The notes under the pieces were generated by a model, which had not been told where the DNA came from, did not search any database, and saw only the letters and a list, made by a program, of their open reading frames with translations. The translations under genes and the position numbers were made by a program. Shown piece by piece: positions 1 to 35,043 of a stretch of DNA of 35,043 nucleotides; position 1 is the stretch's first letter; each line of letters opens with the position of its first letter. The stretch comes from Scytonema sp. UIC 10036 (GTDB lineage: Bacteria; Cyanobacteriota; Cyanobacteriia; Cyanobacteriales; Nostocaceae), in the NCBI RefSeq assembly GCF_009725235.1, contig NZ_WJFC01000133.1:1-35043 (forward strand), in the 5' to 3' direction.

Positions 1-30
1 CCTACCCCCTACCCCCTACTCCCTACCCTT
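1..30. repeat. 7-bp tandem repeat (CCCCTAC type)
   Basis: About four copies of a CCCCTAC-like heptamer run from the window edge to just before the GTG start of lptB. They leave no recognisable Shine-Dalgarno sequence. The same repeat type closes the window on the right (after 35025). This is the short tandem repeat class known from heterocystous cyanobacteria. Confidence 0.8.
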
Positions 31-33
31 AAA

Positions 34-762
34 GTGAAAATTGTCTTAGAGAATATCCATAAATCTTATGGCAAGCGAGTCATTGTCAATCGCGTCAACA
101 TTTCGGTTGCTCAAGGAGAAATCGTTGGTTTACTTGGTCCTAATGGTGCAGGTAAAACGACGACTTTTTACATAGCCACAGGCTTGGAAAAGCCAGATCG
201 GGGAACGGTCTGGTTAGATAAAATGGATGTGACTCCACTACCAATGCACAAAAGGGCGCGGTTGGGCATTGGATATCTTGCACAGGAAGCTAGTATTTTT
301 CGTCAACTTACTGTGAGGGAAAACATTTTGTTAGTACTAGAACAAACTAATGTACCTCGTTGGGAATGGACGCGAAGATTGGATATGTTACTTCAAGAGT
401 TTCGTTTGGAAAAAGTCGCTAAAAGCAAAGGAATTCAACTTTCTGGCGGTGAACGACGCCGAACGGAATTAGCACGGGCTTTGGCTGCAGGAAAAGAAGG
501 ACCAAAATTTTTACTGTTGGATGAACCATTTGCTGGAGTCGATCCCATTGCTGTCGCAGAAATTCAGGATATTGTGGCTCGATTGAGCGATCGCAATATG
601 GGTATCCTAATTACAGACCATAATGTTCGCGAAACTCTTGCCATTACAGATCGCAGTTACATTATGCGTGAAGGGCAAATTCTTGCTTCCGGCACATCCG
701 ATGAACTTTACAAAAATCCTTTAGTGCGTCAGTACTATTTAGGAGATAATTTCCAGGTATAG
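34..762 (+). CDS. lptB: LPS export ABC transporter ATPase LptB
   Basis: Cytoplasmic ATPase expected to power the LptBFG complex that extracts lipopolysaccharide from the inner membrane and passes it to the LptA/C bridge. The 242-residue length is normal for LptB. Visible motifs are Walker A GPNGAGKTT (residues 35-43), Q-loop YLAQEASIF (81-89), signature LSGGE (136-140), Walker B LLLDEP (160-165) and the switch histidine in ILITDH (191-196). The start is GTG; the 7-bp repeat directly upstream replaces any normal ribosome binding site, so the start rests on family length and the conserved first residues. The LptF/G-type permease lies 196 bp downstream in the same direction and is the natural partner. 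Identification is firm. Confidence 0.95.
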   Translation: MKIVLENIHKSYGKRVIVNRVNISVAQGEIVGLLGPNGAGKTTTFYIATGLEKPDRGTVWLDKMDVTPLPMHKRARLGIGYLAQEASIFRQLTVRENILLVLEQTNVPRWEWTRRLDMLLQEFRLEKVAKSKGIQLSGGERRRTELARALAAGKEGPKFLLLDEPFAGVDPIAVAEIQDIVARLSDRNMGILITDHNVRETLAITDRSYIMREGQILASGTSDELYKNPLVRQYYLGDNFQV

Positions 763-775
763 AGGAGCGTCATTT

Positions 776-964
776 GTCATTAGTCATTAGTCATTGGTAA
801 GAATTCGCAGCATATAAACTTTTGTAGTGTAGTATAGTTCAGTTTATTTCCGCATAGCTACGTGTGCTCTTAGATATTTTTCTTTTTTATTTTGTTTACC
901 ATATTATCTGTGACAAATGGCAAATGACAAATGACAAATGACAAATAACTAATGACAAATGACA
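776..964. repeat. 7-bp repeats between lptB and the permease gene
   Basis: Two clusters of ATGACAA-type heptamers (ATTAGTC form at 776-797; ATGACAA form at about 915-964) flank an AT-rich spacer. The second cluster runs into the permease gene, so the ATG at 959 is itself part of a repeat copy. Confidence 0.8.
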
Positions 965-2131
965 CAAATTAAGTCTTTTTATACATTCAATTCGCTCTTA
1001 CCCTTTTCGCTCATGGATCGTTACCTAGTTAGCGAATTAGTACCCCCATTTTTGTTTGGCGTAGGAGCATTTACATCAATCGGTGTTTCCATTGATGTTG
1101 TGTTTGAATTAATCAGAAAAATAGTTGAATCCGGGCTACCATTAACCATCGCCATTCAAGTTTTCTGCCTGAAAATGTCAGGTTTCATCGTCTATGCTTT
1201 TCCCATGTCCACGCTTCTAGCTACGTTGATGACTTACAGTCGTCTTTCGAGCGAAAGCGAACTCATTGCCTTACGTGGTTGTGGGGTAAGTGTTTACCGC
1301 ATGGTACTGACGGCAGTGATGTTGAGTCTTGTTGTGACGGGATTATCATTTTTGTTTAACGAGCAAATTGTACCCGCAGCAAATTATCAAGCATCTCAAA
1401 TTCTAGACAAAGCATTAAAGTCAGATCAACCTGCGATCGTGAAGCGGCAAAATCTCTTTTACCCAGAGTACCAAAGAGTCAAGCAGGAGGATGGGAGTAA
1501 GAAAAAAGTTCTAACACGCCTGTTCTACGCGGACGAATTTGATGGAAAACAAATGAAAGGCTTGACCATTCTAGATCGTTCCCAAGACGGGGTGAATCAA
1601 ATCGTTGTTTCAGAATCAGGAGAATGGAATCCCGGTCAAAATGTATGGGATTTTTACAACGGTACTATTTATCTAGTTGCTTCCGATAGCTCATATCGCA
1701 ATATTCTACGATTTGAACGCCAACAACTCAAGCTACCCCGTACAGCGTTGGATTTGGCACAGAAAAGCCGAGATTATGGTGAGATGAACATCGCCCAAGC
1801 ATTGGAACAACTGGAAATAGAACGTTTGGGCGGTGATGAGCAAAAAATTCGCAAACTCCAGGTTCGGATTCAACAGAAAATATCCTTACCTTTTGTCTGT
1901 GTTGTTTTTGGTTTGGTTGGTGCAGCCATGGGAACAATACCACAACGAACTGGTAGAGGAACAAGTTTTGGTATTAGCGTTATAGTTATTTTCACTTACT
2001 ATTTACTGTGGTTTATTAGTGGTGCTATGGGGGAGGCTGGTGTTCTTTCTCCGTTTATGGCAGCTTGGTTGTCAAATTTCATCGGTTTGGGAATTGGTCT
2101 ATATCTTTTATCACGAGTAGCCCAAAGGTAA
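959..2131 (+). CDS. LptF/LptG family permease (YjgP/YjgQ)
   Basis: Inner-membrane permease of the lipopolysaccharide export complex. The architecture fits the LptF/LptG family: three hydrophobic segments in the N-terminal third (about 30-52, 78-100, 115-137), a large periplasmic beta-rich region (about 140-300, including WNPGQNVWDFYNGTIYLV), and three C-terminal segments (about 308-328, 336-358, 366-387). Cyanobacteria often carry a single such gene, so LptF and LptG cannot be told apart here. The ATG at 959 lies in a tandem repeat. A second ATG at 1013 (residue 19, MDRYLVSELVPPF) begins the well-conserved part and is a realistic alternative start. Being downstream of lptB supports the role. 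Confidence 0.9.
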   Translation: MTQIKSFYTFNSLLPFSLMDRYLVSELVPPFLFGVGAFTSIGVSIDVVFELIRKIVESGLPLTIAIQVFCLKMSGFIVYAFPMSTLLATLMTYSRLSSESELIALRGCGVSVYRMVLTAVMLSLVVTGLSFLFNEQIVPAANYQASQILDKALKSDQPAIVKRQNLFYPEYQRVKQEDGSKKKVLTRLFYADEFDGKQMKGLTILDRSQDGVNQIVVSESGEWNPGQNVWDFYNGTIYLVASDSSYRNILRFERQQLKLPRTALDLAQKSRDYGEMNIAQALEQLEIERLGGDEQKIRKLQVRIQQKISLPFVCVVFGLVGAAMGTIPQRTGRGTSFGISVIVIFTYYLLWFISGAMGEAGVLSPFMAAWLSNFIGLGIGLYLLSRVAQR

Positions 2132-2291
2132 GATAAATTCACAAGTCATCCGTATTGCAATGACTTCTCTTTGTAAAGCGAGTAACATAGAAGTAGAAGT
2201 TTCTAGCTTCTGTGACAAGATTGCCTTCTGGTTTAGGCTTAATCAAATAAATTTTAGTAAATTTTAATACTGCCAACCAAAAGGCCAACTC

Positions 2292-2318
2292 CTAACCACT
2301 AACCATTAACCAGTAACC
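2292..2318. repeat. 7-bp tandem repeat (CTAACCA type)
   Basis: Four degenerate CTAACCA-like copies lie immediately before the ATG at 2323. The rest of 2132-2291 is AT-rich and shows nothing else. Confidence 0.7.
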
Positions 2319-2322
2319 GATC

Positions 2323-3783
2323 ATGCCACAACGTCACTACCCTCCCGCTTACTTACGCTATTTCAAAGCCCGGTTATGGAACCTAGCAAGACCTGGTTTT
2401 TGGGGAACAGCCATTTTTTTATCTGTAGTAGGGCTGGTGGTTAAGGAGTATTGGGTACAACCAGATTTGACGGACAGACAAGAAAATCAGGTTGATGCCG
2501 ACAAATCTAATGATACGTTGACACCAGAAGACAAAGCTATTGCTGCTGACATTGATAATTTGCCCCTTTTAGTCAGTGATTCTGTGCCAGCAAACTTACC
2601 AAAAGTAAAAAATCCCAACCAAAATCCAGCAAATAAGAACAAGACTTTATTAGAGAGATTAAACAGTCAAAATCAGAGTTCCGCAAGTAATAATCAATCA
2701 AGATCGGAGGACAAATCTGTTAACTCCGCATCAACTAATAAGATAGATAATCCTTTTTTGACACAAACAGAGACTTTGCTGAAGTTTAGTAACTTGCAGG
2801 ATGCTAGTCAGCCAACGTCTTCTCAATCTGCTGTAGGACAAACTTCTTTGGGTTTAGGTATTGGATTGAACAATGGAACTGACGTTAGGCAAAATACAAC
2901 CCAAGAAAACGCGCTACAAACAGCACTTAACAAATCAACAAGTCAAAATCAAATCAGTCAGGTTAATACCACCTCAACTCAAGTTAACCCCTTCAATTCC
3001 CTAACATCACCAATAAGTGGTACACCTGTTCAAAATGTCAATCCTAATAATGGGTTGATTGGGGGTGGAAGCAATTCTCCATATCCTGGATTGGGATCGA
3101 CTCAGCCACCATTAACAAATCAGCAACAAAATTCCATATATGGAACAACTGGCTATACAGAACCAACCAGAAATCAACCGTCAAATCTTAACTATGGCAG
3201 TGGATACAACGTACAGCCAGGAATAGTTACTCAACCACAAAATATTAACCTTGATACAAATTACACGCAGCCCGGACAAACAGGGCTTTTGCCACAAAAT
3301 TCTATAGTGAGTACAAATTATACGCAGCCATTACCTGTAAATCAACTGCAAAATACCGTTCCATCTACAGGTTACGTGCAGCCCGGTATGACAACAAATC
3401 AGCCACAAATAAATCAGCTACCAAGCTCTACAGTACCTAGTATAAATTACACTCAACCAACACAATTGTACCAACCTCAAAGCTTTTACACAAATCCTGA
3501 CGATCGCCGATTGGCTAACTTTGTCGATTCAGTAAGACGTAGGAGTGGCTATAACGGTGTTAGCAGCAACCCAGCATTGCCTAATATGTCACCGCAAACA
3601 CCAACTACACCATCGGTTTCTGCTCCCGTACCTTACTATAACTCCGTTCCAAATCAAGGTACTGTCACTACCTACCCCAATTCCACCGTTCCCAACTATG
3701 GAAACAACTATGGTAATACTAGCTTGCAACAAACCGTTCCTCAGTATAACTATTCATTGCCCGGTCAAATTCCCGGACAATAA
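2323..3783 (+). CDS. membrane-anchored Gln/Asn/Ser-rich protein of unknown function
   Basis: I do not recognise a named family. The basic, aromatic N-terminus (1-24) leads into one hydrophobic segment (about 25-42) ending KEYW. A long low-complexity region rich in N, Q, S, T and P follows, with no obvious fold. Between about 275 and 395 a loose repeat recurs, with NYTQP, GYTEP, GYVQP and similar cores spaced 25-35 residues apart. A short charged block near 400 (DDRRLANFVDSVRRRSG) is the most ordered-looking part and may be the functional element. The likely topology is a single-pass anchor with a long disordered extracytoplasmic tail. It follows the Lpt genes in the same direction, so a cell-envelope role is plausible but unproven. 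Confidence 0.75.
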   Translation: MPQRHYPPAYLRYFKARLWNLARPGFWGTAIFLSVVGLVVKEYWVQPDLTDRQENQVDADKSNDTLTPEDKAIAADIDNLPLLVSDSVPANLPKVKNPNQNPANKNKTLLERLNSQNQSSASNNQSRSEDKSVNSASTNKIDNPFLTQTETLLKFSNLQDASQPTSSQSAVGQTSLGLGIGLNNGTDVRQNTTQENALQTALNKSTSQNQISQVNTTSTQVNPFNSLTSPISGTPVQNVNPNNGLIGGGSNSPYPGLGSTQPPLTNQQQNSIYGTTGYTEPTRNQPSNLNYGSGYNVQPGIVTQPQNINLDTNYTQPGQTGLLPQNSIVSTNYTQPLPVNQLQNTVPSTGYVQPGMTTNQPQINQLPSSTVPSINYTQPTQLYQPQSFYTNPDDRRLANFVDSVRRRSGYNGVSSNPALPNMSPQTPTTPSVSAPVPYYNSVPNQGTVTTYPNSTVPNYGNNYGNTSLQQTVPQYNYSLPGQIPGQ

Positions 3784-3810
3784 CCTGTAGTAAGTGGTTA
3801 TTCGTGCAGC

Positions 3811-4209
3811 TTACTTAAGAGGATAAATTTCTTGATCCTCTATCACTGCTTTGACTACATCCAGTGTAGCCAGTTGGTAAACCCCAGCAACAGTGATTTC
3901 AATTGGGATGGAACCTAGTAAGTTAAAATGCTCAGCTAACAGTTTTCCATCATTGTCTTGCATAATTTTATGAATATCGTTTAAAGCCTGCTTTTCCAAT
4001 TTTCTGAGATTTTTGACAGCAGATATATGCTTGTTAGAAAATTTCTGAGAATTAGAGAGTTGGTTAATCTTATTATTGTTCAAGTTAAGTAAAACAAGTA
4101 CGCGAACGACTTGATGCGGATTTAGTTTGCGTAAGCGATGAGTAAACTCCGCACTAATTTTGTCTTGGTGAGATAGTTCTTTCTCGACTTGGATCTTTGC
4201 CATAGCCAA
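3811..4209 (-). CDS. small protein resembling a subtilisin propeptide (I9-like)
   Basis: A 132-residue protein with no signal peptide or membrane segment. The C-terminal 70 residues contain a core that looks like the I9/S8-associated propeptide fold. A helix with KQALNDIHKIMQ is followed by a strand with SIPIEITVAGVYQLATLDVV and an ending VIEDQEIYPLK, close to the familiar pattern in which a hydrophobic strand is followed by xxLxxxxVxxVxxDxxxxP. The N-terminal part includes VRVLVLLNLN, a plausible first strand. No S8 protease lies beside it, so it could be a free-standing protease inhibitor or chaperone, or the left-over propeptide of a lost protease. Two starts are possible (residues 1 and 3). 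The family call is by eye. Confidence 0.6.
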   Translation of the reverse strand: MAMAKIQVEKELSHQDKISAEFTHRLRKLNPHQVVRVLVLLNLNNNKINQLSNSQKFSNKHISAVKNLRKLEKQALNDIHKIMQDNDGKLLAEHFNLLGSIPIEITVAGVYQLATLDVVKAVIEDQEIYPLK

Positions 4210-4517
4210 TCACCGTGCATACAATATCTGACTGGTTCATTAGATGGGCAGCAATTCAATTTGTAACGCTGCTTGCAATGCCTCACTTCCCCTATGGCTT
4301 TTTTATATCAAAATAATTTGAGGAACTTGTGAGGATATTGTAAAAGTAAGAAACTTGCTTGTCAGGAATTGCCTGTGAAGGATTATGTTGAAAAAGCAGG
4401 CAAAAAAGCTGCTCATCGCAGAAATATAAATAAGGCTAAGATAAATATATCAAACTTAATAAGTTGATATTTAGTCTGCAAATTCCCCAACCCTCATAAG
4501 TAAGTGCGAGGCAGCTA
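4210..4517. other. divergent intergenic region
   Basis: About 308 bp separating two divergently transcribed genes. It is AT-rich and must hold both promoters, but I see no convincing paired -35/-10 boxes, no operator palindrome and no small ORF. Confidence 0.5.
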
Positions 4518-5918
4518 GTGACCAGTAAAAAACCTTTAGTGGCAGAAAATGATTATGGCGAAACATCCAACAATGCACGTTGGATGTGGCTGTGGTTGGG
4601 GATGGGTGCGATCGCACTGACTTCCGCAACATTAGGGGGGCTGCTTGCAGTTTCTATGACTAGCACACCTTTGATGCAGACAAAGCTCACCTCAAAAGAA
4701 TCGGAAGTCTTTGAGAGCGATCGCCTAACTGGAGAAGGGCTAAAATTTTCAGAGTTATCTCGTCCTGTCAACATTTTAGTTCTGGGGATGAGCGTACTGC
4801 CAACAGATGTTCAAGACTCAAAAGCCAAAGCAAAAAATCGTGGTTACTTACCCCAAGTTAACTCCTTTAGCGGTTTGTCCGATGTCATGCTTTTGGTCAG
4901 ACTAAACCCAGAGGAAAAAAAAATAGTGATTCTTTCTGTTCCTAGAGATACTCGTGTCTCTTTAGAAGGACATGGTGTAGTTAAAATTAATGCAGCTAAC
5001 GTTGTAGGTGGACCTGCTTTAAGTGCCAAAACTATCAGCGAATTATTAGGTGGAGTAGAAATTGACCGCTATATCAGAATTAACGTTTTAGGAGTTAACA
5101 AGTTAATTGATGCTTTGGGGGGTGTCACAGTTGATGTCCCCTATGATATGAAATATCGAGATGATTCTCAACACTTATATATAAATTTAAAGAAAGGAAA
5201 ACAACATCTTGACGGTGACAAAACTCTACAAATGTTGCGTTACCGGAATGATGGACGTGGTGATATTGGTCGAGTTGAGCGTCAGCAAATAGTGATGCGA
5301 GCGCTAGCAGAGCAAACCCTCAACCCCACTTTACTAGCACGATTTCCCCGAATTCTCAATGTTGTCCGGTCTCATCTTGACACCAATTTGACAGTCGAGG
5401 AGATATTGACCCTCGTTAATTTTGGAGTGCAAACAGGTAACTCTAATATGGAAACGCTAACGCTTCCGGGTAGAGCTAGCGCATATCACGAGTATAAAAC
5501 CAGTTATTGGATACCCAATGCCCAGCAGATTGAGAAAATGGCGATCGACTATTTTAATCTGCAAGTAATGAATCCACCGCAAACCTCTGGTTCAGCTCAA
5601 TTACAAGTTGTCATTAAAGACAGCACCGCCAGCGATAGCGAAAGCCTGCAAAATTTAATGCGTTCCCTGGAAGTTGTGGGCTACTCCAGCGTTTACATAC
5701 CTGAACCTTGGCGGGAACCTTTAGATAAAACTTACATTGTTGCCCAAAACGGAAATCGCGATAATGCTGAAGCAATTCGCGCTACTTTGGGATTTGGAGA
5801 AGTGCGCGTGCAAGATGAAGGCAGCTTTGACTCAAATATTACCATTGACTCGCCTCTGACGATCGTTTTAGGTGAGGATTGGTTGGAAAAACAAAATAAT
5901 ACCAATCTTTCCTACTAA
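4518..5918 (+). CDS. LCP family (LytR-CpsA-Psr) protein with LytR C-terminal domain
   Basis: LCP proteins transfer lipid-linked glycans to peptidoglycan or other envelope acceptors on the outer face of the membrane. A cytoplasmic N-terminus is followed by one membrane segment (22-47). The LCP domain (about 83-240) begins NILVLGMS and carries the conserved arginine region LSVPRDTRV, KINAAN, and the RYRNDGRGDIGRVERQQ block that binds the pyrophosphate lipid head. A LytR C-terminal domain (about 360-456, SAQLQVVIKDSTAS onward) follows. The start is GTG at 4518; no better ATG precedes the membrane segment. Older annotations call such proteins transcriptional attenuators, which the domain content does not support. 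Confidence 0.9.
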   Translation: MTSKKPLVAENDYGETSNNARWMWLWLGMGAIALTSATLGGLLAVSMTSTPLMQTKLTSKESEVFESDRLTGEGLKFSELSRPVNILVLGMSVLPTDVQDSKAKAKNRGYLPQVNSFSGLSDVMLLVRLNPEEKKIVILSVPRDTRVSLEGHGVVKINAANVVGGPALSAKTISELLGGVEIDRYIRINVLGVNKLIDALGGVTVDVPYDMKYRDDSQHLYINLKKGKQHLDGDKTLQMLRYRNDGRGDIGRVERQQIVMRALAEQTLNPTLLARFPRILNVVRSHLDTNLTVEEILTLVNFGVQTGNSNMETLTLPGRASAYHEYKTSYWIPNAQQIEKMAIDYFNLQVMNPPQTSGSAQLQVVIKDSTASDSESLQNLMRSLEVVGYSSVYIPEPWREPLDKTYIVAQNGNRDNAEAIRATLGFGEVRVQDEGSFDSNITIDSPLTIVLGEDWLEKQNNTNLSY

Positions 5919-5946
5919 AGGAATTCTGGTGGGATGGGGAGCGTCC

Positions 5947-6123
5947 CTATTTTGCACTCGTGCCATTCATAGCCCCATTCCATCCATTTCCATCCATTAC
6001 AATAAAGCGATCTCCCTCGCTCAAACGTAACACAAGCCCCAAGTAATGTTGTTGGGGTGTGAGTAGAATTTTTTCTTGTTGTAATTGGGAGGGAGCGCTC
6101 GTTATTCGTTGCAGTTGAGCCAT
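5947..6123 (-). pseudogene. rsmE: N-terminal remnant of 16S rRNA m3U1498 methyltransferase (RsmE)
   Basis: Reading the minus strand from the ATG at 6123 gives 58 codons before TAG. The product starts MAQLQRITSAPSQLQQ and continues with QQHYLGLVLRLSEGDRFIVM, which I recognise as the PUA-like N-terminal domain of cyanobacterial RsmE (a protein of about 240 residues). After residue 45 similarity ends in a short ATGGATGGAA-type duplication and a stop, and nothing of the SPOUT methyltransferase domain follows. It is therefore a truncated copy; a full gene should exist elsewhere, because RsmE modifies U1498 of 16S rRNA in most bacteria. A longer overlapping ORF on the same strand in another frame looks spurious. 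Confidence 0.65.
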
Positions 6124-6440
6124 AATGCAAAAGCTTTGCTGAATGCAAAAATGATTTGAGTTTTATCCGGAAAGTAATGAGATTGAAGAGAAATGTCTTC
6201 GTATATCTTTGTACCTATATTAAAGACAGGTCATTCTACTTATACCAATTCTCTGTGACATTGCACTTTATTTACTGTGCCTAACCTCTAAGCACGCTAA
6301 GGGGGTTGAATAAGCGTGCATCTTCATAGAGACACTGTATTAAATGCTATTTTCATAATTTCGCTATTAGCTACCTGACAATATATATGTAAAAGAATAG
6401 AAAAACGCTGTCAGTAACTTAGCCTATGGAGCAATTATAG
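6124..6440. other. intergenic region upstream of the CHAT-AAA gene
   Basis: About 317 bp, AT-rich, with no ORF or strong hairpin. A GGAG at about 6427, roughly 10 nt before the ATG at 6441, is a reasonable ribosome binding site. Confidence 0.4.
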
Positions 6441-8018
6441 ATGAAGAATGACGTAATTAAAATTTTGTTTTTGACAGCTGAACCTACCAATGCTGCTAGC
6501 CTCCGTGTAAAACAAGAATTGCGAGATATCAGAGAAAAAATTCAATCTGCTTACCAGCGTGAAAGATTTCTGCTTGAGTATAGGTTAGCTGCACGTCCTG
6601 GAGATATTAGCCAAGCAATACTAGATTTTACTCCTGATATTGTGCATTTTTCCGGACATGGTACCAGTACTGGTGAGCTTTGCTTTGAAGATGAATTCGG
6701 TCAAATATCTCCTGTAGAACCTAAGGCTCTAGCTGCTTTGCTTGAATTAGTGGCTGAGCGGGTGCATTGTGTGATTCTAAATGCCTGTTACTCTGACGCT
6801 CAAGCAAAGGCTATAGTTAAGCACATCCCTTTTGTCATTGGCATGAAACGAGAGATCGGCGACAGGGCTGCGATCGCATTTGCTATCGGTTTTTACAAAG
6901 CTCTAGGGGCGAATCGCTCCGTTGAGGAGGCTTATGAGTTTGGGTGTGTGGAAATCCAGTTGCAAGGTATTGCAGAAGAGCTAACCCCTATTATCCGTAA
7001 AAAAGTAGACAAATTACCTACCGATTTTTATATAGATCGCCCTCCTATCGAACAACACTGTTACAAAGCAATTAAACAGCAAGGTGCCTTAATTCGGATC
7101 AAAGCGCCTGAGAAGATGGGGAAAACATCTCTCATGAACCGAATTCTCAGTTATGCTAGAGATAGTAGCTATCAAACAATAACTTTAAGTTGTCAGAGTT
7201 TAGTAGATGGCACAGTTGCAACGGACTTGAAAAAATTCTTACGCTCGTTTTGTGTTGTTGTGGGTAACGAGCTAGGGCTAGCCAATAAGTTAAATGAGTA
7301 TTGGGACAATCAAGTTAGTTGCAACTACAACAGCAGGTATTACTTTCAAAAATACTTGTTGCCAAACATTGCTAGTCCTATAGTACTAGCCTTGGATGAT
7401 GTTGATTCTGTGTTTGAACATCCAAAAATTGCCCCAGACTTTTGTAAATTCCTCCGCAATTGCTATGATTTAGCAAAACGAGGCGATTCCAACAGCATAA
7501 TTTGGGAAAAACTTCGTCTGATCGTTGTTCATTCAACCGAAGTTTATGCCTCCCTAGATATAAATAATTCACCCCTTGCAAATGTTGGGGTCATTATTAA
7601 TTTACCAGAGTTTACTCTAGACCAAGTGCAGCGTTTGGTTAAGCGTTATCGACTAGATTGGACAGCATCTCGGGTTGAGCAACTTATGGCTATGGTAGGA
7701 GGACATCCTCTTTTAGTGAAAACGTCTCTTGATTGGGTTAAGCTTCAACAAAAGACACTTAAGGAGCTATTACAGGCTGCACCTACTGCATCAGGAATAT
7801 TTAGTGACCATCTGCGTGAACTTTGGGAAAATTTGGAAAATAAACCAGAGTTAAAAACAGCGTTTAGTAAAGTTGTACGCGCAGATGAGGATGACCCAGT
7901 TCAGTTAAATCCGATACAGGCAAAGTCTTTACAACGTTTAGGACTGGTGACATTACAAGGTCATTTTGCCAAGCCGCGCTGCGAATTGTATCGTCAGTAT
8001 TTTTGTGTTTATCTTTAA
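6441..8018 (+). CDS. CHAT (caspase-like) domain fused to AAA-like STAND-type ATPase
   Basis: The N-terminal CHAT domain (about 6-170) has the catalytic-type histidine in HFSGHGT (H73) and cysteine in LNACYS (C116), plus the usual IGM...IGDRAAIAFAIGFY block, so a cysteine-protease dyad is intact. An AAA-like (AAA_35-type) domain follows, with a P-loop KAPEKMGKTSLM (222-232), Walker B IVLALDDVD (314-322) and a winged-helix-like tail ending YRQYF. No membrane segment is seen, so it should be cytosolic. The next gene starts 48 bp downstream and carries the same class of ATPase fused to a membrane-spanning ligand-binding domain, so co-transcription and partnership are likely. CHAT-STAND proteins are often linked to regulated cell death or defence; the substrate is unknown here. 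Confidence 0.85.
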   Translation: MKNDVIKILFLTAEPTNAASLRVKQELRDIREKIQSAYQRERFLLEYRLAARPGDISQAILDFTPDIVHFSGHGTSTGELCFEDEFGQISPVEPKALAALLELVAERVHCVILNACYSDAQAKAIVKHIPFVIGMKREIGDRAAIAFAIGFYKALGANRSVEEAYEFGCVEIQLQGIAEELTPIIRKKVDKLPTDFYIDRPPIEQHCYKAIKQQGALIRIKAPEKMGKTSLMNRILSYARDSSYQTITLSCQSLVDGTVATDLKKFLRSFCVVVGNELGLANKLNEYWDNQVSCNYNSRYYFQKYLLPNIASPIVLALDDVDSVFEHPKIAPDFCKFLRNCYDLAKRGDSNSIIWEKLRLIVVHSTEVYASLDINNSPLANVGVIINLPEFTLDQVQRLVKRYRLDWTASRVEQLMAMVGGHPLLVKTSLDWVKLQQKTLKELLQAAPTASGIFSDHLRELWENLENKPELKTAFSKVVRADEDDPVQLNPIQAKSLQRLGLVTLQGHFAKPRCELYRQYFCVYL

Positions 8019-8066
8019 TGTCAAAGTGTCAATAGTCACTGATAACTGACAAGGAAATAATAAATA

Positions 8067-10790
8067 ATGAATCAAGAACAAGAATATTATCAGGTAGGAG
8101 GAACTTTAAACTCAGATGCTCCTAGTTATATAGAAAGGAAAGCAGACAAAAATATTTATGAGGAACTGAAAGCTGGAAATTTTTGTTATGTATTCAATTC
8201 CCGACAAATGGGGAAGTCCAGCTTGCAAATCCGAGTCAGAAAAAAGTTAGAAACTGAAAACATTGCCTGTGCTATTATTAGTCTAGATGAAATTGGGACT
8301 GAAGGTGTCACTCAAGATCAATGGTATTATACTTTAGTTAAAAATTTGTCAGATAACTTTGAGTTACCATCAAATCGATTATCAGCTTGGTGGCAAGAAC
8401 GAAAGTTATTAACTCCTGTAAAACGATTAAGTGATTTTATTGAAGAAATATTACTATCCCAAATTTTTCAGAATATTGTTATTTTTCTAGATGAAATTGA
8501 CACTGTTCTCAGTTTAGACTTTCCAACAGACGATCTCTTTGCTTTTATTCGAGGTTGTTATAACCAGCGTGCGAATAATTTGAAGTATAGTAGAATTACT
8601 TTTGCATTGTTAGGAGTGGCTACACCCTCTCAATTAATTCAAGATAAGCGACGCACACCCTTTAACATAGGTCAAGAAATTCAATTAAATGGTTTTTCAT
8701 TTGAGGAAGCTCGACCCCTAGCTCAAGGATTAGAGAGTAAAGTCAGTCACTCTCAAATTGCTGAAGATATACTTCGAGAGGTTCTTAATTGGACAGGTGG
8801 TCAACCCTTTCTAACTCAAAAAATATGTAAAATAATTGCCGATTCTCAAGATTTTATCCCTGTTCACAAACAAGCTATACAAAGATGGATTGAGCAAGTC
8901 GTCATTTCAAAAATTATTGAAAATTGGGAAGAACAGGATAATCCCCAGCATTTGAAGACCATTAGTGACAGAATTATCAATAGTAAATATCCCACTTTTA
9001 AATTACTGAATATCTATTTGGAAATTTGCCAAAAGCAAAAAATACAAGCTGATGGTAGCTCAGAACAAAGTGAACTGATGTTATCAGGTTTGGTTGTAGA
9101 AAAAAACAAAATATTAGTCATTTATAACCTTATTTATCAATATGTTTTCGATACAAATTGGGTTAGAGAAATGTTATTGAATATACGACCATATGGTAAG
9201 GAATTAACAGGATGGAAGACTGATAAAAATAAATCTTGGTTACTACAGGGAAGAAAATTACGTGAAGCGTTATCATGGCAGGTTGATAAAACTTTGAGGA
9301 ATGAAGATTATCAGTTTCTTAATGCTAGCCTAGAACTGGCAGTAAAGAATTATCGAATTTGGCGAATATCTACAATAGTATTTGCGATCGCAATAACAGG
9401 AGTACTCATTTGGCAGCAATTACCCAAAACAATAGTAGGTTTCTTTGTTCCATACATATCAGAACCAGAGCTATTTAGCGATGGCAAAAAAACTTTCTTT
9501 CTGGGAAATGGCAATTTTCATCAACAACAGGGTGTTGAAGCTTTTAAAAAAGCAGATTATTCACAAGCAAAGGAACTCTTTAAAAAAGCCAAAGAAAGTG
9601 ATAGAAATGATCCAGAAGCAGAAATTTATTACAATAATACACTAGCACATGAAAAAGGTAATCCTCTGACTTTGGCAGTTGCTGTTCCTATAAATTCTAG
9701 AAGAGAAAGGGCTACAGAAATATTGAGAGGAGTTGCACAAGCACAGTCTGAGATTAACAACAAAGGTGGATTAAAAGGTCGATTGCTAAATATCATAATT
9801 GCTGATGATAAGAATGACCCAAACCAAGGTCAAAGAGTTGCGGAGGAATTGATTAAAGATTCAAATGTTTTAGGAGTCATTGGACACAATAGTAGCCCTG
9901 TTAGTCAAGCTGCACTGACTAAATATAAAGATAAAAGCTTAGCAATGATATCTCCTAGCAGCACCAGTACCGAATTAACTATGGAAAAATTTAAAGTTTT
10001 CTTTAGAACAGTTCCTTCTGATGCAAAAAATGGTGAAAAATTAGCTGAATATACTTATAAGAATAATATCAAAACAGTTGTTATTTTCTATACAAAAGGA
10101 GAGATTTATAGTGAAAGTTTAAAGAAAGCTTTTGAACAATCCTTTAAACTTAATGGAGGAAAAGTTGTCCGTTCCAGAGATTTGGCAGATCCAAACCTGA
10201 ATGCATCTGCTGAAGTATTACTTAGTATATTTGACGATAAAGCCGATGCAGCTGTCTTTTTCCCTAATCTTGAGCTTATCTCTACCGTGATTGACATTGC
10301 GAAGGCTCAAGAAAATAAAGCAGGCTTGCCAAGAAAGCTACGCTTGCTAGGGGGAGACTCTATGTACAATGCTGATACTTTAAAAAAAGGTAAAAAGGCT
10401 CTTGAAGGCTTAATCTTGACAGTACCTTGGTTTGAAGAATCCCATTCAGAATCATTTGCACGGAAAGCTTGCACAAAATGGCAAGGGGGAATTAGCTGGC
10501 GAACTGCTGCTAGTTATGATGCAACTAAAGCTTTCATCAAAGCTATAGAATTGGCTATGGCATTGTCCACAAATCCTTCTCGCCAAACTGTACTTGAAAA
10601 ACTCAATTCTATCGAGCTTTTACCTAATGAAACTTCAGGACATAAGCTCAAATTCAACAAAGGCGAGCGGATTAAGGAACCGGAGCTTGTGAAAGTAGCT
10701 AAAGGATCGGGTAATGCGTGCAAGGGTCTTGAAGAAGGCGGATTTCATTTTGAAAAAGTAGACGCCAAGGCGCAAAGTATTTCTTCTTAG
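8067..10790 (+). CDS. AAA-like ATPase-transmembrane-periplasmic binding protein fusion (putative sensor)
   Basis: The N-terminal AAA-like domain (about 5-370) has a P-loop SRQMGKSSL (45-53) and Walker B IVIFLDEID (137-145). A single hydrophobic segment follows at about 433-452. A short TPR-like helical linker (about 485-530) leads to a type-1 periplasmic binding fold of the branched-chain amino-acid receptor class (about 535-880), with LAVAVPINS...A.EILRGVAQAQSEIN, GVIGHNSSPVS and ISPSSTSTEL. Expected topology puts the ATPase in the cytosol and the ligand-binding domain outside. No permease genes are adjacent, so it is better read as a sensor than as transporter cargo binding. It lies 48 bp after the CHAT-AAA gene. 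Start at 8067 fits the conserved YYQVGGTL beginning. Confidence 0.85.
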   Translation: MNQEQEYYQVGGTLNSDAPSYIERKADKNIYEELKAGNFCYVFNSRQMGKSSLQIRVRKKLETENIACAIISLDEIGTEGVTQDQWYYTLVKNLSDNFELPSNRLSAWWQERKLLTPVKRLSDFIEEILLSQIFQNIVIFLDEIDTVLSLDFPTDDLFAFIRGCYNQRANNLKYSRITFALLGVATPSQLIQDKRRTPFNIGQEIQLNGFSFEEARPLAQGLESKVSHSQIAEDILREVLNWTGGQPFLTQKICKIIADSQDFIPVHKQAIQRWIEQVVISKIIENWEEQDNPQHLKTISDRIINSKYPTFKLLNIYLEICQKQKIQADGSSEQSELMLSGLVVEKNKILVIYNLIYQYVFDTNWVREMLLNIRPYGKELTGWKTDKNKSWLLQGRKLREALSWQVDKTLRNEDYQFLNASLELAVKNYRIWRISTIVFAIAITGVLIWQQLPKTIVGFFVPYISEPELFSDGKKTFFLGNGNFHQQQGVEAFKKADYSQAKELFKKAKESDRNDPEAEIYYNNTLAHEKGNPLTLAVAVPINSRRERATEILRGVAQAQSEINNKGGLKGRLLNIIIADDKNDPNQGQRVAEELIKDSNVLGVIGHNSSPVSQAALTKYKDKSLAMISPSSTSTELTMEKFKVFFRTVPSDAKNGEKLAEYTYKNNIKTVVIFYTKGEIYSESLKKAFEQSFKLNGGKVVRSRDLADPNLNASAEVLLSIFDDKADAAVFFPNLELISTVIDIAKAQENKAGLPRKLRLLGGDSMYNADTLKKGKKALEGLILTVPWFEESHSESFARKACTKWQGGISWRTAASYDATKAFIKAIELAMALSTNPSRQTVLEKLNSIELLPNETSGHKLKFNKGERIKEPELVKVAKGSGNACKGLEEGGFHFEKVDAKAQSISS

Positions 10791-10816
10791 CGTTTTAGCG
10801 TCTTAACATCTTAGCA
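10790..10816. repeat. short degenerate tandem repeat
   Basis: TTAGCGTTT / TTAGCGTCT / TTAACATCT / TTAGCAT copies begin at the stop codon of the preceding gene. No clear terminator hairpin is seen for that gene. Confidence 0.5.
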
Positions 10817-10927
10817 TGAGCTTATTCCTAACTACAGATTTTTCAAGTACTCCAAAAGTGCTTCATTCACCAAATAAGTTGCTCTCTATGGAATAGGCAT
10901 CCTTGCCAGTCCCGTATTAACTTGGAG

Positions 10928-10956
10928 TTGACAAATTCTCTAGGTTTGTTTACAAC
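10928..10956 (+). promoter_or_regulatory. putative promoter of the thrS leader
   Basis: A consensus TTGACA (10928-10933) is followed after 17 bp by TACAAC (10951-10956), which matches the -10 consensus at four of six positions. A start near 10963 would give a leader of about 400 nt carrying both leader ORFs and both terminators. Confidence 0.5.
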
Positions 10957-11006
10957 TTAAAATATGCACCGCAAATTCTATCGAGCAAACATAAGAGTGC
11001 CTAATC

Positions 11007-11087
11007 ATGCAACTTAAGCTCCGTCTAACAACCAGAACACGAACTACCCTGACTATCAGTCTGGGAGGTTGTGAGGCTAGCATATAG
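11007..11087 (+). CDS. candidate leader peptide 1 (Thr-rich)
   Basis: A 26-residue ORF beginning MQLKLRLTTRTRTTLTIS. It has six Thr codons within nine positions (ACA ACC AGA ACA CGA ACT ACC CTG ACT), also Leu- and Arg-rich. It ends 22 nt before the first terminator hairpin. No strong ribosome binding site is visible. Its position, size, Thr content and the similar but stronger leader downstream suggest a regulatory peptide rather than a functional protein. It may be less specific for Thr than leader 2. Confidence 0.55.
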   Translation: MQLKLRLTTRTRTTLTISLGGCEASI

Positions 11088-11147
11088 ACTCACAAATAAT
11101 AAGGCTGTGAAACCCTCCTGGTAAGTGCTTGGGGGGTTTTTGGTTTT
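11061..11147 (+). terminator. attenuator 1: intrinsic terminator with possible competing pairing
   Basis: Terminator stem of nine pairs, 11110-11118 with 11131-11139 (AAACCCTCC / GGGGGGTTT, one G-T), 12-nt loop, followed by a T-rich tract to 11147. The segment 11061-11068 (CTGGGAGG), inside leader ORF 1, can pair with 11114-11121 (CCTCCTGG, two wobble pairs) and would exclude the terminator. A separate hairpin, TTGTGAG 11069-11075 with CTCACAA 11089-11095, has the leader stop codon in its loop. The hairpin and T-tract are plain; the switch is inferred. Confidence 0.65.
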
Positions 11148-11210
11148 TACGCAAGACTGCTTGCAGGTACACCAAACAACAAGAATTTAGCTATTAAAGT
11201 ACGCAAACAA

Positions 11211-11279
11211 ATGACTTTTTTCACTTACCTCATAACAACCACTACCACTACCACTACCATCGCGCCTAGAGGGACGTGA
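11211..11279 (+). CDS. threonine leader peptide (thrS attenuator)
   Basis: A 22-codon ORF with product MTFFTYLITTTTTTTT followed by IAPRGT and TGA. Eleven of 22 residues are Thr, and codons 9-16 are eight Thr codons in a row (ACA ACC ACT ACC ACT ACC ACT ACC). This is the same logic as the enterobacterial thrL leader, although the sequence is not homologous. It lies just upstream of a strong terminator and of a threonyl-tRNA synthetase gene. No Shine-Dalgarno is obvious, which is common in cyanobacteria. Both sequence and position support a leader whose translation speed reports charged tRNA-Thr. Confidence 0.85.
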   Translation: MTFFTYLITTTTTTTTIAPRGT

Positions 11280-11340
11280 AGTGATTTGTTGCGTACAAGC
11301 AAGATTCACCCCTCCAGGCTAGCCCGGAGGGGATTTTTAT
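11269..11340 (+). terminator. attenuator 2: terminator with competing antiterminator
   Basis: Terminator: CCCCTCC (11309-11315) pairs with GGAGGGG (11326-11332), 10-nt loop, then ATTTTTATTT. Antiterminator: GAGGG (11269-11273) with CCCTC (11310-11314), extended after a 2-nt bulge by GTGAA (11276-11280) with TTCAC (11305-11309), ten pairs in all. The upstream antiterminator strand covers the last codons and stop of the Thr leader (stop at 11277). A ribosome finishing the peptide would mask it and let the terminator form, while a ribosome stalled in the Thr run (11235-11258) would leave it free. The pairings are seen directly; the mechanism is inferred. Confidence 0.8.
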
Positions 11341-11364
11341 TTGTCAACAATACTTAGGAGATTA

Positions 11365-12619
11365 ATGACAATGTACGACCATCGAGTTCTGGCTAAAAAT
11401 ATGGATCTGTTTCATTTTGAAGAACACAGTCCGGGTATGGTTTTCTGGCATCCCATGGGTTTGAGACTCTTCCGGATTATCGAAGATTATATGCGGCAAG
11501 TTTATCAGTCTCGTGGATTTGAGGAAGTGCGATCGCGAAGCGCAAGCTGTACCCAGCTTATCGCCTTTAGTATTGAGCCGTTCGCTTTGGGAAAAATCCG
11601 GTCACTGGGAAAAATTTGGCAACAATATGTTTTTTGTAGGCAGTATTAACCGGGATAACTATGCTGATATCGAAAACCCAGAGTTAGAAGCTATTGATTA
11701 TGCTCTAAAACCAATGTCTTGTCCGGCTCACATTGCTATTTACAAGTCACGTAAGCGGAGTTATCGAGAAATTCCCATGCGGCTTATGGAGTTTGGTATT
11801 GTTCATCGCAATGAACCTTCTGGTTCTTTATCTGGTTGTATGCGCTTGCGTCAGTTTGTACAGGATGATGCCCACATTTTCTGTCAAGAAAAGGATTTGA
11901 CGAATGAGATTAATAGCTTTCTCAAGATGGTGAGTGAAGTTTATTCAGCATTTGGCTATAAACATTTTGCTATCCGGATTTCTACAAGACCAAAACAGCG
12001 ATTGGGTTCTGACGAGCTTTGGGACAAGTCGGAAGCAGCCTTGATAGGAGCATGTCAATCTTTAGGGTATGCTTACGAGATATTACCGGGAGAAGGCGCT
12101 TTTTACGGTCCCAAAATTGAAGTTAGTTTGGAAGACCGCCTTGGAAGATCTTGGCAGTGCGGTACAATCCAAGTTGACTTTAACCTCCCCCAAATTTTCG
12201 AGCTTGCTTTTGTCAATAAAGACGGGCAACTCGAACAACCAGTCATGTTACACCAGGCTGTTTTAGGCTCTCTTGAACGCTGGATTGGAATTTTGTTGGA
12301 GAATCAAGAAGGCGCGTTGCCTCTTTGGTTAGCCCCAGTCCAAATTGCTGTCGCTTCAATTTCTGAAAAATCTGCAGACTGGGCAGAAGCCATCGCTACA
12401 GAGATCGAGTCAATGGGAATTAGGACGGAACTTTATGTTGGCGATCGCACGATTTCTAAAAAGATTCGAGAACTTTCAGCAAAAAAAGTTCCTCTGATTG
12501 CGGTAGTTGGGGAACAAGAAAAAGTCAATGGTACTGTTAATCTTCGCCACCTGGGTATTGCAGGGCAGGAAGAAATTAAATTTGCCAAACTTAAGGAGGA
12601 TCTGAAGTCTTTTGCTTAA
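11365..12619 (+). pseudogene. thrS: threonyl-tRNA synthetase paralogue, catalytic core only, frame broken by a 28-bp insertion
   Basis: The protein starts MTMYDHRVLAKNMDLFHF after a good AGGAG about 7 nt upstream of 11365. It directly enters the class II catalytic core (motif 1 region GMVFWHPMG), so the TGS and editing domains of ordinary ThrRS (about 600 residues) are absent. At 11536 the frame is lost and resumes in the next frame at 11564. Removing 11536-11563 restores VRS-PLVLSRSLWEKSGHW and one ORF of 408 codons. Later parts are intact: motif 2 (FGIVHRNEPSGSLSG), zinc ligands C in MSCPAH, H in DDAHIF and H in VMLHQA, motif 3 (LGSLERWIGI), and the anticodon-binding domain (from WLAPVQIAV). 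Anabaena has a second ThrRS with impaired proofreading induced by low zinc; this may be its counterpart. As written it cannot make a full enzyme. Confidence 0.85.
11536..11563. mobile_element. 28-bp hairpin insertion in thrS (small dispersed repeat type)
   Basis: The insert starts CGAAGCGCAAGCTGTACC and ends AGCTTATCG. It contains the inverted repeat AAGCT-gtaccc-AGCTT and is bracketed by ATCGC direct repeats (11532-11536 and 11560-11564). Its size, palindromic core and placement beside a GCGATCGC site resemble the very small mobile repeats described in Nostoc and Anabaena. Because 28 is not a multiple of three it shifts the frame. Confidence 0.7.
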
Positions 12620-12635
12620 AAGGTGTGCCTGAAAC

Positions 12636-12752
12636 CCGTGTCAATAACAAATGACAAATGACAAATGACAGCCCCTTCCTAAAGGAGAGAGCAACGTTAT
12701 CATCAGGGTTTCAAGCCCCTCTCCTTATAGGAGAGGAGTTTGGGGTGAGGTC
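12636..12752. repeat. 7-bp repeats and a hairpin element downstream of thrS
   Basis: ATGACAA-type heptamers occupy about 12642-12670. They are followed by an inverted repeat CCTCTCC-TTATA-GGAGAGG (12718-12736) embedded in a CCCCTCTCC...GGGGTGAGG block of the sort scattered through cyanobacterial genomes. The hairpin has no T-tract, so terminator function is doubtful. The rest, up to 12893, is AT-rich and presumably holds the promoter of the next gene. Confidence 0.65.
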
Positions 12753-12893
12753 TGTTTTGACTTTGTCAAACTCACGCTAATATGGTTGCTAGAGAAATAC
12801 ATCTATCCTATGGGATATTTTTTCCAGTAAATTATAGGAAAAAATAAGCCTTTATGTTAAGCTACTAGACTAAACTCTATATAAACTTTCTCT

Positions 12894-13343
12894 ATGTCTC
12901 TGACCAAGTTTACGATTTTAGTGGCAGAAGACGATCCAAATGACGCCTTCTTTATCCAAAGAGCTTTTCAAAAGACGCAACTGGTTCACACCCTGAAAGT
13001 CTTGGAAGATGGAGATGCGGTCATAGATTACTTAAGTGGCATTGGTGAGTACGCTGACCGAGAACAATATCCTTTGCCAACACTGATACTCCTAGATATA
13101 AAACTACTACGCCGTTCGGGTCTTGAAGTTCTTGAATGGATACGCCAGCAACCTCACTTGAAACGCTTGCTCGTTATCATGCTGACTTCTTCTGACCAAG
13201 ACAGTGATATTAACCTAGCCTATGAACTAGGAGCTAATTCATATTTAACAAAACCAATAGGGATTGATAACCTACAGGAAATGGTAAACAGTATTAACCA
13301 ATACTGGCTCCTCCTCAATAAACAACCAGAAATTGAACAGTGA
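12894..13343 (+). CDS. single-domain response regulator (Rcp1/CheY-like)
   Basis: A stand-alone receiver domain. The acidic pocket is AEDDPND (11-17), the phospho-acceptor is D68 in LILLDIKLL, the conserved Ser/Thr lies in MLTSSDQDSD (96-105), and K120 sits in SYLTKPIG. There is no output domain. The length of 149 residues with the extra loop IGEYADREQYPLP between helix 2 and strand 3 is typical of the Rcp1 subfamily, which in cyanobacteria is often paired with phytochrome or hybrid histidine kinases. No kinase lies nearby. The stop codon merges into a CCAGTGA repeat. Confidence 0.9.
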   Translation: MSLTKFTILVAEDDPNDAFFIQRAFQKTQLVHTLKVLEDGDAVIDYLSGIGEYADREQYPLPTLILLDIKLLRRSGLEVLEWIRQQPHLKRLLVIMLTSSDQDSDINLAYELGANSYLTKPIGIDNLQEMVNSINQYWLLLNKQPEIEQ

Positions 13344-13378
13344 CCAGTGACCAGTAAGCAGTAACCAGTGACCAGTAC
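13340..13378. repeat. 7-bp tandem repeat (CCAGTGA / CCAGTAA)
   Basis: About five GACCAGT-like copies begin at the stop codon of the response regulator and lie between it and the convergent ftsW gene. Confidence 0.75.
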
Positions 13379-13430
13379 ATTATACATATGGCTGGTTTAG
13401 TACCATCGGAATTTACTAGTCCTTAACCTA

Positions 13431-14633
13431 TCAATTGATATTATTTCTTTGGAACAGTCGCCGTGTTCGCCTGTTCTCTGACTCTGCTCGCAACGGTACT
13501 ACATCGGCTTCACTACTTTCGCGTGCCACTCGAATTAGCAAAGCAGCAGATAGCAAACTGGCAATCATTGAATTTCCTCCATAACTAAACATAGGTAATG
13601 GCAACCCAGTTGTTGGCATAGCACCAGTGGTGACAGCAATATGAAGTAAGGATTGCCCTACCATCAAAACTGTTACCCCAATTGCTACAAGTCGATAAAC
13701 CGAATGTTTGGTCTTAACAGCAATGATTAATCCTAAAGTTGCGTATAAAGCAAGCAGTACTAACAACACCATACTACCAACAAAACCAAATTCTTCAGCA
13801 AAAACAGCAAAAATAAAATCGGTGTCTTGAATTGGCAAATAAAACAACTTTTGTTGAGAAAGCCCAAACCCAGCCCCCCACTGCCGACCAGAACCGACAG
13901 CTAGCAAACTTTGCACGAGTTGATAGCCATCTCCAGTTGGATCTGCCCATGGATTTAGAAAAGAAAGCACTCGTTTGCGCTGATATTCTTTGATGCTAAT
14001 ACTAAGTACTGCCAAGAGCACTCCTCCCACTGCTGTTCCTCCCAAGTACTTGTAGGGTAATCCTGCCGCAAGGGCAATCAGCCAAATTGTCATTCCACAT
14101 AGTGCTGTTGTACTTAAGTTAGGCTGGATTAAAATTCCTAAAATAATCAGACAAAAGATACCCAGCCAAAAAAAGCGCACTCGCCAACTTAACCTTTCCC
14201 ACTGCCCAAAAAGTCGCGCACTTTGCAACACTAAAAAGGGTTTAATGAGTTCAGAGGGTTGAATTGGTAGCGGTCCTATAGCTATCCAGCGCGATGCATC
14301 AAATGCCTTTTTTCCCAATCCCGGTATCAAAGTGAGAAAAATCAGCCCCAATAGCAATATTACAAACCAGTGGGATACGTTTACGATCCTGCGTAAGGGC
14401 AGATTAACTATGATGTTGAATACGATTAACGCTGCGAACACCCACAGGACTTGACGCTTAAAGTAATACAGCCCATCATTGTGGCGAGCGTCTGCAACGG
14501 CATATGACGCCGAAAACAGAACAATTAATCCCACACACAGCCATATCAATGTCAGCCAACGCAATAGGCGTGCCTCAAGCGCCCAACTGGACACGGAGTC
14601 ATCTAAGAATGGAATCAGGCGGCGTAAATTCAC
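13431..14633 (-). CDS. ftsW: FtsW/RodA family lipid II polymerase, FtsW-like
   Basis: SEDS-family peptidoglycan glycosyltransferase, expected to polymerise lipid II at the division septum with a class B PBP. The 400 residues contain about ten hydrophobic segments. The family signature regions are seen: FSASYAVADARHNDGLYYFKRQ after the first segment, PIQPSELIKPF, IQPNLSTTALCG, the catalytic-loop region FLNPWADPTGDGYQLVQSL with its conserved aspartate, and FSYGGNSMIASLL near the end. The start is GTG at 14633 and the N-terminus MNLRRLIPFLDDSVSSW fits cyanobacterial FtsW. A RodA paralogue cannot be fully excluded. Confidence 0.9.
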   Translation of the reverse strand: MNLRRLIPFLDDSVSSWALEARLLRWLTLIWLCVGLIVLFSASYAVADARHNDGLYYFKRQVLWVFAALIVFNIIVNLPLRRIVNVSHWFVILLLGLIFLTLIPGLGKKAFDASRWIAIGPLPIQPSELIKPFLVLQSARLFGQWERLSWRVRFFWLGIFCLIILGILIQPNLSTTALCGMTIWLIALAAGLPYKYLGGTAVGGVLLAVLSISIKEYQRKRVLSFLNPWADPTGDGYQLVQSLLAVGSGRQWGAGFGLSQQKLFYLPIQDTDFIFAVFAEEFGFVGSMVLLVLLALYATLGLIIAVKTKHSVYRLVAIGVTVLMVGQSLLHIAVTTGAMPTTGLPLPMFSYGGNSMIASLLSAALLIRVARESSEADVVPLRAESENRRTRRLFQRNNIN

Positions 14634-15296
14634 AATTTCAATATGTTGTGCTACTAGATTTCATTATTTCGGAATTATTTGGAGCTATTTGGGATGAATC
14701 GGACTTAACCACCACCCCAAACTACACCATTTGCTCGATTTGAGCACTCCCAAAAGGGGTATTCGTAGCCTGAGCACGGCTTAAGGGCTTGTTAATAGGT
14801 TACGGTGTTGCGCTGTGTGACGCAGCCATGTTCCTTCCCTGACGCTTGAGACTGGCTAATCTCATTAAGTCATGACCCTTAAGCGGACTGAAACCCAGAA
14901 CGGGTAACCTTGAAACTAGTTCAAAGTTGAGTCATGGTGGAGTCAGTAAATCGAATTACTCCGATTTACTCTGGATTACTCCAGTTCACTTACTCCTCAG
15001 GTAGATTCGTTGAGAATGCAGTTAATGATACTACCTCATTCCAGAATTCATTATTACAATTTCAAGAATTACAAAAAAAGGGCATTGGGCATTGGGCATT
15101 GGGCACAGTACTACAAGCCCAAAGCGTAAGTCGGTAGCACAAGAAGTTTTTTAAGGATTTTTATTTTGGGAATTTTATTAGATAATCTACGGTAAGCCGA
15201 TAAAAAATTAAGCTTTTCGGAGTAGCAGTTGGCATCTTACCACATTTAACTCTGTCATGAGCACTCGTTTCTCATAAAATTACTATAAGCACATCA
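14634..15296. other. long intergenic region between ftsW and the first Rrf2 gene
   Basis: About 660 bp. It contains a run of ATTACTCC-like repeats (about 14953-15000) and GGGCATT repeats (15080-15105). A moderately GC-rich stretch (about 14770-14930) could form local hairpins, such as TGCG...CGCA near 14814, but I cannot match it to a known RNA. A 67-codon ORF at 14934-15137 spans the repeats and has no recognisable domain; I do not call it a gene. The promoters of both divergent genes must lie here. Confidence 0.5.
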
Positions 15297-15779
15297 ATGA
15301 ACAGTAGTATACTGAGTAAAGACTTGAATAGCCAAAACTACACTCTTTTGGATCTGTCTTCCAAAGTAGAGTACGCACTGCTAGCTCTTTTAGAACTAGC
15401 AAGCAACAAAGGAAAAAGAGATCCGCTTACCATGAGCGAGATTACTGCCAGACAACCTATACCGGAACGCTACCTAGAACAAATTCTTACTAGTTTGCGG
15501 CGAGCAGGTCTGGTACAAAGTCATCGTGGCTCTAGAGGCGGATTCGTTTTAGTTCGAGAACCTTGGCAAATTACTTTATTGGAAATTGTTACGGTCGTTG
15601 AAGGTGAGAGGAAGGAGAGAGAATCTTCTCTTCCTCCCACTTTAGAAAAGAACTTAGTTCATGAAGTCTGGGATCGAGCTAATACTGCCGCTATTGAAGT
15701 TTTACGCCGCCATACACTCCAAGATTTGTGCCAGGAAAGAGAAGCTCGAATACAACAGGGACCAATGTATTACATTTAG
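15297..15779 (+). CDS. Rrf2 family transcriptional regulator
   Basis: A 160-residue winged-helix regulator of the Rrf2/IscR/CymR family. After about 22 extra residues comes VEYALLALLELASNKGKRD, the recognition region RQPIPERYLEQILTSLRRAG, and the wing with HRGSRGGFVLVREP. The only cysteine is near the C-terminus (TLQDLCQ), so the three-cysteine iron-sulfur site of IscR is absent and effector sensing must differ. It shares the tail pattern HTLQDLC...MYYI with the second Rrf2 gene at 18312, so the two are paralogues. The targets are unknown. Confidence 0.9.
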   Translation: MNSSILSKDLNSQNYTLLDLSSKVEYALLALLELASNKGKRDPLTMSEITARQPIPERYLEQILTSLRRAGLVQSHRGSRGGFVLVREPWQITLLEIVTVVEGERKERESSLPPTLEKNLVHEVWDRANTAAIEVLRRHTLQDLCQEREARIQQGPMYYI

Positions 15780-15807
15780 GCAAAGGAGTCACTCGTGATA
15801 TGTTTTT

Positions 15808-16221
15808 TTACTCAACTATTATGGAATTTAATGAGTCAAGCGGAATGGTGAAAACATAATAGACAACTCCAATTCCCAGGAGAATCACAGCAAGACTAGA
15901 AAGAATCACCCAACGGTCTGCTGGCTCATAGGCATCCTCGTCAATATCTCGACGAACGACAAGGTAATGCTGCGTTGAAAGCATGACCGTTAACAATCCA
16001 ACGAGTGAAAAGGCTAAGCCTAACTTCCAGCCATTACCAGGAGCTTGAGGTGCAAGGGGAGGACGGAGTATGCGAAGCCGGACAATGAGAACACCAAAAC
16101 CCATGAGGGCTATCCCACTTCTCATCCATGCTAAGTAGGTGCGCTCGTTAGCCAAATGTTCTCGAACTCGGTCAGCACTAGGGCTTTTTGGTTTTGCGGG
16201 TTTTTCTGCATCTGTTGTCAT
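15808..16221 (-). CDS. DUF202 (YidH-like) membrane protein
   Basis: A 137-residue protein. A basic soluble N-terminus (1-25) is followed by the DUF202 signature ANERTYLAWMRSGIALMGFG (28-47) and three membrane segments (about 32-51, 67-86, 106-126). The biochemical function of this family is not established. It is convergent with the Rrf2 gene, 28 bp apart, with no obvious terminator between them. Confidence 0.85.
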   Translation of the reverse strand: MTTDAEKPAKPKSPSADRVREHLANERTYLAWMRSGIALMGFGVLIVRLRILRPPLAPQAPGNGWKLGLAFSLVGLLTVMLSTQHYLVVRRDIDEDAYEPADRWVILSSLAVILLGIGVVYYVFTIPLDSLNSIIVE

Positions 16222-16426
16222 AAATTTAATAGGAGTTGTATGAACAAAATTTTTTAGCAGTCTTTCAAATTAGACTCATAAATATTCATACTATTAACAG
16301 TGACCAGTGACAAATTAATTCGTAATTTGTCATTCGTAATTCGTAATTGAGAAGTCATAAATTACAAATTTTACGGAAGCGCTTTACCAGCGAGCCATTA
16401 ATTACCATTACTACAATTGTCTAATC

Positions 16427-16458
16427 TGAAGAAAAAATGAACGTTCATTTTTTCTTCA
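16427..16458. repeat. 32-bp perfect palindrome
   Basis: The left half TGAAGAAAAAATGAAC is followed without spacer by its exact reverse complement. Outer arms extend the symmetry: ATTGTCTA (16416-16423) and TAGATAAT (16462-16469) match with one mismatch after a 3-bp break. It could be a cruciform site, a bidirectional terminator or a dimer binding site. Confidence 0.9.
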
Positions 16459-16582
16459 CACTAGATAATATTTCAGAGCTTTTCCAATTATTGCAAGTGG
16501 AAATTAACAAGCTCAAATTCAACGTAGGTTGGGTTGAGGAACGAAACCCAACATTTATCAGCTTGGTGAGATACAAAAATTA

Positions 16583-16626
16583 CCCCCCTTTCATCCCCCC
16601 AAGGCATCAGGGGGATGAAAGGGGGG
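16583..16626. repeat. hairpin repeat element (C-run / G-run)
   Basis: CCCCCCTTTCATCCCCC (16583-16599) pairs exactly with GGGGGATGAAAGGGGGG (16610-16626). Short outer repeats TGAGAT (16567-16572) and ATCTCA (about 16651-16656) may be the ends of a non-autonomous element. Confidence 0.75.
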
Positions 16627-17106
16627 GTGTATGTTGAACTTTTTAACGAGATCTCAGTTAATCACTGCTTACACTGTATTGCTCTCTACACATAGAAGCA
16701 ATTATTCTTGTTTGTTAAAATCATAAAAGAAATTTATTATTATTTCTGTATAAAGTATAAAAAAAAATTTAATATAACAAGTAATACGCTTTTCGTTTTG
16801 TGCTACAACTGTATGAAAGCTTTTAAATAAGTAATTTTCAAAAACCGAGCGGATTTTTTTAAAAGGTTTATTAAGAACTCAGTAAAATTATACGGAAAGT
16901 CTGTAAATGTATCCCTAAATACAAATAAATGTCGTTTCGATCGCTATACTGAAGCGAAAATAAAAAACTTTGTATCACTAGTGCTAAAAAAGTTTTCGGC
17001 TCGTGTCCTTACTACGGTAACTTGCAAGGTTAGCCGTATAGTAGTAGACTTTTGATAAGCTTATTGGGGTAAAAATACTTGGTCAGGGATGCTTGAAAGA
17101 GCCTAT

Positions 17107-18033
17107 ATGACGTTTGAGCAGTTAAGAATTTTTCTTGCCGTAGCAGAACTGATGCACTTTACCCGTGCGGCAGAATCGTTATACATCACCCAACCTGCTG
17201 TTAGTGCAGCCATTCAGAGTTTGGAAACAGAATATGGGGTCAAATTATTTCATAGAATTGGTCGTCATATCGAAATCACTGATGCTGGGAAGTTGCTCCA
17301 AATAGAAGCGCAAAAGATTCTAGATCAAGTTTCTTTAACTCAAAGGGGCTTGCGAGAATTAAACAATATGCAACGGGGTGAGTTAAAACTGGGGTCTAGT
17401 CTTACTATCGGTAACTACTGGTTACCTGAAAAAATTAGCCAGTTCAATCGTCAGTATCCCGGTATTCATATAAATTGTACGTTAGGTAACGCTGAAGAAA
17501 TCTGTGAAGGCACAGCAACAGGGTTGTTTGATTTCGGGTTAGTGACAGGTGAGGTGAAAGTCTCCCTGAGAAACTATTTGGAAAAAGAAGTTGTGGGAAG
17601 CGATCGCTTGCAGATAGTTGTAGGCAAATCTCACCCTTGGTTTGGAAGAAGAGAAATTTCCCCCGCAGAACTCCTAACAACAACTTGGGTGATGAGAGAG
17701 TCAGGTTCCGGGGCGCAACAGATGTTTGAGCAAGCCCTGCAAAATTGGGGAATCGATCCGACCGAGCTAGATGTCGTTCTTGTCCTCAGCAGCAGCGAGA
17801 TGGTAAAAGCCGTCGTTGAAAGTGGTGTAGGAGCAGCAGCAATTCCAGATCTGATGGTGAAAAAAGAACTACAGCTATCTACACTGTATGCAGTTCGTGT
17901 TGTCGATCGAGATGCTGGTACAAAGTTAGAAATTGTCCAACCCGTGTGGAAACTGAAACACCTACAACGCTTTCAAACCAAAGTCGCAAGCGCTTTTGAA
18001 CAGATTCTCAGTCAATGTTCGCTCTCGGTGTAA
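17107..18033 (+). CDS. LysR family transcriptional regulator
   Basis: The winged helix-turn-helix (residues 1-60 from the preferred start) reads MTFEQLRIFLAVAELMHFTRAAESL with ITQPAVSAAIQSLE as recognition helix. A periplasmic-binding-fold effector domain follows (about 85-295) with GELKLGSSLTIGNYWLP. I prefer ATG 17107 over the upstream ATG 17089 because GAAAGAG lies about 7 nt before it and it gives the usual short N-terminus. The effector domain resembles the CysB/CbbR-like group, but the ligand cannot be assigned. The target could be its own promoter or the neighbouring transporter genes. It is followed by a strong inverted repeat. Confidence 0.9.
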   Translation: MTFEQLRIFLAVAELMHFTRAAESLYITQPAVSAAIQSLETEYGVKLFHRIGRHIEITDAGKLLQIEAQKILDQVSLTQRGLRELNNMQRGELKLGSSLTIGNYWLPEKISQFNRQYPGIHINCTLGNAEEICEGTATGLFDFGLVTGEVKVSLRNYLEKEVVGSDRLQIVVGKSHPWFGRREISPAELLTTTWVMRESGSGAQQMFEQALQNWGIDPTELDVVLVLSSSEMVKAVVESGVGAAAIPDLMVKKELQLSTLYAVRVVDRDAGTKLEIVQPVWKLKHLQRFQTKVASAFEQILSQCSLSV

Positions 18034-18049
18034 GGAACTGGGGATTAGG

Positions 18050-18103
18050 GATTGGCGATTGGGGATAAGGTAAAATTGTCTTCCTTGTCCCCAATCGCCA
18101 ATC
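18050..18103. repeat. 21-bp inverted repeat downstream of the LysR gene
   Basis: Left arm 18050-18070 (GATTGGCGATTGGGGATAAGG) and right arm 18083-18103 match over 21 bp with one mismatch. The 12-nt loop is TAAAATTGTCTT. It is probably a repeat hairpin that also limits read-through. The T-run after 18121 is too far away for a standard intrinsic terminator. Confidence 0.75.
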
Positions 18104-18233
18104 TCTTGTTGTTATCAATCACTTTTTTTTATTAAAATAAGAAAAAAAAATACTTGCTTTTATTGACGGTATTCTTATATAGTAGTGTCAACTTGCTAGC
18201 ATAAAAGCTCGCTAGAACACCAATAAAAACTTT

Positions 18234-18254
18234 AACCCAATTCGACCGGGTTAA
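18234..18254. promoter_or_regulatory. possible operator palindrome upstream of the second Rrf2 gene
   Basis: TAACCC and GGGTTA are separated by 9 bp, 58 bp before the ATG at 18312. It may be an autoregulatory site or a leader hairpin. The assignment is tentative. Confidence 0.35.
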
Positions 18255-18311
18255 GCTGAATCGCCGTTTTAGGTGGTGAAGTAATTTTTAGGTGTCTCAT
18301 CTCTCTTACCT

Positions 18312-18746
18312 ATGGAACTTTCAAACAAAACAGAGTATGCAATTCTCTCTTTACTAGCACTAGCAAAATGCTATGCTGACGGTGAATCATTGCAAATCCG
18401 AGAGATAGCAGCACGTCAAAACATTCCCAATCGCTATTTAGAAGAACTTCTAGCAACTTTGAGACGTGGAGGTTTGATTAAGAGCATACGTGGGGTGAAA
18501 GGAGGTTACGTTTTAGCACGGGAACCTCAAAAAATTACGGTTTTGGAAGCTTTACGTTGTATAGAAGGATCGGACGATGAACCCAGTAAACCTTCCAATA
18601 TCAAAACAGTAGAAACCGAAGTTATTCACGATGTTTGGCAAGAAGTTCGTCAAGCAGCTTACGACGTTTTACAAAAACATACACTTCAAGATCTTTGCGA
18701 ACAGCGAATCTCCAAGCAGCAAATGGAACTCATGTACTACATATAA
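18312..18746 (+). CDS. Rrf2 family transcriptional regulator
   Basis: A 144-residue paralogue of the regulator at 15297. The winged helix contains TEYAILSLLALAKCYADGES, RQNIPNRYLEELLATLRRGG and RGVKGGYVLAREP. Cysteines occur at AKCYAD, LRCIEG and DLCEQR, but their spacing is not that of the IscR cluster site. The C-terminus HTLQDLCEQR...MELMYYI is nearly the same as in the paralogue. The closest role by analogy is a CymR-like regulator of sulfur or metal metabolism, which would suit the exporters downstream, but no operator test is possible here. Confidence 0.9.
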   Translation: MELSNKTEYAILSLLALAKCYADGESLQIREIAARQNIPNRYLEELLATLRRGGLIKSIRGVKGGYVLAREPQKITVLEALRCIEGSDDEPSKPSNIKTVETEVIHDVWQEVRQAAYDVLQKHTLQDLCEQRISKQQMELMYYI

Positions 18747-18769
18747 ATTACCCCCTCGTTACCTCCTCG

Positions 18770-18814
18770 TTCCCAGCCTGAGGCTGGGAATGCCTTACGG
18801 GAGGCTCCGCCTCC
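18770..18814. repeat. two adjacent hairpin repeats
   Basis: TTCCCAGCCT-G-AGGCTGGGAA (18770-18790) is followed by GGAGGC-TCC-GCCTCC (18800-18814). This pair looks like a dispersed cyanobacterial repeat inserted after the Rrf2 gene. Confidence 0.7.
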
Positions 18815-18887
18815 TCTCCTGTGCTATCTCTACTCGTAAGGCGTGTCACTAGCTTGGATGGAAGACATCTTCCGAAAATTCTCTCAT

Positions 18888-18928
18888 AAAAGCGTTAAGT
18901 CAGTCCAAGAACTTAGCGCTTTTATTTT
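18888..18928 (+). terminator. intrinsic terminator downstream of the second Rrf2 gene
   Basis: AAAAGCGTTAAGT (18888-18900) pairs with ACTTAGCGCTTTT (18911-18923, one wobble) and the hairpin is followed by ATTTTAT. It lies 140 bp after the stop, beyond the inserted repeats. Confidence 0.65.
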
Positions 18929-18953
18929 ATGGTAGCAAAAACCAATCTCTTAA

Positions 18954-19172
18954 GAGGATGTTTGAAAAGTGATTAGCTGTCATTTTAATCACATGATTAC
19001 CCCCCTTAGTCCACGCCACTTGCTACAAGTCGGGAAACCCGCGATGGCGCAGTGGCTCCCCCTTATAAAGGGGGGAAATAAGAAAAATCTGGTTCCCTCC
19101 CCTTTATAAGGGGAGGGTTAGGGAGGGGTAAAAAATATTTGATACATGAATCATGACTTTTCAAACATCCTC
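18954..19172. mobile_element. 219-bp MITE-like element
   Basis: Perfect 17-bp terminal inverted repeats GAGGATGTTTGAAAAGT (18954-18970, complement at 19156-19172) are flanked by direct TAA repeats (18951-18953 and 19173-19175), as expected for a 3-bp target duplication. The inside has no ORF and contains CCCCTTATAAAGGGG-type palindromes. A 3-bp TNA duplication points to mobilisation by an IS5-superfamily transposase, which is inference. Confidence 0.8.
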
Positions 19173-19180
19173 TAAGACTC

Positions 19181-19867
19181 TCAAGAAGAATTCTCATTTT
19201 TTTTGACTAAAATTGTTATACAAAAATAACTAGCAATTAGCTTTGTTAGACTTAATGCATTACTTTTTAAAAGAATAAAAGTTCCCAATCCTATTAAGAC
19301 AAAAGGAACAAAATAATTACCATATCGAGTTAGAATATCGGCTATTTCTTTTTGACGAGTTAATTGGTAAGCTACATAACACCAAACTCCTATCAAGATA
19401 CAAAAAATAGAGACAACTATCAAAAAACTTGCTAAATTACCGCTAGCAAATAACGGCACGTAGACACTGATATTATCACTACCGTTAGCAATTGTTACAG
19501 ATGCAACACTATAAGTTTGAGGAGAAACTAATCCAGAAAAAAATAATTCTTCAGAATCTTCTGTCTCAGATTTGTCTTCCTCTGAAGAATCTTCTTCCCC
19601 ATTCACCAAACTGCTAATACCTATAGCAATTGGCATTAAACCAAGTAATCCAATCCAGTGAGCCGATAAAACTAACCCCCCAAATAAACCAGAAAGACTG
19701 GCAACAATCAGTATAAAAAAACCCAGATACTGACCTGTAATAATATGCTTGTAAGTGAAGGTAGCATTTACTTGAGAAAAAAACAATAATAGGATGAGAA
19801 GGTCATCTATATTAGTGGCAGTAAAGGCAAGGATTCCCGTGCTAATTGCAGCGATCGATTCACCCAT
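19181..19867 (-). CDS. CadD-like (LysE superfamily) exporter, copy 1
   Basis: A 228-residue membrane protein with about five to six hydrophobic segments. It has the family hallmarks FTATNIDDLLILLLFFSQVN (about 15-34) and NGSDNISVYVPLFA (about 126-139), and a strongly acidic cytoplasmic loop (NGEEDSSEEDKSETEDSEE). Founding members are plasmid-borne cadmium-resistance proteins; the substrate here is unknown. It is divergent from copy 2 with 73 bp between starts, so the two may share control. The right end of a MITE lies about 8 bp beyond its stop codon. Confidence 0.85.
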   Translation of the reverse strand: MGESIAAISTGILAFTATNIDDLLILLLFFSQVNATFTYKHIITGQYLGFFILIVASLSGLFGGLVLSAHWIGLLGLMPIAIGISSLVNGEEDSSEEDKSETEDSEELFFSGLVSPQTYSVASVTIANGSDNISVYVPLFASGNLASFLIVVSIFCILIGVWCYVAYQLTRQKEIADILTRYGNYFVPFVLIGLGTFILLKSNALSLTKLIASYFCITILVKKNENSS

Positions 19868-19940
19868 ATTGTCTTTATTGTTTAATTCCTAGCCAAGACG
19901 CATTCGTTTTTTATTAAGTAACACTCTCATAAAAGCAACC

Positions 19941-20594
19941 ATGACTACGCTTTGGGCAGGTTTCACAGAAGGTATAATTGCTTTTGTAGCAACCAATATT
20001 GATGATATCTTAATCCTTATACTTTTTTTCTCTCAAGTAGATGCTAATTTTCGCAAACGCCATATCATCATTGGTCAATACCTTGGTTTTTCAGCTATTA
20101 TCATCGCTAGCCTACCAGGATTTTTTGGTGGTTTGGTAGTGCCGCCTGAAGTCATTGGATTGCTTGGATTATTACCTATAGCAATTGGCATAAAAAAGCT
20201 GTTGAGTCAAGAAGAATCTACAGAAGTTCAGACTGTAACTAGCGATTTTAAGCCATTGTCATCAAACGATCCTCGGTCTTTCCTAGTCAGTCTTTTGCAC
20301 CCTCAAACTTATAAAGTAGCAGCAGTCACTCTTGCCAATGGCGGCGATAATATCAGCATCTACATACCGTTATTCGCAGGAAATACCTATGCCAGTATGG
20401 GTGTGATTTTGATAGTCTTTTTGGTTATGGTTGGGGTTTGGTGTACGATCGCTCACCTCTTAGCCCGTCAAGAAGCGATCGCTCATATTTTAACCCGCTA
20501 CGGTAGAGCGGCGGTTCCTTTCGTATTGATTTGTTTGGGCTTATTCATTATGTACGAACGAGGTACCCTCGCATGGCTTTACTCACACTGGTGA
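19941..20594 (+). CDS. CadD-like (LysE superfamily) exporter, copy 2
   Basis: A 217-residue paralogue of the divergent neighbour. Conserved blocks are VATNIDDILILILFFSQVD, HIIIGQYLGFSAIIIASLPG, LHPQTYKVAAVTLANGGDNISIYIPLFAG and HILTRYGRAAVPFVLICLG. The middle loop is less acidic than in copies 1 and 3, so metal handling may differ. Its last 12 bp overlap the convergent TauE/SafE gene, which leaves no room for a terminator and makes antisense interference between the two mRNAs possible. Confidence 0.85.
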   Translation: MTTLWAGFTEGIIAFVATNIDDILILILFFSQVDANFRKRHIIIGQYLGFSAIIIASLPGFFGGLVVPPEVIGLLGLLPIAIGIKKLLSQEESTEVQTVTSDFKPLSSNDPRSFLVSLLHPQTYKVAAVTLANGGDNISIYIPLFAGNTYASMGVILIVFLVMVGVWCTIAHLLARQEAIAHILTRYGRAAVPFVLICLGLFIMYERGTLAWLYSHW

Positions 20595-21398
20595 AACTAA
20601 TTTGTAACTCACCATTAGCAAAAGCGTGTAAATGACAAAACGTAATGGGCGTTGGGGTGCAATCTCGCAAAGTTTGGCACCAAGGAGAACTCCAGGTACA
20701 GATCCAAGCCATATTGGTAATACCAAGCCCCAATCAACTGTTCCCAAGCTCAAATGCCCGAGAGAAGTAAAAAATAACAAGATAGCTGCTTGTGAAATAT
20801 CTGTACCAACTAATTTACGAGCATCCAAGCTGAAAAAGGAAATCAGTACCAACGCGAACATTGAACCGGAAGAGACACTTGTTAAACCAACCAAACAGCC
20901 TAAAATTGCTCCCACACTCATTGCCAACAAGCGCCCCGATACAGTCTCCAAATAAATCTTCGGCAGTTCGGGAAACTTCAAATTTGGGAAAAATGTTAAC
21001 AACAACAGTTGTATCAGGGCTGATAAGGTGACACACAAAATCATGACCCCAATCAAGTGCAGCAAAACGCGATTGAGATGCGACTCTCCAGTGTGCTTGA
21101 TAAAGTGCAGGATTCCTACACCAAATAAGGAACCAGGTACGCTGCCAAACGCCAGCCACTTTACCACTTGCAAGTCGATAGTTTTTTGCTGCCAATGCTT
21201 AAAGCTGCCCACAAATTTCATTAACGTCGCCGCCACTACGTCAGAACTAACTGCAACGGAGGGGGGAACTTGAAAGATAAAGATCAGCATTGGCGTTATG
21301 AGAGATGCTCCACCGATCCCCGTTAAACCAACGACGACACCAACAAAGAAACTGAAGAGTGGTAATAAGATATAATGCATACGACTGCTCGTGTACAA
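20583..21398 (-). CDS. TauE/SafE (TSUP) family exporter
   Basis: A 271-residue membrane protein with about eight segments in the two-repeat arrangement of the TSUP family. The first repeat has GVVVGLTGIGGASLITPMLI and the second has GAILGCLVGLTSVSSGSMFA. Family members move small organic or inorganic sulfur anions such as sulfite, thiosulfate or sulfoacetate; the substrate cannot be told from sequence. The C-terminal codons overlap the 3' end of the convergent CadD-like gene. The nearby Rrf2 and LysR genes make sulfur-related regulation a reasonable idea. Confidence 0.88.
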   Translation of the reverse strand: MYTSSRMHYILLPLFSFFVGVVVGLTGIGGASLITPMLIFIFQVPPSVAVSSDVVAATLMKFVGSFKHWQQKTIDLQVVKWLAFGSVPGSLFGVGILHFIKHTGESHLNRVLLHLIGVMILCVTLSALIQLLLLTFFPNLKFPELPKIYLETVSGRLLAMSVGAILGCLVGLTSVSSGSMFALVLISFFSLDARKLVGTDISQAAILLFFTSLGHLSLGTVDWGLVLPIWLGSVPGVLLGAKLCEIAPQRPLRFVIYTLLLMVSYKLVSPV

Positions 21399-21881
21399 GG
21401 TTGTTATATTGCTCTAACTTCCTATGGAAGTCAGATTGGTAGATGTAAACCCCTTTTTCTTTAAATAAAAACAAAAACCGATATACTTACCGTACTTTAA
21501 CTTAAGTGACGAGTCAACGTCCAGCGTATTCGCACATACACAACAAAATTATTTGTTACAGTAGTTAAAAGAGAAGACTAAGACTCAAAAGCTTTATAGA
21601 GTAAGGCATTGAGTCTATAGTTTTTTTTTATAGAATAAACTCTGAAAAAAAAATTACAATTGAGCCTTTCACTTCCCAAATTTCCCTGACCTTGGGAAAG
21701 TATGAAGGATAAAATATATCCCACGTATGTTCCAGGGGTATTAGGTAAGGATGAAGGATAAAGTATGAGGTATGAAGGTATATCCTACGTGTGCTCCGGA
21801 GTTAGTCCATGAGGATGAGTTACCTCAGTTTTATCCTCGCTCCTTCACCCTTTATCCTTTCACCGTTTTAGTGTTATAGAA
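21399..21881. other. intergenic region with degenerate direct repeats
   Basis: About 480 bp between divergent genes. A block TATGAAGGATAAAATATATC (from 21701), continuing with CCACGTATGTTCCAGG, is repeated in degenerate form from 21771 (TATGAAGGTATATCCTACGT, then GTGCTCCGGA). Another AAGGATGAAGGATAAAG copy lies between them. A hairpin TTCCCAA...TTGGGAA (21674-21699) precedes the repeats. No gene is seen. Confidence 0.55.
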
Positions 21882-22640
21882 ATGTCTCAAGCTGACTTCA
21901 ACAAACCCAACCAGTCTTTTTTCGACTTTTTCAAAGCATTACTCGCTGCTCGTTGGCAGTCTCTGCTATTGCTACTGATAGGTATCTACTTACCCTTACA
22001 AATCTTTGGGCTTCTGGCAATAGCGGTTTGGGAAAGCAAAGGCGGTTTCCCGTTTCCTTGGGATGTACCCGTTCTTATAGCAGTTCACTCCGCAGCAACA
22101 GCGCAACTGGATGCGATCGCAGTGATAATGACCAAATTTGGTTCTGCCAAATTTATGTTTCCCGCAGTCGGTTTTCTTGGGCTGCTTCTTTTGCTGCTAC
22201 AACGGTGGCGATCGCTCACTTTTTTGCTCACAACGACTATAGGAAGCGCCATTATCAACCGTACAGCGAAAGAGTTCATGCATAGAATCCGCCCCCACTT
22301 GTGGGATTCACTTGCACCTGAATTAGATTTTTCATTTCCTAGCGGTCATTCCATGATGAGCATGACACTGGTAGCAACCTTAGTTGTTTTAACTTGGGGT
22401 ACGATTTGGTCTTGGATTGCGCTGATTGCTGGAAGTTTTTTTGTCGTAGCCATTGGCTGGACAAGACTTTATCTTGGAGTTCACTTTCCCAGCGATATTT
22501 TAGCAGGTTGGATGGTTTCAATAGCCTGGGTCATTGGCGTCAGCCTAATTATCAGACCCCATTTCACTAAAAAAACTGCCGTCACCGAAGCACCAACGGC
22601 AGAAGAGACTACATTGCTTCCAGAAGAAACAGCGAAATAG
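21882..22640 (+). CDS. PAP2-family membrane phosphatase
   Basis: An integral membrane phosphatase acting on lipid phosphates, such as phosphatidate or undecaprenyl pyrophosphate. The three signature motifs are complete: K130-x6-RP in KEFMHRIRP (130-138), PSGH in SFPSGHSMM (151-159), and R195-x5-H201 in GWTRLYLGVHFPSD. About six hydrophobic segments are present, with a first loop containing FPFPWDVPVL. The acidic tail after residue 230 (TEAPTAEETTLLPEE) is unusual but short. A strong hairpin follows the stop. Confidence 0.9.
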   Translation: MSQADFNKPNQSFFDFFKALLAARWQSLLLLLIGIYLPLQIFGLLAIAVWESKGGFPFPWDVPVLIAVHSAATAQLDAIAVIMTKFGSAKFMFPAVGFLGLLLLLLQRWRSLTFLLTTTIGSAIINRTAKEFMHRIRPHLWDSLAPELDFSFPSGHSMMSMTLVATLVVLTWGTIWSWIALIAGSFFVVAIGWTRLYLGVHFPSDILAGWMVSIAWVIGVSLIIRPHFTKKTAVTEAPTAEETTLLPEETAK

Positions 22641-22673
22641 AAAATCCACTTCCCTTCCCAATAGTTAACGCTA

Positions 22674-22706
22674 GCAATGGGAAAAGCTCCTACCTTTTCC
22701 CATTGC
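22674..22706. terminator. hairpin downstream of the PAP2 gene
   Basis: GCAATGGGAAAAG (22674-22686) and CTTTTCCCATTGC (22694-22706) are exactly complementary with a 7-nt loop. No T-run follows, so it may act as an mRNA 3' end stabiliser as well as a weak terminator. The TTGACA of the next promoter starts 2 bp later. Confidence 0.6.
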
Positions 22707-22707
22707 C

Positions 22708-22737
22708 TTGACAAATAAATAACTCGCTAGTTACTAT
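22708..22737 (+). promoter_or_regulatory. promoter of the TetR gene with a small palindrome
   Basis: TTGACA (22708-22713) is followed about 18 bp later by TACTAT (22732-22737), directly before the ATG at 22744. Between the boxes lies TAACT-CGCT-AGTTA, whose half-sites AACT/AGTT also occur in the larger palindrome upstream of the P450 gene. Autoregulation is plausible. The -10 lies very close to the start codon, so a short or leaderless mRNA is implied. Confidence 0.5.
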
Positions 22738-22743
22738 TGGAAT

Positions 22744-23325
22744 ATGGCAAGAACTCCAAGCATCACACAGTCTCAAATCCTTGAGGCTGCCCGATCGGTC
22801 TTCCTTGAAAAAGGATTCAGCGCCACTACGACAGATGTCGCAAATCGTGCGGGCATCTCAAGTGCCAGCATCTTCAAGCACTTTCCAACCAAAGAAGCCC
22901 TGTTCTTTGCGGCGATGTCAGGAACAACCTGCGATCGCATTTGGACACCAGAACTCGAAGCTGAAATTGGACAGGGTGACCCTCGCTCTGACTTGCTAAA
23001 AATCGCGTTACGGATTGCGTCTTACTCAGGAGAGTTGATGCCACAAATGATGCTGGCGTGGTCAGTACGGCAACCCGGTGAGATCGTCAGACCACCAGGA
23101 ATCGAACCCGACTTCGCCGCGCTCACCGCGTACATCGGGCGTGAGATGGCGCTCGGACGCATTGTGCGAGGCGACCCCACCATCCCAGCTATGACTTTAC
23201 TGCATACCGTTGTCGGCTTCACCATGAGCCAAACTTTGCAAAACACGGCTGTTCGCCTAGATACGAGCAGCTTTCTTGAAGATTTTGTCAATCTGCTATG
23301 GCGAGGGCTAGATCCTAACGTATAA
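22744..23325 (+). CDS. TetR/AcrR family repressor
   Basis: A 193-residue regulator. The N-terminal helix-turn-helix (about 8-55) reads QSQILEAARSVFLEKGFSAT, then VANRAGISSASIFKHFPTKE. The C-terminal ligand and dimerisation domain is divergent, as usual for TetR proteins. Codon use is visibly more GC-rich than in most neighbours (for example 23090-23180), and this is shared with the adjacent P450 gene. The gap of 120 bp to the P450 gene contains a perfect 11-bp-arm palindrome, so local repression of the P450 is the simplest model. The inducer is unknown. Confidence 0.9.
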   Translation: MARTPSITQSQILEAARSVFLEKGFSATTTDVANRAGISSASIFKHFPTKEALFFAAMSGTTCDRIWTPELEAEIGQGDPRSDLLKIALRIASYSGELMPQMMLAWSVRQPGEIVRPPGIEPDFAALTAYIGREMALGRIVRGDPTIPAMTLLHTVVGFTMSQTLQNTAVRLDTSSFLEDFVNLLWRGLDPNV

Positions 23326-23345
23326 ACGACACCATCGTTTTTTTG
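23324..23345 (+). terminator. intrinsic terminator overlapping the TetR stop codon
   Basis: AAACGA-CACCA-TCGTTT (23324-23340) is followed by T residues up to 23344. It overlaps the TAA stop at 23323-23325. It would make TetR and P450 separate transcripts. Confidence 0.55.
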
Positions 23346-23351
23346 TCCTAA

Positions 23352-23375
23352 TAATAACTAATCAATTAGTTATTA
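23352..23375. promoter_or_regulatory. TetR-type operator upstream of the P450 gene
   Basis: TAATAACTAAT-CA-ATTAGTTATTA is a perfect palindrome with 11-bp arms and a 2-bp centre. It lies between a TetR gene and its likely target, 70 bp before the P450 start codon. Size and symmetry fit a TetR-family dimer site. Confidence 0.75.
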
Positions 23376-23445
23376 ATTTCTCTGCTTCGACAAAACGCCA
23401 TCGAACCCTCACAAGACCCCCACTCAGCCCAAAGGATCAACCAGC

Positions 23446-24672
23446 ATGACGGCAACTTACCAAGACATCACCCTCGAACCAGTTGACATTACCTCACCTA
23501 ATTTCAGAGCCAATCCATTCCCGACTTTCAAACGCTGGCGAAATACCCGACCCGTTGTGCCAGTCCAAGCCTTTGGAGAACGCGCCTGGATCGTTAGCCG
23601 CTACGACGATGTGCTTGCTGTTCTCACAGACGAACGCCTCGTCAAAGACCGCCGCAATGCTCAAAATCCCAATCAAAAGCAAGGAGAAATGTGGATACCG
23701 GGATTCATCAAGCCCCTCAAGAGCAATATGCTTGACTCCGACCCACCCGATCATACCCGCCTGCGTTCTTTGGTGCATCAGGCGTTCATGCCACGCCTAA
23801 TCGTGCAAATGCAAACCCGTATTCATCGCCTCGCGCACGAGCTAATCGATCGCGCTCAAGCTAAAGGCGAAATGGATTTAGTTAATGACTTTGCGTTGCC
23901 AATTCCAATGCTTGCCATCAGCGAAATGCTTGGCGTTGCCGAACAGGATCGGGCAGCCTTTCACCGTTGGTCAAAGGTCATGGTCAGCGTGAGTAAACCC
24001 ATTGACGGTATCCTTGCCATCCCCAGCCTATACCAACTCATTAGGTTTCTCCGCCGACTTTTCCGCGAACATCGCCTCAATCCGCAAGATGATTTAACCA
24101 GCACCCTGTTGCAAGCCAAATCCGAAGGCTCAAAACTATCCGAAGACGAATTAATTGGCATGGTCGCGCTCTTGCTAAGCGCCGGTCACGAAACTACAGT
24201 CAATTTAATTGGCAATGGCGTGTTGGCATTACTAACGCACCCAGCCGAACTCCACCGCTTACGCACCGAACCCGATCTGATCAAATCCGCTATCGAAGAA
24301 CTTGTGCGGTACACACCTCCAGTGTTGTTCGCCACAACGCGCTATGCCCGTGAAAACCTGGAGATTGCAGGCACACAAATTCCCAAAGGTGAATTGGTGC
24401 TTGCTGCACTTGGATCGGCTAACCATGATGAATCAAAATTTGAGAATCCAGAAACCTTAATGCTAGACCGACAAAACAATAAGCACGTTGGTTTTGGATC
24501 TGGCATACACTATTGCATTGGCGCACCGCTAGCACGGCTTGAGTCCAGCATTGCCTTCCAAGTGCTGTTCGAGCGTCTGCCAAATATTCGGCTCGCTGTC
24601 GATCCCAATAATCTGCTTTGGAATTCTAGTCTGATTACGCGAGGAGCAAAAGCAATTCCCGTCAAGTTCTGA
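23446..24672 (+). CDS. cytochrome P450 (soluble bacterial type)
   Basis: A haem-thiolate monooxygenase of 408 residues with no membrane anchor, so it is the soluble, three-component bacterial class. The I-helix oxygen-binding motif is AGHETT (about 246-251), the K-helix ExxR is EELVR followed by YTPPV (about 284-293), and the haem loop FGSGIHYCIGAP has the axial cysteine at about residue 357. The start ATG is preceded by AAGGA. No ferredoxin or reductase gene is adjacent, so electrons must come from elsewhere in the cell. Codon use is GC-richer than the surroundings, together with the TetR gene, which suggests joint acquisition. The substrate is unknown; detoxification or secondary metabolism are options. 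Confidence 0.93.
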   Translation: MTATYQDITLEPVDITSPNFRANPFPTFKRWRNTRPVVPVQAFGERAWIVSRYDDVLAVLTDERLVKDRRNAQNPNQKQGEMWIPGFIKPLKSNMLDSDPPDHTRLRSLVHQAFMPRLIVQMQTRIHRLAHELIDRAQAKGEMDLVNDFALPIPMLAISEMLGVAEQDRAAFHRWSKVMVSVSKPIDGILAIPSLYQLIRFLRRLFREHRLNPQDDLTSTLLQAKSEGSKLSEDELIGMVALLLSAGHETTVNLIGNGVLALLTHPAELHRLRTEPDLIKSAIEELVRYTPPVLFATTRYARENLEIAGTQIPKGELVLAALGSANHDESKFENPETLMLDRQNNKHVGFGSGIHYCIGAPLARLESSIAFQVLFERLPNIRLAVDPNNLLWNSSLITRGAKAIPVKF

Positions 24673-24676
24673 ATTA

Positions 24677-24762
24677 GACATCTCCAAAAATTAATTATGC
24701 ATTGTCTACAATCCTGTAGAGACGTGCCATGACGCGTCTCTACATTGTCTTTTGGAGATGTC
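24677..24762. mobile_element. 86-bp MITE-like hairpin element
   Basis: Outer 13-bp inverted repeats GACATCTCCAAAA (24677-24689) and TTTTGGAGATGTC (24750-24762) enclose a second hairpin, GTAGAGACG...CGTCTCTAC (about 24715-24743). AATT occurs on both sides, though it is not perfectly adjacent on the left. It begins 4 bp after the P450 stop and lies between convergent genes, so it may also end both transcripts. Confidence 0.7.
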
Positions 24763-24770
24763 AATTGACC

Positions 24771-25448
24771 TTAATCTTCAAGAGTGATTTGTGGAGTCTC
24801 AGTTGTAGGCGCGTTAGTCGCTCTTGTATCTAAGAATGCTTGAGAGATTTTAGGAACAAACCAGTTGACTTTACTAGATTTGGACGTTTGAGCAACGGGT
24901 ACATTGAATTCCAGTGCTCCTGTATTCTGATTGGTAGCGATCGCCAACTTAGTTCCTTTAGGTACTTGAACAACAACACCCCCACTAATTTCCTGATTTT
25001 GTCCATCAGTACTTGGAGATACAGCAGTCACATCACTGGGTATATATATTCCCTGACAATCCCAGTCATTTTGGGTTGTTTGACCATCAGCCAGAAAATA
25101 AAGCCCAGCATCATATGGAAAATCTTCTTGTTCTATGTTTGCTGGTATTGGCCCGTAAACAGCTAGAGTTTTGCCCGTCTTGTTTTCGCACTGACCCCAA
25201 TTCACTCCCGACTCAAAAGCGTATTTGAGCAACTCCAACTCTCCGAGTTTGTTTTGTATTTCTTCAGGTGTAGAACCCTCTAGTTCTGTTTGAGATTCTT
25301 GGACAGTTCGCAACTTGTTAATCTCTTTAGTCAATGCTTTGTATTCTGGGCTTTTCGTAATTTTTGGTGCATCTGCAAAAGAAGGTTGAGCAAACATAAA
25401 ATTTGCTAATAGTAGCAGCACCATCAAAAGATATTTGAAAGTTTTCAT
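24771..25448 (-). CDS. secreted protein of unknown function
   Basis: I do not recognise a family. From the preferred ATG at 25448 (MKTFKYLLMVLLLLANFMFA) there is a clear signal peptide with probable cleavage near FADA. An ATG at 25466 would add six residues before the signal. The mature part begins with a charged helix (about 25-70, KITKSPEYKALTKEINKLRT). It continues with a beta-rich domain that has two cysteines (WGQCENKTG and WDCQGIY) which could form a disulfide in the periplasm. It ends in a Thr/Pro-rich tail. Convergent with the P450 gene. Confidence 0.75.
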   Translation of the reverse strand: MKTFKYLLMVLLLLANFMFAQPSFADAPKITKSPEYKALTKEINKLRTVQESQTELEGSTPEEIQNKLGELELLKYAFESGVNWGQCENKTGKTLAVYGPIPANIEQEDFPYDAGLYFLADGQTTQNDWDCQGIYIPSDVTAVSPSTDGQNQEISGGVVVQVPKGTKLAIATNQNTGALEFNVPVAQTSKSSKVNWFVPKISQAFLDTRATNAPTTETPQITLED

Positions 25449-25466
25449 GATTGTTTTCCAAAACAA

Positions 25467-26145
25467 ATAACAAAATCAAAAACTAGAAACCTATGGCTTG
25501 CAGGGGCAGCATTGCCCACATTGTAGCAATTGAAAGGCAACAAATACCGATTGGGAAATGGGGTTAGGAGAAGAAAGATGTTCGTACTTTGTTTTGAGCT
25601 ATTGTTAACGAGCATCTATCTTATCAATTCAGAAGTTACATTATCATCTAGCTCTCAGTTAAGAAATCTTAAGAAATTATTAATTTTATCCAGGGCGAGA
25701 CCGGATCTGTGATGGCTTTTAGTTGCTGCGGTTCAATCCTATCAACTCCCTCAGCTTTCTTAATAAATTATTTCCACTTTTCCGGTCAACTTCGCGTGTA
25801 TTAAATACAACGATTTTTTTGTATATAAAAATACTTTTTATTATGTATGTAGAAAATTGGTTTCTACTATTCCGATGAACTTGGCGTAGAATTTAGAAGC
25901 TATTAAAAAATGTTGATTTAGAATTTTTTAAAGACTTGATTGCTGCAATTATATAAGTTATGATTTACTTCGCGAGCGCAATTCAATTAAACAACTTGAA
26001 AAATGTATTGTATTTCTTAATATAATACATTAAAAGTGTTTATGCGAAGGATTTGACAATATTAAATGCAGTTATCCAAGCGTTTGAGAATTTTCTCAAA
26101 AATTACCCAGAGTGTGGGCTATTTCAGGTTTGAAAAACTTGCAAG
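25467..26145. other. long AT-rich intergenic region
   Basis: About 680 bp. The only structure I see is a degenerate direct repeat: ACTTTTCCGGTCAACTTCGC (from 25776) and ACTATTCCGATGAACTTGGC (from 25866), about 90 bp apart. A 60-codon ORF at 25530-25712 has no recognisable feature and poor coding character; I do not call it. The promoter of the APC permease gene presumably lies at the right end. Confidence 0.5.
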
Positions 26146-27603
26146 ATGAAACAAAAAATATTATCGAACGGTAAAAGTACGAACGGGTTAAAACCTGCTT
26201 GTCTCTCATTTGGGGAAGTTCTAGCTCAATCCTTTGCTGTTATTGCACCTACCACAATTCCTGCATCTAATATTGGTTTGATAGTGGCACTTTCAGGGAA
26301 AGGAGCGTGGTTAAGTTTTCTCATCGGTTTAATTGGACTCGTCTTAGTTAGTATCAACATTAATCAGTTTGCCAGTCGTTCGGCTTCTCCTGGTTCCCTC
26401 TACTCTTACATTGTTAAAGGCTTAGGTCCAACAGCTGGTGTCATTTGTGGCTGGAGTTTAGTGCTGGCATATTTGTTTACGGGAATGTCTGTATTGTGTG
26501 GTTTCGCCAACTTTAGCGGAATTTTCTTCAGTCAATTGGGTATTCATCCCTCCAGCATCACACTATTGGCGTTAGGTGCGGGAATAGCCTGGTATGCAGC
26601 TTATAAAGATATTCAGCTTTCTGCTATGGCAATGCTTTGGCTTGAAGGGATCTCGCTGGCTCTGATTGTAGTGTTGTGTGCGATCGTATGGGCAAATAAA
26701 GGTTTTGCTTTAGATATGTCACAACTCACGCTTTCTGATGTCACTCCTGGCAAAGTTGCGACGGGATTAGTGTTGGTGATGTTTGCTTTTTCTGGCTTTG
26801 AAAGTGCTACATCATTAGGCGATGAAGCAAAAAAACCGTTGCAAACCATTCCCAGATCGGTGATTGGTAGTGTGATTCTGGCAGGACTATTTTATATATC
26901 AACAACATATATTGAAGTATTGGGTTTTAGCGGTACTGGTTTGTCGATTACCAAAACCGAAGAACCTTTAAGGTTTTTATCCCAACAAGTAGGGATGGGA
27001 TTTTTGGGAGAGTTAATTGCTTTTGGAGCATTATTTAGCTTTTTTGCTTGCGTCTTAGGCTGTATTAATCCGGCTGCTAGAATCTTCTTTATGATGGCAC
27101 GTCACGGATTGTTCTACTCCAAGGTAGGTGCTGCACATTCTTTTAATCGAACTCCCCATATCGCAGTGACAATGTGCTCGTTTGCTATCTTCTTAGTTCC
27201 TGCACTTATGTCCCTATTTAACGTTAAGTTGTTTGAAAGTATGGGTTACCTGGGGGCTATCTGTAGCTATGGATTTCTCACAGTATATATCCTCATTTCT
27301 ATTGCAGCACCAGTTTATCTATATCAAATCGGTAAACTCCGCTTGCATCATATTGTTTTCTCTGTGCTCGCAGTTGCATTCATGATGATTCCTGTATTGG
27401 GAAGTGTGGGTATTCCAGGCAGTACACTGTTTCCAGTTCCCGATGCTCCCTATGATGTTTTCCCCTACCTGTTCTTAATGTATTTGGCTGTTACTTGTGG
27501 GACTTTTGTATTACAGCGACTGCGATCGCCGAACATTGTTGCGTCCATGCGGCAAGGAGTTGAAGAAATTCATGCTAGATTTAGCGATCGCGAGCAGCTC
27601 TAA
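26146..27603 (+). CDS. APC family amino-acid permease
   Basis: A 485-residue inner-membrane transporter with about twelve hydrophobic segments. The family features are the first-helix region SFGEVLAQSFAVIAPTTIPA, the SRSASPGSLYSYIVKGLGP loop after helix 2, and GFESATSLGDEAKKPLQTIP after helix 6, the classic APC signature. The substrate is likely an amino acid or amine, taken up by proton or sodium symport or by exchange; the sequence does not say which. It is followed by a 7-bp repeat array and a CadD-like gene in the same direction, 130 bp away. Operon linkage is uncertain because of that array. Confidence 0.9.
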   Translation: MKQKILSNGKSTNGLKPACLSFGEVLAQSFAVIAPTTIPASNIGLIVALSGKGAWLSFLIGLIGLVLVSININQFASRSASPGSLYSYIVKGLGPTAGVICGWSLVLAYLFTGMSVLCGFANFSGIFFSQLGIHPSSITLLALGAGIAWYAAYKDIQLSAMAMLWLEGISLALIVVLCAIVWANKGFALDMSQLTLSDVTPGKVATGLVLVMFAFSGFESATSLGDEAKKPLQTIPRSVIGSVILAGLFYISTTYIEVLGFSGTGLSITKTEEPLRFLSQQVGMGFLGELIAFGALFSFFACVLGCINPAARIFFMMARHGLFYSKVGAAHSFNRTPHIAVTMCSFAIFLVPALMSLFNVKLFESMGYLGAICSYGFLTVYILISIAAPVYLYQIGKLRLHHIVFSVLAVAFMMIPVLGSVGIPGSTLFPVPDAPYDVFPYLFLMYLAVTCGTFVLQRLRSPNIVASMRQGVEEIHARFSDREQL

Positions 27604-27649
27604 TTTCAATTTAAAACCGCACCCTGTAGCTGACAAACGCAGATAAAGA

Positions 27650-27728
27650 ATCCAAAATCTAAAATCGATTAATCCAAAATCCAAAATCCAAAATCCAAAA
27701 TCCAAAATCCAAAATCCAAAATCCAAAA
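27650..27728. repeat. 7-bp tandem repeat array (ATCCAAA)
   Basis: About nine copies, the last eight nearly perfect, end 5 bp before the ATG at 27734. The complementary motif TTTGGAT is the unit of the array inside the helicase-like gene (29731-29870). Confidence 0.9.
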
Positions 27729-27733
27729 TTGAC

Positions 27734-28381
27734 ATGAGTGAATTAGTAACTGCAATTAGTACAGGTGCAGCTGCTTTTGGTGCTACCAACATAGATGATA
27801 TTGTTCTCCTAACAATCTTTTTTTCACAAGTCAACGAGACATTTCGTCGCTGGCATATTATACTTGGTCAGTACTTAGGCTTTGCAGTACTGGTTCTTAC
27901 CAGTCTTCCCGGTTTTTTTGGCGGTTTAATTGTACCGAAACCATGGATTGGACTCTTTGGCTTAGTACCAATCCTAATTGGTATTAGGGGCTTAATGAAT
28001 AAAGATGAAGATTCGGAGAATGCTGAGGATGAAGAAGAGTCAGAGCCGACTCAACGCTTGTTTATTACCAAATTTTTTAACGTACAAGTTTATAGCGTTG
28101 CTGCTGTGACATTCGCTAATGGCAGTGATAACATTAGTATTTATGTTCCTTTATTTGCTAACAGCACTTGGGAAAGTTTGCTTGTTATCATAGGAGTCTT
28201 TTTTCTACTTGTTGGAGCTTTGTGCTTTGCAGCATATCAATTAACTAATCAAAGAGCGATCGCTGAAATGCTCTCCTGTCATGGTAATCATTTTGTCCCA
28301 TTTGTCTTAATGGGATTAGGTGCTTTAATTTTAATAGAAAGTGGTGTCTTAAGTCCTCTACTTTCTTTTGTTAATTGTTAG
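27734..28381 (+). CDS. CadD-like (LysE superfamily) exporter, copy 3
   Basis: A 215-residue membrane protein closely related to copies 1 and 2. Shared blocks are FGATNIDDIVLLTIFFSQVN, HIILGQYLGFAVLVLTSLPG, TFANGSDNISIYVPLFANS and HFVPFVLMGLGALILIESG. Like copy 1 it has a strongly acidic central loop (NKDEDSENAEDEEESEPTQ), a likely metal- or cation-interacting segment. The start codon directly follows a tandem-repeat array, so the normal ribosome binding site is missing. The substrate is unknown. Copy 1 is its closest match by eye. Confidence 0.85.
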   Translation: MSELVTAISTGAAAFGATNIDDIVLLTIFFSQVNETFRRWHIILGQYLGFAVLVLTSLPGFFGGLIVPKPWIGLFGLVPILIGIRGLMNKDEDSENAEDEEESEPTQRLFITKFFNVQVYSVAAVTFANGSDNISIYVPLFANSTWESLLVIIGVFFLLVGALCFAAYQLTNQRAIAEMLSCHGNHFVPFVLMGLGALILIESGVLSPLLSFVNC

Positions 28382-28566
28382 TGGTTGGTGGTTAGTTGTT
28401 GGTTGTTGGTTGTTGATTGTTGGTTGTTAATTGTTGGTTGTTAGTTATAAATAATCACTGAGACGACAGGTGAGACGCTTATCCTACACCACTAACCACT
28501 AACCACTAACCACTAACCACTAACCACTAACCACTAACCACCAACCACTAACCACTAACCACTAAC
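28382..28566. repeat. two opposed 7-bp repeat arrays (GTTGGTT and CTAACCA)
   Basis: TTGTTGG/TTGGTGG-type copies (28382-28446) are followed after about 40 bp by about eleven CTAACCA-type copies (28486-28566). The two arrays are roughly complementary and could fold on each other as a long imperfect hairpin between the convergent CadD-like and msrA genes. The second array runs into the msrA coding sequence. Confidence 0.85.
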
Positions 28567-29253
28567 TCCTACAGGACAAGCAACATTTGTTCCTCCCAAC
28601 CCACAATATCCATTAGGGTTTTTAGCGAGATATTGCTGATGGTAAGCTTCCGCGTAGTAAAACTTGGGAGCATCAAGGATTTCAGTAGTAATTTTGCCAT
28701 AACCGGACTTGTTCAGGGCTTCTTGGTAAGCATCAAGAGATGCTTCTGCTAGTTTTTTCTGGTCTTCAGAATAGACATAAATTCCCGAACGATATTGAGT
28801 GCCAACATCGTTACCCTGACGCATTCCTTGAGTGGGATCGTGGTTTTCCCAAAAAACTTTTAGCAACTGAGAGTAGCTAATGACTTTTGGGTCATAAACC
28901 ACTAACACAACTTCGTTATGACCGGTCATTCCACTACAAACTTCTTTATAAGTGGGATTGGGAGTGATGCCTGCAGCGTAACCAACTGCTGTGGTATAAA
29001 CTCCTTCTGGTTGCCAAAATTTCCGTTCTGCTCCCCAAAAGCAACCCATACCGAATATTACCATCTCCAGACCCTCTGGAAAGGGTGGTTTGAGTGGGTT
29101 ACCTAACACATAGTGCTGACCGGGTACTGGCATTTCTTCTGCCCGTCCTGGTAAGGCTTGGTCGGGGGTGGGAAGGGTTAATTTTTTACCAAATCCAAAT
29201 AACACCATTGCTCTTGATTCTAATTTTTCATAAATTTCTTTACTTAACTTCAT
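28555..29253 (-). CDS. msrA: peptide methionine sulfoxide reductase MsrA
   Basis: Reduces methionine-S-sulfoxide in proteins. The catalytic motif is [12 protein letters not shown] with C71. Other family blocks are [51 protein letters not shown] and [15 protein letters not shown], where the last cysteine is a candidate resolving residue. An N-terminal extension of about 50 residues is usual for cyanobacterial MsrA. The start ATG lies inside the end of the upstream helicase-like gene (14-bp overlap, TATGAAGTTAAGTAA), which implies translational coupling. The last residues and the stop codon (GTTAGTGGTTAG) come from the CTAACCA array. Confidence 0.93.
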
Positions 29254-31588
29254 ATTGTAAACTATCCCACTCTACAGGTTGGGTGTGGTTTTCCTGGGTG
29301 GTTACACTACTTGTGAGAGGAACACAGGCATTGACTAAGGACAGTAAGGGACCTAACTGCTCTTGCCCGTTCACGGCTAAATCGCTATGACATAGATAAA
29401 TTCTTTCCGAAACTCGGGCAAGTAAATCTGCCAAGATCCTTTGCAATCGTTGTTCATCTGCTAATTTTTCATCTTCTGCTGTCCAAGGTTGTCCCATCCT
29501 TTCTCTAAGGAAGAATGGCGCACCAAATAAAGTCGCTGCACCACCTTTTGCCCATAAGGGAGAACCTGCATCTAACCAAAAATGCCAGCGATGCGATCGC
29601 CTAGAAGAACGATACTGGAAGATAGTTGCTAGGGTGACAGCGTTTGACTGGATTCCTACAGGACGCATGGGGTAGGGGTTGGCAGTAATGGTACCGCGTC
29701 GTAGTAGTTGTATGAATTCAGCGATGGGAGATTGGGAATTTTGGATTTTGGATTTTGGATTTTGGATTTTGGATTGGGGATTTTGGATTTTGGATTGGGG
29801 ATTTTGGATTTTGGATTGGGGATTTTGGATTTCGGATTGGGGATTGGGTATTGGGTATTGGGTATTGGGGGAAAACTGTCGCAGTCGTGTATCGATTTCC
29901 CAATAGTGTTGGGCAGTTTCTAAAAGTTCCCGCAACGCTGCTAACTGCTCGTAGGGCAAATTGCTCCCATTCCATAAAAAACGCTGAATTGCTCTATCTA
30001 AAAGGGAAATAGGGCTGGGAATCAGACGCAATTCCTTTTGCTTTCGCTGTTCTTCCAACCACTGCAATATCTCACTGTAAGCTGTTGTTGCTGAATATCC
30101 CAATCTATCCCAGCGATCGAATGCTGTTACGGGAAGTAAGTTGGGTTGCTCGGGGTGCGGGACAAAACAGTGATCTGCTATTAATCCCGCCCTTACTGGA
30201 TCGATGTGAGAGGATGGGGAGACGGGGGACTCGGAGTTCCCTCTGTCTTCCTCTCCTCCCTTGCTCAACACAACTAACATTTCTGCTACTGCATCCCTAT
30301 CAACCAAGCGTCCCAAACCAGGATAGACGAAGGCTAGAACCGTCAGTAAACCTCGGATATTGGGAGAACTAATCAGAGGACGTTGATCGTTCAGGAATTC
30401 TACTGGAATATTTTGCTTGGTGAGAATTTCTACAAGGGTGTAACGAGCGATCGCATCCAAACCTGGTGCAACAATTGCCACTTCTTTCGGCTGCACTTGT
30501 TCTTCTTTTATAGCACGGATAATTACTTCTGCTGTTTGCCGCAATAACTGGGAGCGAGAAGTTGTTTGAATGGACTGCACTGCTTCTGGTAAGCTCAACA
30601 GTCCCCCCGACTCGATAGCTATTTCTTGTATTTGTGTCGCCAAACTATCTGCAAGGGATTCAAGGGGAAACTGAGTCAAAGTTTCCTGTTGACAACGGGC
30701 TGATAACTCTTGCAAGTAATTGGGATCTGCTCCCAATCCCAAACGGACTACACTTTCAGGATTGAAGCTAAACGCCCCTACCGCTCCTCCTTCCAACAAT
30801 ACCTCAAACAGTTGACGTGCCACTGCTGGGTAATCTTGCACGTCATCCGCTAAAACAGCTTGGTAACGTTTGAAGAGTGCTTGCTGGTAGCGAGTCTGTG
30901 GTAGTAAATGCTGGCTGTAAAGTTCGGTCATAATTCCATAGGTGAGAAAGCCCCTTTCCAAACACCAGTTGCGCCAGTCAAGCAACAAGGATTCGACTAA
31001 TTCCGGGTTTAAATTTATACTTTCTTGATTTGCAAGCGAGCGGGATAAAATATTTTCAATTTCTGCAAAACTTGTTCCGCTATATGCTACCAATTGTAGT
31101 GTATCCAGAATCCGACGTACTAAACGGTACTCATTAATACCAACCTGACGCAGTATTTCCTCATTGATTTGCGATCGCCAAAGTTTTGTTGCCAATTCCT
31201 GCTCTGTTTCTGGACGCAGTCGCACTGGGAATTGAGCTTTCAATTGTAACGACTCGATCAGCAATGGCCAAAATAAAATGACTTCGTCCTGAATAAAGCC
31301 AAGAGGCGTCTTACCGCGTACTGGATATGTTCCCTCAGTTGCACTCACCAGTTTATCTGCCAAATCCCGCCGATTCTCATCATTGGCTGCTAAGACTAAC
31401 ACCCCTAGTTCTGATTGTTGAGGATAAAGGCGCTTTGCTATGCTATTGCTACTTTTTCGCTCTTGACTTTTCGTATAATGTGTTTTGCTACTATTTGCAC
31501 TCTTGACCCAATGGCAAAACTGCTCTACCAAGCAACTTGTTTTGCCACTCCGACTGGGACCTGTTATCCATAGAGAATCAGAAACCAC
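29240..31588 (-). CDS. UvrD/AddB-like helicase or nuclease-associated ATPase with a translated repeat insert
   Basis: From a GTG at 31588 the product is about 782 residues ([18 protein letters not shown]...); an in-frame TTG at 31681 would add 31. Walker A is GPSRSGKTS, a helicase-like segment [18 protein letters not shown] follows, and the Walker-B-like motif is [11 protein letters not shown]. Later segments such as [17 protein letters not shown] and [22 protein letters not shown] match the layout of SF1 recombination helicases (UvrD/AddB class). I prefer the GTG because the upstream extension (MSSLSSLSSLSP) is encoded by a tandem repeat and by a small element, and AAGGTGG precedes the GTG. 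Between about residues 605 and 650 of the longer form, a 7-bp repeat array is translated as KIQNPQS heptapeptides. It overlaps msrA by 14 bp. The DNA-repair role is inferred. Confidence 0.75.
29731..29870. repeat. 7-bp tandem repeat array inside the helicase-like gene
   Basis: TTTGGAT/TTGGGGA-type copies fill about 140 bp in frame. Three 7-bp units make 21 bp, so on the minus strand the array reads as a heptapeptide repeat (IQNPQSK). The array continues as GGGTATT copies towards 29870. Confidence 0.9.
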
Positions 31589-31616
31589 AAACCACCTTCT
31601 TGAGAGATCTATATAA

Positions 31617-31718
31617 TATAGCAATCCTATTTGAGCTCCAAACAAGGGAGACAAGGAAGACAAGGAGGACAAGGAAGACAAGGAAGAGGTGTTTGTAAAT
31701 CATTTAGGACTGCTATAG
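31617..31718. mobile_element. 102-bp MITE-like element at the 5' end of the helicase-like gene
   Basis: TATAGCAATCCTATTTGA (31617-31634) and the complement of TCATTTAGGACTGCTATA (31701-31718) match at about 14 of 18 positions as inverted ends. A degenerate ACAAGGAAG tandem repeat (31646-31687) fills the centre. There is no ORF inside except the repeat-encoded extension of the helicase-like frame. Confidence 0.6.
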
Positions 31719-31939
31719 CCATAAATTATAATATTTTTTTAATATATTTATAAATTAGGTTACTGCAAATAATGACTATTTTGTAGTATTAGCAATATAT
31801 GCGAAGACAGCGCTACTACGAACAAAATAACTCTATTTTACATTTTGTTACATAATCGTGTTTTTCTTTTCTACCTAATGTATTGTTCAAAAATCAAATT
31901 AGATTACTATATTATGTGTAGTTTACGATAGGAAAGGGT

Positions 31940-33121
31940 ATGACTTTTCGGATTTTGAGCTTAGATGGGGGAGGTATTCGAGGAATTGTAGCAGCAACAA
32001 TGCTAGCGGCGATTGAGAAACAAGTCTCTCAACCTTTAAATGAGTACTTTAACTTAATTGCTGGCACTTCTACAGGTTCAATTTTAGCAGCAGCAATTGC
32101 CTTAGGGCGCAAAAGTGAAGAAATTCTTGATTTATACAGGTATAAAAGCTCCAGAATTTTCCCTTATCGAAGCCGTTTTTCATTGAAAAGAATTCCATTA
32201 ATACTTAAATATGGTTTATCTGCACCTAAATTTTCCAATGCAGGATTGATTGAAGTTTTGAAAGAAGCTTTTGGAGAGACAAGACTGTTTGAAGTTCGCT
32301 CGCCATTTCTATTAGTCGTATCCTATGACACTATTGAAAGAGAACCAATTATTTTCAAAAGTTGGCGGCAAGATAAAGGTTATGGAAATGCTCCTTTGTG
32401 GGAAGTTTGCGCGTGTTCTGCGTCAGCACCAACCTATTTTCCAGCATATAAACTAGAAAAAAATATACATGGCAAAGTTCGACAAGGTGATTTACAAAGT
32501 ATCGTTTTCGATGAGAATGCATCCTCAACGGAAGGCTTATATAACAAGCAAGTTTTGAGAATTACCCATGGTACAGGAGAAGATCAATCTCGGATTATAG
32601 AAAGATATAGAGGAGTGGCAAAGCAAGCATTTTTAGATGCACCTTGGAGTGTAATACCTGATAATAGCTCTACCTATTCAATCAAAACCATATACTCTGC
32701 CATTGATGGTGGTGTAGCAGCAAACAATCCATCTAGTTGTGCTCTTGCTGAAGCTCTAAGGTTAGGTTATTCACTAGATGAAATTACGGTTCTTTCTATA
32801 GGAACAGGTGATGCTACACGAATCATTCCATTTGAATCTGCTCACCAATGGGGTCTGATACAATGGGCGCAACCGCTTGTTAATGTTTTGTTTGATGCAA
32901 CATCAGACGTTTACGAATACATTACCTATCAAGTTATTCAAAATCGTTTTTTACGGTTGCAGTTCAAACTAGATCGACATTTAACAGGTAAGCGGTTGAG
33001 CGACGATCTTGATGATGTGAGTGAAGAGAATATCAGGAATTTAATTGAAGCGACAGAGACTTATATGCAACAGAACCAGGTGCAAGAAGCATTACGAGTG
33101 TTTTTACAGCTTAATCATTAG
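31940..33121 (+). CDS. patatin-like phospholipase
   Basis: A serine lipid acyl hydrolase of 393 residues. The oxyanion motif DGGGIRG (9-15), nucleophile elbow GTSTG (42-46, S44) and catalytic aspartate in AIDGGVAANNP (D256) are all intact, so it should be active. No signal peptide is seen, so the protein is probably cytosolic and acts on membrane lipids. Between SAPTYFPAYKL (162-172) and IDGG there are about 80 residues instead of the usual 15-25; this insert (IHGKVRQGDLQ..., ...RITHGTGEDQ) may be a lid or regulatory segment. Some patatins are defence effectors, but no nucleotide cyclase or other defence gene is adjacent. The 3' end overlaps the convergent GGDEF gene by 11 bp. Confidence 0.9.
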   Translation: MTFRILSLDGGGIRGIVAATMLAAIEKQVSQPLNEYFNLIAGTSTGSILAAAIALGRKSEEILDLYRYKSSRIFPYRSRFSLKRIPLILKYGLSAPKFSNAGLIEVLKEAFGETRLFEVRSPFLLVVSYDTIEREPIIFKSWRQDKGYGNAPLWEVCACSASAPTYFPAYKLEKNIHGKVRQGDLQSIVFDENASSTEGLYNKQVLRITHGTGEDQSRIIERYRGVAKQAFLDAPWSVIPDNSSTYSIKTIYSAIDGGVAANNPSSCALAEALRLGYSLDEITVLSIGTGDATRIIPFESAHQWGLIQWAQPLVNVLFDATSDVYEYITYQVIQNRFLRLQFKLDRHLTGKRLSDDLDDVSEENIRNLIEATETYMQQNQVQEALRVFLQLNH

Positions 33122-34223
33122 TGACTAATAACTGCGGGAAATCAAAAACAGCATATCGAGCTTTTCCCTGGGCTTTTGCACGGTACATAGCGATATCGGC
33201 ATCCCTCAGCAAACTGAATGGTTCTTGATAAGTACAGCAATTTAAAGCAATACCTATACTCCCTTCAACAAAGAGTTGATGTGAGTTGATAGAAACTGGT
33301 AGTTTTAAAGAATTTTGTATGCGTTGAGCAACATTAATGGCATCAGCAACATCTTTAATGTCCTCTACTAAGATAACAAACTCATCACCACCAAATCTTC
33401 CTACCGTGTCGCCACTACGCAAAGAGGACTCCAAACGTCGGGCTGTTTCTATCAATAAGCGATCGCCAGCACAATGTCCAAGGCGATCGTTAATCGTTTT
33501 GAAACCATCTAAATCTAAAAATAACACAGCAAAGTTATAATCGTTACTTCTCTGACTGCGTTCAAATGCCTGTCCCAGTCGTTCAAGAAATAAAGCTCGA
33601 TTTGGCAATCCTGTCAGTGTATCATAAAAAGCATTGCGAATGAGATCTGCTTCTACCTGTTTGCGTTGAGTAATATCTTGAAAAACTAAAACAGCACCTT
33701 TAATATGACCATTATCATCGCAAATAGGCGTGATACTACCTTCAATATGTATTTCTCTACTGTCTTTTGTATAGAGTATACAGTTTTTTGGTAGATTAAG
33801 AGAGATACCTTTTTGTAAAACTTGTATTGTTAAGTTCTCTATTCCTTCCCTTATCTCTTTGTCAGCAAATCTGAAGATATTTGTTAATTCCTTGTTAGTG
33901 GCTTCATGTTGAGAGCAAGCAGTCAGTACTTCCGCTAGTGGATTTATCATTTGGACACAACCATGAATATCTGTGATAATAACAGCACAGCCCATGCTTT
34001 TTAAAATGGCTGTAAACTTTTGCTGTTCTGCTTGTAGCGTTCTTTCAGCATAATGCTTGCGAATGGCTATTTCGATCGCAATCTGAAGATCTCTTGTGTG
34101 AAGCGCTTCTTCTCCTGAGTGAGTAATTTCTGAAACCGTGTATCCCAATTCTTGTAACTTTTGTCTGAGAGCGAGTGCAAAAATTTCTTCATCCTCAATA
34201 ACTAGGATTTTAGGACTGAACAT
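33111..34223 (-). CDS. diguanylate cyclase with PAS domain and a gutted receiver domain
   Basis: The N-terminus PKILVIEDEEIFALALRQKL...GYTVSEITHSGEEAL is the first third of a receiver domain. It jumps at about residue 43 straight to RDLQIAIEIAIRKHYAERTL, the end of such a domain, so the phospho-acceptor aspartate and the conserved lysine are missing. A PAS domain follows (about 65-190, ending QDITQRKQ). The GGDEF domain (about 196-362) has an intact RFGGDEF active site and an RSGD inhibitory I-site five residues before it, so c-di-GMP synthesis with product inhibition is expected. No EAL domain follows. Control must come through PAS or another partner rather than phosphorylation. It overlaps the patatin gene by 11 bp at the 3' end. 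Confidence 0.9.
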   Translation of the reverse strand: MFSPKILVIEDEEIFALALRQKLQELGYTVSEITHSGEEALHTRDLQIAIEIAIRKHYAERTLQAEQQKFTAILKSMGCAVIITDIHGCVQMINPLAEVLTACSQHEATNKELTNIFRFADKEIREGIENLTIQVLQKGISLNLPKNCILYTKDSREIHIEGSITPICDDNGHIKGAVLVFQDITQRKQVEADLIRNAFYDTLTGLPNRALFLERLGQAFERSQRSNDYNFAVLFLDLDGFKTINDRLGHCAGDRLLIETARRLESSLRSGDTVGRFGGDEFVILVEDIKDVADAINVAQRIQNSLKLPVSINSHQLFVEGSIGIALNCCTYQEPFSLLRDADIAMYRAKAQGKARYAVFDFPQLLVTND

Positions 34224-34567
34224 GCTAAGATAACCTGTTGGCTAAGATTCAGATTTTATGGACGGCGATTCACTCAATGTCAAATTGAGCGATCCTACCA
34301 TCATAAATTGTCAAAATCACTGTAGACAATACTTTACTAAATACTTAATATCTGAGCACTTATTTTTTAGAATTTATAAACCTATCCAGTTTAAATAACT
34401 GCCTTTAATGTACTTAAGAGAGCATATGAATATCATTCATCGATTGAACGTGCAGTTCATTACATAAAATGTTATGAGCTAACTATTGTAAGGTATAAAA
34501 GACTTCTTCTTAAAGAAAATCTTTTTAAAAGTTGCTATATAGAGATGAAGAATTAGTATTTTATCCT
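34224..34567. other. intergenic region between folB and the GGDEF gene
   Basis: About 344 bp. It holds a small inverted repeat CTCAAT-gtcaa-ATTGAG (34273-34289) just upstream of the GGDEF gene. A plus-strand hairpin AGATGAAG...CTTCATCT with an eight-T run (34543-34580) overlaps the 3' end of folB. No ORF is seen. Confidence 0.45.
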
Positions 34568-34927
34568 TCATCTTTTTTTTGTCAGATCGATGCTAATTTT
34601 GCCACCAAAGTCTGGAATAGGCGCAGCAAGTTTACTTAAAATGACTTGAACTTGTGCCACGCGATCGCTCGACGCCAAAATAGAATCAGCAATAAACGCT
34701 GTTAATCGTTCCACCAAAGCAAACTTTGATGTCTTCACGGTATTTTGTACTAAGCTGATAATACTGCGGTAATCTACAGTATCCTCTATAGCATCAGTTT
34801 CACCCGCTTTTGAGAGATCCAACCATAACTTCACATCCACCTCAAACCATTGTCCCAGAACTTGCTCTTCCGGTAAGTAACCCGTGTATCCATAACTACG
34901 AATTCCTGTCAGATGAATGCAGTCCAT
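34568..34927 (-). CDS. folB: dihydroneopterin aldolase FolB
   Basis: Folate biosynthesis enzyme converting 7,8-dihydroneopterin to 6-hydroxymethyl-dihydropterin and glycolaldehyde. The 119-residue length is standard. Family features are the start MDCIHLTGIRSYGYTGYLPEE, the DTVDYRSIISLV segment, the KFALVERLTAFIADSIL helix with the conserved glutamate, and the strand VQVILSKLAAPIP near the end. It forms octamers in known cases. The last codons (TKKR) are encoded by an A-rich run that is the complement of a T-run next to a hairpin. Confidence 0.93.
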   Translation of the reverse strand: MDCIHLTGIRSYGYTGYLPEEQVLGQWFEVDVKLWLDLSKAGETDAIEDTVDYRSIISLVQNTVKTSKFALVERLTAFIADSILASSDRVAQVQVILSKLAAPIPDFGGKISIDLTKKR

Positions 34928-34989
34928 ATTGTACTGTAGATAACAAACATTAAATTATCATCTCACACTTATATCAGTATGAATGAAAA

Positions 34990-35043
34990 AGGGTATTGGG
35001 CATTGAGCATTGGGTTTTTTCTCTCACCCCCTACCCCCTACCC
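34990..35043. repeat. 7-bp tandem repeats at the window end
   Basis: GGGTATT/GGGCATT copies (34990-35012) are followed by CCCCTAC copies running off the window. They lie upstream of folB on the other strand. Confidence 0.8.

What the first reader, a model, noticed from the sequence alone, without database searches (positions are those of the whole stretch)
11211..11340. Threonine leader peptide and transcription attenuator upstream of a cyanobacterial thrS
A 22-codon ORF has 11 Thr codons, eight consecutive. Its stop codon lies inside a strand (11269-11280) that can pair over ten positions with 11305-11314, excluding a strong terminator (11309-11332 plus T-run). Stalling at Thr codons would leave the antiterminator strand free, while completing the peptide would mask it. 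Ribosome-mediated attenuation is classic in proteobacterial amino-acid operons; B. subtilis thrS uses T-boxes instead. I know of no well-described example in cyanobacteria, though I cannot search.
Basis: partly seen in the sequence, partly recalled or inferred. Interest (0 to 1): 0.85.

Follow-up and report, generated by a model that had tools for sequence, protein, structure and literature searches.

The report
Tandem threonine attenuators guard backup thrS
In front of a spare, shortened threonyl-tRNA synthetase gene, some cyanobacteria carry two switches in a row, each a tiny threonine-rich reading frame plus a terminator, which should turn the gene on only when charged threonine tRNA runs short.

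Summary
A second upstream unit of the same design (10928-11141) was missed. The gene is not the housekeeping thrS: it is an accessory, catalytic-domain-only ThrRS ("thrS3", my label) found in 12 of 388 genomes sampled from one cyanobacterial order and on two Acaryochloris plasmids. In 26 loci collected, 26 keep a Thr-rich leader before an antiterminator strand and 25 keep two units in tandem (in the window, unit 1's frame misses its stop). All 23 genomes checked also carry a full-length thrS. Geometry is rigid: the stop codon starts 9 nt after the start of GGAGGG, which pairs with CCCTCC of the terminator, and the last Thr codon of the run lies about 12 nt before it. That is what a ribosome stalled on Thr codons, versus one at the stop, requires; E. 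coli thrL is similar. Thr is kept while third codon positions drift. In the window, thrS3 itself is broken by a 28-nt dispersed repeat. I judge it a new variant of ribosome-mediated attenuation. No wet evidence.

The parts
10928..10933 (+). TTGACA, putative -35 element of the promoter ahead of both attenuators
   Evidence: TTGACA 100-135 nt upstream of the unit-1 antiterminator strand in 20 of 24 loci; not found there in L081, L082, L149, and the script stopped at a nearer TTGACT in L135
11007..11087 (+). unit 1 leader ORF (MQLKLRLTTRTRTTLTISLGGCEASI, 6 Thr); its frame misses the stop codon used in relatives
   Evidence: alignment with L151 and L152 shows a one-base deletion before the usual stop
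11063..11068 (+). unit 1 antiterminator strand (R2)
   Evidence: duplex with R3 -12.6 kcal/mol
11113..11141 (+). unit 1 terminator: CCCTCC arm (R3) to end of T-run
11211..11279 (+). unit 2 leader ORF, 11 Thr of 22 codons
   Evidence: Thr kept in relatives
11264..11279 (+). unit 2 antiterminator strand, holding the leader stop codon (core AGAGGG 11268-11273)
11309..11338 (+). unit 2 terminator and T-run; its 5' arm is shared with the antiterminator partner 11306-11319
11356..11360 (+). AGGAG, putative ribosome binding site of thrS3
   Evidence: read
11371..12619 (+). thrS3, accessory threonyl-tRNA synthetase without the N-terminal TGS and editing domains; reading frame interrupted
   Evidence: Pfam tRNA-synt_2b and HGTP_anticodon on 11513-12616; downstream piece 94% identical over 349 residues to a 404-aa Scytonema hofmannii protein
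11536..11563 (+). 28-nt insertion in thrS3 that shifts the frame; copy of a dispersed repeat
   Evidence: absent at this site in L151 and L152; with up to 2 mismatches 45 copies in genome G924 and 13 in G946

Best explanation
Two ribosome-mediated transcription attenuators in series control an accessory threonyl-tRNA synthetase that lacks the editing domain. One promoter makes a leader with two units. In each, a ribosome follows RNA polymerase through a Thr-rich leader. If Thr-tRNA is plentiful it reaches the stop codon and covers the GGAGGG strand, the CCCTCC strand pairs onward, and transcription ends. If Thr-tRNA is scarce it stalls on the Thr codons with its front edge just short of GGAGGG, which captures CCCTCC and lets polymerase pass. 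Since both units must be passed, leakage should multiply (be squared if the units are equal), keeping the backup enzyme silent until Thr charging fails. Shown: the sequences, their conservation, geometry and folding potential. Inferred: translation of the leaders, stalling, read-through, the single promoter, the trigger.
For: Conservation: leader, antiterminator strand and terminator before thrS3 in 26 of 26 loci, two units in 25. Specificity: model R1 gives 24 hits at E<=5e-11 in 388 genomes of the order, exactly two in each of 12 genomes, all with thrS3; the next hit is 2.6e-5. 22 of the 24 were in the model's training set; the two in G354 were not. Geometry: a stop codon at R2+9 in 24 of 24 unit-1 and 21 of 23 unit-2 copies; Thr at R2-12 in 23 of 24 (unit 1), at R2-15 and R2-18 in 22 of 23 each (unit 2). 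Amino-acid selection: in unit-2 codons -12 to -27 third positions differ from the commonest base in 0.17-0.48 of copies, first and second in 0.00-0.17. Exclusive pairing: core antiterminator pairs kept in 22-24 of 24 (unit 1) and 21-23 of 23 (unit 2); terminator core pairs in 21-24 and 22-23; sliding the antiterminator partner lowers pairing from 0.85 to at most 0.60 (unit 2) and from 0.75 to at most 0.63 (unit 1). Masked folding: a ribosome on the codon at R2-12 leaves the antiterminator in 42 of 47 units when R3 has just been made; a ribosome at the stop gives the terminator in 46 of 47. E. coli thrL: antiterminator at 5 of 7 stall codons, terminator at the stop, similar spacing. Controls: no Thr-run leader in 79 other thrS loci (four hold under 1.2 kb upstream of the match) or five full-length cyanobacterial ones.
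Against: No RNA, translation or expression data. With the whole unit made, the minimum-energy fold is the terminator in 41 of 47 units even with a stalled ribosome, so the switch must be kinetic (the terminator also stays in the complete E. coli thrL at 7 of 7 stall codons). In 5 of 47 units, the window's unit 2 among them, the stalled state did not form the antiterminator even with R3 just made; in the window a long upstream hairpin survived the mask. In the window and L131 the unit-1 stop at R2+9 is not the stop the leader actually meets. L148 has lost unit 2. The core pairs hardly vary, so covariation support is modest and lies in flanking pairs; RNAalifold on an automatic alignment found no doubly changed pair. 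Terminator partners were chosen per unit for best fit. Loci are related by descent, so counts are not independent events.
Confidence: 0.88

Rival explanations
1. Translation-independent control: the leader RNA is bound by ThrRS itself or by tRNA (E. coli thrS-like autoregulation or a T-box), and the Thr codons are incidental.
For: The window's unit 2 has a strong hairpin enclosing the Thr codons; thrS genes elsewhere are controlled in these ways (recalled).
Against: No T-box or other Rfam match at gathering score in the window; Thr identity is kept while third codon positions drift, and the stop codon position is fixed relative to the antiterminator; each unit has its own terminator.
Confidence: 0.05
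2. The two hairpins are ordinary terminators insulating thrS3 from upstream genes, and the leader ORFs are chance.
For: They have the shape of intrinsic terminators.
Against: Upstream ORFs differ between most of the 12 loci compared by eye (L131 and L141 share one) while the leaders stay; 22 of 28 Thr-rich small ORFs in 409 kb are the leaders; a TTGACA precedes unit 1 in 20 of 24 loci.
Confidence: 0.02
3. The Thr-rich peptides are themselves functional (nascent-chain arrest or a small protein), not mere readers of Thr-tRNA.
For: The C-terminal PGGT of unit 2 is conserved.
Against: That C-terminus is explained by the RNA strand GGAGGGACGTGA; unit-1 peptides end differently; between the units only Thr richness and the RNA strand are shared.
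Confidence: 0.05

Closest known systems
E. coli thr operon attenuator (thrL, Rfam RF00506)
   Same: Thr-rich leader peptide; stop codon 8 nt after and last Thr codon 10 nt before the start of the antiterminator strand; terminator sharing the other strand
   Different: Controls thrABC biosynthesis (recalled; thrA seen), one unit, mixed Thr/Ile codons, different sequence: window scores 13.4 bits against a cut-off of 55, E. coli thrL 122.1
E. coli pheST attenuator (pheM leader; recalled, no call)
   Same: Ribosome-mediated attenuation of an aminoacyl-tRNA synthetase operon by its own amino acid
   Different: Phe, housekeeping enzyme, single unit (recalled)
Tryptophanyl-tRNA synthetase attenuator of Vecchione and Sello 2010 (paper not held; title seen in the reference list of PMC4787780; Streptomyces coelicolor recalled)
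   Same: Ribosome-mediated attenuation of an auxiliary synthetase gene
   Different: Trp; antibiotic-resistant enzyme of an actinobacterium
Salmonella mgtCBR tandem attenuators (PMC3641672, abstract and outline seen)
   Same: Two short-ORF attenuators in one leader
   Different: The two units there answer different signals (ATP and proline); here both are Thr-rich
Anabaena thrS1/thrS2 (T1/T2; PMC4787780, passages seen)
   Same: Duplicated cyanobacterial ThrRS with a stress-induced copy
   Different: T2 keeps an editing domain and is Zur-repressed; thrS3 lacks the N-terminal domains, is 42 and 40% identical to the two full-length ThrRS of Dulcicalothrix, and forms its own clade (with one of those two in the tree)

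Membership tests
ribosome-mediated transcription attenuator | short leader ORF rich in codons for the amino acid tied to the gene | tested here: met
   Thr-rich leaders before a ThrRS gene in 26 of 26 loci
ribosome-mediated transcription attenuator | mutually exclusive terminator and antiterminator sharing a strand | tested here: met
   47 units in 24 loci
ribosome-mediated transcription attenuator | geometry lets a stalled ribosome free, and a terminating ribosome mask, the antiterminator | tested here: met
   (42 and 46 of 47 units; the window's unit 2 is one of the 5 that fail the stalled case); E. coli thrL 5 of 7 stall codons
ribosome-mediated transcription attenuator | leader is translated and read-through rises when the charged tRNA falls | not testable with these tools
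   needs RNA-seq, term-seq or reporters
Rfam RF00506 Thr_leader | covariance model score above the gathering cut-off | tested here: not met
   window 13.4 bits against 55; L081, L130, L144, L151 no match, E. coli thrL 122.1
T-box | match to a T-box model | tested here: not met
   no Rfam family at gathering score in the window
threonyl-tRNA synthetase | class II catalytic core and anticodon domain, three zinc ligands | tested here: met
   Pfam; motifs holding the residues equivalent to E. coli C334, H385, H511 (numbers recalled) in 24 of 26 loci; the window and L141 frames stop before them
bacterial full-length ThrRS | N-terminal TGS and editing domains | tested here: not met
   Dulcicalothrix thrS3 residue 3 aligns to residue 243 of 1qf6; the 23 complete frames are 395-455 aa

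The most novel reading that the evidence does not exclude
thrS3 with its double attenuator is a self-contained, horizontally spreading rescue cassette. It senses failure of Thr-tRNA charging from any cause (zinc-starved main ThrRS, a ThrRS inhibitor, Thr hunger) without any protein regulator, and the two attenuators in series give a steep, low-leak response that makes a synthetase without an editing domain tolerable. If so, it would be the first ribosome-mediated attenuator shown in cyanobacteria and, as far as my searches reach, the first tandem in which both units read the same amino acid.
Probability: 0.4. Interest if true: 0.78.

Novelty: new variant of a known kind. Interest (0 to 1): 0.68.

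Why it matters
Ribosome-mediated attenuation is a textbook device of proteobacteria; a 2016 paper wrote that there is no reliable data for it in cyanobacteria (PMC4833913, passages seen). Here is a conserved candidate with controls, in named strains (Dulcicalothrix desertica PCC 7102, Scytonema hofmannii PCC 7110, Acaryochloris marina MBIC10699). Doubling the same sensor suggests selection for low leak on an enzyme that lacks its editing domain, and makes the question of how steep such a switch can be directly testable.

Tried and rejected
Rfam at gathering score found nothing in the window; a permissive search gave five sub-threshold matches. Model R1 was also meant to find the same attenuator on other genes: 145 of 388 genomes have a hit at E<=0.1, nearly all weak; of the 19 loci L111-L129 examined by pattern only L111 (a thrS3 locus) and L112 matched, and L112 shows no Thr run; the remaining weak hits were not examined. 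So I have no evidence for other genes. Neighbour ORFs of thrS3 were compared by eye from their first 60 residues in 12 loci; apart from L131 and L141 I saw no shared neighbour, so no operon function was inferred. A zinc role was considered: of the two Acaryochloris copies one sits near a Fur-family regulator and the other near cysS, folE and M23 peptidase genes, but I saw no such set in the part of the window scanned with Pfam (19 ORFs), so it stays a lead. Inhibitor resistance of thrS3 was considered and dropped for want of evidence. RNAalifold on a MAFFT alignment misaligned the terminator arm, so pairs were counted by an anchored script. Phage records hold only relatives below 60% identity. 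A phylum sample of 386 genomes gave 5 hits at E<=1e-130: 2 thrS3 already known and 3 long-frame (643-646 aa) ThrRS.

Results against uniformity: L148 has lost unit 2 and L149's unit 1 has only a short T-run. L131's unit-1 frame ends 12 nt early. Unit-2 stops of L130 and L141 lie 5-6 nt further on, that of L152 3 nt further on. For L141 the codon table was shifted by one base to follow its leader frame. Dropped rows: L140, L141, L150, L151, L152 and the window are not in the tree (20 of 26 thrS3); L151 and L152 are not in the codon and pairing tables (24 loci, 47 units). In one search the two Dulcicalothrix full-length loci were scanned on one strand only; this was redone on both strands. The looser threshold gave 16 hits in 1.28 Mb (both strands) of the 79 control loci, none examined further.

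Full report
What is there. The 22-codon ORF at 11211-11279 has 11 Thr codons, eight in a row. It is followed by a terminator (11309-11332, T-run 11334-11338) whose 5' arm can instead pair with the strand that holds the leader stop codon. The local RNA folds 4.4 standard deviations better than shuffles. About 200 nt upstream lies a second unit: TTGACA (10928), a Thr-rich frame from 11007, the strand GGGAGG (11063) and a terminator (11113-11141).

The gene. Downstream is a threonyl-tRNA synthetase that starts at the catalytic domain; residue 3 of the Dulcicalothrix protein aligns to residue 243 of 1qf6. In the window its frame is interrupted by a 28-nt insertion (11536-11563). The insertion is absent at this site in two relatives and is a dispersed repeat: with up to two mismatches 4 of 99 genomes of the family hold it, with 45 copies in G924, 13 in G946 and one each in two others. 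The downstream piece is 94% identical over 349 residues to a 404-aa Scytonema hofmannii PCC 7110 protein. A tree of 36 proteins puts the 20 thrS3 proteins included (of 26 loci) in one clade with support 100/100, apart from proteobacterial ThrRS and from one full-length Dulcicalothrix ThrRS, which sits on a long branch. Intact copies exist: 23 of 26 loci have frames of 395-455 aa; L150 ends early (325 aa), L141 breaks off near a contig end, the window is interrupted. All 23 whole genomes searched hold at least one further ThrRS match with an open frame of 562 aa or more, so thrS3 is accessory there. Of the 120 best homologues listed, those with an organism name are all cyanobacteria. Two copies are on Acaryochloris marina plasmids typed as conjugative.

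Conservation of the leaders. The 26 loci are: the window; 12 of 388 genomes of the order (11 by protein; G354 by model); 9 further ones among 388 genomes of the class (its tally is 11, two of them known before); two plasmids; two close relatives. All 26 have at least one Thr-rich leader plus antiterminator strand and terminator; 25 have two such units. L148 has lost unit 2. L149's unit 1 was found by eye and has a short T-run. The window's unit-1 leader reads past the usual stop because of a one-base deletion relative to both close relatives. A covariance model of 28 units finds 24 strong hits in 388 genomes, exactly two in each of 12 genomes, and none of that strength in the other 376. 22 of the 24 were in its training set; the two in G354 were not. 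At E<=0.1, 145 genomes have a hit, nearly all weak.

Why it should read Thr-tRNA. Across 24 loci, codon by codon relative to the antiterminator strand R2: in unit 2 Thr stands at -12 in 19 of 23, -15 in 22, -18 in 22, -21 in 19, -24 in 20, -27 in 19; in unit 1 at -12 in 23 of 24 and at -21 in 21 of 24. Third positions vary more than first and second ones in the unit-2 run. A stop codon stands at +9 in 24 of 24 unit-1 copies (in the window it is out of the leader's frame, in L131 an earlier stop precedes it) and in 21 of 23 unit-2 copies. With a ribosome whose front edge is about 12 nt past the A-site codon (recalled), stalling on any codon of the run leaves R2 free, and the ribosome at the stop covers it. 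Folding with such masks gives the antiterminator in 42 of 47 units when R3 has just emerged and the terminator in 46 of 47 with the ribosome at the stop. The window's unit 2 is one of the five exceptions in the stalled case. Without a ribosome the complete unit folds into the terminator in 38 of 47 and the antiterminator in 8. In the complete unit the terminator wins energetically even in the stalled state in 41 of 47, so the decision has to be kinetic. E. coli thrL, run as a positive control, forms the antiterminator at 5 of 7 stall codons when R3 has just been made, while its complete unit keeps the terminator at 7 of 7. Its stop begins 8 nt after, and its last Thr codon 10 nt before, the start of its nine-pair antiterminator strand.

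Pairing. Core antiterminator pairs GGAGGG/CCCTCC are kept in 21 or more copies at every pair; sliding the partner strand lowers pairing. Variation with pairing kept is seen at the terminator flank of unit 1 (one pair is C-G in 5, G-C in 14, A-T in 3 of 24) and between units in the antiterminator flank. RNAalifold on an automatic alignment picks the antiterminator but reports no double change. Covariation is therefore supporting, not decisive.

Controls. The screen (plus strand, at least 6 Thr with a run) finds no Thr-run leader in 79 other thrS loci, mainly proteobacterial; four of these hold under 1.2 kb upstream of the match, perhaps too little to show a leader. Five full-length cyanobacterial thrS loci show none on either strand. 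With the looser threshold the 79 loci gave 16 hits in 1.28 Mb.

Literature. [quoted passage not shown] PMC3641672 (abstract and outline): tandem attenuators of mgtCBR, called a singular example responding to different signals. PMC4787780 (passages): thrS1 and thrS2 of Anabaena, thrS2 under Zur; [quoted passage not shown] Searches for cyanobacterial or ThrRS leader-peptide attenuation and for tandem attenuators listed no such case by title or abstract; the library holds open-licence papers only.

Verdict. It is a new variant of ribosome-mediated attenuation: in a phylum without reliable examples in what I could search, on an accessory truncated thrS, and doubled in series with the same amino acid. 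The function of the doubling and the natural trigger are inferred.

Noticed in passing
window 11536-11563: A 28-nt dispersed repeat sits inside thrS3 and shifts its frame; the same repeat has 45 copies in one 12.3-Mb relative (G924) and 13 in another (G946).
   Followed up: yes
window 6441-8018 and 8067-10790: Two adjacent AAA_35 proteins, one with a CHAT domain and one fused to a periplasmic-binding (ANF receptor-like) domain.
   Followed up: no
window 19181-20594: Two divergent cadmium resistance transporter (Cad) genes side by side, with two Rrf2 and one LysR regulator within about 5 kb.
   Followed up: no
L081 and L082: Acaryochloris marina MBIC10699 carries thrS3 on two plasmids: pREC2 with a Fur-family regulator nearby, pREC1 with cysS, folE and M23 peptidase genes nearby, possibly a zinc-limitation gene set.
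   Followed up: partly
L144 706-872, minus strand: Group II intron match (RF02001) upstream of a thrS3 locus.
   Followed up: no
L148 (reverse complement) about 1300-1480: Unit 2 has decayed: a leader remnant without CCCTCC or terminator, while unit 1 is kept; a natural single-attenuator variant.
   Followed up: partly
L150 (G790): thrS3 ends early (325 aa), so it lacks most of the anticodon-binding domain, yet both leaders are kept.
   Followed up: partly
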